The translations under genes and the position numbers were made by a program. The notes under the pieces were generated by a model, which worked only from the letters and a program-made list of their open reading frames with translations, was not told the origin of the DNA and made no database searches. A DNA stretch of 64,000 nucleotides from Prochlorococcus sp. AG-347-I06 (GTDB lineage: Bacteria; Cyanobacteriota; Cyanobacteriia; PCC-6307; Cyanobiaceae), in the NCBI GenBank assembly GCA_003281605.1, contig QCBM01000001.1, forward strand, positions 248,001-312,000, given 5' to 3'. Positions 1 through 64,000 of the stretch are shown here, one piece after another (within the stretch, counting starts at the first letter, position 1; each line of letters opens with the position of its first letter).

Positions 1-126
1 GATCGAATGATTTATTTGGAATGTAGAGGTTTTATTTTGATTTGAAAACTATATTTTTATTTTATAAGTTTTAATTTAATTTATCTATGAATTTGAGTAA
101 TGTTAATTTGTATTTAAAAACTTTAA

Positions 127-396
127 ATGACAAAAAAAAGAAGGAAGTTAAATAAAGATTTTGAGAGAAAAATATATTCATCAAAAAAAAATGTCGAATT
201 AGTATTGGCTAAAATCTATGATATCGATGATGAAGACATACAAAAAGAATATATGAGCGCTTTTAATAAAGTGGTCTATTTATATGATGAATTAAAAGAT
301 GATTATGAACGGCAAGGATTTACTGATAATTCCGAAGAACTTCTTATAAACTATCAAAATGCTTTAAATCTTTTCGAATCAGAATATGAAATTTAA
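127..396 (+). CDS. Hypothetical protein, 89 aa, charged and helical
   Basis: I do not recognise this protein. It starts with a Lys/Arg-rich stretch (MTKKRRKLNKDF) and continues as an acidic, probably all-helical chain rich in Asp, Glu, Tyr and Leu. It has no signal peptide, membrane segment or cysteine pair. It converges on the small secreted protein gene that follows, with only 13 bp between the stops. The coding bias (A/T third positions, Lys, Asn, Ile and Glu rich) matches its neighbours, so it looks like a native small gene. The 126 bp upstream hold no recognisable gene. Confidence 0.6.
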   Translation: MTKKRRKLNKDFERKIYSSKKNVELVLAKIYDIDDEDIQKEYMSAFNKVVYLYDELKDDYERQGFTDNSEELLINYQNALNLFESEYEI

Positions 397-409
397 ATTC
401 AATTTTTAA

Positions 410-616
410 TTACTCTTTATAAGGTTTTACAGGTATTTCAATTAATTTTCCTTTTTGGAGCTCAGATCTTTTCTCTTGTAAATTCTTTATACATAAAGAT
501 ACCTTTTTCTCCTTTGCGCAAAATCTTTTTATTTGTAAGTCAGAAAGTGAGAATGCTTCATTACTAAATGAAAAAAAGGTTAATAAAAATAGAGAAAAAT
601 TTAATAACAATTTCAT
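410..616 (-). CDS. Small exported hypothetical protein, 68 aa
   Basis: The N-terminus (residues 1-23) is a classic signal peptide: MKLLLN, a hydrophobic Leu/Phe core, then SNEAFS as a probable signal peptidase I site. The mature part is only about 45 residues, Lys-rich, with two cysteines (FCAKEKKVSLC) spaced for a possible disulfide. It would be delivered to the periplasm or thylakoid lumen. I cannot assign a family. It lies 39 bp upstream of nothing obvious on its own strand and may form a small transcription unit behind the DUF2103 gene. Confidence 0.6.
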   Translation of the reverse strand: MKLLLNFSLFLLTFFSFSNEAFSLSDLQIKRFCAKEKKVSLCIKNLQEKRSELQKGKLIEIPVKPYKE

Positions 617-655
617 TTATTCTCCCTGTTTATCTTCTAATTATCTTCAGTTTAA

Positions 656-934
656 TTACTTTCTAATATAAAAATCTAAAATTTGTTTTAATTCATCTTT
701 ACTCAAGTCTGTTGAAATAAAAACTTCTTGGGCTGTTTTACCTTTTCTTGCTATTGCTTTATATCCGTTTATCGTTTTCACTGATAATCTAATTATCAAT
801 TTAGAAGATCTTCCCCTGGCTCTTGAAATAACAGCTGGAGTAATTGTTTTGATATTAATATCCAGTGCTAACTTTTGGAGTATGGGAATTAAACCATCTA
901 TATTTGAACTATGATTTAAAACTAATCTTCCCAA
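656..934 (-). CDS. DUF2103 family protein
   Basis: This 92-aa protein matches the cyanobacterial DUF2103 pattern as I know it. It opens with MGRLVLNHSSNIDGLIPILQ, then carries a TITPAVISRARGRSSKL segment and a YKAIARKGKTAQEVFI segment. The family has been described as predicted metal binding, but this copy has only scattered His residues and no cysteines. The strongly basic centre (RARGRSSK, ARKGK) would also fit nucleic-acid binding; that is inference. It is a stand-alone minus-strand gene, divergent from petN. Confidence 0.7.
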   Translation of the reverse strand: MGRLVLNHSSNIDGLIPILQKLALDINIKTITPAVISRARGRSSKLIIRLSVKTINGYKAIARKGKTAQEVFISTDLSKDELKQILDFYIRK

Positions 935-1050
935 TTTAAATTTTTATTTATTCTATTGAGAAAATTTTGTTTCTGAGAAATTAACTTTGGCTTAAAAATG
1001 AATAAAAAATTTTGAAGTTCTGTTATATTTGTGTTAGCGATTTAAATTTA

Positions 1051-1152
1051 ATGATCTTTCAACTAGGTTGGGCAGCATTGGCTGCAATTTTTACTTTTTC
1101 AATAGCCATGGTTGTTTGGGGAAGAAATGGTGATGGTTCCATTGATATATGA
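1051..1152 (+). CDS. petN: Cytochrome b6f complex subunit VIII (PetN)
   Basis: This 33-codon reading frame encodes a single transmembrane helix followed by the diagnostic PetN tail: [15 protein letters not shown]. PetN is one of the small one-helix subunits of the cytochrome b6f complex in the thylakoid membrane and is needed for assembly and stability of the complex. The length is normal for cyanobacterial PetN (about 29-33 aa). The stop codon overlaps the start of the next small membrane protein (ATGA at 1149-1152), so the two are probably translated together. Confidence 0.93.
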
Positions 1153-1289
1153 TTTCATTTTTAACAAATGAGGTCTATCTAAGTAAATTTCTTATACTAA
1201 CATCGTTCGTTTTACTCATATTTATAACATTCGCAGTAATTTATATATCCTATGTCTCTTGGAAAGATAAAAAAAGATTAAAAAAATAG
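1149..1289 (+). CDS. One-helix membrane protein coupled to petN, 46 aa
   Basis: The start codon overlaps the petN stop (ATGA at 1149-1152), giving a 46-codon frame. Residues about 12-36 form one long hydrophobic helix ([20 protein letters not shown]), followed by [12 protein letters not shown], a positively charged end that should remain on the cytoplasmic/stromal side. It ends 3 bp before the convergent psb29 stop. I do not recognise the family. Translational coupling to a cytochrome b6f subunit suggests a role in the thylakoid membrane, but this is inference from position only. Confidence 0.65.
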
Positions 1290-1292
1290 ATA

Positions 1293-1949
1293 TTATTGTT
1301 TTTGTTCTTTTTTCTTATCTTTAGTCCTGAGTTCTTCAATTAATTCTTTTGCTTGTTCCATTTTTGATATGCTGCTTTTATAAATTCCAATATCTTTCTC
1401 CGCTTTATTGGCAGATAAGTTTAATTTTTCAAAAATATTAGAAATCATCTTATTAATCCCTGATTCTTCTTTCTCTTGAACATCTTGGGCGCCTGAAATT
1501 AATATATATATCGCTAAGTTCAAAATCCTTGAGGGATAAAGTTTAGAATTGCTTTTTTCTATTAATAATTTCAAAATATCATTAGATGTTTTATTTTTGA
1601 ATTCCTTTTGAGATTTTTGAGATATTTCATTAATTTCCTTCGCTTCAAAATTTGTAGAACTGCATAATGATTCAAAAAGTAGATCTAAGTGTTTTTTAGG
1701 TTGATAGCCTTTCATTAATTCTTTGAATGTTTCGGTGAGACCGATACAAAAGAGATACTCTTGGGTAAATTCATTTTGATGGTTTAGAAGATTAAGTTCG
1801 ACAAGTATTTCATCAACTATTCTTTTATATAAACCTGGAATGACGTACGGAAATTTGTCATGGAATAACCTTTTGCTATCTGAAACAGTCAATTTTTCTT
1901 TCAATTTTTTATATGTAAACCTTAATAAGGTTAGCGTATGTTGACTCAT
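1293..1949 (-). CDS. thf1: Photosystem II biogenesis protein Psb29 / Thf1
   Basis: Psb29/Thf1 supports photosystem II assembly and repair and in cyanobacteria affects accumulation of FtsH protease complexes. The family signature is visible near the N-terminus: [13 protein letters not shown], then [15 protein letters not shown] and a [14 protein letters not shown] stretch. The C-terminus (from about residue 165) is a Lys/Glu-rich coiled coil ([25 protein letters not shown] is its last part). At 218 aa the length is typical. It is divergent from clpP with 35 bp between starts and lies one gene away from ftsH, its known functional partner. Confidence 0.9.
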
Positions 1950-1984
1950 TATCGTTAATATCTAATAAACAAGTAAATATTATT

Positions 1985-2572
1985 ATGATCCCTTTAGTAC
2001 TAGAAGAATCTGGCGGTAGTGAAAGAGTCTTTGATATTTATTCGAGACTATTAAGAGAGAGAATAATCTTTTTGGGAGAACAAGTTACTAGTGAAACTGC
2101 CAATAGAATTGTTGCTCAATTATTGTTTCTTGAAGCAGAGGATCCAGAAAAGGACATTTATATGTACATAAATTCTCCAGGTGGATCCGTCTATGATGGG
2201 TTGGGTATCTTTGACACAATGCAACATGTTAAGCCTGATATACATACAGTTTGTGTAGGCTTAGCAGCTAGTATGGGTGCATTTTTGCTTGCGGCAGGTA
2301 CTAAAGGTAAAAGAAGCAGTCTTAGACATTCAAGAATAATGATTCATCAGCCACTTGGAGGTGCTAGAGGACAGGCTAGTGACATAAGAATTCAAGCTGA
2401 TGAAATTCTGTTTTTAAAAGAGCGTCTTAATACTGAATTGTCAGAGAGAACTGGAAAGGATTATGACACTATCAAAGAAGATACCGATAGAGATTTTTAT
2501 ATGTCCCCAAACGAAGCTGTTGATTACGGTTTAATTGATATGGTATTGGATAAGAAGCCTGTTAAGGTTTAG
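1985..2572 (+). CDS. clpP: ATP-dependent Clp protease proteolytic subunit
   Basis: ClpP is the serine peptidase core that degrades proteins fed by Clp ATPases. The catalytic triad is intact: Ser96 in GLAASMGAF, His121 in MIHQPLGG and Asp170 in [10 protein letters not shown]. The 195-aa length is normal. Cyanobacteria carry several ClpP paralogues plus inactive ClpR; the complete triad makes this an active ClpP, though the exact paralogue number cannot be set from one window. The 3' end overlaps the convergent ftsH gene by 4 bp. Confidence 0.96.
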
Positions 2573-4482
2573 CTTAATAATTGAGGTGTTCTCTCTTTCT
2601 CAGGAATTTTGGTGAATTTGGAAAGAATATTTACAAATTCTTCACCATCTAACGTTTCTTTTTCGATTAATAAGTCAACAATCTTATCCATAGCCTCTCT
2701 ATTTTTACTTACTATATCGTAGGTTTCTTTATAACATTCCTTGACCATTACTCTTACACTTTCGTCTATTTGTTTAGAGATTGAATCCGAAACTTCACTT
2801 CTAGTCATTAAATCTCTACCAACAAATACTTCTTGATTACCACTTTCTAGAGCTATCGGACCTAAATTACTCATTCCAAATCTGGTAACCATTTGGCGGG
2901 CCATTGAAGCGACTTGTTGGAAATCACCTCCCGCTCCTGTCGTAATCTCACCTTTCCCAAAAACCACATCTTCAGCAGCTCTTCCTCCTAAAGCACCCAT
3001 TATCCTTGCCTTTAGTTGAGCTCTGCTAACAAGGGTTTGTTCATCGTCTGGGGTAAACCAAGTTAATCCCTTAGCTTGACCTCTTGGAATAACTGTCACT
3101 TTTTGAACAGGATCGTGAGCTTTTACAAGTGAACCTATGAGAGCATGGCCCACTTCATGATAAGCAATTAATCTCTTGCTTCTACCGTCTGTTAATGGAG
3201 AACCTTCCATTCCTGCGACAATCCTATCTACAGAGTCGTCAATTTCTGAAATACTGATAGAGTCTTTTCTTCTCCTTGCAGTTAATATAGCAGCCTCATT
3301 TAATAAATTTGCTAAATCTGCTCCAGTAAACCCCGGTGTTCTTCTCGCAATGCTTTCAAGTGTTAAATCTTCTTGAAGTTTCTTATTCCTAGCATGAACT
3401 TCCAATATTGATAGTCTTCCTTTGATATCAGGAGCATCTACAGTTACCTGTCTATCAAATCTGCCAGGCCTCATTAGAGCCGAGTCTAAAACATCCGGCC
3501 TGTTTGTGGCAGCAATTATTATTATTCCACTATTACCTTCGAAACCATCCATTTCAGTAAGTAATTGATTGAGAGTTTGTTCTCTCTCATCATTACCTCC
3601 ACCAATACCGGCACCTCTTTGCCTTCCAACAGCATCGATTTCATCAATAAAAATTAAACAAGGACTATTCTCTTTAGCTTTTTTGAAAAGGTCTCTAACT
3701 CTACTAGCACCAACACCAACAAACATTTCAACAAATTCAGAACCTGATAATGAGAAAAATGGTACTCCTGCTTCGCCTGCGATGGCTTTTGCTAAAAGGG
3801 TTTTACCAGTGCCAGGAGGTCCAACCAATAGAACTCCTTTCGGTATCCTTGCACCTACAGAAGTAAATTTTTCTGGTTTTTTCAGAAAAGTGACAACTTC
3901 TTGTAAATCTTGTTTAGCTTCATTAACACCTGCAACATCATCGAAAACGACTCCTGTTTCAGCTTCCATTGCAAATCTTGCCTTTGTTTTCCCAAATTGC
4001 ATTGCTTGCCCAGGACCTCCAGGCATACCATTCGACCTTCTAGCTAACAAAATTAATCCTCCAATTAAAATAGCTGGGAAAAGTAAATTACCCAAAATAC
4101 CTAATGCAGGAGGGGCTGTTTTAACTGGATGCACATCGAAACTGATTCCTTCATTTTTTAAAATGTTTATAAGTTCTGGTGTTAATCCGGGAAGATCTAC
4201 ACGCAACCTTTGAACTTTATTATCTAAATCCGAATCTATTGTTTCTATAACTGCATTTCTGCCTCCTTCAAAAATATCAACAGAAGTAACTCTTCCTGAA
4301 TTAATGTAATCTAAAAATCTGCCGTAACTAACTCTTGCTACCGCAGAATTTCTTGGTGCAACAGTAGTTCCATTCGATTTAAGTGAATCAACATTGCTAG
4401 AGGATAAAAATTGGTAAGAAAGTGCAATTACTAAAAGTATAGGTAAAGCCCATAAAATTAATGTTTTAAATTTCTGATTCAT
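2569..4482 (-). CDS. ftsH: Membrane AAA+ zinc metalloprotease FtsH
   Basis: FtsH is a thylakoid/plasma membrane protease that extracts and degrades damaged proteins, notably photosystem II D1. Order of parts in the 637-aa product: TM helix 1 (about 6-24), a lumenal/periplasmic domain, TM helix 2 (about 128-148), then the AAA+ module with Walker A GPPGTGKT (221-228), Walker [12 protein letters not shown], the SRH region MRPGRFDRQ, and the protease zinc site HEVGH (442-446). I chose the ATG at 4482 because [14 protein letters not shown] fits the family N-terminus; an in-frame ATG at 4524 would add 14 atypical residues. It is close to psb29, whose product influences FtsH levels. Confidence 0.95.
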
Positions 4483-4588
4483 TAATTTGTATAAATCTGA
4501 TTCCAAGATTCTAGAATGAAACATTGCATTTCGTTGATATTTTCACTAACTTTATGCTTATACTATTTTTAATGTATCCGACGTATAA

Positions 4589-4798
4589 ATGAAATTTGAG
4601 ATCAAGGATAAGGTTAAATTGATCGCTCCTGTCTCTTACTTGAAGACTTCAGATAATATGCCGATGTTAAGACCGCCTGATCTAGTGGCAATTGATGAAA
4701 TAGGAGAAATTCTATCAATCAAATCTCCAGATACTGTTGAAGTAAAGTTTAGAAGAGGTTCGTTTTTGATCGATATTAATAAGTTAGAGAAAAACTAA
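4589..4798 (+). CDS. sipA: SipA-type regulatory protein (DUF3148)
   Basis: This 69-aa protein has the SH3-like DUF3148 pattern: FEIKDKVKLIAPVSYLKTSDNMPMLRPPDLV, then a VEVKFRRGSFLID strand. In Synechococcus elongatus the SipA protein binds the sensor kinase NblS (Hik33) and modulates its stress signalling. Some databases label the same family as an NAD(P)H dehydrogenase assembly protein. The MPMLRPPDLV block is the most conserved part and is fully retained. It is divergent from ftsH and ends next to the convergent M16 gene. Confidence 0.85.
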   Translation: MKFEIKDKVKLIAPVSYLKTSDNMPMLRPPDLVAIDEIGEILSIKSPDTVEVKFRRGSFLIDINKLEKN

Positions 4799-4799
4799 T

Positions 4800-6017
4800 T
4801 TAAAATTTCTGCTTCCACCTTTTAGAAATTTCTAAACATATATCTCTATTCCCAGAAATACTCAGAAAAGGTTTTGAAAAATACTTATTAGTTATTTTAA
4901 GAATATCTAATGAAGATATTTCGTCTATTTTAGAATTTAAATCATGCTCAGAAATTGAGTAAATACCATAACTAATTAATTGTATCTTTCGCTGTAAAAT
5001 TTCATCAAGTGATTGATTTCCCAATAGAAAAGAACCTTTTAGTTTTTCTTTAGCCAATAATATTTCAGTATCAATCAAAGGATTTAAAAGTAAATCTTTC
5101 CATAAAGTTGATAAAAGTTCAAAAGCAAAAAGGGCTTTTTTATTTGCTACTGATAGATAAACTAAAAATGGAGCATTCCCACTCCTTACTGGATAGTAAA
5201 CACCTAAATCATAGGTGATTCCATTTTTTTCCCTAAAAAGTTTAAATAAAGCAGCGCTCATTCCATAAGATAAATATGATTCCAAAACCTTAAGAGGCAA
5301 ATACTCACTACTTTTTCGAGAGCAAGTTTGGTTACCAACCATTATTATGGTTTGATTTGAATTATTATTATTGAAATCAAATCTATTGTTGGGACTTAAA
5401 TCGCAATTTATTGGGCTTGATTTTTCTTCAGAGGGTTTTTTTTCTAATTTTTCTATACTTACTCCATTTATTTCTAAATTATTTGAAATTAAATACTTAT
5501 CTCGATTTTTGAAATTTTTAAACTCAAGCAAAACATCTTCATATGTAATCTTTGAGACATTATTTGAATTACCATTTGTACTAAAGGCATAAGGATGATT
5601 TGAGTAAACAATTCTTCTCCATTTTTCAAAACAGATATTAAATGGATTCTCTTTATCCTTTTTTAAAAAATTAACAGAGGATTTTTTTACTTTTTGAAAT
5701 TCAACTTCTAAGAGAGTTGGTTTATTAATTATTAAATCTAATAAGGGGAATAATTTGCTGAAATGTTCATTTAAGGATTTAATGCTTATTGAAATACCAT
5801 CTTCAAATACTTCTTGACTTAATTCTGCTCCATAGGACTCAATATACTCCGAAAGAGTGAAATTATTAAAACCCTCACATCCTCTGGTAAGTAATGAACT
5901 AAGGATCTTGTTGATACCTTTTTTGCCAACACTATCCAAACCACTCCCTCCTTTAATCCAAATTGAAGCGGTTGAAAAATTCCTTTTTTTATTATTTAAA
6001 AAATATCTTTTTAACAT
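4800..6017 (-). CDS. M16 peptidase-like protein without the zinc motif
   Basis: The 405-aa protein has the two-domain fold pattern of the M16 (pitrilysin / processing peptidase) family, with a clear C-terminal half (YLSYGMSAALFKLFREKNGITYDLG). The region that should carry HxxEH reads INKILSSLLTRG, so it has no zinc ligands and should be the non-catalytic partner. It overlaps the 3' end of the upstream active M16 gene by 7 bp. The pair resembles the alpha/beta arrangement of processing peptidases, in which one subunit cuts and the other helps bind substrate. The native substrate is unknown. Confidence 0.85.
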   Translation of the reverse strand: MLKRYFLNNKKRNFSTASIWIKGGSGLDSVGKKGINKILSSLLTRGCEGFNNFTLSEYIESYGAELSQEVFEDGISISIKSLNEHFSKLFPLLDLIINKPTLLEVEFQKVKKSSVNFLKKDKENPFNICFEKWRRIVYSNHPYAFSTNGNSNNVSKITYEDVLLEFKNFKNRDKYLISNNLEINGVSIEKLEKKPSEEKSSPINCDLSPNNRFDFNNNNSNQTIIMVGNQTCSRKSSEYLPLKVLESYLSYGMSAALFKLFREKNGITYDLGVYYPVRSGNAPFLVYLSVANKKALFAFELLSTLWKDLLLNPLIDTEILLAKEKLKGSFLLGNQSLDEILQRKIQLISYGIYSISEHDLNSKIDEISSLDILKITNKYFSKPFLSISGNRDICLEISKRWKQKF

Positions 6018-7279
6018 TTACCAGGGGATGCAACTAAAGTGAATTTTTCTTCAAGGATATAATCAGTGATCTCCTTGAAATTATCCAAATCATTCCAATA
6101 ATTTAAATGACTTTCTAAATTACTCATTGAAGAATTTCTCCCCCAAAGAAGTTCATTTCCAAAGAACGCAGAAAGTTGTGTAGATGTCTCTAAATTAAAG
6201 ATATAATTACTCTTTACAATATTTATTGCTTTTTTTATTTCATCCAAAGTCAAGATTTTACAATTTGAGATCTCATCTATTGTTTTATTAATTTGCTTTT
6301 CTACTAACTCAATATCTTTAGACTCGCAACTTGCTTCTATTATAAGTAATCCCCCTAATTCTCCAGCATTTACATCTACATATACCGATTCAACAAGATT
6401 ACTATCTTCTTTTAAAATTTTTACTAATCTGCTGTTTCTTCCAACAGAGAGTATTGATGCTAATATCTCTAGTCCAATAATATTTTTTTGATTATTAAGG
6501 TTTGGTATAAACCAAGCCATAAAAATTCTTGAAAACTCTAAATTATCAAACTTAACTGACTCTCTACCTTTCCTAATTTTTAAAGAAGGTTTATTCTTTA
6601 TATTTATTAAATTTGGTATATTTATTAAATTTGGTTTTTTATTTATACCAGATAAATCACTTTTTTCAAAAATTTTATAAATTTCTTCTGAGAGGTTCCC
6701 AGCAATTGCAATACAAATTTTTTCGGTAGTGTAATGTTTTTTATGAAATTTCATAAGGTCATTTATCTCCATGTTCTTAATACTATGTTCAGTTCCGAGA
6801 ATCGAATTGCCATAATTCGGACTAAGCCAAACCCTTTTCAAAAAATAATTAAATAATTTCTCTTCTGGCTGATCATTTTGTTGTTTTATTTCATCAATAA
6901 CTACCCCTTTTTCTTTTATAAATTCATCAGGATTAAAATCAGGAGCAACAACAATATTTGTCAAAAGAGCTAGTGATTCTTTAAAGTTATTGGGTGGAAC
7001 TAAGACATGGTAATGTACATCATCATAACCTGTTGAAGCGTTACTTAATCCCCCTAGTGATTCAATTTTATGGTCAAACTCACCTGGCATTATTTTGTTA
7101 GATCCTTTAAAAATCATATGTTCTAGAAAATGAGCAGTACCGTTTTTATCAACATCCTCAAATGAAGAACCTGCTTTGCACCAAATATCAATGCTTACAA
7201 GCGGCAATTCTTTATTATCCACAAACACACATCTAGTTTTGCTTGAATGGGTGTAGTAATTTACATCTCCTAAGTTCAT
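6011..7279 (-). CDS. M16 family zinc metallopeptidase (active subunit)
   Basis: The inverted zinc motif is intact: H50-F-L-E53-H54 (AHFLEHMIFKG), with a downstream conserved Glu in GVVIDEIKQQ (about residue 130), the expected spacing of about 76. The rest of the 422-aa chain follows the two-lobe M16 architecture. Cyanobacterial homologues are related to mitochondrial and chloroplast processing peptidases. The gene is first in a two-gene unit with an inactive M16 paralogue and is divergent from pcyA with 41 bp between starts. The likely role is peptide or signal-sequence turnover; the substrate cannot be read from the sequence. Confidence 0.92.
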   Translation of the reverse strand: MNLGDVNYYTHSSKTRCVFVDNKELPLVSIDIWCKAGSSFEDVDKNGTAHFLEHMIFKGSNKIMPGEFDHKIESLGGLSNASTGYDDVHYHVLVPPNNFKESLALLTNIVVAPDFNPDEFIKEKGVVIDEIKQQNDQPEEKLFNYFLKRVWLSPNYGNSILGTEHSIKNMEINDLMKFHKKHYTTEKICIAIAGNLSEEIYKIFEKSDLSGINKKPNLINIPNLINIKNKPSLKIRKGRESVKFDNLEFSRIFMAWFIPNLNNQKNIIGLEILASILSVGRNSRLVKILKEDSNLVESVYVDVNAGELGGLLIIEASCESKDIELVEKQINKTIDEISNCKILTLDEIKKAINIVKSNYIFNLETSTQLSAFFGNELLWGRNSSMSNLESHLNYWNDLDNFKEITDYILEEKFTLVASPGKC

Positions 7280-7296
7280 TTAGGTTCACTCTTTAA

Positions 7297-8045
<749 letters not shown>

Positions 8046-8046
<1 letters not shown>

Positions 8047-8960
8047 TGAAATTAAAAATACTTAAAAATTTATTTTTTTATCTATTATTACTTACGCCAT
8101 TATCTTTTGGAGTTGTTTCCTGTTCTGGAAATAATAAATCTAGTTCGAAATTAAAAGAGGAAATAATTTCAGATTCCATACCGCCTATTACAGCTGTTGC
8201 CGCACTTGGTCAACTTGCACCTTCTGGAGAGATTAGGCAATTGGCAGCTCCAATAAGTCAGTTTGGTACTTCACCTAGAATCGTCGAGATTTTAGTAGAT
8301 GAAGGAGATTTTGTAAAAAAAGGTGATATCTTGGCAATCTTTGAAAATGGAGAAAAGTTAATTGCTGATCTTGAAAGGAATGAAAATCTAATTAAAACTA
8401 TTAACGATGAAATTTCCCTCAAAAAAGATCAAATTCAGAGGTATGAGTTAGCTTTGAGCAAAAATGCATATTCTTTTGTAGAGTTTTCACAGAGAAAAGA
8501 TGAATTATTAAAATTACAAAAACAGAAAATAAATCTTATCGGAGATCAAAAAAATATCGAGATAGATCTGTTTAATTCAAAACTAAGGAGTCCAATAAAT
8601 GGTTTTATCCTTGGAATAAATACGAGAGTTGGTGAGAGGCCTAAAAATGAAGGGATCTTGGATATTGGTTCTAGTCAAAAAATGGAAGCTTTGATAGAGG
8701 TTTATGAATCTGACATTGATAGAGTCTTTATCTCTCAGAATGTTGAATTGAGGAGTGAAAATGGTGGTTTCCAAAAAAATCTTAAGGGAAAGGTGATTAG
8801 GATTAGTCCTCAGGTTAAACAAAGAAAAGTTTTATCTACTGATCCAACAGGGGACGCTGATTCGCGAATTATCGAGGTACTAGTAAAACTTGATCAAGAT
8901 TCTATAGATATCGTTCAAAACTATGCAGGGATGAAAGTGATTGCAAAATTTATTCCTTAA
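8046..8960 (+). CDS. devB: Membrane fusion (HlyD/DevB-type) subunit of an ABC exporter, lipoprotein
   Basis: This is the periplasmic adaptor of a DevBCA-type exporter. Residues 1-26 are a lipoprotein signal ending in the lipobox GVVSC. A biotinyl-lipoyl-like half-motif (SPRIVEILVDEGDFVKKGDILAIF) is followed by an alpha-helical hairpin (about residues 105-175), the second half-motif (LRSPINGFILGINTRVGE) and a beta-barrel domain. It overlaps pcyA upstream (TAATG) and devC downstream (TAATG at 8958-8962). In Anabaena DevBCA exports heterocyst glycolipids; a unicellular cyanobacterium must use this copy for another substrate, which is not known. Confidence 0.88.
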
Positions 8961-10132
8961 TGAGTTTTTCTTTTTTAAAATTTAGAAAAATACCATTAGC
9001 TTGGTTGTTATTAACCAGGCAACCATTAAGGCTGGCAGTTGCCATAGCTGGAATAAGTTTTGCAGGGATTTTGATGTTTATGCAATTAGGTTTTAGAGAT
9101 GGTTTATTTGATACGAGCGTAACTATTCATAAACTTCTAGATGCCGATCTTGTTTTGATAAGTCCCAGATCAAAAAGTTCTATAAGCATGAGTGGATTCC
9201 CAAAAAGAAGGTTAATTCAGACACTCGCAGTAGAAGATGTTGAAAAGACTGCTCCCGTCAATCTTAATTATTTACTTTGGAGAAATCCCGAAAATCTTAA
9301 AACTAGATCAATACTTGCATTAGGTTTTAATCCCTCCGATTCACTTCTTTTAGATGAGGGATTTTCAAAGAAAGCTTATAAATTGAGAAATCCATCAAGA
9401 GTTCTTTTTGACAAACTATCTAGACCTGAATTTGGACCAATTGAAGAATGGATCTTATCAGAAAAAAAAGTTGAGACTGAGGTTGCTGGGAAAAGAGTTA
9501 TTGTTGAAGGTCTTGTAGAGTTAGGACCATCTTTTGGTGCAGATGGTAATTTGATTACAAGTCGAGAAACCTTCTTAAGACTTTTTCCTGCTAATCCTCC
9601 TGGAAGTATAGAAATTGGTTTGGTAAAGCTAAAAAAAGGGTCTGATCCTAATTTGATTTCAAGGATTTTAAATAACTCACTCCCAAATGATGTTAGGGTT
9701 CTTACAAAAAATCAATTTATAGAATTTGAGAAGAATTATTGGAAAAATAGTACTGCAATAGGTTTTATATTTAGTTTGGGAGCATTGATGGGTTTCGTTG
9801 TAGGGTGTGTGGTTGTTTATCAAATTCTTTACAGTGACGTTACAGATCACCTCCCAGAGTACGCAACTTTATTGGCAATGGGGTATAGACTTAAGTCCCT
9901 TTTCTTTGTCGTAGCTAGAGAGGGGTTTTTGTTGGCATTGTTTGGTTATTTGCCTGCTTATTTCTCTGGTCAAATACTTTACTCAGTTATAAGAAGTTCT
10001 ACTAAACTCCCAATAATAATGGATGCAGATAAAACCATCTTAATTTTTGTATTAGTTTTAGTGATGTGTATGGGGTCCGCCGCTGTTGCGATGCGTAAAT
10101 TAGTTGACGCCGATCCTGCCGAAATTTTTTAA
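8960..10132 (+). CDS. devC: DevC-type ABC exporter permease
   Basis: The 390-aa protein has the MacB/FtsX-like topology of DevC: one N-terminal membrane helix (LRLAVAIAGISFAGILMFMQLGF, about 26-48), a large periplasmic domain, then three helices near the C-terminus (about 265-290, 315-338, 355-378). It ends with the family-typical LVDADPAEIF. The start overlaps the devB stop, and devA follows after 13 bp, so the three genes form one operon. It should form the membrane channel together with the DevA ATPase. Confidence 0.9.
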   Translation: MSFSFLKFRKIPLAWLLLTRQPLRLAVAIAGISFAGILMFMQLGFRDGLFDTSVTIHKLLDADLVLISPRSKSSISMSGFPKRRLIQTLAVEDVEKTAPVNLNYLLWRNPENLKTRSILALGFNPSDSLLLDEGFSKKAYKLRNPSRVLFDKLSRPEFGPIEEWILSEKKVETEVAGKRVIVEGLVELGPSFGADGNLITSRETFLRLFPANPPGSIEIGLVKLKKGSDPNLISRILNNSLPNDVRVLTKNQFIEFEKNYWKNSTAIGFIFSLGALMGFVVGCVVVYQILYSDVTDHLPEYATLLAMGYRLKSLFFVVAREGFLLALFGYLPAYFSGQILYSVIRSSTKLPIIMDADKTILIFVLVLVMCMGSAAVAMRKLVDADPAEIF

Positions 10133-10145
10133 CAATTGAAGATAA

Positions 10146-10874
10146 ATGGTTAAAGCTAATAAATCAAAAAATAATGTTAAAAACCTTAAAACAGTCTCAA
10201 TTAATAATTTGAGTCACTTTTATGGAAAAAATGAGAATAAAAAACAAGTTCTTAATGACGTTAATTTAAATATTGATAAAGGGGAGTTGGTTCTTTTGAA
10301 AGGACCTTCTGGATGTGGTAAAACAACTCTTTTAACATTAATTGGAGCCTTGAGAACCTGTCAAAGTGGAGATTTAACTGTATTAAATAATCAGTTAAAT
10401 GGAGCATCAAGGAAAACTCGTCAGATTCTTAGAAGAAGTATTGGAATGATTTTTCAAGGTCACAATCTTCTGCGATGTTTAACAGCAGAACAAAATGTCC
10501 AGATGGGAGCCGATTTAATAAAAGGTTTAACATATTTGCAAAGACGTGAAATAGCGCGGAATTGGTTGTCAGCAGTAGGATTAGAAGAACATCATAAAAA
10601 GTTGCCAAATGACTTATCTGGTGGCCAGAAACAGAGAGTCGCAATTGCTCGAGCTTTATCTGCAAACCCAAAACTTTTATTAGCTGATGAGCCCACTTCT
10701 GCTTTAGATAGCGTAACAGGAAGAGAAATAGTAACCCTTTTAAGGAAACTAGCAAAAGAACAAAATTGTTCTGTGCTTATGGTCACCCATGATCCAAGAA
10801 TTTCTGATATGGCTGACAGGATATTAAATATGGAAGATGGTAAAATATATAGTGCTCATAGTGAGCTAATATGA
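10146..10874 (+). CDS. devA: DevA-type ABC exporter ATPase
   Basis: This is the nucleotide-binding subunit of the exporter. Motifs in order: Walker A GPSGCGKT (about 57-64), Q-loop MIFQGHNLL, signature DLSGGQKQRVAIARAL, Walker B LLLADEPTSALDS and the H-loop VTHD. The LolD/MacB-like class fits the DevC permease. It is the last of the three exporter genes (13 bp after devC). The next gene, for a 49-aa basic protein, begins 18 bp downstream and may be carried on the same transcript. Confidence 0.93.
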   Translation: MVKANKSKNNVKNLKTVSINNLSHFYGKNENKKQVLNDVNLNIDKGELVLLKGPSGCGKTTLLTLIGALRTCQSGDLTVLNNQLNGASRKTRQILRRSIGMIFQGHNLLRCLTAEQNVQMGADLIKGLTYLQRREIARNWLSAVGLEEHHKKLPNDLSGGQKQRVAIARALSANPKLLLADEPTSALDSVTGREIVTLLRKLAKEQNCSVLMVTHDPRISDMADRILNMEDGKIYSAHSELI

Positions 10875-10892
10875 TTAAAAGTTTAAAATTTT

Positions 10893-11042
10893 ATGTCTAA
10901 GAGAAGGAATCTAAAAAAAGAAAAGCAGGAACGTAATAGAGCCTATGCTAGAAAATTCAAAAAAAGGAAATTAAGAACTGATGGAAGACCTGATGGTGGA
11001 AACGTTACAGGTACAGCAAATAATGGCGGTGCAGCTGATTAG
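10893..11042 (+). CDS. Small very basic protein, 49 aa
   Basis: A 49-codon frame starts 18 bp after devA. The first 32 residues are extremely Lys/Arg-rich (MSKRRNLKKEKQERNRAYAR, KFKKRKLRTDGRPDGG); the last 17 are Gly/Ala/Asn/Thr-rich and probably disordered. The charge pattern suggests RNA or ribosome binding, but no named family is evident. I recall similar small ORFs in marine picocyanobacteria, which supports it being real; that recall is not verified here. It is followed by a 58-bp gap before the glycosyltransferase gene. Confidence 0.65.
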   Translation: MSKRRNLKKEKQERNRAYARKFKKRKLRTDGRPDGGNVTGTANNGGAAD

Positions 11043-11100
11043 GAAATATCTTTTTTTATCTTTTGGAGTTCAACATATTATGCATATTTAAGACATAATC

Positions 11101-12012
11101 ATGAATGTAAGTATTGTTATACCGACTTACAATAGATTACCTATATTAGAGAAATGTCTATTTGCGCTTGAGAATCAAAAATTAAATACAAATATCAGTA
11201 ATTATGAAGTAATAGTAGTTGATGATGGATCAACTGATGGTACAACCACATGGATAAATAAAAACAAAGCTAATCTTCCACACGTTATTCTATTTCAGCA
11301 AGAACATGGAGGGCCTGCACTTGGAAGAAATCTGGGAGTAATTAAATCAAAATACGAAATTATTATATTCATTGATAGTGATCTTATTGTTTTAGACAAT
11401 TTTATAAATTGCCACGTAGAAAAATTACATGCCTCTTGGAGAAAATATGATAAAAAATGTTTTACCTATGGCTCAGTAGTCAATACATCTAATTTTCTAA
11501 ATCCCCAGAGTGAAAAATATAAAATAATGGACACTTCTTTTGCATACTTTGCTACTGGGAATGTAGCTATATCAAAAGAATTGATTTTAAGTGTGGGATT
11601 ATTCGATACTTCTTTTAGTCTTTACGGTTGGGAGGATTTAGAACTTGGAGAAAGATTAAAAAAAATTGGGACAAAATTAATTAAATGCCCAAATGCAGTA
11701 GGTTTTCATTGGCATCCGCCATTTAATTGTGAACAAATAGATTCATTAATAGCTCAAGAAAAAGAGAGAGCAAAAATGGCTTTATTGTTTTATAAGAAAC
11801 ACCCAAATTTAAGGGTTAGATTTATGATTCAATTAACTCCTCTCCATAATTTACTTTGGCAAATTCTTTGCTTGGGAGGACTAATCAGTGTTGATAGAAT
11901 CCTTCCTTTATTAAGATTCCTAGTAAATATAAGAAGAAATAGACTTGCACTTGAGATACTTAGGATTCCTCTTAACATGATTTACTTTAAACAATTAACC
12001 AAATCAAGATAA
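11101..12012 (+). CDS. Family 2 glycosyltransferase
   Basis: The GT-A fold of GT2 enzymes is evident: MNVSIVIPTYNRLPILEKCL at the N-terminus, VVDDGSTDGT (about 40-50), a metal-binding DSD motif in IIFIDSDLIVLDN, and the acceptor-region GWEDLELGERLKKIG (about 177-191). The last 70 residues are hydrophobic and basic and may lie on the membrane. The enzyme probably transfers a sugar to a surface polysaccharide or lipid; donor and acceptor are unknown. The gene stands alone between the exporter operon and rpsB. Confidence 0.88.
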   Translation: MNVSIVIPTYNRLPILEKCLFALENQKLNTNISNYEVIVVDDGSTDGTTTWINKNKANLPHVILFQQEHGGPALGRNLGVIKSKYEIIIFIDSDLIVLDNFINCHVEKLHASWRKYDKKCFTYGSVVNTSNFLNPQSEKYKIMDTSFAYFATGNVAISKELILSVGLFDTSFSLYGWEDLELGERLKKIGTKLIKCPNAVGFHWHPPFNCEQIDSLIAQEKERAKMALLFYKKHPNLRVRFMIQLTPLHNLLWQILCLGGLISVDRILPLLRFLVNIRRNRLALEILRIPLNMIYFKQLTKSR

Positions 12013-12040
12013 AAAACTTTTAGAAATACACATCACTTGT

Positions 12041-12046
12041 TAGAAT
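12041..12046 (+). promoter_or_regulatory. Possible -10 element for rpsB-tsf
   Basis: TAGAAT at 12041-12046 resembles a sigma-70 -10 hexamer and would place a start site near 12053, just ahead of the pseudoknot at 12066. There is no convincing -35 hexamer, which is common in Prochlorococcus. The call rests mainly on position. Confidence 0.35.
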
Positions 12047-12065
12047 ACTTGAAATAAATTTCACA

Positions 12066-12129
12066 CATCTGACAGTTTCGGGTGAATTATTATTATTAAT
12101 TCCCCGTCAGATGGAGGCTAACCCGAAAC
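12066..12129 (+). promoter_or_regulatory. H-type pseudoknot leader of rpsB-tsf
   Basis: Two perfect helices interlock. Stem 1 is CATCTGAC (12066-12073) with GTCAGATG (12106-12113). Stem 2 is GTTTCGGGT (12075-12083), in the loop of stem 1, with ACCCGAAAC (12121-12129). The long loop holds a further hairpin (GAATTA 12084-12089 with TAATTC 12097-12102). GGG 12080-12082 can instead pair with CCC 12103-12105, extending that hairpin and excluding stem 2. A GGAGG at 12113-12117 lies between the stem halves and rpsB starts 12 bp after the element. Autoregulation by ribosomal protein S2, known for rpsB leaders elsewhere, is the simplest role. Confidence 0.8.
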
Positions 12130-12141
12130 CCTTTTTAAATT

Positions 12142-12846
12142 ATGGCTGTTGTATCACTATCAGAAATGATGGAAGCTGGTGCTCATTTTGGGCATCAAAC
12201 TAGACGTTGGAATCCCAAGATGTCTAAGTATATATATTGCGCGAGAAATGGAGTTCATATTATTGACCTTGTAAAAACAGCATTGTGTATGAACAATGCA
12301 TATAAATGGACGAGAAACGCTGCAAAAAGCGGTAAACGTTTCCTATTTGTAGGTACAAAAAAACAAGCATCAGATGTAGTAGCTCAGGAAGCTACACGCT
12401 GCGGAGCTGCATATGTAAATCAAAGATGGCTTGGAGGGATGTTGACTAATTGGACAACAATGAAAGCTAGGATTGAGAGATTAAAGGATTTAGAAAGAAT
12501 GGAAAGTAGTGGTTCAATAGCAATGAGGCCTAAAAAAGAAGCTGCAGTATTAAGGAGAGAACTTGAAAGATTACAAAAATACTTAGGTGGACTTAAGGGT
12601 ATGAGAAGATTACCAGATGTAGTTGTATTGGTTGATCAGAGAAGAGAATCTAATGCAGTATTAGAAGCTAGAAAATTAGATATCTCATTAGTATCAATGT
12701 TGGATACAAATTGCGATCCGGATTTGTGTGAAGTTCCAATTCCTTGTAATGATGATGCCGTTAGATCTGTGCAACTTATTTTGGGAAGACTTGCAGATGC
12801 CATAAATGAAGGTAGAAAAGGCTCTAATGCCGAAAGAAAAAATTAA
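12142..12846 (+). CDS. rpsB: 30S ribosomal protein S2
   Basis: S2 binds late to the 30S subunit near the S1 site. The sequence follows the family from the start: [22 protein letters not shown], then [14 protein letters not shown] and [11 protein letters not shown], and the C-terminal [24 protein letters not shown]. At 234 aa it is full length. It is followed after 44 bp by tsf, the usual rpsB-tsf operon, and preceded by a structured leader (12066-12129) that probably controls both genes. Confidence 0.98.
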
Positions 12847-12890
12847 ATTCCAATTTAAAACAAACTATTCACTATTTTTTATTACTTCAA

Positions 12891-13547
12891 ATGGGAAACA
12901 TTACAGCAAAACTTGTAAAAGATCTTAGAGATAAAACTGGCGCAGGAATGATGGACTGCAAAAAAGCACTTAACGAAACTGAAGGAAATCTAGATAAAGC
13001 TTTGGAATGGTTAAGAAAGAAAGGTATAGCTAGTGCTGAAAAGAAATCGGGAAGAGTAGCGGCCGAAGGTTCAATTGGTAGCTATATACATACTGGATCA
13101 AGAGTAGGAGTTTTACTAGAGTTAAATTGTGAAACTGATTTCGTTGCTAGAGGTGATATATTCCAATCTCTGTTGAAGGATGTCTCAATGCAAGTAGCAG
13201 CGTGCCCAAATGTTGAGTATGTATCAATTGATGAAATACCAGAAGATGTTGTGGAAAAAGAAAAGCAGATTGAAATGGGTAGAGATGATTTATCTGGGAA
13301 ACCAGAACAAATTAAAGAAAAAATAGTTGAAGGGAGAATAGCAAAAAGACTTAATGAGCTTGTTTTGCTTTCACAACCCTACATTAAAGATAGTTCTCTA
13401 ACAGTTGAGGATCTTGTTAAACAAGCAGCAGCAAAAATTGGCGAAAATATCAAAGTACGACGCTTTACAAGATATACATTAGGTGAAGGTATCGAAAAAA
13501 ATCAGATGGACTTTGCTGAAGAGGTCGCATCAATGCAAACAAAATAG
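12891..13547 (+). CDS. tsf: Elongation factor Ts
   Basis: EF-Ts recharges EF-Tu by promoting GDP release. The N-terminal UBA-like region ([19 protein letters not shown], about 9-27) and the conserved core block with FVARGD (about 83-88) are intact. At 218 aa it is the short form typical of cyanobacteria and chloroplast-type proteins. It is the second gene of rpsB-tsf. A reading frame of the following hypothetical gene extends back into the tsf 3' end, but its real start is most likely just after the tsf stop. Confidence 0.97.
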
Positions 13548-13551
13548 TCAC

Positions 13552-14637
13552 TTGAATGATTTGAATAATTTCAATAATTACCTACATATAGATAAAATTA
13601 ATTCTCAATTAGAGAGAGCAGATAAACAAAAAAGAATATTAAGTAGAAATATCCATAGGGAATATAGACTTTATCTTAATCTAGTAAGAGATCTACTTTT
13701 CATCTCTGTAGAAAATGGCCTTAATCAAATATATAGTTATCCAACAATTAATGATAATTTCTTAAATGAAAAAAAATTCTATAGTCTTTTTGAAAAAAAA
13801 ATAAGTAAATTAATATTTACGAGTTTACCCTTTTTAACAGTAGAACAATTAAAGATAAATGAAATTGAAAAAAATATAAATAAGGAAATTAATTTTACTA
13901 TTTTTGATGGTTCCACAAAAAAAAAGGATGATCAAAAAGAAAAATTTCAATATGAAGATGGTTTTCAATTAAAAGAACCCATTCAGTTTGAGATTACTGA
14001 AGACTTTTCAAATACTTCTGAATATTATCAAGCTGATAATAAAGAGAAATTCGTATCACTTGATTTAGATTATTACGATCATAATAATTATTTATCTAGT
14101 AGCAATATTACTGAAAATTTAGGAGTTGAAAAACAACTTATCTCCTCGCTACTTGAATTAATAGGCGAAGGAAAGGTTGAAAAACTAAGACATACAAAAA
14201 AAAATAATATCAATCAAATGGATATTTCAACCAAAAATCAGATTCCTAAAAATTTTGATTTTATAGATAAGTCACTGGAAAATTTACTAATGAATCTTTC
14301 ATATGAGATTAATCAAGAATTATTTAAGGCCAATCTAATAAAAAAGATGATATCTAAAGATTCTTTTGATTACTTAGTAGGCAAAAATTTGATGATAAAA
14401 CATCCGTATCCTTTTATTATTAATTTCGAATTGAACTTAAATCGTCCGCTATTAAACGGTAATAATTTTCCCAGTATTATTTTCTTTAATATATCTACTG
14501 TTGAGTTAGAATTTAAAAATTTAAATCTTTCTATTCAAAGGAATAAAATAAATGAGCTGAAAAATCAATTTCAGCGTTTGATTAAAAAAGAGACATACTG
14601 GAGGCAAAAACAAATAACTTTGAATAAAATACGTTGA
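13552..14637 (+). CDS. Conserved-looking hypothetical protein, about 361 aa
   Basis: I do not recognise a domain. The chain is hydrophilic, Lys/Asn/Ile-rich and mostly helical, with a C-terminal half (from about 235) that looks folded: NFDFIDKSLENLLMNLSYEINQELF and HPYPFIINFELNLNRPLL. The open frame extends back to 13483 inside tsf, but I place the start at the TTG at 13552, 4 bp after the tsf stop, because the upstream part has unrelated composition. A TTG at 13561 is also possible. It sits between tsf and recG, 21 bp before recG, and probably belongs to the same transcript. Confidence 0.7.
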   Translation: MNDLNNFNNYLHIDKINSQLERADKQKRILSRNIHREYRLYLNLVRDLLFISVENGLNQIYSYPTINDNFLNEKKFYSLFEKKISKLIFTSLPFLTVEQLKINEIEKNINKEINFTIFDGSTKKKDDQKEKFQYEDGFQLKEPIQFEITEDFSNTSEYYQADNKEKFVSLDLDYYDHNNYLSSSNITENLGVEKQLISSLLELIGEGKVEKLRHTKKNNINQMDISTKNQIPKNFDFIDKSLENLLMNLSYEINQELFKANLIKKMISKDSFDYLVGKNLMIKHPYPFIINFELNLNRPLLNGNNFPSIIFFNISTVELEFKNLNLSIQRNKINELKNQFQRLIKKETYWRQKQITLNKIR

Positions 14638-14658
14638 AAAAATAACTCTTTTTCAAAT

Positions 14659-17115
14659 GTGACTATTAGCGGGAATAATAATAAATTAATTAAAGATTGG
14701 ATAAGACCTCTTCAAAAGTCTCTTACTATTGAAACTGAAAACAAATTTATTAATACTTTAGGAAGAGAAAAATATTTTAATGATTATTTGCATGAATCAC
14801 TAAAAAAACTAGATAATCTAAATCTCTCAGACGAATATTTAAGAATATTTTATGAATTTTCTAAAAAATATAATGAATATAAAAAATTAGATGAAAATCA
14901 AAGAAAAAGATTAATTATAGATACAAGAAAAAATCTCTATAAACTAGGTAAATCTCTAGAAATAGAGAGTTCTAATATTATTTCTAATAATGTTTATCTG
15001 AATAAAGCTGATTCAAGTTTGTCTTATGATTCAGATATTTCATTAATAAAAAATGTAGGAAAAGTTTATAAAAATAAGCTTAATGAATTAGGGATTTTTC
15101 ACATAAAAGATCTAATTAATTATTTCCCACGAACATATATAGACTATACAAATAGAGTCAAGATAATAAATTTAAAACCAGATAACTTATACACGTGCAT
15201 TGCAAACGTTAAAAGATTTTATATTCACAAGAGTAAAAAAAATAACAATTTATCAATAATGAATATTGTTGTTTCTGATGAAACGTCTTCGATAAAGGTT
15301 ACAAAATTTTTTTTAGGAAGAAGATTTAGATCTTACTCCTTTTTTACATCTCAAAAATCTTTGTATACTGCTGGTACAAAATTGGCAATTTCCGGTAAGG
15401 TTAAATTGACAGAGTATGGCAAAACTTTTGTAGATCCGCAGATTGAAATTCTTAAGGATAACAATGATGATTTTAATTTCTCAGGAAAAATAATACCCTT
15501 GTATTCATTAGGTGAAGCATTATCAAATATTAGTTTTATAAAACTTATGAAAAAGGTACTAATTTATGCAAAGCAATATCCAGAAATTTTAAATAAAAAG
15601 CAACTTGATTCATTATCTTTATTATCAAAAGGAGAGTCGTTGATTAATATTCATTTTCCACCAACTCAACAGGCACTTATTGAGTCAAAAAAACGTTTGG
15701 TTTTTGATGAGTTGTTCCTACTTCAAATAAAGTTCCTACTTAGAAAAAGAAAGATGAACAAAAATGTAACTTCTCAACAATTACCTCAAAAGAAATCTTT
15801 ACTAAAAGAATTTTTAAATACTTTTCCTTTTGAATTAACAAAATCTCAAGAAAATGTTTTAAATGAAATTAAGAAAGATTTATCTAATCCCGTACCAATG
15901 TCTAGATTGCTTCAGGGAGATGTGGGAAGCGGTAAAACCATAATTGCAATAGCGTCTCTTTTACTTGTCATTGAAAAAAACCTGCAAGGTGCATTTATGG
16001 TCCCAACTGAGGTATTGGCAGAACAGCATTATAAAAATTTATTAAAATATTTGAACCCCCTTTTAGTTTCTGTTGAACTACTTACTGGGAATACTCCTCA
16101 AAAAAAGAGAAAAGAAATTTTCTCTAATTTGAACAATGGATTAGTTGATATCCTTGTAGGTACTCATGCATTATTTGAAGATAAAGTCATCTTTAATGCA
16201 TTAGGGATGGTCGTAATTGATGAACAACATAGATTTGGAGTTACTCAAAGAAATAGATTACTTAACAAAGGAGAAAATACTAACTTGTTATCAATGACAG
16301 CAACACCAATTCCAAGAACTCTTGCGCTTTCCATTTATGGTGATTTAGATGTGAGTCAAATTACGGAACTCCCTCCTGGGAGAGTTCCTATAACTACAAA
16401 AATAATTTCAGAAGATGATTTAACTAACTTGTTCAAAATAGTTGAAGATGAGATCAATAATGGAAAGCAAGCATATGTGATTTTGCCACTTATAGAAGAT
16501 TCAGAAAAAATAAATTTAAGCTCCGCAAAGAAAACATTCAAATATTTATCAGAAGATGTCTTTTTTAACAAAAAAGTTGGATTATTACATGGCAAATTAA
16601 GTTCACAAGAAAAGAATGAAGTGATTAATTCTTTTTTAAAGAATGAAATTAATATATTGGTCTCTACGACTGTAATTGAGGTTGGCATTGATGTGCCCAA
16701 CGCCACAATTATGATTATTTATAATTCGGACAGATTTGGCTTGTCCCAGCTACATCAATTGAGGGGGAGAGTTGGTAGAGGATCAACAAAATCTTTTTGT
16801 TATCTGGTAACCTCCGATAAAAATGGATTAGAAAATAAACGACTTTGTGTTTTGCAAAAATCTAATGATGGCTTTTATATCGCTGAAAAAGACTTGGAGC
16901 TTAGAGGACCAGGTCAGATATTAGGATATAGACAATCCGGATTGCCTGATTTTGTACTGGACAATTTACCTAACAATAAATTTCTTATTGATAAGGCTCG
17001 TGAAGAGGCTATTAAGATTGTTAGTGATGATCCTGATTTAAAAGAAAATATTGTTTTAAGGAATATACTTATTGATAATTCTGATAATAAATTCATTCAT
17101 GATTTCTTAAATTGA
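14659..17115 (+). CDS. recG: ATP-dependent DNA helicase RecG
   Basis: RecG remodels stalled replication forks and branch-migrates Holliday junctions. The N-terminal wedge/OB region (about 130-280) contains IKDLINYFPRTYIDYTN. The helicase core carries Walker A GDVGSGKT, the DEQH box (VVIDEQHRFG), SMTATPIPRTLA, and the C-terminal motifs VSTTVIEVGIDVPNA and QLRGRVGRG. The 818-aa length includes an N-terminal extension of about 120 residues, usual in cyanobacterial RecG. The start is GTG at 14659. Confidence 0.96.
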   Translation: MTISGNNNKLIKDWIRPLQKSLTIETENKFINTLGREKYFNDYLHESLKKLDNLNLSDEYLRIFYEFSKKYNEYKKLDENQRKRLIIDTRKNLYKLGKSLEIESSNIISNNVYLNKADSSLSYDSDISLIKNVGKVYKNKLNELGIFHIKDLINYFPRTYIDYTNRVKIINLKPDNLYTCIANVKRFYIHKSKKNNNLSIMNIVVSDETSSIKVTKFFLGRRFRSYSFFTSQKSLYTAGTKLAISGKVKLTEYGKTFVDPQIEILKDNNDDFNFSGKIIPLYSLGEALSNISFIKLMKKVLIYAKQYPEILNKKQLDSLSLLSKGESLINIHFPPTQQALIESKKRLVFDELFLLQIKFLLRKRKMNKNVTSQQLPQKKSLLKEFLNTFPFELTKSQENVLNEIKKDLSNPVPMSRLLQGDVGSGKTIIAIASLLLVIEKNLQGAFMVPTEVLAEQHYKNLLKYLNPLLVSVELLTGNTPQKKRKEIFSNLNNGLVDILVGTHALFEDKVIFNALGMVVIDEQHRFGVTQRNRLLNKGENTNLLSMTATPIPRTLALSIYGDLDVSQITELPPGRVPITTKIISEDDLTNLFKIVEDEINNGKQAYVILPLIEDSEKINLSSAKKTFKYLSEDVFFNKKVGLLHGKLSSQEKNEVINSFLKNEINILVSTTVIEVGIDVPNATIMIIYNSDRFGLSQLHQLRGRVGRGSTKSFCYLVTSDKNGLENKRLCVLQKSNDGFYIAEKDLELRGPGQILGYRQSGLPDFVLDNLPNNKFLIDKAREEAIKIVSDDPDLKENIVLRNILIDNSDNKFIHDFLN

Positions 17116-17172
17116 TAACTATCATTGTAATTTTTTATATTTATGCCACTATAAATCAATTGCAAATTTCAA

Positions 17173-17856
17173 TTGAAAATTTGGAATAGAATACCAATTA
17201 AAGATAATGGAGATAAATTAATAGCTATACCTAGTTGCCTAAAGTTTTTAGATCCACACCCTTACTTTAATTTAGGAGCACCTTATAAAGATAAAACGTC
17301 TATTTGGAAATTAAGGGAGGAGGTTGTAAATAGATTAGTAAAAGTAAATGATTATTTGATATCAAAGAGTAGTTTTAATCTTTTAATTTATGACAGTTGG
17401 CGACCTTTAGAAGTCCAGGAATTTATGTTTAAAAGGGCATTTTTATTAGAGTGTGAAAAATCCGATATTGATATTTCTTTTGAAAATATAAAATCTTATC
17501 CATCTATTTTAAAAAAAGTTGAAAAATATTGGGCCTATCCTTCTGATGACACTAAGTGTCCTCCCCCACATTCAACTGGGGGCGCATTGGATGTTTGCTT
17601 TTCAGATAAAGATGGAAATCTTGTTGAAATGGGAAGTATGGTTGATCAAATGGATGAGACCTCAAATCCATATTTTTATGCAAACATAAAGAATGAAGGA
17701 GCAATTATTTGGAATAGTAGAAGAAATTTATTAAGGGAAATTATGACTAAATTCGGATTTGCTCAACATCCTAATGAATGGTGGCATTTTAGTTATGGTG
17801 ATCAATTATGGGCTTGGAAAAATAAAAAAGCAAATGCTCTTTATGGAAAAATTTAA
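17173..17856 (+). CDS. D-alanyl-D-alanine dipeptidase (VanX-like, M15 family)
   Basis: The zinc-site signature of VanX is present: HSTGGALDVCF supplies the first His and the Asp, and EWWHFSYG the catalytic Glu and last His. An upstream YDSWRPLEVQEF block matches the family's conserved Arg region. The 227-aa length is normal. The enzyme should cleave D-Ala-D-Ala for cell-wall recycling or act on related dipeptides; a vancomycin-resistance role is not implied. The start is TTG at 17173. No signal peptide is seen, so the product is cytoplasmic. It converges on sir with 3 bp between stops. Confidence 0.88.
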   Translation: MKIWNRIPIKDNGDKLIAIPSCLKFLDPHPYFNLGAPYKDKTSIWKLREEVVNRLVKVNDYLISKSSFNLLIYDSWRPLEVQEFMFKRAFLLECEKSDIDISFENIKSYPSILKKVEKYWAYPSDDTKCPPPHSTGGALDVCFSDKDGNLVEMGSMVDQMDETSNPYFYANIKNEGAIIWNSRRNLLREIMTKFGFAQHPNEWWHFSYGDQLWAWKNKKANALYGKI

Positions 17857-17859
17857 ATT

Positions 17860-19647
17860 CTATTGATTTTCATTTAGTAAATTTAATATATAATTTTGAT
17901 CTTGAGTATTTATATAATCTCCGAAATCCAAATCCAAATTACTCTTCCAATTTTCAAATAACGGTTGAAGAGTTTTTTCTAAATCGTTAAGTTCCATTCT
18001 TTGTAAAAATGGTTTAGCAAGCCTTTGTAGATTTTTACTTCCCCCCAACCATAATTGGTACTTGTTTTGCCCACTTCCAACAAGTGCTAATTCGGCCATA
18101 TAAGGCCTTGTACATCCATTCGGACATCCTGTCATTCTGAATAATATTGTCTTTTGTATTTTCAGATCTAATAGTAAATTTTCAATCCTTTGTAGCACAT
18201 CAGGTAATATTCTTTCAGCTTCAGTCATTGCAAGACCACAAAGTGGTAAAGCAGGACATGCTAAAGCGTGTCTTTGTATTTCATTAATTTTTTCTAAATT
18301 TTCGTATCCAATCTTTGTTAGAGATTTTTGAATTTCACCTTTGTTTTTATTGGCGATATTACAAAGTAAAATATCTTGATTAGGTGTGAGTCTTAAATCT
18401 AAATCAAATTTTTTAACAATACTTGTGATGGTAGTCTTCTTGTCTCCAGATAATCTTCCTGATAATAATGGTAAACCTACGAAATGGGAGGTTTTATTTT
18501 GTTTATGCCAACCAAGGTAATCAATAAGTACCTTATCAGGTTCTTTTCTAATTTTTTTAATTTCTTTTTTGAAATACTTATCAGAAAGTATCTTTTTGAA
18601 CCATTTAATACCTTTTCTATGAAGAAGATATTTCATTCTCGAATTTTTTCTTGATTTTCTATCACCATAATCTCTTTGAATAGCAACAATACTTTGTATT
18701 AATTCATAAACATCATGTTCTTCAACATATCCAAGTGGATCTGCAATTCTGGCAAAGGTCTCCTCATTATTATGTGTGCGACCCATACCACCCCCAACAT
18801 AGAAGTTACATCCTTCTAATTTTCCATCTTTAGAAGTAAAGGCAACTATTCCTATGTCATTGGTAAGAAGATCAACAGAATTGTCCCCAGGAACTGTCAC
18901 GGCACATTTGAATTTTCTCGGTAAATAAGTTGAACCATAAAGAGGCTCATCTTTTATCCCACTAAAAACATTATCTTTGAATTGTAGTTTCCTAATTGCT
19001 TCAATATCTTTGTCAGGCTTTATGGTGTACTCTAGATCTCCATCAGCCCAGAGCTCTAAAAAAGTTCCTTGGCCAGCCATGGGGGTGAGAAGATCTGCAA
19101 CTTTTTTTGCCAATGCTCTTGCAACAACATAGTCTGGCGAATCAAATGGAGCCGCAGGGGCCATAACGTTTCTATTAATGTCACCACATGCAGCTAATGT
19201 GGAGCCCATTGAATTTACTATTGTTTGAATTACTTCCTTTAGGTTGTCCTTTCTGATCCCATGCATTTGAAAGGCTTGTCTTGTAGTGGCTCTAAGTGTT
19301 CCATTACCTAGTTTGTCAGATAATTCATCTAATGCTAAAAATAATTTCCCAGGGACTTCGCCGCCCGGATTTCTTAACCTAAGCATCATTTGCCAATCTT
19401 TACTTTTGCCCGGCCTTCTATTTTCCCTGTTATCTTGTTGATAACTACCATGAAATTTTAATAACTGGACTGCATCATTAGTAAAATGATCACTTTCATT
19501 GACTAATTCTGTAGCAAGTGGTTCCTTAAGAAATTGGCTACTTTTTTTAAAATTTTCAAATTTAGAAACTTCTAGTCCATTTGCTAAACAAACAGTCTCT
19601 TCCTTTGCAGAATCTTTTTTCTTTTTTACTTTCTCAACCTTGATCAA
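17860..19647 (-). CDS. sir: Ferredoxin-dependent sulfite reductase
   Basis: This enzyme reduces sulfite to sulfide with six electrons from ferredoxin, using siroheme bridged to a [4Fe-4S] cluster. The four cluster cysteines are visible in the two standard motifs CPALPLC and CPNGC near residues 475-525. The NRNVMAPAAPF block and the duplicated ferredoxin-reductase half-domains fit the family. The 595-aa length with a Lys-rich start is normal for cyanobacterial Sir and longer than most nitrite reductases, which share the fold. It is divergent from glyS with 86 bp between starts. Confidence 0.93.
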   Translation of the reverse strand: MIKVEKVKKKKDSAKEETVCLANGLEVSKFENFKKSSQFLKEPLATELVNESDHFTNDAVQLLKFHGSYQQDNRENRRPGKSKDWQMMLRLRNPGGEVPGKLFLALDELSDKLGNGTLRATTRQAFQMHGIRKDNLKEVIQTIVNSMGSTLAACGDINRNVMAPAAPFDSPDYVVARALAKKVADLLTPMAGQGTFLELWADGDLEYTIKPDKDIEAIRKLQFKDNVFSGIKDEPLYGSTYLPRKFKCAVTVPGDNSVDLLTNDIGIVAFTSKDGKLEGCNFYVGGGMGRTHNNEETFARIADPLGYVEEHDVYELIQSIVAIQRDYGDRKSRKNSRMKYLLHRKGIKWFKKILSDKYFKKEIKKIRKEPDKVLIDYLGWHKQNKTSHFVGLPLLSGRLSGDKKTTITSIVKKFDLDLRLTPNQDILLCNIANKNKGEIQKSLTKIGYENLEKINEIQRHALACPALPLCGLAMTEAERILPDVLQRIENLLLDLKIQKTILFRMTGCPNGCTRPYMAELALVGSGQNKYQLWLGGSKNLQRLAKPFLQRMELNDLEKTLQPLFENWKSNLDLDFGDYINTQDQNYILNLLNENQ

Positions 19648-19733
19648 AGGTCCAAAACATATCTCTTTTTATACATTAGCGAAAAGCTTATTTAACTGGT
19701 AGTAAATTATAGTAAGTAAAGTCATATTTTATC

Positions 19734-21896
19734 TTGTCTAAATATTTACTTGAGATAGGAACAGAAGAGTTGCCCGCAAAATTTTCTTTTTCTGTTCTAG
19801 AGCAATTTAAATCTCTAATAGAATTTGAATTGGATAAAAAGTTAATCAAATTCGAACATATAGTTGTAACCTCCACACCAAGGAGGATAATTCTACTTAT
19901 AGAAGGTTTAGTTGATTATGCAGAAGATAAAATAATAGAAAGAAAAGGGCCTAAAGCAAATTCAGCTTATTTAAATGGATGTCCTACTAATGCTGCTTTA
20001 GGATTTGCTAATAGCTTAGATATAGATGTTAGTGAGCTAGAAATAAAAAATACGGAAAAAGGTGATTTTGTATTTGGAAAGAAAATTGAGAAAGGACTAT
20101 CAACAAAAATTTCTTTGTCTTCGATTATCCCAAAATTAGTAAAGAGTCTTCAAGGCCCTCGATTTATGAAATGGGGGGCTGGGAATATGAAATTTTCAAG
20201 ACCTATTAGGTGGATTGCCTCTATTTATAATGATGAAATTCTTGATTTTGAATTTGATGAATGTGATCCAAAAATCAAAATAAGTAATCAAACAAAAAGT
20301 CATAGGCTAATCAATGAAGTTTTAGAAGTTCAGAATCCTCATAATTTTTTTGAATTATTGAAACGAAATAGAGTAATAGCTATGCGAAAAGAAAGAAAAG
20401 AAAAAATTGAAAGTTTAATAAATCATGCATCTAAATCTTTAAATCTGAAACCTGACCTTTCAGAAGGATTACTAAATGAACTTACTGATTTAGTCGAATG
20501 GCCAGACTTAATTATTGGCAAATTTAGTAATGAATTTCTTGATCTTCCAGTTGAAGTTCTCTCAACAGTTATGAAAATTCATCAGAGATACGTTCCCCTT
20601 TTATTGAAAAACAAAAGTTTTTCTAAACTAGATTTAACCTCTGAAAAAAATATTAGTACAACTTTCTGCGTAATTTCAAATGGTCTTGAAGAATCAAATA
20701 ATAATATTGCTAAAGGTAATGAGAAAGTCTTAAGGGCAAGGTTTTCAGATGCAAAGTTTTTCGTAGAAAGTGACAAAAAAGTTGCTTCAATTGAAAGGAA
20801 TGAAAAGCTTAAATCTGTTTCATATTTAAAAGGTCTTGGAAATATATTTCAGAGGGTAGAAAGGATAGAGGAAGTTACAAAAAAAATTCTTAAATTTTTA
20901 AATGATAAGTCTTTAGAAGAAAAAAAAATAATAGAAGCAGCTAAATACTGTAAAAATGACTTATGTAGCGAAATTGTTTTCGAATTCCCTGAGCTACAAG
21001 GAATAATGGGTGCTAAATATCTTAAATATGAGGGATTTAATGAGGATGTTTGCTTGGCTGTCGCTGAACATTATTTACCTTCTTTTTATAAAGATGCTTT
21101 GCCCTCCACAAAATATGGTGCAATAGTTTCCATAGCAGATAAGGTTGAAACTTTAATAAGTATATTTATTTCTGGTAAACGTCCCAGTGGGTCATCTGAT
21201 CCTTATGCTTTAAGAAGAAATTTGAATGGAGTTATTAAAATAATTTGGGATTATGAACTTGATTTGCCTTTAGATAAATTATTTAACGAACTTATTGATT
21301 TTTGGAAAATCGCATTTCCGAATTTAAACTTCTCAAGAGAAAAAGTTTTTAATGATTTAAATGAATTTTTAGTTCAAAGAATTATTAGTCATCTAGAAGA
21401 AATATCACTCAGTAAAGGATTAATAAGGGCCGTTTGCTCTTCTGATGAATTATCTAAAAAAAGATTATTGAATATTGTTGATCTTAAAAATAGGATTAAA
21501 TCTATTATGATTTTCAGCGAAAAGAAAAATTTTGTTGAAATCCAGAAGGTAATTACTAGGGTTAGCAAATTAGCTTATAATGGTGGTCTTTCAACAGATG
21601 TTCTCGCTACAAGAGATTATGTAAACATAAAAATTTTTGAAAAAGATTGTGAATTGAAAGTTTTTGAATTTATTGGAGAATTAGAAAAACGTTTTTCGGA
21701 AGGTTTTTGCAATTATTTTGAACTTCTAAATTTATTTGAGATTAATATAAAAACTATCGAGGATTTATTTGATAATGAAAAGGGAGTCCTAATAATGTCG
21801 GAGGATTTGAAAATAAGAAATAATAGACTCAATTTGCTGAGCTTAATTAGAAATTATTCTCTAAAAATAGCCGACTTTACACTTTTGAACTCTTAA
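19734..21896 (+). CDS. glyS: Glycyl-tRNA synthetase beta subunit
   Basis: The bacterial alpha2-beta2 glycyl-tRNA synthetase beta chain is identified by its start MSKYLLEIGTEELPAKF, the core block GPKANSAYLNG, the MKWGAGNMKFSRPIRWI motif and the C-terminal HD-like domain with KYGAIVSIADKVETLISIF and GSSDPYALRR. The 720-aa length is full. The start is TTG at 19734. The alpha subunit gene glyQ is not in the window. The 3' end overlaps the convergent chlP gene by 20 bp. Confidence 0.96.
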   Translation: MSKYLLEIGTEELPAKFSFSVLEQFKSLIEFELDKKLIKFEHIVVTSTPRRIILLIEGLVDYAEDKIIERKGPKANSAYLNGCPTNAALGFANSLDIDVSELEIKNTEKGDFVFGKKIEKGLSTKISLSSIIPKLVKSLQGPRFMKWGAGNMKFSRPIRWIASIYNDEILDFEFDECDPKIKISNQTKSHRLINEVLEVQNPHNFFELLKRNRVIAMRKERKEKIESLINHASKSLNLKPDLSEGLLNELTDLVEWPDLIIGKFSNEFLDLPVEVLSTVMKIHQRYVPLLLKNKSFSKLDLTSEKNISTTFCVISNGLEESNNNIAKGNEKVLRARFSDAKFFVESDKKVASIERNEKLKSVSYLKGLGNIFQRVERIEEVTKKILKFLNDKSLEEKKIIEAAKYCKNDLCSEIVFEFPELQGIMGAKYLKYEGFNEDVCLAVAEHYLPSFYKDALPSTKYGAIVSIADKVETLISIFISGKRPSGSSDPYALRRNLNGVIKIIWDYELDLPLDKLFNELIDFWKIAFPNLNFSREKVFNDLNEFLVQRIISHLEEISLSKGLIRAVCSSDELSKKRLLNIVDLKNRIKSIMIFSEKKNFVEIQKVITRVSKLAYNGGLSTDVLATRDYVNIKIFEKDCELKVFEFIGELEKRFSEGFCNYFELLNLFEINIKTIEDLFDNEKGVLIMSEDLKIRNNRLNLLSLIRNYSLKIADFTLLNS

Positions 21897-23217
21897 CTTT
21901 AATTCCACCCTTTATTGAGTAATTTTCTAGCATTTTTTCTACTTCTTTATTTTCCCTAACAGCACTATCAACGGGTTTATATTTTAGAGGTGCTAGGGCT
22001 TTCCCTCTTAAAATCGAACCAAGTGTAAGCATTGTAATTTTAAGTTGCTGTAATGGTTTCATGGAGACAACTCTTTTATATAAGTAACTATCAAATGTAA
22101 GTCTTTGAACATCCATGTCATCACACATCTCAACAAAGGCTTCTCTAGCAGAATCATTTCTGTAGAAAATATTTTGAAGGATTTCTAGCACCTTATAAGT
22201 TGTCCCATATTTTTTATCCCATTTTTTAAGATAGTTTTGTAAATCTTTTTCTGATGGAATTACTTGACCGTTTTTTGATGCTTCAACAATTTCTTCAGCA
22301 CACATTCTTCCGCTTTTTGCAGCAAAATAAATACCCTCTCCAGAACTTTTTGTAACATAACCAGCTGCATCCCCAACCAATGCCATTCTCCCAACTACTC
22401 TTCTAGGCCTTGGATGCTCAGGAATAGGGTGAGCCTCTACCTTTATTACTTCACCATTAACAAGTCTTTTCTTTGCCCTATTTCTTACACCCTCTTGAAG
22501 TCCTTTAATTAAAGACTGATTCTTTTGCATGGTTCCAGTGCCTACAGCAACATGATCATATTTAGGAAATACCCACCCATAAAAATCAGGAGAAACATCA
22601 GTTCCAACATACATTTCGGCAAGATCTTCGTAGTAACTCATTTCTTCTTTAGGTAATTTAATTCTTTCCTGAAATGCTATGGCAACTTTGTAATCTCCTG
22701 CATCCATTGCTTTTGCGACTCTGCTATTGGCTCCATCAGCTCCTATTAAAAGGTCGACAGTAAGCTCTTTGAGTTCTCCCTTTTTATCTCCATTCGTAAA
22801 ATCTGAGTAGGAAAGCTTATATGGCCCTTGATTATTATCGCCAGTGTCAATAGAAGTAACTAATCCATTTATTAATGTAGCACCAAGATCTGATGCTCTA
22901 TTGCGCATAAAGGCATCCATAACTTCTCTTCTACACATCCCAATAAACTCATTATCACTTTTCCCGTAAACTCTATCTAGGCTTATATCTACCTCTCTAT
23001 TTGATGGAGATATCATTCTCATATGCCTTACTTTTCTATCAATAATTGACTCAGGTAAATCAAATTCTTCGACCATGCAAAGGGGAATTGCTCCTCCACA
23101 TGGTTTTGCATTATCTAATTTTCTCTCAAAGAGCCAAGTTTTTATTCCAGCTTTAGCAAGTATTTCTGCCGCACATGAACCACTTGGACCTCCACCAATA
23201 ACAGCTACCCTCAACAT
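21877..23217 (-). CDS. chlP: Geranylgeranyl diphosphate/chlorophyll reductase ChlP
   Basis: ChlP reduces the geranylgeranyl chain to phytyl for chlorophylls and tocopherol. The N-terminus is a Rossmann FAD-binding fold (MLRVAVIGGGPSGSCAAEIL), with the second FAD motif GRMALVGDAAGYVTKSSGEG (about residues 290-309). The 446-aa length from the ATG at 23217 is normal. The frame is open back to 23274, but the added 19 residues (MHFSKQKRCSF and on) precede the FAD motif and are atypical. Prochlorococcus uses divinyl chlorophylls, which also carry phytyl. Confidence 0.95.
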   Translation of the reverse strand: MLRVAVIGGGPSGSCAAEILAKAGIKTWLFERKLDNAKPCGGAIPLCMVEEFDLPESIIDRKVRHMRMISPSNREVDISLDRVYGKSDNEFIGMCRREVMDAFMRNRASDLGATLINGLVTSIDTGDNNQGPYKLSYSDFTNGDKKGELKELTVDLLIGADGANSRVAKAMDAGDYKVAIAFQERIKLPKEEMSYYEDLAEMYVGTDVSPDFYGWVFPKYDHVAVGTGTMQKNQSLIKGLQEGVRNRAKKRLVNGEVIKVEAHPIPEHPRPRRVVGRMALVGDAAGYVTKSSGEGIYFAAKSGRMCAEEIVEASKNGQVIPSEKDLQNYLKKWDKKYGTTYKVLEILQNIFYRNDSAREAFVEMCDDMDVQRLTFDSYLYKRVVSMKPLQQLKITMLTLGSILRGKALAPLKYKPVDSAVRENKEVEKMLENYSIKGGIKVKSSKV

Positions 23218-23328
23218 ATGAAAAAAATAATACTGTATATAAAAACTACATCTTTTTTGCTTAGAAAAGTGCATTTCTTAAAATAATAGTTAATATCGAA
23301 ATATCTTTTCCAAATGCACTTCTAAATA

Positions 23329-24042
23329 TTGGAACTAAACAAAGATATCGATCAATTTGACATACCACTTGCCAAAAGAACTTACTTAAATAATCCAAAT
23401 TCAACATTATTAAAAAAATTATTAATATTTTCTCCATTTCTTTTCCTTATATTTTCCGTCGCTGCATTGCGATTTATTAGAAATGTAGAATTTATACCTC
23501 TTGATAATCTCAAATTTGAGGTTAAAAAAAATCATAGTGCCAGAATTTTGGGCCATCTTCCTTATAGGGAAACTCCGCAAGAGAAACTAGTTTTAATTGA
23601 GCCTAATATTGAAGTTCATATGGATATGCGCGATTCTCTACTAAAGATGAGAGAAGAAGCCGAAAAGGATGGGATATATTTGGTCTTCTTGAGTGGATAT
23701 AGATCAATAAATTTGCAAAACGATATCTTTTATTCTTTAAAATCTATTAGAAATCAAGAAGCGGCAGAAAGAGCTAGAGTTTCAGCCCCTCCAGGATATT
23801 CTGAACATAGTACTGGTTTTGCAATCGATATTGGTGATGCTACTCAAAGAGAGACAGACTTTGAAACTAACTTCGAAAATACTGACGCCTTTAGATGGCT
23901 CGTAAATAATGCAGCTAAGTTTCACTTTAAGTTATCGTTCAACAAAGATAATAAATATATAGATTACGAACCCTGGCATTGGAGATATGAGGGGTCAATT
24001 GAAGCATTAAAAGTTTTTGAAAGCGCAAATAGAAAACCATAA
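23329..24042 (+). CDS. VanY-type D-alanyl-D-alanine carboxypeptidase (M15B)
   Basis: This membrane-anchored peptidoglycan carboxypeptidase has one N-terminal helix (LLIFSPFLFLIFSVAALRFI, about 30-49) and a periplasmic M15B domain. Zinc-site motifs are complete: SEHSTGFAIDIGD gives the His and Asp, and EPWHWRYEG the catalytic Glu region and second His. VFLSGYRSINLQ carries the conserved Arg. It should trim D-Ala from stem peptides. The start is TTG at 23329. It is divergent from chlP with 111 bp between starts, and typA follows after 128 bp. Confidence 0.9.
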   Translation: MELNKDIDQFDIPLAKRTYLNNPNSTLLKKLLIFSPFLFLIFSVAALRFIRNVEFIPLDNLKFEVKKNHSARILGHLPYRETPQEKLVLIEPNIEVHMDMRDSLLKMREEAEKDGIYLVFLSGYRSINLQNDIFYSLKSIRNQEAAERARVSAPPGYSEHSTGFAIDIGDATQRETDFETNFENTDAFRWLVNNAAKFHFKLSFNKDNKYIDYEPWHWRYEGSIEALKVFESANRKP

Positions 24043-24170
24043 ATCTAATTGATTGATTTAATTATTCAATAGATTATATTTTTCAAAGTCTTAAAGAAAA
24101 AATTCTCATAATAAGCATACTTTGAGTTAGCCTTAATAAAGTCAATCCACTATTTATATAAATTCTATAA

Positions 24171-25967
24171 ATGTCATCTTCGATTAAAGAAATTAGAAAT
24201 GTTGCAATTATTGCTCACGTAGATCATGGGAAGACAACACTTGTAGATGCATTGTTATCTCAATCAGGAATATTTAGAGACAATGAAGTTATCCCTACAT
24301 GTGTAATGGATTCAAATGATCTTGAGAGAGAAAGGGGGATAACAATTCTCTCAAAAAATACTGCAGTTAACTATAAAGACGCCAGAATTAATATTATTGA
24401 CACACCTGGACATGCTGATTTTGGGGGAGAAGTTGAAAGGGTTTTGGGAATGGTTGATGGTTGTCTGCTTATTGTTGATGCAAATGAGGGACCTATGCCT
24501 CAAACAAGATTTGTTTTAAAAAAAGCATTAGAAAAAGGACTTAGGCCTATAGTATTTGTAAATAAAATTGATAGACCACGAGTAGTACCAGAAATAGCAA
24601 TTGATAAGGTCCTTGATTTGTTTTTGGAGTTAGGAGCTGATGATGATCAATGTGATTTTCCTTATCTTTTTGGGAGTGGCTTATCTGGTTTCGCAAAAGA
24701 AGAGATGGAATCTAATAGTGAAAATATGATGCCTCTTTTTGAAGCTATTATTAGACATGTTCCTCCTCCAGTAGGTGACTCTAATAAGCCTCTTCAGCTA
24801 CAAATAACTACTTTGGACTATTCTGATTTCTTAGGCAGAATAGTAATTGGAAAGATCCACAATGGGACTATCAAAAATGGCCAACAGGCTAGTTTAATTA
24901 AAGAAAACGGAAAAACTATCAAAGGTAAGGTTAGTAAACTTTTAGGATTTGAAGGATTACAAAGAATTGATATAAATGAAGCATTTGCAGGTGATATTGT
25001 TGCTGTTTCTGGTTTCGATGACGTCAATATTGGTGAGACCATAGCATGTCCAGATTCTCCTCATCCTCTTCCATTAATCAAAGTTGATGAACCTACTTTA
25101 AATATGACTTTTGTTGTAAATGATTCACCGTTTGCCGGTAAGGAAGGGAAATTTGTTACTAGTAGACAATTAAAAAATAGATTGGAGAGGGAACTTTTAA
25201 CAAATGTTGCCTTGAGAGTAGAAGAAACTGATTCTCCTGACAGGTTCTCAGTTTCAGGAAGAGGAGAATTACATCTAGGGATATTAATTGAAACCATGAG
25301 AAGAGAGGGTTTTGAGTTCCAAATCTCACAACCTCAAGTAATTTTCAGAGAAATTGATAATGTTGAATGTGAGCCTATTGAGACTTTAGTTTTAGATGTA
25401 CCTGAAGTATCTGTTGGTTCTTGCATCGAAAAACTTGGATCTAGAAAGGCAGAGATGAAAAACATGCAGACAAGTTCAGATGGTAGAACACAATTAGAAT
25501 TTCTTGTTCCATCAAGAGGATTAATTGGATTCCGCGGGGAATTTGTAAGAATAACTAGAGGTGAAGGCATCATGAGTCATTCGTTTTATGAATATAAACC
25601 AAAAACAGGAGACTTTGAAACCAGAAGGAATGGCGTTCTTATAGCTTTTGAGGAAGGTGTGGCCACATTTTATGCTTTAAAGAATGCTGAAGATAGGGGA
25701 GTCTATTTCATTAAACCTGGAGTTAAAGTTTATAAAGGAATGATAATTGGAGAGAATAATCGACCTCAAGATCTTGAGTTGAATATTTGCAAAACTAAGC
25801 AGTTGACTAATATGAGGTCTGCAGGGGCAGAAGAACTTGATACTTTGCAGTCACCTGTCGATATTACACTTGAAAGAGCACTCGAATATATTGGTCCTGA
25901 TGAAATGCTAGAGGTAACACCGGATTCAATAAGGATGAGAAAAATAAATAAAAAGAAAAAAAATTAG
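24171..25967 (+). CDS. typA: Ribosome-associated GTPase TypA/BipA
   Basis: BipA is an EF-G-like translational GTPase important in stress and ribosome assembly. The G motifs are [10 protein letters not shown] (G1), DTPGH (G3) and VNKIDR (G4), followed by domain II and EF-G-like domains III/V with PQVIFRE and [11 protein letters not shown], then the BipA-specific C-terminal domain. The 598-aa length is normal. It is followed after 11 bp by a DUF309 gene and probably shares its transcript. Confidence 0.96.
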
Positions 25968-25978
25968 TAATTGGTTTA

Positions 25979-26347
25979 ATGAAAGAAGAAAGTACAAAAA
26001 GTTTTCAAGATTCCCTTTTTACAGCTTTAAATCTTTTTAATAATCATGAATGGTATGAGGCTCATGATGCTTTTGAAGAAATATGGAATTCCGTAGATGG
26101 TGACGAAAGACAAGTTATCCAAGGAATTTTACAAGTATCTGTTTCTCAGTTTCACTTAAGTAAAGGTAATTTGAATGGAGCTACTATTTTGCTAGGAGAG
26201 GGTTTAGGCAGAATAAAAACTAGAACCAAGATTGATTTAGGGATTGATCTTGAATCTTTCTGCCAATGTTTGGAAGATTTATTGAGAAAATTACAATATA
26301 AGGAACTATTAAACGAGAACGATAAGCCTTTTTTGAAGCCTATTTGA
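25979..26347 (+). CDS. DUF309 family protein
   Basis: The hallmark DUF309 helix pair is clear: LNLFNNHEWYEAHDAFEEIW, followed by GDERQVIQGILQVSVSQFHLSKGNLNGA. The conserved His/Glu residues in EWYEAHDAFEEIW could form a metal or catalytic site, but no function is established. The 122-aa length is typical. Its stop codon overlaps the ATG of a 30-codon ORF (TGATG at 26345-26349), and lptB follows. Confidence 0.88.
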   Translation: MKEESTKSFQDSLFTALNLFNNHEWYEAHDAFEEIWNSVDGDERQVIQGILQVSVSQFHLSKGNLNGATILLGEGLGRIKTRTKIDLGIDLESFCQCLEDLLRKLQYKELLNENDKPFLKPI

Positions 26348-26439
26348 TGAATATATCTTTATCTTCAATTAAATTATTATTATCTATTTCATTATTTTTT
26401 CAAGAAAAGAGGAAAACTTATCGATCACAAGAAAAATGA
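26347..26439 (+). CDS. 30-aa coupled ORF in front of lptB, possible lptA remnant
   Basis: A 30-codon frame is overlapped at both ends: its ATG overlaps the DUF309 stop (TGATG) and its TGA overlaps the lptB start (ATGA at 26436-26439). Residues 3-18 are hydrophobic like a signal peptide (ISLSSIKLLLSISLFF), followed by a short charged tail (QEKRKTYRSQEK). In many bacteria a secreted LptA/OstA protein is encoded directly before lptB. The arrangement suggests the N-terminus of such a gene with the rest lost by deletion, or a tiny signal-anchored peptide. No terminator or other gene occupies the slot. Confidence 0.45.
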   Translation: MNISLSSIKLLLSISLFFQEKRKTYRSQEK

Positions 26440-27164
26440 ACCTAAATATTCATAATGTATCCCTTTCAATAAAAGGAAGATTAATCGTAGATGATGTTTC
26501 CATAACTGTTAATCCAGGGGAAGTTGTAGGTTTGATGGGTCCTAATGGTGCTGGGAAAACTACAACTTTTAATCTTGCAGTTGGGAATATAAAACCAGAT
26601 AAAGGTGAAATCTTAATGAATGGGAAAAATATAACAAATCTTCCTCTACCAATTAGATCAAGACTTGGGTTAGGTTACTTAACTCAGGAAGCGAGTATAT
26701 TTAGAGACCTTACTGTTAAGGATAATATAGATTTGGCTTTACAAAATTCATCTTATAGTAGAGCAGCTATAAGAAATAGAAGAGAACAATTAATTAATGA
26801 CTTTAATTTGAATAACTTTGTAGATAATTATGGTTATCAACTTTCAGGAGGAGAAAGGAGGAGGTGTGAAATTGCAAGGGCTCTCACTGTAGGCAGAAAG
26901 GGACCTAAATATTTGTTACTTGACGAACCTTTTGCTGGGATAGATCCTCTAGCTGTTAATGATCTAAAGAAACTAATCCTAAAATTAAGTAGTGATGGGG
27001 TGGGGATTCTCATTACAGACCATAATGTGAGGGAAACTCTTCTAATTACTAACAAATCATATGTATTAAGTGAAGGAAAAATTTTAGCTAAAGGTTCATC
27101 AAGTGAATTAGCTGATAATCCAATAGTCAAGAAGTATTATCTAGGAGATAATTTCAAACTTTGA
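26436..27164 (+). CDS. lptB: LptB-type ABC transporter ATPase
   Basis: The ATPase of the lipopolysaccharide transport system is identified by Walker A GPNGAGKTTTFN (about 36-47), the Q-loop in LGYLTQEASIFRDLTV, signature YQLSGGERRRCEIARAL, Walker B YLLLDEPFAGIDP, and the LptB-typical ILITDHNVRETL. It is 242 aa, the usual length. Its start overlaps the preceding 30-codon ORF. Neither a complete lptA nor a YjgP/YjgQ-type permease gene adjoins it here; partners, if present, are elsewhere. Confidence 0.9.
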   Translation: MNLNIHNVSLSIKGRLIVDDVSITVNPGEVVGLMGPNGAGKTTTFNLAVGNIKPDKGEILMNGKNITNLPLPIRSRLGLGYLTQEASIFRDLTVKDNIDLALQNSSYSRAAIRNRREQLINDFNLNNFVDNYGYQLSGGERRRCEIARALTVGRKGPKYLLLDEPFAGIDPLAVNDLKKLILKLSSDGVGILITDHNVRETLLITNKSYVLSEGKILAKGSSSELADNPIVKKYYLGDNFKL

Positions 27165-27278
27165 AATGTTTTTTTTAAAATAAATTAAAACTTTATTATT
27201 AAAGATTTACTCATATGAGAATGATTTTAATTATTATTTGATTGTCATTGAATATTAAAACTTGAGAAATTTCTAGAA

Positions 27279-28208
27279 ATGATACTAGATAATTTTTTTA
27301 AAAATTTAATATATGAACCGGTTTCAGTTTTAGGTCTTTTAGTTTTTTATTTTTTATTAATTAACTTACCAATATCTTTGGGTGCGGTTTTTAAAAAAAA
27401 ATCTTCTGCTGGTGTAAGACTTATTACAATTTTAGTGAACTTATTAATAACATTACAATTACTTTTTAGGTGGTCAATTTCTGGACACTTTCCTATTAGC
27501 AATTTGTATGAATCTCTTTATTTCCTTACTTGGGGTCTCACATTAGGTCAACTATTAATTGAAAGAGAATACCAAGCTCCAATAATTCCCTCAATTGCTA
27601 TACCCATTGAGTTATTGGCTGTGGCTTTTGCTTGTTTTGTTTTACCTGAGGATTTGAAATTATCATCCAATTTAGTTCCAGCTTTAAGGTCTAGTTGGTT
27701 AGTAATGCATGTTAGCGTCGTAATGCTTAGTTATGCAGCATTAATAATAGGTTCTTTGCTTTCAATGTCTGTTTTGCTTATCAATAAAAATAAGCCACTT
27801 CAAATCAGAAGTAGTTCTACAGGTATAGGAGGATTTAAACTTTCAAATAGCTATCCCGTAAATGATTTAGTTGAACCTATTGAATTTTCTCATTCGGAAG
27901 AATTAGATACATTAAGTTATCGTTCTATATTGGTAGGTTTTGTTCTTTTGACTCTCGGTTTAATTTCAGGTGCAGTTTGGGCTAATGAGGCCTGGGGCAC
28001 ATGGTGGAGTTGGGATCCAAAAGAAACATGGGCATTTATCTCATGGTTGTTTTATGCCGCTTATCTGCACATGAGAATAAGCAAGGGTTGGCAAGGACGC
28101 AAACCAGCATTATTAGCATCTACAGGGTTTTTAGTTGTTTTAGTATGTTATTTAGGAGTTAATTTCTTAGGAATAGGTTTGCATAGTTATGGATGGATAT
28201 TTGGATGA
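27279..28208 (+). CDS. ccsA: Cytochrome c biogenesis protein CcsA (System II)
   Basis: CcsA is a polytopic membrane protein that carries heme across the membrane for attachment to apocytochromes c. The heme-handling tryptophan-rich motif WGTWWSWDPKETWAFISWL is near residues 243-261, flanked by membrane helices. Conserved His residues occur on both sides, including the C-terminal GIGLHSYG. The 309-aa length fits chloroplast/cyanobacterial CcsA. It works with Ccs1/CcsB, which is not in this window, to mature cytochrome f and c6. A stem-loop follows the stop. Confidence 0.94.
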   Translation: MILDNFFKNLIYEPVSVLGLLVFYFLLINLPISLGAVFKKKSSAGVRLITILVNLLITLQLLFRWSISGHFPISNLYESLYFLTWGLTLGQLLIEREYQAPIIPSIAIPIELLAVAFACFVLPEDLKLSSNLVPALRSSWLVMHVSVVMLSYAALIIGSLLSMSVLLINKNKPLQIRSSSTGIGGFKLSNSYPVNDLVEPIEFSHSEELDTLSYRSILVGFVLLTLGLISGAVWANEAWGTWWSWDPKETWAFISWLFYAAYLHMRISKGWQGRKPALLASTGFLVVLVCYLGVNFLGIGLHSYGWIFG

Positions 28209-28223
28209 TTTCTTAATCATCCA
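28202..28223. terminator. Hairpin between convergent ccsA and rpe
   Basis: TGGATGATT (28202-28210) and AATCATCCA (28215-28223) form a perfect 9-bp stem with a TCTT loop. It contains the ccsA stop codon and lies 7 bp from the rpe stop. It could act for both strands, but no strong T-run follows on either side, so termination strength is uncertain. Confidence 0.5.
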
Positions 28224-28229
28224 GAATAT

Positions 28230-28988
28230 TTATTGAGGTTCTGAAAGAACATTCCCTTTTTGTGCTTCTTGTGCAACTTTTCTCAAGACATCACATCCTT
28301 CTTTTAATGTTGGGTAAGCAAACATTCCGCTACCTGCAATAAAACAATTAGCACCAGCATCGGCACATTGTGAAATAGTCCAATTTGCTTTTATCCCCCC
28401 ATCAACTTCAATATCGACATCTAAGTTTTTTTCGATAATAAAGTTTCTTATTTCTCTTATTTTATTAAGCATTGTTGGTATATAAGCTTGTCCTCCAAAG
28501 CCTGGATTAACTGTCATAACCAACACATGATCAACCATATCCATAATGTTTTTAATCATTTCAAAAGGAGTATGAGGGTTCAATGCAACAGAAGGAGATC
28601 CTCCTAAATCTTTTATTCTTCCTAGAACTCTATGCAAATGAATATTTGCTTCGGCATGAGCTATAACTACTCCTGGTTCACCATTTGCCCCTTTTGTAGC
28701 GTTTACATATGATTCAAGCATTGTTTCACAGTTGTACTGGCTAACCATTAATTGAGTTTCAAAGGGAACATTGCAATATTTCCTGCATGCAGCAATCATT
28801 TCAGGACCAAATGTAAGATTTGGTACGAAATTTCCATCCATTACATCAAATTGAATTCTATCTACCCCAGCTTCCTCGAGCTCTTTCACACATGCCCCCA
28901 TATTTGCCCAATCTGCTGGTAAAACTGAAGGAATTATTTGAATTGGTCTATTTGCACCAGTTAGATTTGCTTGATTTGACTCAGTCAT
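28230..28988 (-). CDS. rpe: Ribulose-phosphate 3-epimerase
   Basis: Rpe interconverts ribulose-5-phosphate and xylulose-5-phosphate in the Calvin and pentose phosphate cycles. The TIM-barrel motifs are present: IIPSVLPADWANMG, FDVMDGNFVPNLTFGP, VLVMTVNPGFGGQ, and VDGGIKANWT, with the metal-binding Asp residues in DVMDG and VDGG. The 252-aa length includes a slightly extended N-terminus. It is divergent from glpX, another Calvin-cycle gene, with 187 bp between starts. Confidence 0.97.
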   Translation of the reverse strand: MTESNQANLTGANRPIQIIPSVLPADWANMGACVKELEEAGVDRIQFDVMDGNFVPNLTFGPEMIAACRKYCNVPFETQLMVSQYNCETMLESYVNATKGANGEPGVVIAHAEANIHLHRVLGRIKDLGGSPSVALNPHTPFEMIKNIMDMVDHVLVMTVNPGFGGQAYIPTMLNKIREIRNFIIEKNLDVDIEVDGGIKANWTISQCADAGANCFIAGSGMFAYPTLKEGCDVLRKVAQEAQKGNVLSEPQ

Positions 28989-29110
28989 TTAATTTTTAAA
29001 ATATTTAATAAAGATACTATATTTAGTTGTTTATTCCTAATTTAAAGTCACGGCCTGATAAAGTATCAGCTGTAAAGAGTTAAAAAAAGCTTACTAGCAT
29101 AATAATTCTT

Positions 29111-29131
29111 ATAAAAAATGACATTTTTTAT
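29111..29131. repeat. AT-rich palindrome upstream of glpX
   Basis: ATAAAAAATG (29111-29120) and CATTTTTTAT (29122-29131) are exact inverted repeats around a single A. It lies 45 bp upstream of the glpX GTG start, in the divergent rpe-glpX interval. It could be an operator or simply chance in an AT-rich gap. Confidence 0.45.
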
Positions 29132-29175
29132 GAGATCATACTCAAAACCTTTAAGAAAATCCTCAAAATTTAATT

Positions 29176-30177
29176 GTGAATCAAACTTTAATTCAAGAAA
29201 TTCTCGAAGTTGTCGAGCAAGCAGCTATTGCTTCAGCAAAACTAACAGGACTTGGTCAAAAAGATGAAGCTGATGCTGCAGCTGTAGAAGCTATGAGATT
29301 GCGAATGGGCAAAATTGAAATGAAAGGGAAAATTGTTATTGGAGAAGGTGAAAGAGATGAAGCACCTATGCTTTATATAGGTGAAGAGGTTGGTAGTGGA
29401 AGTGGTCCAGGCGTTGACTTTGCAGTAGATCCTTGTGAAGGAACTAATCTTTGTGCGAATAATCAAAGAGGTTCTATGGCTGTTTTAGCTGCCTCTGATA
29501 CTGGTGGTCTTTTCAATGCGCCTGATTTTTATATGAACAAATTAGCTGCGCCTCCTGCGGCCAAAGGTAAAGTTGATATTAGAAATTCAGCTACTGAAAA
29601 CTTGAAGATACTTAGTGATTGCTTGGGTCTTTCTATTGAGGAGCTTACTGTTGTTGTGATGGATAGAACTAGGCATAAAGATTTAATTAAAGAGATTCGA
29701 GGGTGTGGTGCAAAAGTACAACCGATTTCTGATGGTGATGTTCAAGCTGCGATTGCATGTGGTTTTGTGGGTACTGGAACACATTGCTTGATGGGTATAG
29801 GTGCAGCTCCAGAGGGTGTTATTTCAGCTGCTGCGATGAGAGCTCTGGGCGGACACTTTCAAGGACAACTAGTTTATGATCCAGCAATCGCACAAACTTC
29901 TGAATGGGCTGATTACACAAAAGAAGGAAATATAAAACGTCTTAATGAAATGGGCATAACCGATATAGATAAAATATATGAAGCGAATGAATTGGCATCG
30001 GGAGAAAATGTTGTTTTCGCTGGAAGTGGAATTACTGATGGATTATTATTTGACGGAGTTAAGTTTGAAAGGGATTGTGTTAGGACAAGTAGTCTAGTTA
30101 TTAGTACATTAGATAGTACTGCAAGGTTCACAAATACTGTCCATATAAAAGATGGTGCTAAGAGTATCAGCCTTTAA
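29176..30177 (+). CDS. glpX: Class II fructose-1,6/sedoheptulose-1,7-bisphosphatase
   Basis: In cyanobacteria GlpX is the dual FBPase/SBPase of the Calvin cycle. Family motifs: [26 protein letters not shown] with acidic metal ligands, [11 protein letters not shown], and [20 protein letters not shown]. The 333-aa length is normal. The start is GTG at 29176, with no in-frame ATG that keeps the N-terminus. It is followed by hemA after 18 bp, so carbon fixation and tetrapyrrole synthesis may share a transcript. A palindrome lies upstream. Confidence 0.96.
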
Positions 30178-30195
30178 AAATTACCTTTTGATTTT

Positions 30196-31506
30196 ATGCA
30201 TATTGTTGTCGTCGGACTGAGTCATCGCACGGCACCAGTCGAAGTGCGTGAGAAGTTAAGTATTCCTGACCAATCTATAACAGAGTCATTGAAAGCATTA
30301 AAAGCTTTCTCTGATGTATTAGAGGTGTCAATCTTAAGTACTTGTAATAGGCTTGAAATATATGCGTTAGTAAAGGATAAAAATACTGGAATTTCTTCTA
30401 TTAAAGAATTCATATCAGAATATTCTGGAATTATTTTTGAAGATTTAAATCCACATCTTTTTTGCTTTAGACAGGAAGAAGCAGTTTTGCATTTGATGAA
30501 AGTCTCAGCTGGACTCGATAGCCTCGTTTTAGGGGAAGGACAAATCCTTTCGCAGGTAAAAAAAATGATGAGATTAGGTCAAGAGAATCAATCTACTGGA
30601 CCCATTCTTAATAGATTATTAACTCAATCAGTTAGTACAGGTAAAAAAGTAAGATCAGAAACAAATTTAGGAACTGGAGCTGTCTCAATCAGTTCAGCAG
30701 CGGTAGAACTAGCTCAATTAAAAATTGGACAGGAAAAAGGTTTTGATAATCTTGTAAGTTTGGAATCAGAGAACGTTCTTGTTGTTGGCGCCGGACGAAT
30801 GAGTAGGCTTTTAATAACTCATTTAAAATCTAAAGGATGTCATAAACTTATCCTTTTAAATAGAAATATTGATAGAGCATTAAATCTTGCTCAAGACTTC
30901 CCTGATTTAGAGATTGTTTGTAGAGGGTTAAACGAATTAGAAGAAAACATATCATTATCTTCGCTTGTTTTCACAAGTACTGCTTCTGAAGAGCCAATTA
31001 TTGATCTCACAAAAATTGAAAAAATAAATTTGAGTAATAGACTTAAATTTATTGATATTGGTGTTCCGAGAAATATATCTAATGATGTCAAACAACATGA
31101 ATTTGTAAAATCATTTGATGTTGATGACTTACAAGAGGTCGTTTCAAGAAATCAAGAATTTAGACAGAAAATAGCAAAGGAAGCGGAATCTTTAGTAGAA
31201 GAAGAAAGGATCATTTTTCTAGAATGGTGGGCAAGTTTAGAGGCCGTTCCAGTAATTAATAAACTTAGATCAGATTTGGAGTTAATTCGAAAAGAGGAAT
31301 TGCAAAAAGCACTTAGCAGAATGGGACCAGATTTTTCGGCTCGAGAAAGAAAAGTTGTGGAAGCTTTGACTAAAGGAATAATTAATAAAATACTTCATAC
31401 GCCTGTTACCAAGTTGAGAAGTCCCCAATCAAGAGAAGAAAGACAAGTTTCTTTGAAAATCGTTGAAAAATTGTTTTCTTTGGTAGAAGAGGATAAAAAT
31501 AACTAA
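30196..31506 (+). CDS. hemA: Glutamyl-tRNA reductase
   Basis: HemA makes glutamate-1-semialdehyde, the committed precursor for heme and chlorophyll. The catalytic domain shows GLSHRTAPVEVREKLS and the nucleophile Cys50 in LSTCNRLEIYA. The NADPH-binding domain has VLVVGAGRMSRLLITHL (about 196-212). The C-terminal dimerisation helices carry LTKGIINKILHTPVTKLR. At 436 aa the protein is full length. It directly follows glpX (18 bp) and is followed by a 130-bp gap before glgC. Confidence 0.97.
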   Translation: MHIVVVGLSHRTAPVEVREKLSIPDQSITESLKALKAFSDVLEVSILSTCNRLEIYALVKDKNTGISSIKEFISEYSGIIFEDLNPHLFCFRQEEAVLHLMKVSAGLDSLVLGEGQILSQVKKMMRLGQENQSTGPILNRLLTQSVSTGKKVRSETNLGTGAVSISSAAVELAQLKIGQEKGFDNLVSLESENVLVVGAGRMSRLLITHLKSKGCHKLILLNRNIDRALNLAQDFPDLEIVCRGLNELEENISLSSLVFTSTASEEPIIDLTKIEKINLSNRLKFIDIGVPRNISNDVKQHEFVKSFDVDDLQEVVSRNQEFRQKIAKEAESLVEEERIIFLEWWASLEAVPVINKLRSDLELIRKEELQKALSRMGPDFSARERKVVEALTKGIINKILHTPVTKLRSPQSREERQVSLKIVEKLFSLVEEDKNN

Positions 31507-31636
31507 CTTTTTTCGATTTATATTAAGTTTTTCCAGTGATTTATCGAAATACCTTTGTAAATTGACCATTTGTATTTCTAAATATGCCCATAATCAGTTA
31601 CTTTAAGTAGTTGTATATCTACCTCCATTAGATTGA

Positions 31637-32932
31637 ATGAAGCGTGTGTTGGCCATAATCCTCGGAGGAGGAAAAGGTTCTAGACTTTACCCTCTGACAA
31701 AAATGAGGGCTAAACCTGCGGTGCCGTTAGCAGGTAAGTATCGTTTGATAGATATTCCTATTAGTAATTGTATAAATTCAGGCATTGAAAAAATGTACGT
31801 ATTGACCCAGTTCAATAGTGCATCTCTAAATAGACATATAGGAAGAACCTATAATTTAAATGGCCCTTTCGGTCAGGGATTTGTAGAGGTTTTAGCCGCG
31901 CAACAGACTCCTGATAGCCCTAAGTGGTTTGAAGGTACTGCTGATGCTGTAAGAAAATACCAATGGTTATTTCAAGAATGGGACGTTGATGAATATTTAA
32001 TATTATCAGGGGATCAACTGTACAGAATGGACTACAGTTTATTTGTTCAACATCATAGAGATAATGGTGCTGATTTAACTGTTGCAGCTTTACCTGTTGA
32101 TGAAGCTCAAGCAGAGGGTTTTGGCCTCATGAGAACAGACGATCTTGGAAATATAAAAGAATTCAGTGAAAAGCCAACTGGTGAGAAGTTAAAGGCGATG
32201 GCAGTAGATACTTCAAAATTTGGATTAAGTAAAGAGTCAGCTGCCGAAAAACCTTATCTAGCCTCTATGGGTATTTACGTTTTTAGTAGAAATACCCTTT
32301 TCGATCTTTTAAATAAATTTCCTAATTATACGGATTTTGGTAAGGATATAATTCCTGAAGCACTTGATAGGGGCGATACTCTTAAAAGTTATGTATTCGA
32401 TGATTATTGGGAAGATATTGGAACCATTGGGGCATTCTTTGAGTCCAATCTTGCATTGACTGAGCAACCAAAACCTCCATTTAGTTTTTATGATGAAAAA
32501 TTTCCAATTTATACAAGACCAAGATTTCTTCCCCCTTCTAAACTTGTAGATGCTCAAATTACTGATTCAATAGTTTGTGAAGGTACAATCTTAAAGTCAT
32601 GCAGTATTTTACATTGTGTTTTAGGGGTAAGAAGCAGGATTGAAAGTGATTCGGTTCTTGAGGACACTCTTGTTATGGGGGCCGATTTCTTTGAATCGCC
32701 TGAAGAGAGGATTGAATTAAGAAAAGGAGGCGGAACACCTCTTGGAGTAGGTGAAGGAACTACTGTAAAGAGAGCAATTCTTGATAAGAACACAAGGATT
32801 GGGGATAATGTTGTGATAATTAATAAAGATCGAGTAGAAGAAGCAGATAAGCCAGAATTAGGGTTTTACATAAGAAATGGAATTGTTGTAGTAGTTAAGA
32901 ACGCAACTATTGCAAACGGAACTGTTATTTAA
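31637..32932 (+). CDS. glgC: Glucose-1-phosphate adenylyltransferase
   Basis: GlgC makes ADP-glucose, the committed step to glycogen, and is activated by 3-phosphoglycerate in cyanobacteria. The nucleotide-binding signature [20 protein letters not shown] is followed by [13 protein letters not shown]. The catalytic-loop region [13 protein letters not shown] and the C-terminal left-handed beta-helix (from about 295) are intact. The 431-aa length is normal. It starts a carbon-storage and pentose phosphate run with gnd and pgl. Confidence 0.97.
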
Positions 32933-33027
32933 ATTTTTTCGATCATTTTTCGCTGACATAAGTATTTTTTTTGAGCAATTTTGTTTAGTTGCATGCACAC
33001 TATATTTATTGAGTTTTTTAATTTTTT

Positions 33028-34446
33028 ATGTCCAAGGCACATTTTGGTTTAATAGGTCTTGGTGTTATGGGCGAAAATTTAGTTCTTAACGCAGAGAGAA
33101 ATGGATTTTCTAGTGTAGTTTTTAATAGAACTTACTCAAAAACTGAAGAATTCTTAGAGGGTAGAGGCCTTGGGAAGAATATAGAAGGAGCTGAAACTCT
33201 TCAAGAATTTGTAAATAAACTTGAGAGACCTAGAAGAATACTTATGATGGTTAAAGCTGGACCAGCAACTGATGCTGTTATAGACAATATTTCTGGATAT
33301 CTCGAGGAAGGAGATTTATTAATAGATGGGGGAAATTCTCAATTTAAAGATACAGAAAGAAGAGTAAATACTCTTGAAAGTAAAAGTTTTGGATACATCG
33401 GAATGGGAGTCTCTGGTGGTGCCAAAGGAGCTCTAGAGGGGCCAAGTATGATGCCTGGTGGTACTAAGGCTTCATATGATGCAATAGAAAGCTTATTAAC
33501 AAAAATGGCTGCTAAAGTTGAAGACGGACCATGTGTTGCATATGTTGGACCAGGAGGCTCAGGTCATTTTGTAAAGACTGTTCATAATGGAATTGAATAT
33601 GGAATTGAACAAATACTGGCAGAAGCTTATGACCTTATGAAAAGAGTCAAAGGTATGAATGGACAGCAGATGTCAGAGGTATTTGGTATTTGGAATAAGA
33701 CTGATGAATTAGCTTCTTATCTCGTTGAGATAACAGAGATTTGTCTAAACACAAAAGATGAGATAACTGGAGATGATGTCGTCGAAAAAATATTAGATAA
33801 AGCTGGCCAAAAAGGTACTGGGTTATGGACTGTTGTAAGTGCTTTAGAACTTGGAGTATCAGTCCCAACTATTTATGCATCTTTAAATGCAAGAGTAATG
33901 AGTTCTTTAAAAGAACAACGAAGTGCGATTGAAAAAACTATTCCATCTAAAGAGATAGAAGATTTTGATTTAGGAAATATATCAGATGGAATGAAACCTT
34001 TATTTGATGCTGTAGTCCTTGCCACAATTGCCAGCTATGCCCAAGGTATGGATATTTTAAGAGAGGCATCTGCAGTATATAACTATGGTTTGATTATGCC
34101 ATCAATTGCTCAAATATGGAAAGGTGGTTGCATAATAAGATCAAAATTATTAAGTAAAATTCAAGATGCGTATAACAAAGATCCTAATCTAAAAAATTTA
34201 ATTTTTGATGATTGGTTTAATAATGAAATTGCGACAAGATTAGATAACTTAGCTAAAGTTGTTTCTTTATCCACAAAAGCCGGAATACCAGTTCCATGTC
34301 TATCCAGTACATTAGATTATTTGAATAGTTATAGAACCAATAGACTTCCTCAGAACCTTGTTCAGGCAATGAGAGACTGTTTTGGCTCTCATACATATGA
34401 AAGAATTGATAAGGAAGGTAATTTTCATACTGAATGGATGAAATGA
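33028..34446 (+). CDS. gnd: 6-phosphogluconate dehydrogenase (decarboxylating)
   Basis: Gnd produces ribulose-5-phosphate, CO2 and NADPH in the oxidative pentose phosphate pathway, which supplies reductant at night. The N-terminal Rossmann motif GLGVMGENLVLNAERNG, the catalytic block GPGGSGHFVKTVHNGIEYG and the C-terminal YRTNRLPQNLVQAMRDCFG region are intact. The 472-aa length is normal. Its stop overlaps the preferred pgl start (ATGA at 34443-34446). Confidence 0.97.
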   Translation: MSKAHFGLIGLGVMGENLVLNAERNGFSSVVFNRTYSKTEEFLEGRGLGKNIEGAETLQEFVNKLERPRRILMMVKAGPATDAVIDNISGYLEEGDLLIDGGNSQFKDTERRVNTLESKSFGYIGMGVSGGAKGALEGPSMMPGGTKASYDAIESLLTKMAAKVEDGPCVAYVGPGGSGHFVKTVHNGIEYGIEQILAEAYDLMKRVKGMNGQQMSEVFGIWNKTDELASYLVEITEICLNTKDEITGDDVVEKILDKAGQKGTGLWTVVSALELGVSVPTIYASLNARVMSSLKEQRSAIEKTIPSKEIEDFDLGNISDGMKPLFDAVVLATIASYAQGMDILREASAVYNYGLIMPSIAQIWKGGCIIRSKLLSKIQDAYNKDPNLKNLIFDDWFNNEIATRLDNLAKVVSLSTKAGIPVPCLSSTLDYLNSYRTNRLPQNLVQAMRDCFGSHTYERIDKEGNFHTEWMK

Positions 34447-35171
34447 TTGAAAAGGTTAAAAATGGATATACACTTAACATTTACAAGGACAAGTTAGAGC
34501 TATCTACAGCGGTTTTTAAGTTTATTGAAAATCACATTATTCTTACTTTAAAAAAGAAAGACAGGTTCAAATTTTGTGTAAGTGGAGGTTCAACTCCTAA
34601 ATCTGTCTATAAGCTTTTATCAAAAAGTGATCTTAGATGGGATATGGTTGATGTCTTTTTAGGGGATGAAAGATGTGTTGATCCAAATTCAGAATTGAGT
34701 AACTCGTTAATGTTGAAGAATTCATTGTTAACTAATTTTGGATCTAAAGCTTATTTTTATGAAATTTTCAATGATTTAAACGCTGATGATGAAGCTACAA
34801 AAAATCAATTTATTTCTAAATTATTTGAAAAATGTGGATCAAACCCTCCAACTTTTGATTTGACATTATTAGGTCTTGGAGACGATGGTCATACAGCATC
34901 ACTATTCCCTTATCAAAAAAATAATAATGTAGATGATTTTGTTATTTTTAATGAAGGTAAAGGTTTAAAAAGAATTTCATTAACTCCAAAGGTTCTTTCA
35001 GCTTCTTCAAAGATATTATTTTTAGTTAGTGGAGCTTCTAAAAGAATTGCTCTTGAGAGGTTATTAGATGAAAAAGAGCCACCAGATAGAACACCATCAA
35101 GATTAATAAAATCTATTAATCAAATTTCAATATTTTGTGATCAGGAATCAGCAAAAGAATTGGAAATTTAG
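34443..35171 (+). CDS. pgl: 6-phosphogluconolactonase
   Basis: Pgl hydrolyses 6-phosphogluconolactone, the step before Gnd. The family signatures FCVSGGSTPKSVYKLL and VDVFLGDERCVDPNSELSN are followed by LTLLGLGDDGHTASLFP and a C-terminal domain. I place the start at the ATG 34443, overlapping the gnd stop as ATGA; an in-frame ATG at 34434 would add three residues. The 242-aa length is normal. gnd-pgl are translationally coupled; zwf is not in the window. Confidence 0.93.
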   Translation: MIEKVKNGYTLNIYKDKLELSTAVFKFIENHIILTLKKKDRFKFCVSGGSTPKSVYKLLSKSDLRWDMVDVFLGDERCVDPNSELSNSLMLKNSLLTNFGSKAYFYEIFNDLNADDEATKNQFISKLFEKCGSNPPTFDLTLLGLGDDGHTASLFPYQKNNNVDDFVIFNEGKGLKRISLTPKVLSASSKILFLVSGASKRIALERLLDEKEPPDRTPSRLIKSINQISIFCDQESAKELEI

Positions 35172-35201
35172 TTAAAGTTTATTAATAATTTAAATTATTT
35201 A

Positions 35202-35750
35202 ATGAGTAAGAAAAAATTTTTATTCCAGAAAAAGGAGTTCGATGGTTGGAAAACATTAAATGATACTGTTATGGGCGGATCAAGTTCAGCTTTTTGTGAA
35301 ATTTCAAATTCGGGTTTGATATTAAAGGGTAATATTGTCGAGAAAGCAGGAGGATTTGTTAGTTGTAGATCCTCTGTATATAAACCTTCTTTAAATTTAT
35401 CTGAGTATTCATCCTTTGAATTAAATATTGATGGACAAGGAAGAACTTTTAAATTTGCTGTCGCTTGTGAAGATGATCTACTAGGACTAACCGAGTTTAT
35501 TCCTGGTGGACTTAGATGGATTAAATCATTTCCAACAAAAAAATTTGGGACAACAAATGTTCAAATTCCTTTTAGTGAGTTAAAACCTTCAGTAAGAGCT
35601 AACAAAGTACGTTTTCCATTTAATTTCAAGCCATCTAAAATTAAAAGATTGCAACTACTACACTCTAAGTTCGGTGATGATGGATTACTAAATAATGAGT
35701 TTAAACAGGGTTCAATAAAAGTTTTAATCAAATCAATAAGTGTTATTTGA
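35202..35750 (+). CDS. CIA30-family protein
   Basis: The 182-aa protein matches the CIA30 (complex I intermediate-associated protein 30) beta-sandwich: FDGWKTLNDTVMGGSSSAF at the start, GFVSCRSSVYKPSLNLSEYSSFELNIDGQGRTFKF in the middle and FSELKPSVRA near the end. Related proteins assist complex I assembly in mitochondria; cyanobacterial versions have no settled role and may aid NDH-1 or other complexes. There is no signal peptide. It overlaps the following hypothetical gene by 11 bp. Confidence 0.87.
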   Translation: MSKKKFLFQKKEFDGWKTLNDTVMGGSSSAFCEISNSGLILKGNIVEKAGGFVSCRSSVYKPSLNLSEYSSFELNIDGQGRTFKFAVACEDDLLGLTEFIPGGLRWIKSFPTKKFGTTNVQIPFSELKPSVRANKVRFPFNFKPSKIKRLQLLHSKFGDDGLLNNEFKQGSIKVLIKSISVI

Positions 35751-36126
35751 AAATTCATTCAAAAATATAGAGAGCTTAATCGCTAAGTCGGCAGATTTAA
35801 CAAATAAACCTTTTGTTCATTCTGTAGTAAAAATAAATGGTGAATACGAATTTGAAGATGAAGATATTGATTTAACAGTTAATATCTTATGTCGAGATAA
35901 AGAAGGTAAAAGATTAGAAATTTATGATCTTGAATTAGAACTTTTTAAATCAAATAAAGAGTTGGTTTTAGTAATCTCTAAGCTTAACTTCCCTGATGAA
36001 CCAATATTATGGTGTGGAGTTAAAACATTATGGATGGATAGCAACAATGGGAAAAAATGCAACTCGCCAAAATACTGCGCTAGATTGGAAAATTTAGCAA
36101 ATAGGATAAAAAGTTTTATTGATTAA
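35740..36126 (+). CDS. Hypothetical protein, 128 aa
   Basis: I do not recognise this family. The chain is acidic and probably alpha/beta, with EFEDEDIDLTVNILCRDKEGKRLEIYDLELELF and a C-terminal Cys-containing segment NSPKYCARLENLANRIK. No signal or membrane segment is visible. The start is GTG at 35740, overlapping the CIA30 stop by 11 bp, which indicates coupling. The frame has normal coding bias and converges on ilvD with 21 bp between stops. Confidence 0.65.
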   Translation: MLFENSFKNIESLIAKSADLTNKPFVHSVVKINGEYEFEDEDIDLTVNILCRDKEGKRLEIYDLELELFKSNKELVLVISKLNFPDEPILWCGVKTLWMDSNNGKKCNSPKYCARLENLANRIKSFID

Positions 36127-36142
36127 GAAAATAAAATTTGAG

Positions 36143-36158
36143 CTGATTTATAAATCAG
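36143..36158. repeat. Perfect palindrome at the ilvD stop
   Basis: CTGATTTATAAATCAG at 36143-36158 is an exact 16-bp palindrome covering the ilvD stop codon, between the convergent 128-aa hypothetical gene and ilvD. With flanking bases it extends to 10 pairs including one wobble. There is no T-run, so a terminator role is doubtful. Confidence 0.4.
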
Positions 36159-37821
36159 TTACAGCCCCTAAACTTGAGGTACTTACGATTCTCGAATATT
36201 TTGAAAGAATTCCTCTTTTGTATTTTTGAATAGGTTTTACCCAATCTTTTTTTCTTTTTTCTAATTCTTCGTCAGATAAATCAACTTCAATTAGTTGTCT
36301 TACAGCATCTACTGTAATTAAATCACCTTGTTTTATTAGAGCAATATTTCCTCCCACAGCAGCCTCTGGAGCTATGTGACCCACAACAAGACCATATGTA
36401 CCCCCGCTAAATCTGCCATCGGTAATTAAAGCTACCTTCTCTCCTAGCCCTTGACCAACAATCGCAGATGTTGGAGCTAACATTTCTCTCATGCCTGGAC
36501 CTCCTACAGGACCTTCGTTTCTAATAACAACAACATCACCTGCTTTGATATCGTTATTTAATATCGATTTTAAACAATCCTCTTCACTTTCAAAAATCTT
36601 TGCGGGGCCAGTTAATACAGGGTTTTTTACTCCGCTAATTTTGGCTACAGAACCTTCGCTCGCTAAGTTACCTTTTAATATCGCTAGATGTCCTTTTTTA
36701 TAAAGAGGGTCATCCATGTCTCTTATGACATTTTGATTTGTTGGAGGATTATCTGGAATATTCTGTAAGTATTCTGAGATGGTTTTACCTTCAATGTTTT
36801 TGCAATCGCCATGAATTAATCCTGCATTCAAAAGTATTTTCATTACTTGTGGAATCCCACCTGCCTTATGAAGATCCACCGTAACAAATTTACCACTCGG
36901 TTTAAGGTCACAAATAACGGGTACTTTTTGTCTGATTCTCTCAAAATCATTAATGTTGATATCTATTCCTGCAGTATTCGCAATAGCTAAGATGTGCAAT
37001 ACCGCATTTGTTGATCCGCCAATTGCCATAATTACTGATATTGCATTTTCAAATGCTTTCTTTGTCATTAGGTCTAGAGGTCTTATATCTTTTTCTATTG
37101 CAGAGACTAATATCTCAGCACTTTTATCTGCACTTAGTTCTTTTTCAAGATCTTCAGCAGCCATAGTGGAACTGTGAGGAAGACTTAACCCTAATACTTC
37201 AATAACCGCAGACATTGTATTAGCTGTAAACATTCCTCCACAGCTACCAGCACCAGGAATACAATTTTTCTCAACTTGGATTAGCCTTTCTTCATTAATT
37301 TTGCCTGATGTTAATTGTCCAACAGCTTCAAATGCACTAACAACAGTAAGATCTTCTCCATGTAATTTCCCAGGCTTTATTGTCCCTCCATAAATGAAAA
37401 TTGAGGGAATATTCATTCTTGCAATCGCAATCATGGCACCCGGCATATTTTTATCACATCCACCTATAGCGAGTACTCCATCCATACTCTGAGCATTGCA
37501 TGCTGTTTCAATTGAATCAGCAATAACTTCTCTTGAAACTAGGGAATATTTCATGCCCTCTGTCCCCATAGAAATACCATCACTTACTGTTATAGTCCCA
37601 AACATCTGAGGCATCCCACCTGATCTTTTAATTGACTCTTCAGCTTTTAGAGCTAATTTATTTAAACCCATATTGCATGGAGTTATGGTGCTGTATCCAT
37701 TTGCAACTCCAATAATAGGTTTATTAAAATCTTCATCATTAAATCCAACAGCTCTTAACATCGATCTGTTAGGAGATCTTTGCACACCTTGGGTTATTGC
37801 AGATGATCTGAGTTTATTCAT
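36148..37821 (-). CDS. ilvD: Dihydroxy-acid dehydratase
   Basis: IlvD forms the 2-oxo acids in valine, leucine and isoleucine synthesis and carries an Fe-S cluster. The cluster cysteines lie in [14 protein letters not shown] and [16 protein letters not shown], and the C-terminal domain has [19 protein letters not shown]. At 557 aa it is full length. It is a single minus-strand gene between two hypotheticals and supplies precursors to leuB, also in this window. Confidence 0.97.
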
Positions 37822-37847
37822 ATTATTTGAGAACCTTCTTTTTTATT

Positions 37848-38138
37848 CTATTGCCCCAACTCTTCAAGTTGCTTCCTCACATCAGCAATTGCAGAATTAA
37901 GTTGCTCAACTTTCTTCTCCAGATTCTCTCCTTCAACTTCATTTATATTTTCATTTGAATCAATCGCTTCTGAGCCGTCTTGAATTCTGGAGGAATACAT
38001 CATTGCTTTTTGTTTTTTTTCCTCCTTTCTTTTGTCTGCTTCGGATATTAACCACCAAGCTAGACCTGCTGCCCCAATAAAAGCACCGCTTATTAATGAT
38101 AAAAGATTATTTGAAGACGAATCTCTGTATTCAGACAT
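37848..38138 (-). CDS. Membrane-anchored coiled-coil hypothetical protein, 96 aa
   Basis: The N-terminal part holds one hydrophobic helix (NLLSLISGAFIGAAGLAWWLIS, about 11-32), followed by a Lys/Glu stretch (EADKRKEEKKQK), an acidic linker, and a C-terminal coiled coil (LEKKVEQLNSAIADVRKQLEEL, about 73-94). It should sit in the membrane with the coiled coil in the cytoplasm. I know no function. It is 26 bp upstream of ilvD on the same strand and may share its transcript. Confidence 0.6.
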   Translation of the reverse strand: MSEYRDSSSNNLLSLISGAFIGAAGLAWWLISEADKRKEEKKQKAMMYSSRIQDGSEAIDSNENINEVEGENLEKKVEQLNSAIADVRKQLEELGQ

Positions 38139-38167
38139 TGGTAAAATATTTATTCCTATATTCTATA

Positions 38168-38785
38168 TTAGTTCTTATCTTGAAATATAGTACTTAAACG
38201 CGATAGAGGATTCCCAATACCCGGTACTAATAATTGTGTTTTTTCGTCTTCCTCATCTATGCAAGAAGTGTAAATTACTTGATTAGGAAGTAATTTCGCA
38301 ATTTTATTTAACCCTTTATTAGAGCAAATAGCAGTTATTAAAAGAATCCTATTTGAATCAACACCTAATTCCTTTAATTTAATTAAAGTTTCTAGTGTTG
38401 CTGATTTTGTTGTTATTTGTTCTGAATAAAATATAACTCCTTCATTTGATTCAATAGTTTTAGGAAGTTCTCCTAATGAGAGGGTTGAATTAGGAATTAC
38501 TTCTTTAGATCCAAACCAAAGAGATAACCCTTCGGGCAACATTGCGACCACTTTTATTGGATAATCATTATTAATAAAGAATCCATCTGCGTCTCCATTA
38601 TTAGTAGTTACTATTTCTTTTTTATATGGCAGCCAATTACGTAATGCTTCATATGTAAGCCATTTCCCTAATTGCTCATATCCTGTTGAGTACAAAATAT
38701 TTGGAGTATTTTTTTCTCGCAATATTGAAAGCCAATGTTTTATTAATGGATGAGGAGGAACAATAACCTTTAGTGACATTGCCAT
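38168..38785 (-). CDS. Uracil phosphoribosyltransferase-like protein, degenerate active site
   Basis: The N-terminal half matches UPRTases (VIVPPHPLIKHWLSILREKNTP, then YEALRNWLP). The active-site motifs do not: the PRPP loop, normally DPMLATGGS, reads YSEQITTKSATLETL, and the uracil site, normally GDAGDR, reads GNPLSR. The protein therefore probably does not use PRPP as Upp does. It is 205 aa. ATG codons at 38785 and 38779 are both possible starts. It is divergent from the pentapeptide gene with 63 bp between starts. Confidence 0.75.
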   Translation of the reverse strand: MAMSLKVIVPPHPLIKHWLSILREKNTPNILYSTGYEQLGKWLTYEALRNWLPYKKEIVTTNNGDADGFFINNDYPIKVVAMLPEGLSLWFGSKEVIPNSTLSLGELPKTIESNEGVIFYSEQITTKSATLETLIKLKELGVDSNRILLITAICSNKGLNKIAKLLPNQVIYTSCIDEEDEKTQLLVPGIGNPLSRLSTIFQDKN

Positions 38786-38848
38786 ATATTTTCCTTTAAG
38801 ATACTCTTACAAACTTTAAATACTTAAGTTCTAAAATACAGTCTTATT

Positions 38849-39361
38849 ATGATTAAATCAATTGTTTTCCCCTCACTAAAGAATGCATTAATTACTTTGT
38901 TATTCGTTGGTATTTTATTTTTTAATTCTGTAAATTCTGCATGGGCTAAAAGACCTCCTGAGATTAGAAACCAGCAGGACCTTAATTTAGAGCCAGATAT
39001 GCATGGTCAAGACTTAAGCGGTAACGAATACGTTAAGTTTGATTTGAATGGGTTTAATTTCAGTGAAAGTAATTTAGAAGGGGCGGTGTTTAATAATAGT
39101 AAATTGCAAAACTCAAAGTTTACTGGAGCAAATTTAAGAGATGCACTAGCTTATGCAACAGACTTTACAGATGCTGATCTTTCGGATGTTAATTTTACTA
39201 ATGCCTTATTAATGGAGAGTAATTTTGAAGGTGCAAAAATAGATGGAGCAGATTTTACTGATGCTGTTCTTAGTCGTACACAACAAAAACAATTATGTGC
39301 GATTGCTAATGGCACAAATAGTTCTACAGGAGAGAGTACAGAATATAGCTTAGGTTGTTAA
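38849..39361 (+). CDS. Lumenal pentapeptide-repeat protein
   Basis: A signal peptide (residues 1-33) ends in VNSAWA, so the product goes to the thylakoid lumen or periplasm. From about 52 to 140, pentapeptide repeats of the A(D/N)LxX type build a right-handed beta-helix (GANLRDALAYATDFTDADLSD and similar). The end carries two Cys in QLCAIANGTN and EYSLGC, a pattern shared with lumenal pentapeptide proteins of plastids as I know them, probably a disulfide-stabilised cap. Function unknown. A CobW GTPase gene follows after 9 bp. Confidence 0.85.
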   Translation: MIKSIVFPSLKNALITLLFVGILFFNSVNSAWAKRPPEIRNQQDLNLEPDMHGQDLSGNEYVKFDLNGFNFSESNLEGAVFNNSKLQNSKFTGANLRDALAYATDFTDADLSDVNFTNALLMESNFEGAKIDGADFTDAVLSRTQQKQLCAIANGTNSSTGESTEYSLGC

Positions 39362-39370
39362 TCATCAAAG

Positions 39371-40435
39371 ATGAAAAAAAAAATTCCAGTTATTGTTGTT
39401 TCGGGATTTCTTGGTTCAGGTAAAACAACTTTTCTAAGATATCTATTGAAAGAGAGTAATAAAAAGTTTGGTCTAATAATTAATGAATTTGGGGATGTTG
39501 GAATAGACGGTGATTTGATTAAAAGTTGTGATAAATGTGATGAATCAGAAGACGACTGCGTTATCGAATTAAATAATGGATGTTTATGTTGTACTGTGCA
39601 AGATGATTTTGTTCCATCAATAAAGGCTCTTCTAGAATTTAATCCTCCTATCGAATCAATAATTATCGAAACAAGTGGCTTGGCACTACCAATTCCCTTA
39701 ATTCAAGCACTTAACTGGCCTGAGATTAGGTCTTCCATCTATCTTTATTTAGTTGTTGGTATTGTTAATGGAGAATCAATGCTTAATGGTTCACCAATTA
39801 ATGATTTAAATAGAATAATAAAACAATATAATGATACAGATAGAATTGATCACAACACCTCGATTGAAGAACTTTTTGAGGAACAACTTGAAGTCTCTGA
39901 TATCGTTTTAGTCTCTAGATCAGATATCTTAAATGATCATCAGTTTGATGTTGTAAAAAATAAAATCCAGGGAAGTCTAAGCTCATCTACACCAGTTCTT
40001 AAATCCAAGAATGGTAAAATTGATTTAAATTATATATTTGATTTTAATTTAAAAAAAGAAACTTATAAAGAATTTTTAACTGAAGAACATGACCATAATC
40101 ATGTAGAGCTTGTATCAGATTCAATTAAATCAAATTATTTCCTTGAAAAAAATGACTTTGAAAAAGAGATGTCAAAAATCTTGGATGAATTAAATATTCT
40201 TCGAATAAAAGGACGTATTTGGATACCAAATAAATCATTGCCTTTACAAATACAAATTGTTGGAAAGAAAATTAATACTTGGTTTGAAGAAGCTCCAGAC
40301 TATTGTTGGAGACCAAATGATAATGCTGGGCTTGAATTAGTAATAATTTCCTTTGATGAAAAATCTATAAAAACTTTCAATAGAAAAATTAAAGAGAAAT
40401 TTAACATTCTAAGTGAACCAAAAATAGCAATTTGA
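39371..40435 (+). CDS. CobW/COG0523 family GTPase (metal chaperone)
   Basis: The G3E GTPase motifs are present: Walker A GFLGSGKTTFLRYLL (about 12-26), the metal-binding GCLCCTVQ (about 71-78) and an EThe-like switch in IIETSGLALP. The C-terminal CobW_C domain includes RIKGRIWIPNKSLPLQ. An HDHNH-type cluster (EEHDHNHVE, about 237-245) could bind metal. COG0523 proteins deliver zinc or cobalt to client enzymes; this one's client is not evident. It is 9 bp downstream of the pentapeptide gene. Confidence 0.88.
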   Translation: MKKKIPVIVVSGFLGSGKTTFLRYLLKESNKKFGLIINEFGDVGIDGDLIKSCDKCDESEDDCVIELNNGCLCCTVQDDFVPSIKALLEFNPPIESIIIETSGLALPIPLIQALNWPEIRSSIYLYLVVGIVNGESMLNGSPINDLNRIIKQYNDTDRIDHNTSIEELFEEQLEVSDIVLVSRSDILNDHQFDVVKNKIQGSLSSSTPVLKSKNGKIDLNYIFDFNLKKETYKEFLTEEHDHNHVELVSDSIKSNYFLEKNDFEKEMSKILDELNILRIKGRIWIPNKSLPLQIQIVGKKINTWFEEAPDYCWRPNDNAGLELVIISFDEKSIKTFNRKIKEKFNILSEPKIAI

Positions 40436-40460
40436 CATTATAGTATACAGCCGAGATACT
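40432..40460 (+). promoter_or_regulatory. Sigma-70 type promoter for the 54-aa zinc-ribbon-like gene
   Basis: TTGACA (40432-40437), a 17-bp spacer, and GATACT (40455-40460) make a near-consensus -35/-10 pair. The -35 overlaps the stop of the CobW gene. It predicts a start near 40467 and a leader of about 14 nt ahead of the ATG at 40481. Such a clear -35 is uncommon elsewhere in this window. Confidence 0.65.
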
Positions 40461-40480
40461 AAAGCTGTAGACAGCCCAAG

Positions 40481-40645
40481 ATGGAAAATCCAAAAATTGT
40501 ATTAAAACAAATATTCTCTGACGAAGTTACACCAATTGATAAAATAAAATGTTCAAAATGTGGTGGGGCAGGAAATTTTAAAACTCATGAAAATTCAAGA
40601 AGAACTTGCTTAGTTTGTTTTGGTAGAGGCTACATAAACATCTAA
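40481..40645 (+). CDS. Small zinc-ribbon-like protein, 54 aa
   Basis: The 54-codon frame has two CxxC knuckles: CSKCGGAGNF (residues 23-32) and CLVCFGRG (about 42-49), with the CxxCxGxG style of the DnaJ zinc centre and related small zinc ribbons. The first 22 residues are non-cysteine (MENPKIVLKQIFSDEVTPID). It is preceded by a strong promoter and followed by a 97-bp gap before purS. It may bind RNA or protein; the family is not assigned. Its CxxC spacing is intact and coding bias fits. Confidence 0.7.
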   Translation: MENPKIVLKQIFSDEVTPIDKIKCSKCGGAGNFKTHENSRRTCLVCFGRGYINI

Positions 40646-40742
40646 TAACTCAGAGAACCTTAAGGTAAAAATATTTGTTTATTAATCAATAGTACTTTTT
40701 ATTAAAATTTAAACTAATCTTCTAGTAGAAATTAATTTTTAA

Positions 40743-40997
40743 TTGGACCAATTTGCTGTAAAAGTTTTTGTAAGACTAAGACCCTCAGTTTTAGATCCAG
40801 CAGGGGAAGCTACCAAATCTGCCTCTATAAAACTTGGAGCCGAGGGAATAAAATCATTACGCATAGGAAAAATGATTGAGGTAAAAATAGAAGGTAATGG
40901 TGAAAACGAGGTAAGAGAAAAAATTAATTTATTGTGTGATAGGTTATTCGCAAATACTGTTATTGAAGATTATGAGTATTCACTAGAAAAATTATAA
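40743..40997 (+). CDS. purS: Phosphoribosylformylglycinamidine synthase subunit PurS
   Basis: PurS is the small dimeric subunit of the three-part FGAM synthase (PurL-PurQ-PurS). The conserved fold is visible: [22 protein letters not shown], then [17 protein letters not shown] and [16 protein letters not shown]. The 84-aa length is normal. The start is TTG at 40743. It is directly followed by purQ with 1 bp between stop and start. PurL is not in the window. Confidence 0.94.
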
Positions 40998-40998
40998 G

Positions 40999-41664
40999 AT
41001 GGATAATTTTACTGTAGGAGTTGTTGTCTTTCCTGGTTCTAATTGTGATCGTGATGTTTCATGGGCATTGGAAGGTTGTTTAGACATAAGAACAAAATAC
41101 TTATGGCATGAGTCTTCAGATTTAAGCGATGTAGATGCAATAGTTTTACCTGGAGGATTTAGCTATGGTGATTATTTAAGATGCGGCGCAATTGCAAGAT
41201 TCTCTCCATTAATAAATGCCTTGGATGAGTTTGTTAAAAGCGGAAAAAGAGTTTTAGGAATTTGTAATGGGTTTCAAATTTTAACAGAATCAGGTTTTTT
41301 GCCTGGTGCCCTTACTGCAAATAAAAATCTTAATTTCATTTGTGATGATGTTGAACTTGATATCATTTCTTCAAAAGGAGGTTGGTTTAATAATGGAGGT
41401 GAAAAACAAACTATTAAGTTGCCAATAGCGCATGGAGAAGGAAGATATCATTGTGATTCTGATACTTTAAAAAAACTTGTAGATAATGAATTGATCGCTT
41501 TGAGATATAAAAATAATCCTAATGGATCCTCATTCGATATCGCAGGCATAACTAATGAAAAGGGAAATGTTCTAGGTTTAATGCCTCATCCAGAGCGTGC
41601 ATGTGACGAGACAATTGGTGGGACTGATGGTCTATTTACATTAAAATCATTAATATTGAAATAA
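40999..41664 (+). CDS. purQ: Phosphoribosylformylglycinamidine synthase subunit PurQ
   Basis: PurQ is the class I glutamine amidotransferase that supplies ammonia to PurL in purine synthesis. The nucleophile Cys89 is in [12 protein letters not shown], and the His/Glu pair is in [10 protein letters not shown]. The 221-aa length is normal. It is translationally adjacent to purS, and a hairpin with a T-run follows the stop. Confidence 0.96.
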
Positions 41665-41698
41665 AAAAAAGACCCCCAATTTTGGAGGCCTTTTTTTA
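41663..41698. terminator. Bidirectional hairpin terminator between purQ and fbaA
   Basis: The sequence from 41663 is an A-run, GACCCCCAA, TT, TTGGAGGCC and a run of seven T. It folds as an imperfect stem with two mismatches around CCAA-TT-TTGG. The A-run and T-run on the two sides allow it to stop transcription of purQ on the plus strand and the aldolase gene on the minus strand. Confidence 0.8.
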
Positions 41699-41716
41699 TT
41701 TAATTTGGGAAGAAAA

Positions 41717-42790
41717 TTAAACAGTAGCTTTTACTTTTGGATCTAAATCACCTTTAGCGTAAAGGTCAGCAAAGTAATTGGTGCTGTTTTGCTTGATCTT
41801 ACTTGCTTGACCTTCGCACCAGAACTGCTTGTATCTATCAAGACAAACTTGCTTCATGTATTTTCTAGCAGGTTTGTTGAAATGTCTTGGGTCAAAGTTT
41901 GCCTTGTCAGCAAATGCTGCCTCTCTAACCGCGGCAGTGAAAGCAAGTCTGTTATCAGTATCAATGTTGACTTTCCTAACTCCATTTCTTATTCCCTCTT
42001 GAATCTCTTCAACGGGAACACCATATGTTTGAGGGATTTCACCTCCATATTTGTTAATGATATCCAACCATTCCTGAGGTACTGAACTAGATCCGTGCAT
42101 TACAAGATGTGTATTTGGAAGTGCTTTATGGATCTCAGCAATTCTGCTTATTGCAAGAACTTCTCCTGTTGGCTTCCTTGTGAATTTATATGCACCATGA
42201 CTTGTACCTATAGCAATTGCTAATGCATCAACTTTTGTTTTGGCAACAAAATCTGCCGCTTCTTCAGGATCAGTCAAAAGCATATCTGTAGAAAGTTCAC
42301 CTTCAAATCCATGACCATCTTCTGCCTCACCTTTTCCTGTTTCTAATGAACCTAAGCAACCTAATTCTCCTTCAACACTAACTCCAACTGAATGAGCAAA
42401 ATCTACCACTTTTTTAGTAACTGCAACATTATATTCGTAACTAGCGGGTGTCTTTGCATCTGCCTCTAGAGAACCATCCATCATTACTGATGTGAAACCA
42501 TTTATTGCTGCTGAATAACATGTTGATGGCTCATTACCATGGTCTTGGTGCATTACCACTGGAATATTAGGATATGTTTCTGTAGCAGCAAGGATTAGAT
42601 GACGTAGGAAAATTTCTCCTGCATAATTTCTTGCCCCTCTTGAAGCTTGGAGGATTACAGGACTATCAGTTTCATATGCTGCTTCCATAATTGCTTGAAC
42701 TTGCTCAAGGTTATTAACATTGAAAGCTGGAATACCGTAACCATTCTCAGCAGCATGATCTAAAAGTAGTCTTAGTGGAACGAGGGCCAT
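41717..42790 (-). CDS. fbaA: Class II fructose-bisphosphate aldolase
   Basis: The zinc-dependent aldolase serves the Calvin cycle and gluconeogenesis, joining DHAP with glyceraldehyde-3-phosphate or erythrose-4-phosphate. Zinc and active-site motifs: [18 protein letters not shown], and [10 protein letters not shown]. The 357-aa length fits the class IIB type of cyanobacteria. A class I aldolase gene lies directly upstream on the same strand, 147 bp away. A terminator separates it from purQ. Confidence 0.96.
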
Positions 42791-42937
42791 AATTAAAATA
42801 AGTTAAATGCTACATAAAACATATGTTTCCGAGAGTTTAGTATAAAGAGGTATCAAATGTCACGTCATTAGATATACAAAATACTAAATTAAGGAAACTA
42901 ATTTTATGACCCAGAGTTTATTTTTAAGATTTTTTAA

Positions 42938-44005
42938 TTAGTAAGTGTAGCCCGCCACAAACAATTGCTCATCAGATGAAGGTTGAGATCGTGCTACATA
43001 GGCACCTTTTGAAGCTTCAGAGTTTGCCTGGGCTCTTGCTATTAATGCTTTTTGCCCCCCTTCAACGTCGCTTCCTTTCCAGGCCTTTAAGCATGAGTGC
43101 TGTAATGCTCTTCCATAGGAGAATGAAACATTCCATAAAGCTTTCCTGTAAAGAGTGTTCATATTATTTAAATAGACAGAAGCAGCTTCTTCGCTTAACC
43201 CTCCTGATAAAAAAACTATTCCAGGAACTGATGCAGGAACGCACCTTTCCATAGTTCTTATTGTCATTTCAGCAACTTTCATAGGATCAGCCTTTGTTGG
43301 ACAATCTGCTCCATTAACAGTCATAGAAGGTTTTAATAGAGTCCCTTCTAGAAAAACTCCATTTGCTTGACAGGCAATATAAACCTGCTTTATTACCTCT
43401 TCTTGAACTTCAGCGGTTTTTTCAATAGTATGGTCGCCGTCCATTAATATTTCAGGTTCAATAATTGGCACCAAACCAGATTCTTGAACGGACCTTGCAT
43501 ACCTTGCTAATCCCCATGCATTCTCTTGAATTGATAGTTTTGAAGGACAACCATCATTCGTAATTTGCAGAACTGCTCTCCACTTTGCAAATCTTGCACC
43601 TTGTTCGTAATATTTTGCTGCTCTCTCAACTAACCCATCTAGGCCAGAGCAAAATGTTTCTACATCTCCTCCTCCAGGAAGTGGATTTAGACCTTTATCG
43701 ACCTTTATACCAGGAATAATACCTAAATCATTTAGTTTCTTAACCATTGACTCACCATCTTGGTGATTCTGATAAAGAGTTTCTTCGAAGAGGATTGCAC
43801 CACTTATATACTTCCCAAGGCCTTCAGTAGTAAAAAGCATTCCTCTATATGCCTTCCTATTGTCTTCAGTATTCTCAACGCCAATTCCAGCGAGTCTTTT
43901 ACCAACTGTTTTAGTGGATTCATCTACCGCTAATATCCCTTTCCCTTTAGAAGCTAGTAATTCAGCATTCTCTTTAAGCTCATTTTTGTAATAATTTAAA
44001 GCCAT
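42938..44005 (-). CDS. Class I fructose-bisphosphate aldolase
   Basis: This is the Schiff-base (metal-free) aldolase. The motifs are GILAVDESTKTVGKRLAGIG near the N-terminus, GIKVDKGLNPLPGG, PIIEPEILMDGDH, and VFLEGTLLKPSMTVNG, which carries the catalytic Lys. At 355 aa it is the plant/animal-like class I type. It ends in GAYVARSQPSSDEQLFVAGYTY; the terminal Tyr is characteristic of class I. Its tandem position next to a class II aldolase suggests condition-dependent use, for example under iron or metal limitation; that is inference. Confidence 0.94.
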   Translation of the reverse strand: MALNYYKNELKENAELLASKGKGILAVDESTKTVGKRLAGIGVENTEDNRKAYRGMLFTTEGLGKYISGAILFEETLYQNHQDGESMVKKLNDLGIIPGIKVDKGLNPLPGGGDVETFCSGLDGLVERAAKYYEQGARFAKWRAVLQITNDGCPSKLSIQENAWGLARYARSVQESGLVPIIEPEILMDGDHTIEKTAEVQEEVIKQVYIACQANGVFLEGTLLKPSMTVNGADCPTKADPMKVAEMTIRTMERCVPASVPGIVFLSGGLSEEAASVYLNNMNTLYRKALWNVSFSYGRALQHSCLKAWKGSDVEGGQKALIARAQANSEASKGAYVARSQPSSDEQLFVAGYTY

Positions 44006-44108
44006 TCTTTAATAATTTAGTTCAATTGATTTTTCCAGAATATGAAAAAAAAATAAAATCAATCTAATACTTCATCGGGTGATAATTGCTACTAATTAAT
44101 GTATAGCT

Positions 44109-45206
44109 TTAAATTTTGATTCTTAATCCGCTTTTCGAAGATTCTCTTATAGCTTCGCAAACTTTATGACTCGCAAGTCCCTCACATAATCCTGGAATGA
44201 TAGGTGTTTGATTAAAAATACTCTCAGCCCATAAATTTTGAATTCTTAAAACTGGAGCTATTCTTCCATCAGTCCATGTTTTTTCAAAATTAAACCTTGA
44301 ATCTGCAGTTAGATTTTGTATTTTATTTTCGTTGTTTGAATATTTCAAATTAAAACCATGTACATAATCTTTTTGGTTTTCGCTTTTAAGAATAAGTGAA
44401 CCTTCGCTTCCATATATTTCTAAACTAAATCCTCTACCATTTTTAGAAATCGATGATAAAGATACCTGACATGGAATAAGATTCGAGCTGTAATTTGATA
44501 TTTCTATATTGGCTAAACATACATCTTCACTCGTAACATCATTTATATCAGATGAATTAGGTAAAGGTCTTTTTTTTATTGATGTTGCTAACTTGCCAGA
44601 AACGTTTATTGCTTCTCCAAAAAACCAATTCAACATATCGAATGCATGAGTACCTAAAGCCCCAATAACTCCTCCACCTTTTTCTTCCAATGAATACCAA
44701 TTCCAGGATCTTTTGGGGTCGGATCGACTGCCCATTAACCAATCTAATTTGACTAAATATATATCTCCTAAGATATTTTCATCAATAAGTTTTTTTGTCT
44801 GAAGGAAAAGAGGTACTGCTCTATATTCAAAATCAACACATACGCTTAAATTATTAATTAAAGATATTCTCTGAAGCTCTTCAATTTCTAAAGAGGATAT
44901 TGAAACGGGTTTTTCTAGGAGCAGATTTTTATTATTCTCTAGAGCTTTTTTTGCTAACTTAAATCTTGATTCAGGAGGAGTGGCAATTATAATTCCATCA
45001 ATTTTTGGAGATTTAACTAAGTCTTCCCAATTATGAAAAAAATCTAAGCCCGTTTCTTTTTCTATTATCGATTTTTGCTTTTTCTCGTAATGATAAATTG
45101 CTACAGGAGTTAAGTGATCAGACTCTTTTAATGCCTCTAAATGAACTTTTTTCCCAAATCCTAGTCCAGCGATTGCTATTTTTAATTTTTTATTTTTAGT
45201 ATTCAT
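44109..45206 (-). CDS. GFO/IDH/MocA family oxidoreductase
   Basis: The N-terminal NAD(P)-binding fold begins KIAIAGLGFGKKVHLEAL, followed by IDGIIIATPPESRFKLAKKAL and the catalytic EKPVS (LLLEKPVSIS). The C-terminal alpha/beta domain carries GGGVIGALGTHAFDMLNWFFGE. The enzyme probably oxidises or isomerises a sugar or cyclitol; the substrate is not readable. At 365 aa it is normal for the family. It follows a small exported protein gene on the same strand. Confidence 0.88.
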   Translation of the reverse strand: MNTKNKKLKIAIAGLGFGKKVHLEALKESDHLTPVAIYHYEKKQKSIIEKETGLDFFHNWEDLVKSPKIDGIIIATPPESRFKLAKKALENNKNLLLEKPVSISSLEIEELQRISLINNLSVCVDFEYRAVPLFLQTKKLIDENILGDIYLVKLDWLMGSRSDPKRSWNWYSLEEKGGGVIGALGTHAFDMLNWFFGEAINVSGKLATSIKKRPLPNSSDINDVTSEDVCLANIEISNYSSNLIPCQVSLSSISKNGRGFSLEIYGSEGSLILKSENQKDYVHGFNLKYSNNENKIQNLTADSRFNFEKTWTDGRIAPVLRIQNLWAESIFNQTPIIPGLCEGLASHKVCEAIRESSKSGLRIKI

Positions 45207-45208
45207 TC

Positions 45209-45601
45209 TTATTCATTAATAAACTCTGAACAGCTATTTTCAATAACAACATCTATAAGTTCATCATTATTAGAAGTTTGCCATTTTGAATTGAATTGTG
45301 GAATTCCATTTATTGATGTATCTTTGAATTTTTGTTCATTGCAATTAATTCTCATTACATAAAGTGATAACTCTCCATCATCATCAGAATTAGTTGGATT
45401 CTTAAAGAACTTTGTTAATACACTTATTTCACCATTTGGGAGCGACTTAATACTCCCTTTATCAAGCCATTCTTTCCCATCATCATTCTCTTTTAGTAGG
45501 ACCCAGTCAACATTTCCTATCGCATATGAATATGAGGCAAAGTTAAAAATAAAGAGTAGAAGGCTTAAAGAAAAATAAAATAAATTAGAAATTATTCTCA
45601 T
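45209..45601 (-). CDS. Exported hypothetical protein, 130 aa
   Basis: I place the start at the ATG 45601, 1 bp after the accD stop; a TTG further upstream would overlap accD. Residues 1-27 form a signal peptide ending in ASYSYA. The mature part shows NVDWVLLKENDDGKEWLDKG, a Gly/Asp-rich strand region, and two Cys (INCNEQ and ENSCSEF) that probably form a disulfide. The arrangement is reminiscent of the surface-adhesin E fold, but this is a weak resemblance. It probably functions in the periplasm or lumen. Confidence 0.65.
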   Translation of the reverse strand: MRIISNLFYFSLSLLLFIFNFASYSYAIGNVDWVLLKENDDGKEWLDKGSIKSLPNGEISVLTKFFKNPTNSDDDGELSLYVMRINCNEQKFKDTSINGIPQFNSKWQTSNNDELIDVVIENSCSEFINE

Positions 45602-45602
45602 T

Positions 45603-46484
45603 TTATATATTTGCTTCTGCAAGTTCTTTTACACCATGAATTTTTAAAATTTTAGTCAGAGTATTCTTGAGATCTTTCCTTTTTACTATTACATCAACAA
45701 AACCATGCTCAAGCAGATATTCAGCTGTTTGAAAATTATCGGGTAATTTTTCTCTTAATGTTTGTTCTATAACCCTTCTTCCAGCAAATCCAATAAGTGC
45801 TTTAGGTTCCGCCAAAATTAAATCACCTAACATCGCAAAGCTGGCTGTTACTCCTCCAGTAGTTGGATGAGTTAACAAGGGCATATATAGGAGATTTTTC
45901 TCTTTATGTTTTTTTAGTGCTCCAGATATTTTTGCCATTTGCATGAGACTTAACATACCTTCTTGCATCCTTGCACCTCCTGATGCGCAAACAATAAGAA
46001 TTGGAAAATTTTCCAAAGTTGCTCTCTCAATTATCCTTGTAATTTTTTCACCAACTACTGAACCCATGGATCCTCCCATAAATCTAAAATCCATAACAGC
46101 TAATGCTAAAGGCATTGAATTCACAGAACAGATACCTGTTACGACTCCATCTCTTAAACCTGTACCTGCTTGACTTTCTTTAATTCGATCAGCATACGCT
46201 CTTCTATCTTTAAAACCTAAAGGATCTGTAGGACTTAGTGAACTATCAAATTCTTTGAATGAATTTTTATCAGCAATTATATTTATCCTTTCATCGCTAT
46301 TAATCCTATTGTGGTGTCCACAATTACTACAAACATTGAAATTTAAAATTAGGTCTTTTCTATAGGCTACTTGCGAACACTCTGAACATTTAACCCACAA
46401 ACCATCTCCTTCGTCAGTATCTTGGGAAACTTTCCCAACAAATTGATCTTTACGCCTTGCGGCAAACCAGTCGATTAATGACAC
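45603..46484 (-). CDS. accD: Acetyl-CoA carboxylase carboxyltransferase beta subunit
   Basis: AccD, with AccA, transfers the carboxyl group from biotin to acetyl-CoA to start fatty acid synthesis. The zinc ribbon is formed by Cys33/36 (VKCSEC) and Cys52/55 (VCSNCGHH). The crotonase-like domain carries [22 protein letters not shown] and [18 protein letters not shown]. The 293-aa length is normal. The plastid homologue is the same fold. It is followed closely by a small exported protein gene. Confidence 0.97.
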
Positions 46485-46623
46485 AATTTTTCCTGTTTTT
46501 TCTATTTAAATCTAAGTAAGGTACTTTTATCAAGAAAGATATATAAAAATTTGAGATCCTCTAGATTAAAAACTTCTCAAAGTTAAAAAATAATGATCCG
46601 AGTTGATAATCGAAAATTAATTA

Positions 46624-47520
46624 TTATTTATTTTTCTCCTCAATCATTTTATGAATTATTGGAGTGAGAATTAGTTCCATTGCGAATCCCATTTTTCCAC
46701 CATTTACAACGATACTTGTTGGACTTGACATGAATGAATCGTTAATCATTCCAAGCAAGTATTGAAAATCAATGCCCCATTTCTCTCTTGCCCCTTTTCT
46801 GAAATGTATGATCACAAAGCTCTCATCAGGAGTTGGGATATTTCTACATATGAAAGGATTTGAAGTGTCAATTGTGGGAATTCTTTGGAAATTAATATCA
46901 GTTTTGCTGAATTGTGGGCAGATGTGATTTATATAATCAGGCATTCTTCTCAATATCGTATCCACAATGGTTTCAGCTGAGTAACCTCTTTCTGCGTTAT
47001 CTCTATGTATTTTTTGAATCCACTCTAAATTTGTTATCGGAACAACGCCAACAAGTAAATCAGCATAGGATGCCACATTGTATCCATCACCTTCTACCCC
47101 GCCATGCAAACCTTCATAAAAAAGTACGTCTGTTCCCTCAGGAATATCTTCCCATGGAGTAAATTGCCCAGGTTCTAGGGATGTCCCAAGTCTTGTATTA
47201 TGTTCTTCTGCTTCTTCAAGACTATGTAGATAATATCTTTTTTTTCCTCCTCCAGTTTCACCATAGATTTTAAAAAGTTCTTCTAATTTGTCAAAAAGAT
47301 TAGCCTCGGGACCAAAATGAGAGAAATTTTCACCTTTTGAAAGAGCTTCTGCCATCGCTTTTTTCATAGGCATTCTTTCAAATCTGTGGTAACTATCACC
47401 TTCTACAACTGCGGGAACAATATCTTCTCTGGCAAAAATATGCTCAAAGGCTCTTTTTACTGTGCTTGTTCCTGCTCCTGAAGATCCTGTAACAGCGACT
47501 ACTGGATGACGTTTTGACAT
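46624..47520 (-). CDS. Phosphoribulokinase, class I type
   Basis: This kinase makes ribulose-1,5-bisphosphate for RuBisCO. The Walker A is VAVTGSSGAGTSTVKRAF, followed by VEGDSYHRFERMPMK, then DVLFYEGLHGGVEGD and IGV-type VVPITNLEWIQKIHRD, RGYSAETIVDTILRRMPDYI and FSKTDINFQRIPTIDTSNPF. These segments and the 298-aa length resemble the shorter proteobacterial class I enzymes, whereas most freshwater cyanobacteria and plants use the longer redox-regulated class II. The enzyme's regulatory cysteines of class II are not present. Confidence 0.93.
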   Translation of the reverse strand: MSKRHPVVAVTGSSGAGTSTVKRAFEHIFAREDIVPAVVEGDSYHRFERMPMKKAMAEALSKGENFSHFGPEANLFDKLEELFKIYGETGGGKKRYYLHSLEEAEEHNTRLGTSLEPGQFTPWEDIPEGTDVLFYEGLHGGVEGDGYNVASYADLLVGVVPITNLEWIQKIHRDNAERGYSAETIVDTILRRMPDYINHICPQFSKTDINFQRIPTIDTSNPFICRNIPTPDESFVIIHFRKGAREKWGIDFQYLLGMINDSFMSSPTSIVVNGGKMGFAMELILTPIIHKMIEEKNK

Positions 47521-47609
47521 TTTTTAAAAACAATATCTAATGATTCTGACAGGTCATATGCCAACTTTATGTTTTACTTAAAAATATTTTTTTATTTATT
47601 AATTTTTTT

Positions 47610-48683
47610 TTAAATTTCATCCATTATTTTATCTCCGATTTCACTGCAAGATAATACTTCGGAAGACCCATCAGCTAAATCGGCTGTTCTAAATCCTTTT
47701 GATAAAACTTTATCAATGGCAGTTTCTAAATTTTCTGCAGCTTCTTCTTCATTTAATCCAATTTTTAACATCATGGAAGCAGATAAAAGCATTGCAATAG
47801 GATTCGCTATGTTTTTACCAGCTATATCAGGAGCCGAACCATGAACCGGTTCAAAAACTCCTGGACCATCATTGTTTAGAGAAGCAGAAGGAAGCATACC
47901 AATAGAACCAGTTAACATTGCGGCTAAGTCGCTTAAAATATCTCCAAATAAATTACTTGTTAAAATTACATCAAATTGACCAGGATCTCTAACTAATTGC
48001 ATTGCTGCATTATCAACGTACATATTGCTTAGAGATATATTTTTATCTTTTGAGGTGATATTTAAAACTGTATCTCTCCACAATTGACTAACCTCAAGAA
48101 CGTTTGATTTATCAACAGAACATATTTTTTTATTTCTTTGGTTAGCAATTTTTATTGCTATTTCTGTTATTCTCTCTATCTCGGCCGAATCATAAACCAT
48201 CGTATTGAAAGCTTTTGGGATTTTTGTATTTGTTATATGTCCTCTTGGTTTTCCAAAATAAATTCCCCCTATTAATTCTCTTACAACAATAAGATCTACA
48301 TGCTCAACAATTTCTTTTTTTAATGTACTTGCATCTAGTAGAGATTTTCTTATTTTGACAGGCCTGATATTTGCGAAAAGGTTTAGGGCGGATCTTAACT
48401 TTAGTAATCCACTTTCTGGCCTTAATTCTCTTGCAAGAGAGTCATATTTAATATCTCCTACACATGCTAAAAGTACAGCATCACTTTTTTTGCATTGATC
48501 AAGTGTCTTATCTGGAGCAGGACTCCCATATTTTTCATAAGCTATCCCTCCAAATAATTCTTCAATAATCTCAATATCCAAATTATGATTTTTTGAAAGC
48601 TTTTTTAAAACTTTTTTTGAAACTTCTGAAATCTCTGGTCCAATTCCGTCCCCTGACAATAAAACTATCTTATATTTCTTCAT
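47610..48683 (-). CDS. leuB: 3-isopropylmalate dehydrogenase
   Basis: LeuB oxidises and decarboxylates 3-isopropylmalate in leucine synthesis. It shows LLSGDGIGPEISEVSKKVL, LRPESGLLKLRSALNLFANIRPVK, the RELIGGIYFGKPRG block, DKSNVLEVSQLWRD and FEPVHGSAPDIAGKNIANP. The 357-aa length is normal. It lies between prk and lpxD on the minus strand and needs ilvD-derived 2-oxoisovalerate upstream in the pathway. Confidence 0.96.
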   Translation of the reverse strand: MKKYKIVLLSGDGIGPEISEVSKKVLKKLSKNHNLDIEIIEELFGGIAYEKYGSPAPDKTLDQCKKSDAVLLACVGDIKYDSLARELRPESGLLKLRSALNLFANIRPVKIRKSLLDASTLKKEIVEHVDLIVVRELIGGIYFGKPRGHITNTKIPKAFNTMVYDSAEIERITEIAIKIANQRNKKICSVDKSNVLEVSQLWRDTVLNITSKDKNISLSNMYVDNAAMQLVRDPGQFDVILTSNLFGDILSDLAAMLTGSIGMLPSASLNNDGPGVFEPVHGSAPDIAGKNIANPIAMLLSASMMLKIGLNEEEAAENLETAIDKVLSKGFRTADLADGSSEVLSCSEIGDKIMDEI

Positions 48684-48712
48684 TTGAATTTTTGTTTATT
48701 AAGAACAATAAA

Positions 48713-49747
48713 TTATTGCTTGTCTAATTGTCTAAGTTTTTTTGCTAATTCTGGTAATTTTTTAAAAATACTTGAACTCCTTAGCCATGATTTATTTTCC
48801 ATCGCGGGGAAACCACTAATTACCTTGCCATCTTCTATGTCACAATGGATCCCGCATTTTGAACTCGCAATGACATTATTCCCAACTTTTACTCTATTAT
48901 TGACTCCTACTTGCCCTGCCAAAATAACACCATCTCCAATATTTGCTCCTCCAGCTATACCAACTTGAGCTGCAAATGCACAATTCTTTCCAATTTTAAC
49001 TCCATGACCTATTTGTATTAAATTATCTAATTTTGTTCCCTCATCAATAAAAGTAAATCCGACTGCGGGCCTATCAATACAACAATTCGTTCCAATTTCA
49101 ACAAAACTCATTATTTTTACACCACCCTTTTGAGGCATCTTTACCCATTTGCCATTTTTAGGAATAAAACCAAATCCCTCTGATCCAATAACAGAATTTG
49201 AATTAATTACACAATTATTTTTTAGAGTGGTATTTTCGTAAATAACACAATTTGGATGAATTATATTATTGTTTCCTATTAGAACATTGCCTAAAATTGA
49301 TGCTCCAGAAAGAATATGATTATTGTCACCAATTACAGTATTTTCTCCAATATATACATTAGGTCCAATATGGCAATCTGCTCCAATTATTGCTGTTTTA
49401 TCTATAACCGCTGAAGCGTGAATTCCTGGTTTGAAATTATTAGTTTTATATAAACAATCCAATACTTCTGCAAATGCAATTCTTGGGTTTTTAACGATTA
49501 TGTTTGATATATTGAGTTTCTTTAGGGCACTAACGATTGCATCGTTATTAGTAGTTATTATTGCTGAGGCTTTAGTTTGATCTAATTTTTCTTTAAGGAT
49601 ATTATTTTCTTCTAAAAAAGATATTTGATGTTTAACTGCAGCATCTAATGAGGCAGCATCATCTATATATAAATCTTCAAAAATATTGGCACTAATAAAA
49701 TTTGAATTTCCTTTTTTTATTAGATCAACTAAATCACTTAAAAGCAT
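48713..49747 (-). CDS. lpxD: UDP-3-O-acylglucosamine N-acyltransferase
   Basis: LpxD adds the N-linked acyl chain in lipid A synthesis. The N-terminal uridine-binding domain (1-100) is followed by a long left-handed beta-helix of hexapeptide repeats (about 105-310: GADCHIGPNVYIGENTVIG and so on). The catalytic region has IQIGHGVKIGKNCAFAAQVGIAGG with the conserved His. The 344-aa length is normal. With lptB it is the second lipid A/LPS gene in the window. Confidence 0.95.
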   Translation of the reverse strand: MLLSDLVDLIKKGNSNFISANIFEDLYIDDAASLDAAVKHQISFLEENNILKEKLDQTKASAIITTNNDAIVSALKKLNISNIIVKNPRIAFAEVLDCLYKTNNFKPGIHASAVIDKTAIIGADCHIGPNVYIGENTVIGDNNHILSGASILGNVLIGNNNIIHPNCVIYENTTLKNNCVINSNSVIGSEGFGFIPKNGKWVKMPQKGGVKIMSFVEIGTNCCIDRPAVGFTFIDEGTKLDNLIQIGHGVKIGKNCAFAAQVGIAGGANIGDGVILAGQVGVNNRVKVGNNVIASSKCGIHCDIEDGKVISGFPAMENKSWLRSSSIFKKLPELAKKLRQLDKQ

Positions 49748-49766
49748 TTTTCAGTTTTAATTTTTT

Positions 49767-50849
49767 CTAAGAGAGAGCAAGAACATCTCTGTGTACGACA
49801 ATTATCGAGGAGTTGTTATTTTCTTTATTATTTAAGATACTTCTTAATTTGTCGCTACTTATTGATACTAAACCTTTTGCTACCTCTTTATCATTTGTAT
49901 TTACGATTTTAACTGCCTGATTAATCGTAAAGTTTCCTTCTACATTCTTAACACCAACCGCTAAAAGTGAGGCACCTTTTTTTTTGATTGCAAATGAAGC
50001 GCCATCATCTAAAGTAATTTTCCCTACTGTTTGAATTGCATGTGAAAGCCAACTTTTTTTGTTTCCTATAGGTTTTTCTAATGGATAAAATAAAGTTCCA
50101 ATTTTATTATCATTAAAAATTTCAATTAAGTTTTTTTTATTAGTTCCATCAACTAGTTGGACTTCGACTCCTCCCTTTGTTGCTATTTCTGCAGAAATTA
50201 ATTTTGTAGAAATTCCTCCTGTTCCCCATTCATTCTTTGAGTCTTGATTATTTTTATCTTTAATATTCTTTAATTCACTATTATGAACTTCTTTAATAGG
50301 TTGCGCATCTTGATTATTACGTGGATCTTTTGAGTATAGATTTTCAATATCGGTTAATAAAATAAGCTTGTTAGCATTTATAGCCAAGGCAACTAAAGCA
50401 GAGAGGGTATCATTATCTCCATATTTAAGCTCTTCATTTGCCACGGTATCATTTTCATTTACTATTGGAATAACATTTAAATCGATTAATTTTTTTAAAG
50501 TTTTAGAAGCATTATTAAATGATTCTCGTGAATTGAAATCAGCTTTAGTTATTAAAATTTGAGCAATATTATGACCTAATTTATTAAATACTTTATCGTA
50601 TAAGGACATTAAATTAACTTGACCTACTGCAGCAGTAGCTTGAAGGGTACTTAAATCATTTGGTCTCGTTTTAATATTTAATTTTTGGCAACCTAATCCG
50701 ACGGCTCCACTAGTTACTAAAATTAATTTGTTTCCTTTTGAAAGAAAACTTGTAAAGGATCTAGAGAGGTTTTCAATAACTTCTTCTGTAGATGTTTCCT
50801 CTGTTCCTCTTAAAATACTAGTACCAATTTTTATAACCCAAGTTTTCAT
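49767..50849 (-). CDS. proB: Glutamate 5-kinase
   Basis: ProB phosphorylates glutamate in proline synthesis. The amino acid kinase domain shows [49 protein letters not shown] and [16 protein letters not shown]-terminal PUA domain (about 275-355) contains [15 protein letters not shown]. The 360-aa length is normal. The gene overlaps yqeG by 4 bp (50846-50849), so the two are coupled. Confidence 0.95.
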
Positions 50850-51340
50850 TTTATAAAATGAGAAATTAATTTTTCTATTATCAAAGTTAAATTAAATTTT
50901 AAAGGCAAGCCATCTCTATTTAATCGCTTAACTAATATTGTTTTTATATCACATCTATTCCCAACAATAATATCTGTAAAAATCCTGTCGCCAATAATGG
51001 CTATATTTTTTGGCTCTCTGCCGATTTCTTTGATAGCAGACAAAGTTACTTTTTTTCTTGGTTTTGATGCATTGTATTTATACCTTAAATTTAATTCTTT
51101 CGCTATTTTTGAGATTCTTTTTTTTGATGGATTATTACTTATTAGATACAAGGAGAAACGTTTTTTAGATTCTATGATCCAATTTTTTACAGCTTTTGGG
51201 ATCATATTAGATTTTCTATTTACTAGAGTTCCATCCACATCTAGCAATAAAGAATTAATTCCTTTTTTTTGCAATTCAGATTGAGAAATATTATATATTG
51301 GTAAGTCTGAATCCCAATTGACTTTTAGGATAGATCTCAT
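50846..51340 (-). CDS. yqeG: YqeG-family HAD phosphatase
   Basis: The HAD superfamily IIIA motif [12 protein letters not shown] carries the two catalytic Asp; motif II is LYLISNNPS and motif III lies in [28 protein letters not shown]. The 164-aa length matches the short, cap-less YqeG family. In some bacteria and plastids this family includes phosphatidylglycerophosphate phosphatases; that role would suit the pgsA gene elsewhere in the window, but is not proven. Coupled to proB by a 4-bp overlap. Confidence 0.9.
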
Positions 51341-51345
51341 TGATT

Positions 51346-51882
51346 CTAAGAACTACTTTTTTCAAGTTCAGTTTCAATCAAAGGTTGAATTCTATCGAAC
51401 TCATCATCTTCAACTAATAAGGCACCTTTGTCTTTTAATTTACCCACAATAAAAAAAGGATCTAGTGGTATATATAAACCATATTCTTGCTCAAAAAGAT
51501 TAAAGTTAACCAGCAATTCATAACTCTCACTATCATCATCAACGTAATCTTCTTCTAATTCATCGTAAATTGGTTCTTCAAGTTCTCCTGATACTGTTAA
51601 TGTAACTGCTGATCTGATAAGTCTTAAATCATGTTCTTGAAGAACTGCTTCAGCATTTTTTAGTATTTGTTCATTTTTATCTATTTTCTCAATTAATTCA
51701 GGTTCATCTTTTTCATTTATCTTAAAAAGACTAACTGGAGTATCAACTGGCGTTAATAAAGCATATTCTTGGCCCTCAACACTTACTAATTGTTCAAGAT
51801 AACAAAATAGCTCGTTTCCATTTGAGTCATTTAATAAAAGAGTCTGTGCATCATAATTATCATTTGAATTGGCTTCTTTCAT
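51346..51882 (-). CDS. DUF3727 family protein
   Basis: The 178-aa protein begins with a DUF1292-like segment (TLLLNDSNGNELFCYLEQLVSVEGQEYALLTPVDTPVSLF), followed by a very acidic linker (LEEPIYDELEEDYVDDD) and a second folded part typical of cyanobacterial DUF3727 (FNLFEQEYGLYIPLDPFFIVGK). It has no signal peptide. No function is known. It lies between ruvX and yqeG with short spacers (26 and 5 bp), so probably on one transcript. Confidence 0.8.
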   Translation of the reverse strand: MKEANSNDNYDAQTLLLNDSNGNELFCYLEQLVSVEGQEYALLTPVDTPVSLFKINEKDEPELIEKIDKNEQILKNAEAVLQEHDLRLIRSAVTLTVSGELEEPIYDELEEDYVDDDSESYELLVNFNLFEQEYGLYIPLDPFFIVGKLKDKGALLVEDDEFDRIQPLIETELEKSSS

Positions 51883-51908
51883 TTAAAAATTATCTATCCT
51901 TTTTAATA

Positions 51909-52370
51909 CTAATATTTTATCTGACGTTTACCAGCTATTTCTTCTAATTCAGGACCCTCTTCGATCCATTGTTCAAGTATTATTTTTGCAGAAAAACTAT
52001 CAATCAATCCGGATTTATCTTTTTTTATTCCAAATCTTTCTGAAGATTCCCAAGTTGAACTATGTTCGTTGACATAAGAAAATGGAAGATTTAATTCATT
52101 TGAAAGTAATTGACCGTAATTTTTACAGTCAATAGCTTGAGTGGTCATTTTACCTTCCTCATCTAGCGGAATACCCACAATAAAACCAGTCAAATTAAAT
52201 TCATATATATAATTTCTAATGATTTTAATCTCTTGATTATTTTTAAATCTTTTTACTGCTGGAAGTATATTTGATGTTATGCAGAGGGGATCACAATAAG
52301 CTAATCCTATTCTTTTGGTACCTATATCCAAACTCAAAATTGACTTGGGTTTGGGTTTGCAAAATTTCAC
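51909..52370 (-). CDS. ruvX: RuvX/YqgF family RNase H-like protein
   Basis: The YqgF fold starts with [17 protein letters not shown], followed by [15 protein letters not shown], a [10 protein letters not shown]-type segment with conserved acidic residue, and the final Asp in [17 protein letters not shown]. RuvX is implicated in 16S rRNA 5'-end maturation and suggested Holliday junction cleavage. The 153-aa length is normal. Its start overlaps the preceding GNAT-like gene by 4 bp. Confidence 0.92.
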
Positions 52371-53422
52371 TTTGTTTTTAATGGAAAAGGAGATGGATAT
52401 GGATTACCTTGTGGACTTAATTTTTCAAAGATTGATTCCAAAGATTGATTTATTATATTTACTTGTTTGGCTTCATTCTTAATTATTGTGTTCCTAATAA
52501 GAATTATTTCTTGATTTTTTTCTTTGATATTACACTCTTCGAGAAAAACATATAATTGAGAATTTTCTTTATAGGTTTTTAAATATGAAACAGGTGATTT
52601 ATCAAAAAATCTTTTTATAAATTCTTTTAAAATAGTATTGAATCTATTATCCCAATATCTACTTATTGTTAAAGTATAAATTTCCTCATTTTGATAATTA
52701 ATATCTTTTAAAATTGTACATAAAACAGAATTTTCATATATTAAGGCACCACTATTAGAGTTATTTCTTTTAAGAATGTCGTCTTGATCAAAATCTAAAA
52801 TATTTCTTATTAAGGGTGATTGATTTGATCTTATGAAATTAACTATTTTTAATACATTTTGTTTATTAATTTTTTGGAATTCATTAATTAATGTATAGAC
52901 ATTGGTATTTTGATTTGTAGGTTTATTTTGATCAGAACCATCCCAAAGGATTATCTCTCCTAACGGTTGAAAGCCTAATTCTCTTGCGTTTGATATAAGG
53001 TCAACATCATTTATATCTGAATTAATTATCCAACTTGAAGTTTTGTTTTCTTTTATTGAGATAGATTTTTTTATCAATCCTAAAGTTAATTGTTTATCTG
53101 TTAGAGAACACTTGCTATTAATCAACTTTGGCTTAGATATTTTTAAGCAAGTATCTTTTTTGTTTAAAGGAAAAATATTCAAATAACCAATAATTTCGTT
53201 TCCATATATAGCAATTATGCATTTATTTTTATTTTTCTTAAGATTATTCAAGAAGATTTTTAAGTCATCAAAGGTATTTATAATTGCCATCTTTAAAAAC
53301 CAATTATTCAATTCCTTATTTTTAATATCTATTAAAAGATTAATATGCCGTATATGGAGTTCTTCAAAAGTTACTTCCATTCCTTTTTTAGATTGAAAAG
53401 AATAAGAGGTATCTTTTTTCAT
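52367..53422 (-). CDS. Possible GNAT-like hypothetical protein, 351 aa
   Basis: The first half (about 15-165) resembles an N-acetyltransferase fold: [16 protein letters not shown], then [20 protein letters not shown], and [21 protein letters not shown], which looks like the end of a GNAT domain. The second half is unassigned. No clear acetyl-CoA loop (Q/R-x-x-G-x-G/A) is visible, so activity is uncertain. An in-frame ATG at 53380 could be the real start. It is flush with the CofE-like gene upstream and overlaps ruvX by 4 bp. Confidence 0.6.
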
Positions 53423-54589
53423 TTACTTTTTTTCTCTTATTAATACTATAGGGGTTTTTTCATCTCCATTGCCAGCTGGATTAGATAATAAGTTTCTTTT
53501 GAGTATTTTATTTACTTTTTTATTTGAACTTGCTAAGACTTTCACACCTCCAAGATCATTAACATCAACAACTGCAACATCTATATTTAGATAGTTCGAG
53601 ACCTCCTTACAAAATAAATCCGCATTGAGAGGACCCATGACTATACTCTTGTCGTAAGGTGTAACTGTGCCGCTTATATCATCAATGAGAGATGATTCTG
53701 AACCAGTTAATCTATAAAACATACCTTTAATCCCAACTAATTTGAAGAGAAATCCAACAAACAGTGCAAAGGTTATTCTCGTAACTCCGATTCTATTTAT
53801 TAATAATTGCATGCCACAAGCTGTTGCGAGACTGCTTGTAGGATGAAAAAAATAACATAAAGCTTTCGAAAATAAACTATATTGTAAATTTTGAGGGGAA
53901 ATATATCTATTTTGCATAATCGCTAGCGGACTCTCACCGATAGTTAAAATATCATTTCTTTCTACAATTCCTTTGCAGTATTCAATCACAGTATTTACTG
54001 GGTTATCAAAGCAACCAAGTAAATCAGTTTTAATAGCAAAAGCTTTATATTTATTATTTATTGGAATTTCAAAAACTTCTTTCGGCCTTTGTTTTTGACC
54101 ATTTAAATTTATTAAGAAACAATCCTTATTATTTGAAATACCAAAATGTCCATAGTTCTCCCAATATATTTTTAACCATAGATATTTTATTTTTTTTCTA
54201 AAATTATCATTGCTAAATTTATATATGATTCTTATAAATAATTCTGAATTTGACTTGATAATTGTTGTTGGCCAGTAATTATTTAAATTCTTAATTTTAT
54301 TATTTTCATATATATAAATATCTTCTTGATAATTAAAATTTTGGCAATATTCGTTACCCTTACTTTTAAAAAAATCTAATTCAAAATTTATATTAGAAAC
54401 CATCGTTTCTTTGGTTTTACTTTTATTAGTTATTTTTAAATCAATAATTAATTCGTTTAAACCATCCTTTTTTTTGATTTTGTAATTTATAGGTACCAGA
54501 TTTAAATTTGATTTGGGTGAGTTTTTAATATATAAATCTGAAAGAATTAAAAAAATTAAAAGAACTAAGAGGATATTTATTAATATCAT
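53423..54589 (-). CDS. Membrane-anchored CofE-like protein (F420-0:gamma-glutamyl ligase fold)
   Basis: Residues 1-20 are a single N-terminal membrane helix (ILINILLVLLIFLILSDLYI). About 30-170 is a beta-rich domain; from about 175 the CofE-like fold begins (AIKTDLLGCFDNPVNTVIEYCKGIVERNDILTIGESPLAI). It contains DISGTVTPYDKSIVMGP and VDVNDLGGVKVLASS, typical for cyanobacterial relatives. Prochlorococcus is not known to make coenzyme F420, so a different gamma-glutamyl or peptide ligation is likely. It sits between a lumenal thioredoxin-like gene and a GNAT-like gene. Confidence 0.8.
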   Translation of the reverse strand: MILINILLVLLIFLILSDLYIKNSPKSNLNLVPINYKIKKKDGLNELIIDLKITNKSKTKETMVSNINFELDFFKSKGNEYCQNFNYQEDIYIYENNKIKNLNNYWPTTIIKSNSELFIRIIYKFSNDNFRKKIKYLWLKIYWENYGHFGISNNKDCFLINLNGQKQRPKEVFEIPINNKYKAFAIKTDLLGCFDNPVNTVIEYCKGIVERNDILTIGESPLAIMQNRYISPQNLQYSLFSKALCYFFHPTSSLATACGMQLLINRIGVTRITFALFVGFLFKLVGIKGMFYRLTGSESSLIDDISGTVTPYDKSIVMGPLNADLFCKEVSNYLNIDVAVVDVNDLGGVKVLASSNKKVNKILKRNLLSNPAGNGDEKTPIVLIREKK

Positions 54590-54598
54590 TTTTTTAAA

Positions 54599-55147
54599 TT
54601 AATTTTTGTTGTTACTTTTTTTTTCAGAAATGATGCTGTTGTATTCATTAAAACTTTCTAGAGAAAATGTCGTATCTTCTATATCAATTCCTTTTAGTTC
54701 TCCTATAACTTTGTTTAATTCATCGATTTGAATCATTCCATTTTTATCATATTTAACTTCGCCATCACTATTTAAAATAATGGTTTGTGGAATTAATCCG
54801 TTCCAATAATAATTAGGTTCATTTCTAAGATCAGACTTTTCTTTATCCTGTAATTCATCAGTAGTTAGGGCAATAATATCTATATTATTTCTCCATATCA
54901 AATCTAAACCAGATATTATGGGAGCCATAGCTTTACTATCTGAGCTATCGTCAAGATAAAAAAATAAAACTGCGATTCTTTTATTTTTTAATGATTCCTG
55001 AAGACTTGTCTGAGGAGGAACTATAGCCCCATTACCTGCGTATATAGGAAAGATGTTGCCATCGTAACTATTAGAATCTCTAGAGGCATTTGCTTTATAT
55101 GGACTTAAAAAAATTAATGCTATTAGGATCCATTGAATTATTTTCAT
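54599..55147 (-). CDS. Exported thioredoxin-like protein without CxxC
   Basis: A signal peptide (1-21, ending KANA) sends the protein to the lumen or periplasm. The core IAVLFFYLDDSSDSKAMAPIISGLDL follows the thioredoxin beta-alpha pattern, and GLIPQTIILNSDGEV holds the cis-Pro. The position that often carries Cys in relatives reads DSSDSKA, so there is no redox pair. The YAGNGAIVPPQTSLQESLK block matches a cyanobacterial family described as a thylakoid photosystem I accumulation factor, as I recall it. It is 182 aa. Confidence 0.75.
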   Translation of the reverse strand: MKIIQWILIALIFLSPYKANASRDSNSYDGNIFPIYAGNGAIVPPQTSLQESLKNKRIAVLFFYLDDSSDSKAMAPIISGLDLIWRNNIDIIALTTDELQDKEKSDLRNEPNYYWNGLIPQTIILNSDGEVKYDKNGMIQIDELNKVIGELKGIDIEDTTFSLESFNEYNSIISEKKSNNKN

Positions 55148-55161
55148 TAAAGTTTAAAAAC

Positions 55162-56778
55162 TTACTTTGAACTTGATCTTCCTAATCCTTGAAGGATTCC
55201 TTTACCCACTAAACCGATAGCTTTGCCAACGACCTTTGTAAGGAAAGTTACAAAAAGATTACCGATATATTTTACAGCAACTTCTAACTGCGGTGCTATT
55301 GCATCTCTAATCTCAACTAACAATGTAACTTGTTTTTGTAGCCATTCTAGATTCTCTAATTCTTTCTCCCTATTTTCATTTTTGAAGTAACGGGTAAATT
55401 TTTTATCGATAATATCAATATATTCTCGTTTACTCTCATACAAATAGATAGGCATATAAATATAGTCATGCCAACGATTGTAGTTATTAATATTATTTCT
55501 AAATCTTTCAAAGTTTCTTGTTGATTGTAATTCGGGATTTATAAGTACAGTTCTTAATTCAGGCCAAGACGAACAAATATTAAAGATTTCAGAAGCTAAT
55601 AAATTACAGTTCCTTATTGTCCAATTTGAAATTATATTTTCAAGGATCAAAAATGATTCTGTTTCATATAGAGGAAGTAATTTCCCATCATAGTCAAGTG
55701 CTTCATTTTTAATAATTGGCTCAATAAACATTATTGATTCATGTGATTCTCTATCTACTTCTTCGCAACTTACTTCACTATAAATAAAATCATTTATTGA
55801 AATAGATTCGCTTCCTTTTTTTAATCGAAAATAGCTGTCTGTGATATTTGAAATTGTATTAACTTTAAGTTCTTTTATAAGAGAATTTAAATCATCTTTA
55901 AAATCTTTATCCTTATAGTTTTCCTTAATATTTTTAACTAAATTATCTAACTCATCTAACATTTTGCAAATTAGTCGTGAAATGAATTCTTTCTTTATCC
56001 CAGAGAGAATTATTGATGAATTATTAAATTCAACTTGTAAGTTAGTTGAGCTATACCTTTCTTTAAGTCTATCTAATATTAAATTCCATATTTCTGAAGT
56101 GTTTTTATCTTTAATAAATACAGTGTTCTTATTTTCAAGATTAATTTTATTTTCAGTGTAAACTGCCTCTGTATAAAGTTCTAGCGAATTACCCCATAAG
56201 AAAATTAGAAAAGATTTTGCAGTAATAAGTTCTCTTAATCTTCCTTTTAAAATAAATTTATAAAATTCTGGTGTTGAATCAGAGTTGACATATTTGAATA
56301 TATAGTTGATTTCAGAATCTATTTGTTTAAGACCCGAGGTTAGAATTTTTTGACTAAAAGAGAGAGGCGTATTTTTATTTAATTGAACTCGGGAATTATT
56401 TTCAATATCAAATACCCTACCGCCATTTAAAATAGTATCAATAGATTCAAGAACTTTTTCTGCACTGGGATTTAAAAGAAAACCTTCAGCATTTAACGAT
56501 GGAGGGGTATTTGCTTCATAAACAAGTTCGCCAGATAGAATTATAAGAAACTTTGACTCATCATATCTTTCTCTTAATTTTAATAATTCTAACCTTATAA
56601 GATCTTCTGATTGAAAATTAAGAACATTCCATATAACTAAATCTGGAGTTATATCACCTGTTCCATTATTAAAATTAATGTCTAAATTTTGGTCTAGTGA
56701 TGTTAACTTAAGCGATAAAGATTCTGCTATTAAGCTTGGAGCAATAATCAATATCGATTTTTTTGAAATTAATTCCAA
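55162..56778 (-). CDS. DUF3685 protein with N-terminal pseudo-receiver
   Basis: Residues about 5-125 resemble a response-regulator receiver (SILIIAPSLIAESLSLKL, PDLVIWNVLNFQSEDLI, FLIILSG, EGFLLNPS). The phosphoacceptor Asp is missing (PDLVIWNV) and so is the acidic pair, so it is a pseudo-receiver. The C-terminal region (about 160-535) is DUF3685, helical and ending in a hydrophobic, Gly-rich stretch (YIGNLFVTFLTKVVGKAIGLVGKGILQG) that may touch a membrane. Function unknown. It is the most upstream gene of a five-gene minus-strand run. Confidence 0.82.
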   Translation of the reverse strand: MELISKKSILIIAPSLIAESLSLKLTSLDQNLDINFNNGTGDITPDLVIWNVLNFQSEDLIRLELLKLRERYDESKFLIILSGELVYEANTPPSLNAEGFLLNPSAEKVLESIDTILNGGRVFDIENNSRVQLNKNTPLSFSQKILTSGLKQIDSEINYIFKYVNSDSTPEFYKFILKGRLRELITAKSFLIFLWGNSLELYTEAVYTENKINLENKNTVFIKDKNTSEIWNLILDRLKERYSSTNLQVEFNNSSIILSGIKKEFISRLICKMLDELDNLVKNIKENYKDKDFKDDLNSLIKELKVNTISNITDSYFRLKKGSESISINDFIYSEVSCEEVDRESHESIMFIEPIIKNEALDYDGKLLPLYETESFLILENIISNWTIRNCNLLASEIFNICSSWPELRTVLINPELQSTRNFERFRNNINNYNRWHDYIYMPIYLYESKREYIDIIDKKFTRYFKNENREKELENLEWLQKQVTLLVEIRDAIAPQLEVAVKYIGNLFVTFLTKVVGKAIGLVGKGILQGLGRSSSK

Positions 56779-56857
56779 GACTAGATTTCTTATCTCTTAT
56801 ACAAAATTAACTAACAATTACTGCAAACACCAGCCTTAAATCAATTTTTATACTCTT

Positions 56858-57625
56858 TTAAGCGTAGTAATTTCTGTTTAGATCAAAGTCATTTAATCTT
56901 TCTGATAACAATACATTATTTGCTTCTTTTATCGTGAATTTATTTTCATATAGAGCTTTACCTACAATTACTCCAAAGAGTCCAGAGCTTTCAAATTTTA
57001 CTAACGATAATAAATCAGAAATTGAACCTACACCTCCTGAGGCTATTACTGGAATATCTGTAATTTCAAGTATGCTTTTTATAAATTCTTCATTTGTCCC
57101 TTCTAACGTCCCATCTGTATTTATATCTGTAATAATAAAACTAGCAATTTTAAATGAAGAAAACTCCTTTACTAGATCTGTGGCAAAAATATTAGATTGC
57201 TCAAGCCAACCCCTTGTACTAACTTTTCCATCTTTTGCATCTATCCCAACAATTATCCTTCCAGGAAATTTATTTGATAAGTCTTTAACTAGTTCTTTAT
57301 TTTCTATTGCAGAGGTTCCCATGATAACTTTCTCAATACCATAAGAAAACAATTGTTCTATCCTTTCTTGAGACCTTATCCCTCCACCTATTTGAATAGG
57401 GATGTTAATTGTTTTTGCAATCTTTTTTATTGATTTATCGTTAGATGGGGATCCAGTTTTTGCAGCATCCAAATCAACTATATGTATGTATTTTGCCCCT
57501 TCGTTTTCCCAAAATTTAGCTTGCTCATGAGGCTCTTTGGTGAAGTCTTTTCTTTTATTAAAGTCGCCTTTAAAAAGCCTTACACACTTGCCATTCATTA
57601 AATCAATTGCTGGTATTAGGTCCAT
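56858..57625 (-). CDS. hisA: ProFAR isomerase HisA
   Basis: HisA isomerises ProFAR to PRFAR in histidine synthesis. The half-barrel signature IPAIDLMNGKCVRLFKGDF carries the catalytic Asp8; the second half has VGIDAKDGKVSTRGW and IITDINTDGTLEG with the second Asp. C-terminal phosphate-binding segments IPVIASGGVGS and GVIVGKALYE are intact. The 255-aa length is normal. It is divergent from the CSP41-like gene with 91 bp between starts. Confidence 0.96.
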   Translation of the reverse strand: MDLIPAIDLMNGKCVRLFKGDFNKRKDFTKEPHEQAKFWENEGAKYIHIVDLDAAKTGSPSNDKSIKKIAKTINIPIQIGGGIRSQERIEQLFSYGIEKVIMGTSAIENKELVKDLSNKFPGRIIVGIDAKDGKVSTRGWLEQSNIFATDLVKEFSSFKIASFIITDINTDGTLEGTNEEFIKSILEITDIPVIASGGVGSISDLLSLVKFESSGLFGVIVGKALYENKFTIKEANNVLLSERLNDFDLNRNYYA

Positions 57626-57716
57626 AGAATCATCCTTTTCATTAATTACTTATTAGTAGTACTATTCAATATATAATTCTATTTAAGATTACTACTTCAG
57701 TTAAATATTTTTTAAT

Positions 57717-58637
57717 ATGAAAATTCTTGTAATGGGCGGCACTAGATTTGTTGGCAAGTCTTTGGTTGGAAAGTTATTAAGTAAAAATTATGATATTGAT
57801 ATTTTCACGAGAGGTAATAAAAGTAATCCTGAAAAAACAAATTTAATTAAGGGTGATAGAAATAATTCAGAAGATATCGTCAAGCTCAGAAATAAAAAGT
57901 ATGATGTTGTTTATGATATTTCTGGACGAGAGTTAGAACAAACCAAACTTCTTATAGAAAATTTGGATAACTCTTTCCAGAGATATATATATGTCAGCTC
58001 TGCAGGTGTTTATAAAGATAATTGTGAACTACCCTTATCCGAAGTTGATCCAATTGATCCAGATAGTAGGCACAAAGGGAAGTTTGAGACAGAAAATTGG
58101 TTAAAAAACCAAAAAATTCCTTTTACAAGTTTTAGACCTACTTATATTTATGGACCTGGAAATTATAATAAAATTGAAAATTGGTTTTTTGAAAGGTTAT
58201 TTACAAAAAAATCTATACCAATTCCTGGTGACGGTTCATTAATTACTCAACTAGGCCATGTTTCTGATCTAACTGATGTAATGATTAGGTGCATAAATTT
58301 TGAAAATTCCAAAAATAATATTTACAACTGTTCAGGTGAAAAAGGAGTCACCATAAAGGGTTTAATTTATTTCTGTTCGAACGTTCTTGGATTAAACCAA
58401 AATGAGATTTCTTTAAGAAAATTTGATTATCAAAAATTAGATCCTAAATCTAGAAAGGGATTTCCAATTAGATTAAATCATTATCAGACTGACATATCTA
58501 AGATTAAACGTGATTTAGAGTGGGCGCCAACTTTTGATTTGCTTAATGGTTTAAGGGATAGTTTCTTGAAGGACTTTAATAATAAAAAGAGTGAGGAGTT
58601 TGATGAATATTCAGATCATATTCTTTTTAATTCTTAA
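57717..58637 (+). CDS. CSP41-like NAD-dependent epimerase/dehydratase family protein
   Basis: An extended SDR begins MKILVMGGTRFVGKSLVGKL (GxxGxxG-type motif in a GGTRFVGK form). YVSSAGVYKD provides the SDR Ser and Tyr region, though the classic YxxxK is altered. RPTYIYGPGNY and LGHVSDLTD follow the CSP41 pattern. Plastid CSP41 proteins bind and cleave stem-loop RNA and associate with ribosomes; a similar RNA role is plausible. At 306 aa the length is typical. Its 3' end overlaps pgsA by 27 bp on the opposite strand. Confidence 0.85.
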   Translation: MKILVMGGTRFVGKSLVGKLLSKNYDIDIFTRGNKSNPEKTNLIKGDRNNSEDIVKLRNKKYDVVYDISGRELEQTKLLIENLDNSFQRYIYVSSAGVYKDNCELPLSEVDPIDPDSRHKGKFETENWLKNQKIPFTSFRPTYIYGPGNYNKIENWFFERLFTKKSIPIPGDGSLITQLGHVSDLTDVMIRCINFENSKNNIYNCSGEKGVTIKGLIYFCSNVLGLNQNEISLRKFDYQKLDPKSRKGFPIRLNHYQTDISKIKRDLEWAPTFDLLNGLRDSFLKDFNNKKSEEFDEYSDHILFNS

Positions 58638-59150
58638 ATAGCCTAATAAAGTCATAAAAGTCAGGATGAATCCTAACCAATAAAAAATTAAAGCCAAATT
58701 ATTCAATAAGCTTATTTTTAATGGTGCAAAGAAGGTAATTACTGAAATAAAAAAGAAAAATGTTTTAAATTTTCCTAATATTGATGCTGGTAAACCGTCT
58801 TTTGTAGAGTTCCTTAGGCTAGAGATAATTAATTCTCTAAATAAAATTAATGACAAAGACCAGAAGGGTATAAAATTATTTTTACAAAGGAAGGTCAAAG
58901 GAATTAAATAGAATACTTTATCGCTTAAGGGATCAAGTACAGCTCCTAATCTGGTTTTAAGATTAAATTTCCTTGCAATTAACCCGTCAAAATAATCAGT
59001 TAAACCTCCAATAATAATCAATATAAAGACATAAAAAGGTTTGTTAATTTCTAAAAAAAGTATTAATGGAAATACAAGGAAAAGGCGAGATATTGATAAT
59101 AAATTGGGAATATTCAATGCCAAATTTTTAAGTTTTTTTCTTAATAACAA
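58611..59150 (-). CDS. pgsA: CDP-diacylglycerol--glycerol-3-phosphate 3-phosphatidyltransferase
   Basis: PgsA makes phosphatidylglycerol phosphate, leading to phosphatidylglycerol, which photosystems require. The CDP-alcohol phosphotransferase motif is complete: DYFDGLIARKFNLKTRLGAVLDPLSDK. Four to five membrane helices are evident around it. The N-terminus NIPNLLSISRLFLVFPLILFLE is typical. The 179-aa length is normal. It overlaps the convergent CSP41-like gene by 27 bp. Confidence 0.95.
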   Translation of the reverse strand: MLLRKKLKNLALNIPNLLSISRLFLVFPLILFLEINKPFYVFILIIIGGLTDYFDGLIARKFNLKTRLGAVLDPLSDKVFYLIPLTFLCKNNFIPFWSLSLILFRELIISSLRNSTKDGLPASILGKFKTFFFFISVITFFAPLKISLLNNLALIFYWLGFILTFMTLLGYLRIKKNMI

Positions 59151-59334
59151 ATTAGTTTTTGCGTATAAAAAATATATTACACTCTCAACAAGCTTAAATT
59201 TTTAGTAAAAATTTTAAATGGTTTTTGATGCTAGGTTCTAAAATTTAATTTAAATCTGAATCCTAAAGATTATAAACTCAACTTCTATTTATGAATGATG
59301 ATGTTATATATTACAAAATTATTCCTTATATCAT

Positions 59335-59946
59335 ATGCAGCCTCATAGCCTAAAGCTATCTCCAGAATCTGATTTGATAAACTCAATTAAAGAATATTCT
59401 TTATCAAATAATTTATACGGGTATGTTTCTGGAGTGGTTGGTAATCTTAGAACAGTTTGTATTCAATGCCCAGGTAATCAAGAGATAAATAAATTTGAAG
59501 GAAATTTAGAGATAGTTTCTTTAAACGGACATTTTAATAAAGGAGATGTTCATTTACATTTGAGTTTTGCAGATGAGGGATGTAATGTCTTTGGCGGGCA
59601 TCTTGAGGAGGGATGTATTGTAAAAAAAGGAACTGATATATTATTACTTTCTTTTGAACAGAAAATTATTAATATCTCAAGTCATGATTTAATCACTAAT
59701 GAATCACGTGTAAAAGCATATATTTTGAAGGATTGTCCTTGGTCTAAAAGAGCAATTAGGTTACTTAATTCTTTATCTATCCCTCATGAAGTTAATCTAA
59801 TAGACAATGATGAGAGCTTTCAAAAAATTATGGCTCAAAGTAAACATAATACTTTCCCTCAAATATTTTTGGATAATAATTTTTTTGGAGGATATGATGA
59901 ACTTTCAGAACAAGCAAAATTGGATAACTTAATTTCATTTAAGTAA
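59335..59946 (+). CDS. DUF296 (PPC)-glutaredoxin fusion protein
   Basis: Residues about 1-115 are a DUF296/PPC domain: FEGNLEIVSLNGHFNKGDVHLHLSFADEG and FGGHLEEGCIV, with the conserved His cluster that can bind metal. Residues about 126-203 are a glutaredoxin: KAYILKDCPWSKRAIRLL (active site C134-P-W-S137, monothiol), NTFPQIFLDNNFFGGYDEL with the cis-Pro TFP and the GG/D glutathione-binding motif. Both parts are in one open frame. PPC domains alone occur as DNA-binding or stand-alone proteins; the fusion suggests a glutathione-dependent switch or Fe-S link. It is 203 aa. Confidence 0.85.
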   Translation: MQPHSLKLSPESDLINSIKEYSLSNNLYGYVSGVVGNLRTVCIQCPGNQEINKFEGNLEIVSLNGHFNKGDVHLHLSFADEGCNVFGGHLEEGCIVKKGTDILLLSFEQKIINISSHDLITNESRVKAYILKDCPWSKRAIRLLNSLSIPHEVNLIDNDESFQKIMAQSKHNTFPQIFLDNNFFGGYDELSEQAKLDNLISFK

Positions 59947-59956
59947 TTTAAATTTT

Positions 59957-60145
59957 TTAACTATCACGATTAGTAAGCTTTTCAGCAACTAATTCGTCCT
60001 CTAACTGCTTTATTAATCTTGATACAAGACTTTGAAATTCTGGTTGACAGTCTTTAAATGCAGCTTTATGTCTTATTGGCTCATTTCTAGTTCTTAAATC
60101 AGTAAGCATTAATTGCAATGCGTCAATTTTGGGATTTATTTTCAT
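59957..60145 (-). CDS. Small hypothetical protein, 62 aa
   Basis: This is a charged, helical, single-Cys protein (KINPKIDALQLMLTDLRTRN, PIRHKAAFKDCQPEFQSLV, SRLIKQLEDELVAEK). No signal or membrane segment. The clean coding bias and the spacing (10 bp from the convergent DUF296-glutaredoxin stop, 26 bp downstream of nothing obvious) support a real gene. I recall similar small ORFs in marine picocyanobacteria but cannot name a family. Confidence 0.6.
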   Translation of the reverse strand: MKINPKIDALQLMLTDLRTRNEPIRHKAAFKDCQPEFQSLVSRLIKQLEDELVAEKLTNRDS

Positions 60146-60171
60146 AGTTTTAATTTATATATTTACATCTT

Positions 60172-60831
60172 TTAAATCATTTGCATAGCTTTTTTAAAAG
60201 ATATCTTTTTATTATCATTCGAACTTGTAACTTCTATTAATTTATTTATGGATTCTTTGTTCCTTAAAGAATCTATGCAACATTGCGCAACTAATCTTCT
60301 TGGAATAGATCCATTAATTTGAGTATCCTCTTTTGAATAATTTATATTTTCTGATTTAATATCCTCATTTTCCTTCAATCCTCCAGGTCGAATAATAGTC
60401 CATTCAAAATTTGAATTGCGTAGAAAGTTTTCACCTAATTTCTTCCAAATAAGAATTAAACCAAATAAGTTTAATGGGTGAAATAATTTACCAGTACAAA
60501 GGGAACTAACTAAAATAACTCTTTTAATACCAACTCTTTTGCAACTCTCTAGTTGCCTGTATACACCTAATGCATCAACCTTTGCAGGACCAGTTAAATC
60601 TAATGATGCTCTCGCTCCAGTCGCAATTATCAAAGCATCAATATCTTTTAAAGCTTCATCAAGTTCTCCTTTTTTGTCTAATGAAACCCTAATTGTATCT
60701 ATACGCTCTAATCCTGCTGAGACTTTTGAATTCTTTCTGATGATTTGCCTTACTTTGTATCCTTTCTTAACTGCTTCTTCGGAAATTCTATAACCTGTTT
60801 TCCCCGACGCACCAGTAATTGCTATTTTCAT
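60172..60831 (-). CDS. NAD(P)-binding SDR/NmrA-like protein
   Basis: The N-terminus MKIAITGASGKTGYRISEEAVKKGYKVRQIIR has the GASGKTG dinucleotide-binding motif of atypical SDR/NmrA-like proteins. DALIIATGARASLDLTGPAKVDALG and RVILVSSLCTGKLFHP follow; the classical catalytic YxxxK is absent. RPGGLKENED is a typical atypical-SDR block. Relatives include plastid proteins with roles in assembly or quinone binding. At 219 aa it is short but complete. Divergence into regulatory or chaperone function is likely; the role is unassigned. Confidence 0.82.
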   Translation of the reverse strand: MKIAITGASGKTGYRISEEAVKKGYKVRQIIRKNSKVSAGLERIDTIRVSLDKKGELDEALKDIDALIIATGARASLDLTGPAKVDALGVYRQLESCKRVGIKRVILVSSLCTGKLFHPLNLFGLILIWKKLGENFLRNSNFEWTIIRPGGLKENEDIKSENINYSKEDTQINGSIPRRLVAQCCIDSLRNKESINKLIEVTSSNDNKKISFKKAMQMI

Positions 60832-60865
60832 GATTAAAAACTAATTTAAACATTATATAAATTTC

Positions 60866-61519
60866 TTAAGGCTTTTTACATATAAATTTCTTTTTTCTTT
60901 TGGGATAAAGAGTGCGACACAAATAACATTTTGTTCCATCACAACCTCTTGCTGTACAGTATTCTCTGCCATAAAAGATTATTTGCAAATGTAAGGTATT
61001 CCAATCATTAACAGGAAATATTTTTTTTAGGTCTTTTTCTGTTTGAACTACGTTATCTCCATTTGATAGCCCCCATCTTTGTGCCAACCTGTGTATGTGA
61101 GTATCTACTGGGAATGAGGGTATTTTAAACACTTGAGACATTACAACTGATGCTGTTTTATGACCTACCCCTGGAAGAGATTCAAGCTTCTCAAAAGAAT
61201 CTGGGACCACGCTATTATGCTTCTCAATCAATAATTTAGATAAGTTATAAATGTTCTTTGATTTTTGATTAGATAGACCTAAAAATTTTATGTATTCGTA
61301 AATGCCATTAATACCTAGCTTCACCATCATTTCTGGATTATCTGCAACTTTAAATAGACTTTTTGTTAATTCATTAACTTTCTTGTCTGTTGATTGAGCA
61401 CTTAAAACTACGGCGACGAGAAGTGTATATGCATTTGTATGATCAAGAGGTATTGGAGGGGATGGATATAGCTTTTTGAGTTCCTTACGAATTATTTCTG
61501 CTCTTTCGGACTTTCTCAT
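60866..61519 (-). CDS. nth: Endonuclease III
   Basis: Nth is a DNA glycosylase/AP lyase for oxidised pyrimidines. The helix-hairpin-helix LESLPGVGHKTASVVM contains the catalytic Lys, and FPVDTHIHRLAQRWGL the catalytic Asp. The C-terminal Fe-S region is CTARGCDGTKCYLCRTLYPK followed later by one more Cys; the spacing differs from the C-x6-C-x2-C-x5-C of E. coli. The 217-aa length is normal. It is divergent from the FutC-type gene with 77 bp between starts. Confidence 0.94.
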   Translation of the reverse strand: MRKSERAEIIRKELKKLYPSPPIPLDHTNAYTLLVAVVLSAQSTDKKVNELTKSLFKVADNPEMMVKLGINGIYEYIKFLGLSNQKSKNIYNLSKLLIEKHNSVVPDSFEKLESLPGVGHKTASVVMSQVFKIPSFPVDTHIHRLAQRWGLSNGDNVVQTEKDLKKIFPVNDWNTLHLQIIFYGREYCTARGCDGTKCYLCRTLYPKRKKKFICKKP

Positions 61520-61539
61520 TAAATTTGAAAATTAAACGG

Positions 61540-61555
61540 TGTATAAAATTATACA
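61540..61555. repeat. Inverted repeat in the nth-futC promoter interval
   Basis: TGTATAA (61540-61546) and TTATACA (61549-61555) are exact inverted repeats with an AA spacer. The element lies 21 bp from the nth start and 42 bp from the FutC-type start. It contains TATAAT-like hexamers on both strands, so it may be overlapping divergent promoters or an operator. Confidence 0.4.
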
Positions 61556-61596
61556 AGGGATATTTTAGGTGAATATTTTCTGCTAACTTAATATAT

Positions 61597-62673
61597 TTGA
61601 ATAAGAAGAACTTAGTGAAAAATGATGCGTTATTAATTGATGATTTGCATCATAAATATGATAAGCGAGAATGTTCAAATTGGATATTAAACGCAATTAA
61701 CCTGAAAATTGAAAATGGCGAATTGTTGGGGTTGCTTGGTCCTTCTGGTTGCGGAAAAACTACTCTTTTAAGATTAATTGCGGGGTTCGAATATCCCACT
61801 AGAGGAAGGATTTCTCTAAATGATAAGGAAATTTCAAGTGGTGAAAAAATTCTTAGTCCTGAGAAAAGAAATATTGGTATGGTTTTTCAAGACTATGCAC
61901 TTTTCCCTCACTTAACTGTTTTGGAAAATGTAATTTTTGGTTTAAAAAACAAAAAAGATAGATCTAGAGTTGACTATTTATTAAATGTTGTAGGTCTTGA
62001 TAGTTTTATTGGAAGATACCCACATGAATTATCTGGAGGCCAAAAACAAAGACTAGCAATTGCAAGAGCTCTTGCTCCCAGTACTAATTTTATTTTATTA
62101 GATGAACCATTTTGTAGTCTTGATATGCATGTCAAACTAAAATTGAGAAGTGAACTCCCAAATATCCTAAAAGGTTGTAATGCAAGTGGATTAATGGTTA
62201 CTCATGATCCGGAAGAGGCAATGTCAATTTGCGATAAAGTTGCCGTCATGAATGAAGGAAAAATACATCAAATTGATACACCAATTAACCTTCTAAACAA
62301 TCCCAAGACCCTATTTGTTAGTAGTTTTATTTTGGGTAATAATATTATTAAACTTCAAAAAAATGGTAATGCATATATGTCTTGTTTAGGTGAAATAAAA
62401 AGTTCAGGGGTTTTACAAAATGCAACTATTAAAAGTATGTCAATTGCGCCTAAATTTATATCAATTAAAAGATCAGAATCTGGAAATGCGAATGTAATAT
62501 CTAAAGAATTTCTTGGAGAATTTCTTATATATAAAGTAACTATTAACGGAAACATATTGCGGGTTAGAACTGATATTAATAATCTTCTAAATAATGGTGA
62601 TAAATGTTCTCTTTCTATAAATAAAAATAGTTACTATTTTTTATATCCTGGAGCATATAAGGTACATATATAG
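61597..62673 (+). CDS. futC: FutC/FbpC-like ABC transporter ATPase (probable iron(III) uptake)
   Basis: The ATPase domain has Walker A GPSGCGKTTLLRL, the Q-loop MVFQDYALFPHLTV, signature ELSGGQKQRLAIARAL, Walker B FILLDEPFCSLD and H-loop VTHDPEEAM. The C-terminal third (about 240-355) is a regulatory/TOBE-like domain as in FbpC/FutC and PotA. The start is TTG at 61597. The 358-aa length is normal. The assignment to iron rests on sequence class and on the neighbouring ferritin; a polyamine or sulfate role would be the main alternative. Confidence 0.82.
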   Translation: MNKKNLVKNDALLIDDLHHKYDKRECSNWILNAINLKIENGELLGLLGPSGCGKTTLLRLIAGFEYPTRGRISLNDKEISSGEKILSPEKRNIGMVFQDYALFPHLTVLENVIFGLKNKKDRSRVDYLLNVVGLDSFIGRYPHELSGGQKQRLAIARALAPSTNFILLDEPFCSLDMHVKLKLRSELPNILKGCNASGLMVTHDPEEAMSICDKVAVMNEGKIHQIDTPINLLNNPKTLFVSSFILGNNIIKLQKNGNAYMSCLGEIKSSGVLQNATIKSMSIAPKFISIKRSESGNANVISKEFLGEFLIYKVTINGNILRVRTDINNLLNNGDKCSLSINKNSYYFLYPGAYKVHI

Positions 62674-62680
62674 AATTTAT

Positions 62681-62803
62681 TTATAGGCAATTACACTTCC
62701 CTCCCTTCCAATTAGAGCATTTTTTCTTTTTACATTTCTTTTTTTTATCTTTATATATTTTATTAGTTAAAAGCAGTTCAGAAAAACTGTATTCTAAATT
62801 CAT
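62681..62803 (-). CDS. Lys/Cys-rich 40-aa protein
   Basis: A 40-codon minus-strand frame begins MNLEYSFSELLLTNKIYKDK and ends in a Lys-rich tail with Cys at 24, 29, 37 and 39 (KKKKCKKKKCSNWKGG, then KCNCL). The four Cys in a basic, compact tail would suit metal or Fe-S binding. It is divergent from ferritin, its ATG is 11 bp from a possible Fur box, and it ends 8 bp from the futC stop. No family is recognised, and the frame could be chance in AT-rich DNA, but the Cys spacing and position argue otherwise. Confidence 0.5.
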   Translation of the reverse strand: MNLEYSFSELLLTNKIYKDKKKKCKKKKCSNWKGGKCNCL

Positions 62804-62813
62804 TTATAGTATT

Positions 62814-62832
62814 GCGAGTGATTTTCATTATC
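62814..62832. promoter_or_regulatory. Possible Fur box upstream of ferritin and the Cys-rich ORF
   Basis: The 19 bp at 62814-62832 match the classic Fur consensus GATAATGATAATCATTATC at 14 of 19 positions, with the TGAT and TCATTATC blocks exact. It lies between the divergent starts of the Cys-rich ORF (62803) and ferritin (62917). Because the region is AT-rich, a 14/19 match is suggestive only; an unrelated interval near 27217 scores the same. Confidence 0.4.
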
Positions 62833-62916
62833 ATATTATTTATTTTAATTTAAAGGATTTATTAATTACTAATTTATACAAAATGTTGTATTATTTCCTT
62901 AGATACTTATTTGAAA

Positions 62917-63471
62917 ATGAATGAAAATAACATAAAAACAAAAAAATTAGTTAATTTTGGTCCATCTGGAAGAGCTGTTGCTCAACCGATAGACAAAAGT
63001 TTGTTGGATAACATTTTTGAACATCTAACAATGGAAAGATATGCCAATGCTCAATATTTTTCTATGTATCTATGGTTTCAAGAACGTGATTTAAATGGAT
63101 TTGCCTCTCATTTTCTAAGTGAATCACAAGGCGAAATGGAACATGCTCAGAAATTTGCAGATTACTTAATCGCAAGAGGACAAAGCGTAAAATTAGATGA
63201 AATTCCTGCACCCGTTCAAACATGGGATTCTATAGAGGAGCTGATTTCTTATTCTTTTAATATGGAGGCTGATTTAACTTCATCTCTACAACAACTTTAT
63301 TCCATATCAGAAAGAATTTCAGATACAAGAACTAACGTATTTTTAGATCCTATTATAGATGCTCAAACTCAATCAGAAGATGAATTTGCGAACATACTGG
63401 GCAAGGTTAAGTTTGCTTCTAATCAACCTTCGGCAATCTTATTAATTGATAGTGATTTAAAGAAAAAATAA
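62917..63471 (+). CDS. Ferritin
   Basis: This is a 184-aa bacterial-type ferritin storing iron as ferric mineral. The four-helix bundle carries the ferroxidase ligands: Glu40 in TMERYANAQYF, the E-x-x-H pair in SQGEMEHAQKF (Glu73, His76), and later acidic/Gln ligands in DAQTQSEDEFANIL. I prefer the ATG at 62917; a TTG at 62911 would add two residues. It is between the FutC-type ATPase and a Crp-family regulator. Its 3' end overlaps the next convergent gene by 15 bp. Confidence 0.93.
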   Translation: MNENNIKTKKLVNFGPSGRAVAQPIDKSLLDNIFEHLTMERYANAQYFSMYLWFQERDLNGFASHFLSESQGEMEHAQKFADYLIARGQSVKLDEIPAPVQTWDSIEELISYSFNMEADLTSSLQQLYSISERISDTRTNVFLDPIIDAQTQSEDEFANILGKVKFASNQPSAILLIDSDLKKK

Positions 63472-63744
63472 ATTACTTTCAAATTTATTTTCATTCAATG
63501 TCCTTTTGGTTATTACAAAAAGTAAATTCGAGAAGTTGATTTTTCCATTATTTTTATTTAAAAGTTCAGCTATTTTATAAATTTCCTTAACTCTTTTGAA
63601 AATATTTTTGTTTTCAATAAATAACCTTCCTTTCAATGCTTTATTTTCTGTGGTTTTGTAGGCTTGCTTGATATTTTTGAGTCTATTTGATAAAAAATCA
63701 ACTTCCATTAACAAGTTGTTTGTAAGTGATTGTGATTCGTTCAT
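63457..63744 (-). CDS. Small helical hypothetical protein downstream of the Crp-family gene, 95 aa
   Basis: From the ATG at 63744 the protein is 95 aa, basic and helical (LLMEVDFLSNRLKNIKQAYKTTENKALKGRL, given here only in part as its central motif). The frame opens further upstream to 63804 but would overlap the Crp-family gene. The start is 4 bp after the Crp-family stop, so the two are probably co-transcribed. It overlaps the ferritin 3' end by 15 bp. I know no family. Confidence 0.6.
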   Translation of the reverse strand: MNESQSLTNNLLMEVDFLSNRLKNIKQAYKTTENKALKGRLFIENKNIFKRVKEIYKIAELLNKNNGKINFSNLLFVITKRTLNENKFESNLFFL

Positions 63745-63748
63745 GTTT

Positions 63749-64000
63749 TTATAGCGGCGATGTTTCAATAAAAGAAGGGGCAACACTGACTGTTTGGGTT
63801 CCAATTGGAGCTATTAATAACTCAGATGATCTTAATTTAGAAATTAATCTTGTTGATGTTACGCGTGTAGAACCGATTAATTCTCCAATCCTTTCGTGCG
63901 TTAACCTAAAGGGTAACTCGCACCATTGACCACATCTTCTACCTAGACGATTTACTAGTATTGAAAACAAGGCTTGTAATCGCTGTTCAGCATTCCCTAA
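63749..64000 (-). CDS. Crp/Fnr-family transcription regulator, C-terminal part
   Basis: The open frame runs off the window edge on its 5' side, so only the last 83 residues are seen. They hold a Crp-type DNA-binding domain: AEQRLQALFSILVNRLGRR, then LPFRLTHERIGELIGSTRV with the recognition helix region TRVTSTRLISKLRSSELL. It lacks the nucleotide-binding part here because of the window end. The neighbouring ferritin and FutC-type genes suggest a link with iron, but the regulator could also be an NtcA-like or other Crp member. Confidence 0.88.
   Translation of the reverse strand, partial: LGNAEQRLQALFSILVNRLGRRCGQWCELPFRLTHERIGELIGSTRVTSTRLISKLRSSELLIAPIGTQTVSVAPSFIETSPL

Follow-up and report, generated by a model that had tools for sequence, protein, structure and literature searches.

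What is the structure that lies immediately upstream of rpsB in this Prochlorococcus genome, and what does it do? A sequence-only reading of the window (the whole stretch of 64,000 nt that was analysed, positions 248001–312000 of contig 1; all coordinates refer to it unless stated otherwise) had described two uninterrupted, interlocking helices together with a competing hairpin, had taken them for a translational switch that most simply senses ribosomal protein S2, and had known of no described leader of this exact form. It had also proposed an alignment of related leaders and an Rfam search as checks. We followed up these points by re-examining the locus, comparing rpsB leaders across cyanobacteria and searching with covariance models.

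Anatomy of the element upstream of rpsB

Re-checking the sequence, we found the two interlocking helices with the same letters and coordinates as in the sequence-only reading (12066–12129), and a third helix, P3, which that reading had not mentioned: inside the knot loop, GAATTA (12084–12089) pairs with TAATTC (12097–12102). According to the list of open reading frames (ORFs), the upstream ORF ends at 12012 and rpsB starts at 12142. The features of the region, in order, are:

12038–12046, + strand: possible extended −10 promoter box, TGTTAGAAT, found with the loose pattern T[A/G]NTANNNT
12062–12065, + strand: CACA before P1 (CACA/CGCA in relatives, present in 81/83 leaders of the Prochlorococcus set, 62/65 of other picocyanobacteria and 61/70 of other cyanobacteria; ACACACAC in E. 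coli)
12066–12073, + strand: 5′ strand of P1, CATCTGAC, pairing with GTCAGATG at 12106–12113
12075–12083, + strand: 5′ strand of the pseudoknot helix, GTTTCGGGT, pairing with ACCCGAAAC at 12121–12129
12084–12102, + strand: P3 hairpin in the knot loop (89.1% of cells paired, double changes at 4 of 5 counted pairs)
12103–12105, + strand: CCC junction, potential partner of GGG at 12080–12082 (paired in the nested minimum-energy fold; C run conserved in picocyanobacteria)
12106–12113, + strand: 3′ strand of P1, GTCAGATG, with covariation in the 58-leader alignment
12113–12117, + strand: GGAGG family motif, overlapping the last base of P1 and probably not a ribosome site
12121–12129, + strand: 3′ strand of the pseudoknot helix, ACCCGAAAC, with covariation in the 58-leader alignment
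12142–12846, + strand: rpsB, ribosomal protein S2 (TIGR01011 match above its cut-off, contig positions 260148–260819)
12891–13547, + strand: probable tsf (EF-Ts), the next gene in the same direction (ORF list; named from reading the protein)

P1 and the first knot strand are separated by 1 nt in the window and by 0–5 nt in the leader rows inspected, leaving aside the misparsed leader L158 and E. coli. When the 129-nt gap was shuffled with its dinucleotides preserved, 9 of 20,000 shuffles contained a perfect interlocking pair with both helices ≥8 bp long and the whole spanning ≤70 nt. The + strand of the 64-kb window holds two further such sites, starting at 24288 and at 54497, so that the anatomy of the knot alone is unusual but not unique, and it is conservation and covariation that decide. 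These two sites, at 24288–24354 and 54497–54553, each with perfect 8-bp helices that interlock, are probably due to chance.

The possible promoter has counterparts in related genomes: the same pattern occurred upstream of P1 in 83/83 Prochlorococcus-set, 65/65 other picocyanobacterial and 63/70 other cyanobacterial leaders (counts that come with no background rate), and in 72 of the 83 Prochlorococcus-set leaders the box started 25 nt before P1. A transcription start near 12053 would follow from this possible −10 box, and the presence of the pattern before P1 suggests a dedicated short leader.

Covariation across cyanobacterial rpsB leaders

Besides the window, we compared 218 cyanobacterial rpsB leaders, 78 from near relatives and 140 from genomes of the class or family. 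The near relatives came from the best 80 rpsB matches listed (78 Prochlorococcus, 2 Synechococcaceae), of which L051 and L059 were dropped because too little upstream DNA was available (34 and 2 nt). Counts by group refer throughout to the Prochlorococcus set (83), other picocyanobacteria (65) and other cyanobacteria (70). All 218 leaders show the core, either by parsing or by eye. That 220 of 220 were parsed is no test by itself, since the helix finder always returns its best helix pair. The finder misparsed E. coli and L158, although the motif can be seen by eye in both; for L204 and L206 its parse was shifted. L158 was left out of the alignment and of the group counts. For L133 and L149, a TTG upstream of the ATG was taken as the start, which affects their spacing and Shine–Dalgarno (SD) counts.

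From this sample, 58 leaders including the window were aligned using MAFFT (alignment A1), all with loops of ≤26 nt; the Prochlorococcus set, whose leaders are similar, was included in part. Counts from A1 lean towards the window structure, because the window supplied the structure and the helix finder helped to cut out the rows, even though the MAFFT alignment was sequence-based. The fraction of paired cells was 100% for P1 and 97.3% for the knot helix; double changes occurred at 7/7 and 3/7 counted pairs, respectively. The GGGU/ACCC core of the knot is nearly invariant, so that no covariation comes from the core itself. Over all helices, 96.3% of cells were paired compared with 84.6% in shuffles, slid partners paired in at most 58.7% of cells, and none of the five measures was reached by any of 500 shuffles (0/500). 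Changes in the knot helix were seen in four families of the class (L127/L130/L132; L138/L141; L143; L150), as read by eye from the alignment without a tree. Compensatory changes, which the sequence-only reading had proposed to look for, are thus present in both helices, and the pseudoknot at 12066–12129 is confirmed as real. One odd variant, L137 from class genome G117, has a shifted or mismatched knot helix (CCTGGGGT with ACCCACAGG).

A cyanobacterial version of the known rpsB leader

The element in the window represents the rpsB (S2) leader, a known family, as it occurs in cyanobacteria. Although well formed, it is ordinary, because this regulatory element had been reported before from bacteria, cyanobacteria among them. 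The rpsB motif described by Meyer et al. in 2009 consists of P1, P2, P3 and a pseudoknot upstream of rpsB, and it includes Cyanobacteria, in which P2 is absent or very short (PMC2704228). By that account, the family, the knot and the presence in the phylum have all been published, and the impression that no leader of this exact form had been described was mistaken. Our element agrees with the published motif (PMC2704228) in its position upstream of rpsB, a covarying P1, a near-absent P2, a variable P3 and a knot that joins the junction to the 3′ extension after P1. It differs from that description in that the knot helix has 9 bp in the window, compared with five predicted outside Firmicutes, that L2 of the window carries CCC and that an SD was not found.

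Rfam models recognized this membership poorly. At curated cut-offs, no match was obtained in the window; the best match of the region was t44 (RF00127) with 27.7 bits (E = 5e-4), below the gathering threshold of 44 bits, and the Rfam search proposed at the outset therefore yielded a sub-threshold hit and nothing above cut-off. With the model RF01815 ‘rpsB’ (gathering threshold 40 bits), which probably corresponds to the rpsB motif of Meyer et al. 2009, the window was unmatched at E ≤ 10. At E ≤ 1, this model gave matches in 18 of 40 class genomes, all of them below cut-off; by table comparison, 14 of these matches adjoin rpsB, three do not and one was not comparable. As controls, the RF01815 search gave matches in Caulobacter and Methanocaldococcus and none in E. 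coli or Synechococcus elongatus. With stricter filters and E ≤ 0.001, t44 matched none of 60 class genomes. Among 20 other cyanobacterial leaders, seven had a t44 or RF01815 match at the element with E ≤ 1, again none above cut-off.

A covariance model built from the 58 leaders of A1 (R1) gave the reciprocal link to E. coli. Within 66 kb, R1 scored 20.7 bits (E = 8e-4) at the E. coli t44 region and at most 7.9 bits elsewhere; t44 itself scores 83.5 on the E. coli leader. Both leaders have CACA, P1, GGAGGC and a knot strand of the form AACCCxAA, with rpsB and tsf downstream, and the E. coli knot (UUGGGGU/ACCCCAA) carries a compensated change from C-G to G-C at the pair C12079–G12125. In the E. 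coli leader, by contrast, P1 has a different sequence, additional nucleotides separate it from the knot strand, and a GAGG of its own follows the knot by ∼10 nt. Covariation demonstrates the structure, and its position upstream of rpsB and its kinship with the E. coli leader were likewise shown here.

Distribution across the phylum

Globally, R1 matched 131 of 291 genomes of the phylum, with one match per matching genome, and 130 of the 131 matches fell in the own genome or in the same genus, family or class. For Cyanobacteriia, this corresponds to 130 of 139 sampled genomes, a split that is partly inferred since nine non-matches are listed in the class and 140 further ones were taken as belonging to other classes. 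In eight of the nine missed genomes, rpsB is present and the element can be recognised by eye, mostly with long loops (leaders L110, L158, L235, L236, L237, L239, L240 and L245); in the ninth, no rpsB match was found. In the 54 genomes that were cross-checked, the R1 match was invariably located 13–25 nt upstream of the rpsB match on the same strand. G458, a genome of the same genus, has no rpsB match though its assembly is listed as 99% complete, most likely owing to an assembly gap.

Outside Cyanobacteriia, R1 supported no members: its lone match there (G490, 25.4 bits) is weak and was treated as chance because it lies on another contig than the rpsB of that genome. By eye, the sister-class leader L233, upstream of rpsB, resembles the element in having a P1-like stem and a GGAGG-like motif, but any knot in it would be short. 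The sister-class leaders L238 and L242–L244 look different and share a CCCGTAG- or CCTGAGG-like sequence well upstream of the SD.

GGAGG and Shine–Dalgarno sequences

GGAGG was correctly located at 12113–12117, inside the element and 24 nt before the ATG at 12142. This distance is too far for an SD. The motif GG[A/T]GG is present in 83/83, 63/65 and 48/70 leaders of the three groups, and E. coli also has GGAGG, plus a separate GAGG nearer the ATG. Since E. coli and SD-bearing cyanobacteria keep GGAGG in this position in addition to a separate SD nearer the ATG, we rejected it as a ribosome site or part of one.

Outside picocyanobacteria, an SD-like sequence was present near the start in 68 of 70 cyanobacterial leaders, and in 67 of 70 a GGAG starts −1 to +5 nt from the 3′ end of the knot. 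Near the picocyanobacterial start, no SD was found in any of 148 leaders (0/83 in the Prochlorococcus set and 0/65 in the others).

Probable regulation by S2 and alternative explanations

That the rpsB leader senses S2, as the sequence-only reading had supposed, is the standard and best interpretation, and is what has been reported for the E. coli homologue (PMC10931766). In E. coli, uS2, helped by bS1, represses translation of rpsB-tsf through the leader; this 2024 review calls the details of the mechanism unclear because the SD and start codon lie outside the operator (PMC10931766), a point that counts against steric exclusion as a settled mechanism. For the element described here, an S2 leader with a knot that is stabilised by S2 and blocks the 30S subunit is very probably the right explanation and the best one we have. 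The leader would fold into P1, the P3 hairpin and a knot between GUUUCGGGU, before P3, and ACCCGAAAC, after P1. Once S2 outnumbers 16S rRNA, it would bind and stabilise this knotted form, probably with the help of S1, and since the knot adjoins the ribosome landing site, the 30S subunit would be kept from starting on rpsB; tsf output would fall together with that of rpsB. By analogy with E. coli, S2 and S1 would be the ligand in cyanobacteria, and repression the outcome. The distance from knot to ATG is 9–14 nt in the Prochlorococcus set and 7–15 nt in other picocyanobacteria, a spacing that falls inside the space covered by the 30S subunit. Judged from spacing only, the knot may therefore exclude the 30S subunit sterically. 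Among the records listed by a literature search with most subscription journals outside its reach, judged by title and the start of the abstract, none showed a cyanobacterial experiment on the rpsB leader.

We regard it as unlikely that the fold is a constitutive structure, which would only protect the 5′ end of the mRNA, or act as a standby site for the ribosome or a landing site for S1, with no S2 feedback. Such a role would fit the report that pseudoknots and AU-rich sites are high-affinity targets of S1 (PMC10931766), as well as the retention of GG[A/T]GG in 83/83 and 63/65 picocyanobacterial leaders, where no SD was found, but the homologous E. coli leader is reported to be an S2-responsive operator (PMC10931766, PMC2704228).

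Similarly improbable is a two-state switch, in which a ligand would choose between pairing of GGG (12080–12082) with CCC (12103–12105), giving an extended P3 and the on state, and pairing with the 3′ ACCC, giving the knot and the off state. The letters and coordinates of both runs were correct, and in the nested fold of lowest energy for the window (−20.4 kcal/mol), computed with a program unable to form knots, GGG:CCC is indeed present and the knot absent. Nested energies were −12.0 kcal/mol for P1 and P3, −19.5 kcal/mol upon addition of GGG:CCC, and −12.2 kcal/mol for the knot helix alone. Positions −4 and −3 before P1 are C in 100 and 113, respectively, of 119 unique picocyanobacterial cores; the junction before P1 is mixed in 69 cores from other cyanobacteria. 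We compared real with shuffled loops, omitting loops >90 nt and duplicates. For the window loop, 3% of 500 shuffles reached its GGG-sequestering value. Sequestering of GGG was higher than with shuffled loops in the Prochlorococcus set (0.988 versus 0.968; above the median shuffle in 50/54) and in other picocyanobacteria (0.962 versus 0.904; 39/59), yet both advantages are small, and in other cyanobacteria GGG was less sequestered than with shuffled loops (0.649 versus 0.774; above the median shuffle in 14/67). Across the 58 leaders, GGG:CCC pairing occurred in 66.1% of cells and was thus no commoner than in slid controls (46.9–81.6%, the 8-cell slide aside); covariation is silent on this pairing because GGG is constant. 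The competing hairpin as a family-wide switch is therefore unsupported by both the loop shuffles and the pairing count, and the hairpin is at most a lineage-specific feature. It is improbable that the S2 leader was rebuilt in picocyanobacteria, with the SD lost, the C run beside P3 fixed and repression exerted as a choice between extended P3 and knot at an SD-less start.

Transcription attenuation, by which the knot or hairpin followed by CCTTTTT would end transcription before rpsB, is highly improbable and was rejected: TTTT follows the knot in 73/83 Prochlorococcus-set leaders but in only 1/65 other picocyanobacterial and 2/70 other cyanobacterial leaders, and since the knot is kept in these, the U run probably reflects the base composition of the lineage and is not part of the element. 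The window has a short T run after the knot at 12132–12136.

Implications for the S2 leader family

With the family and its knot already published, the residual new points are the adjacency of knot and SD, the missing SD in picocyanobacteria and the failure of Rfam to report the element at its cut-offs. At these cut-offs, neither t44 nor the rpsB model recovers the cyanobacterial members tested. In most cyanobacteria other than picocyanobacteria, the knot lies directly against the SD, which offers a simple, testable idea for the mechanism that is unclear in E. coli. Finally, nearly all of the oxygenic cyanobacteria in this sample have the published S2 leader.
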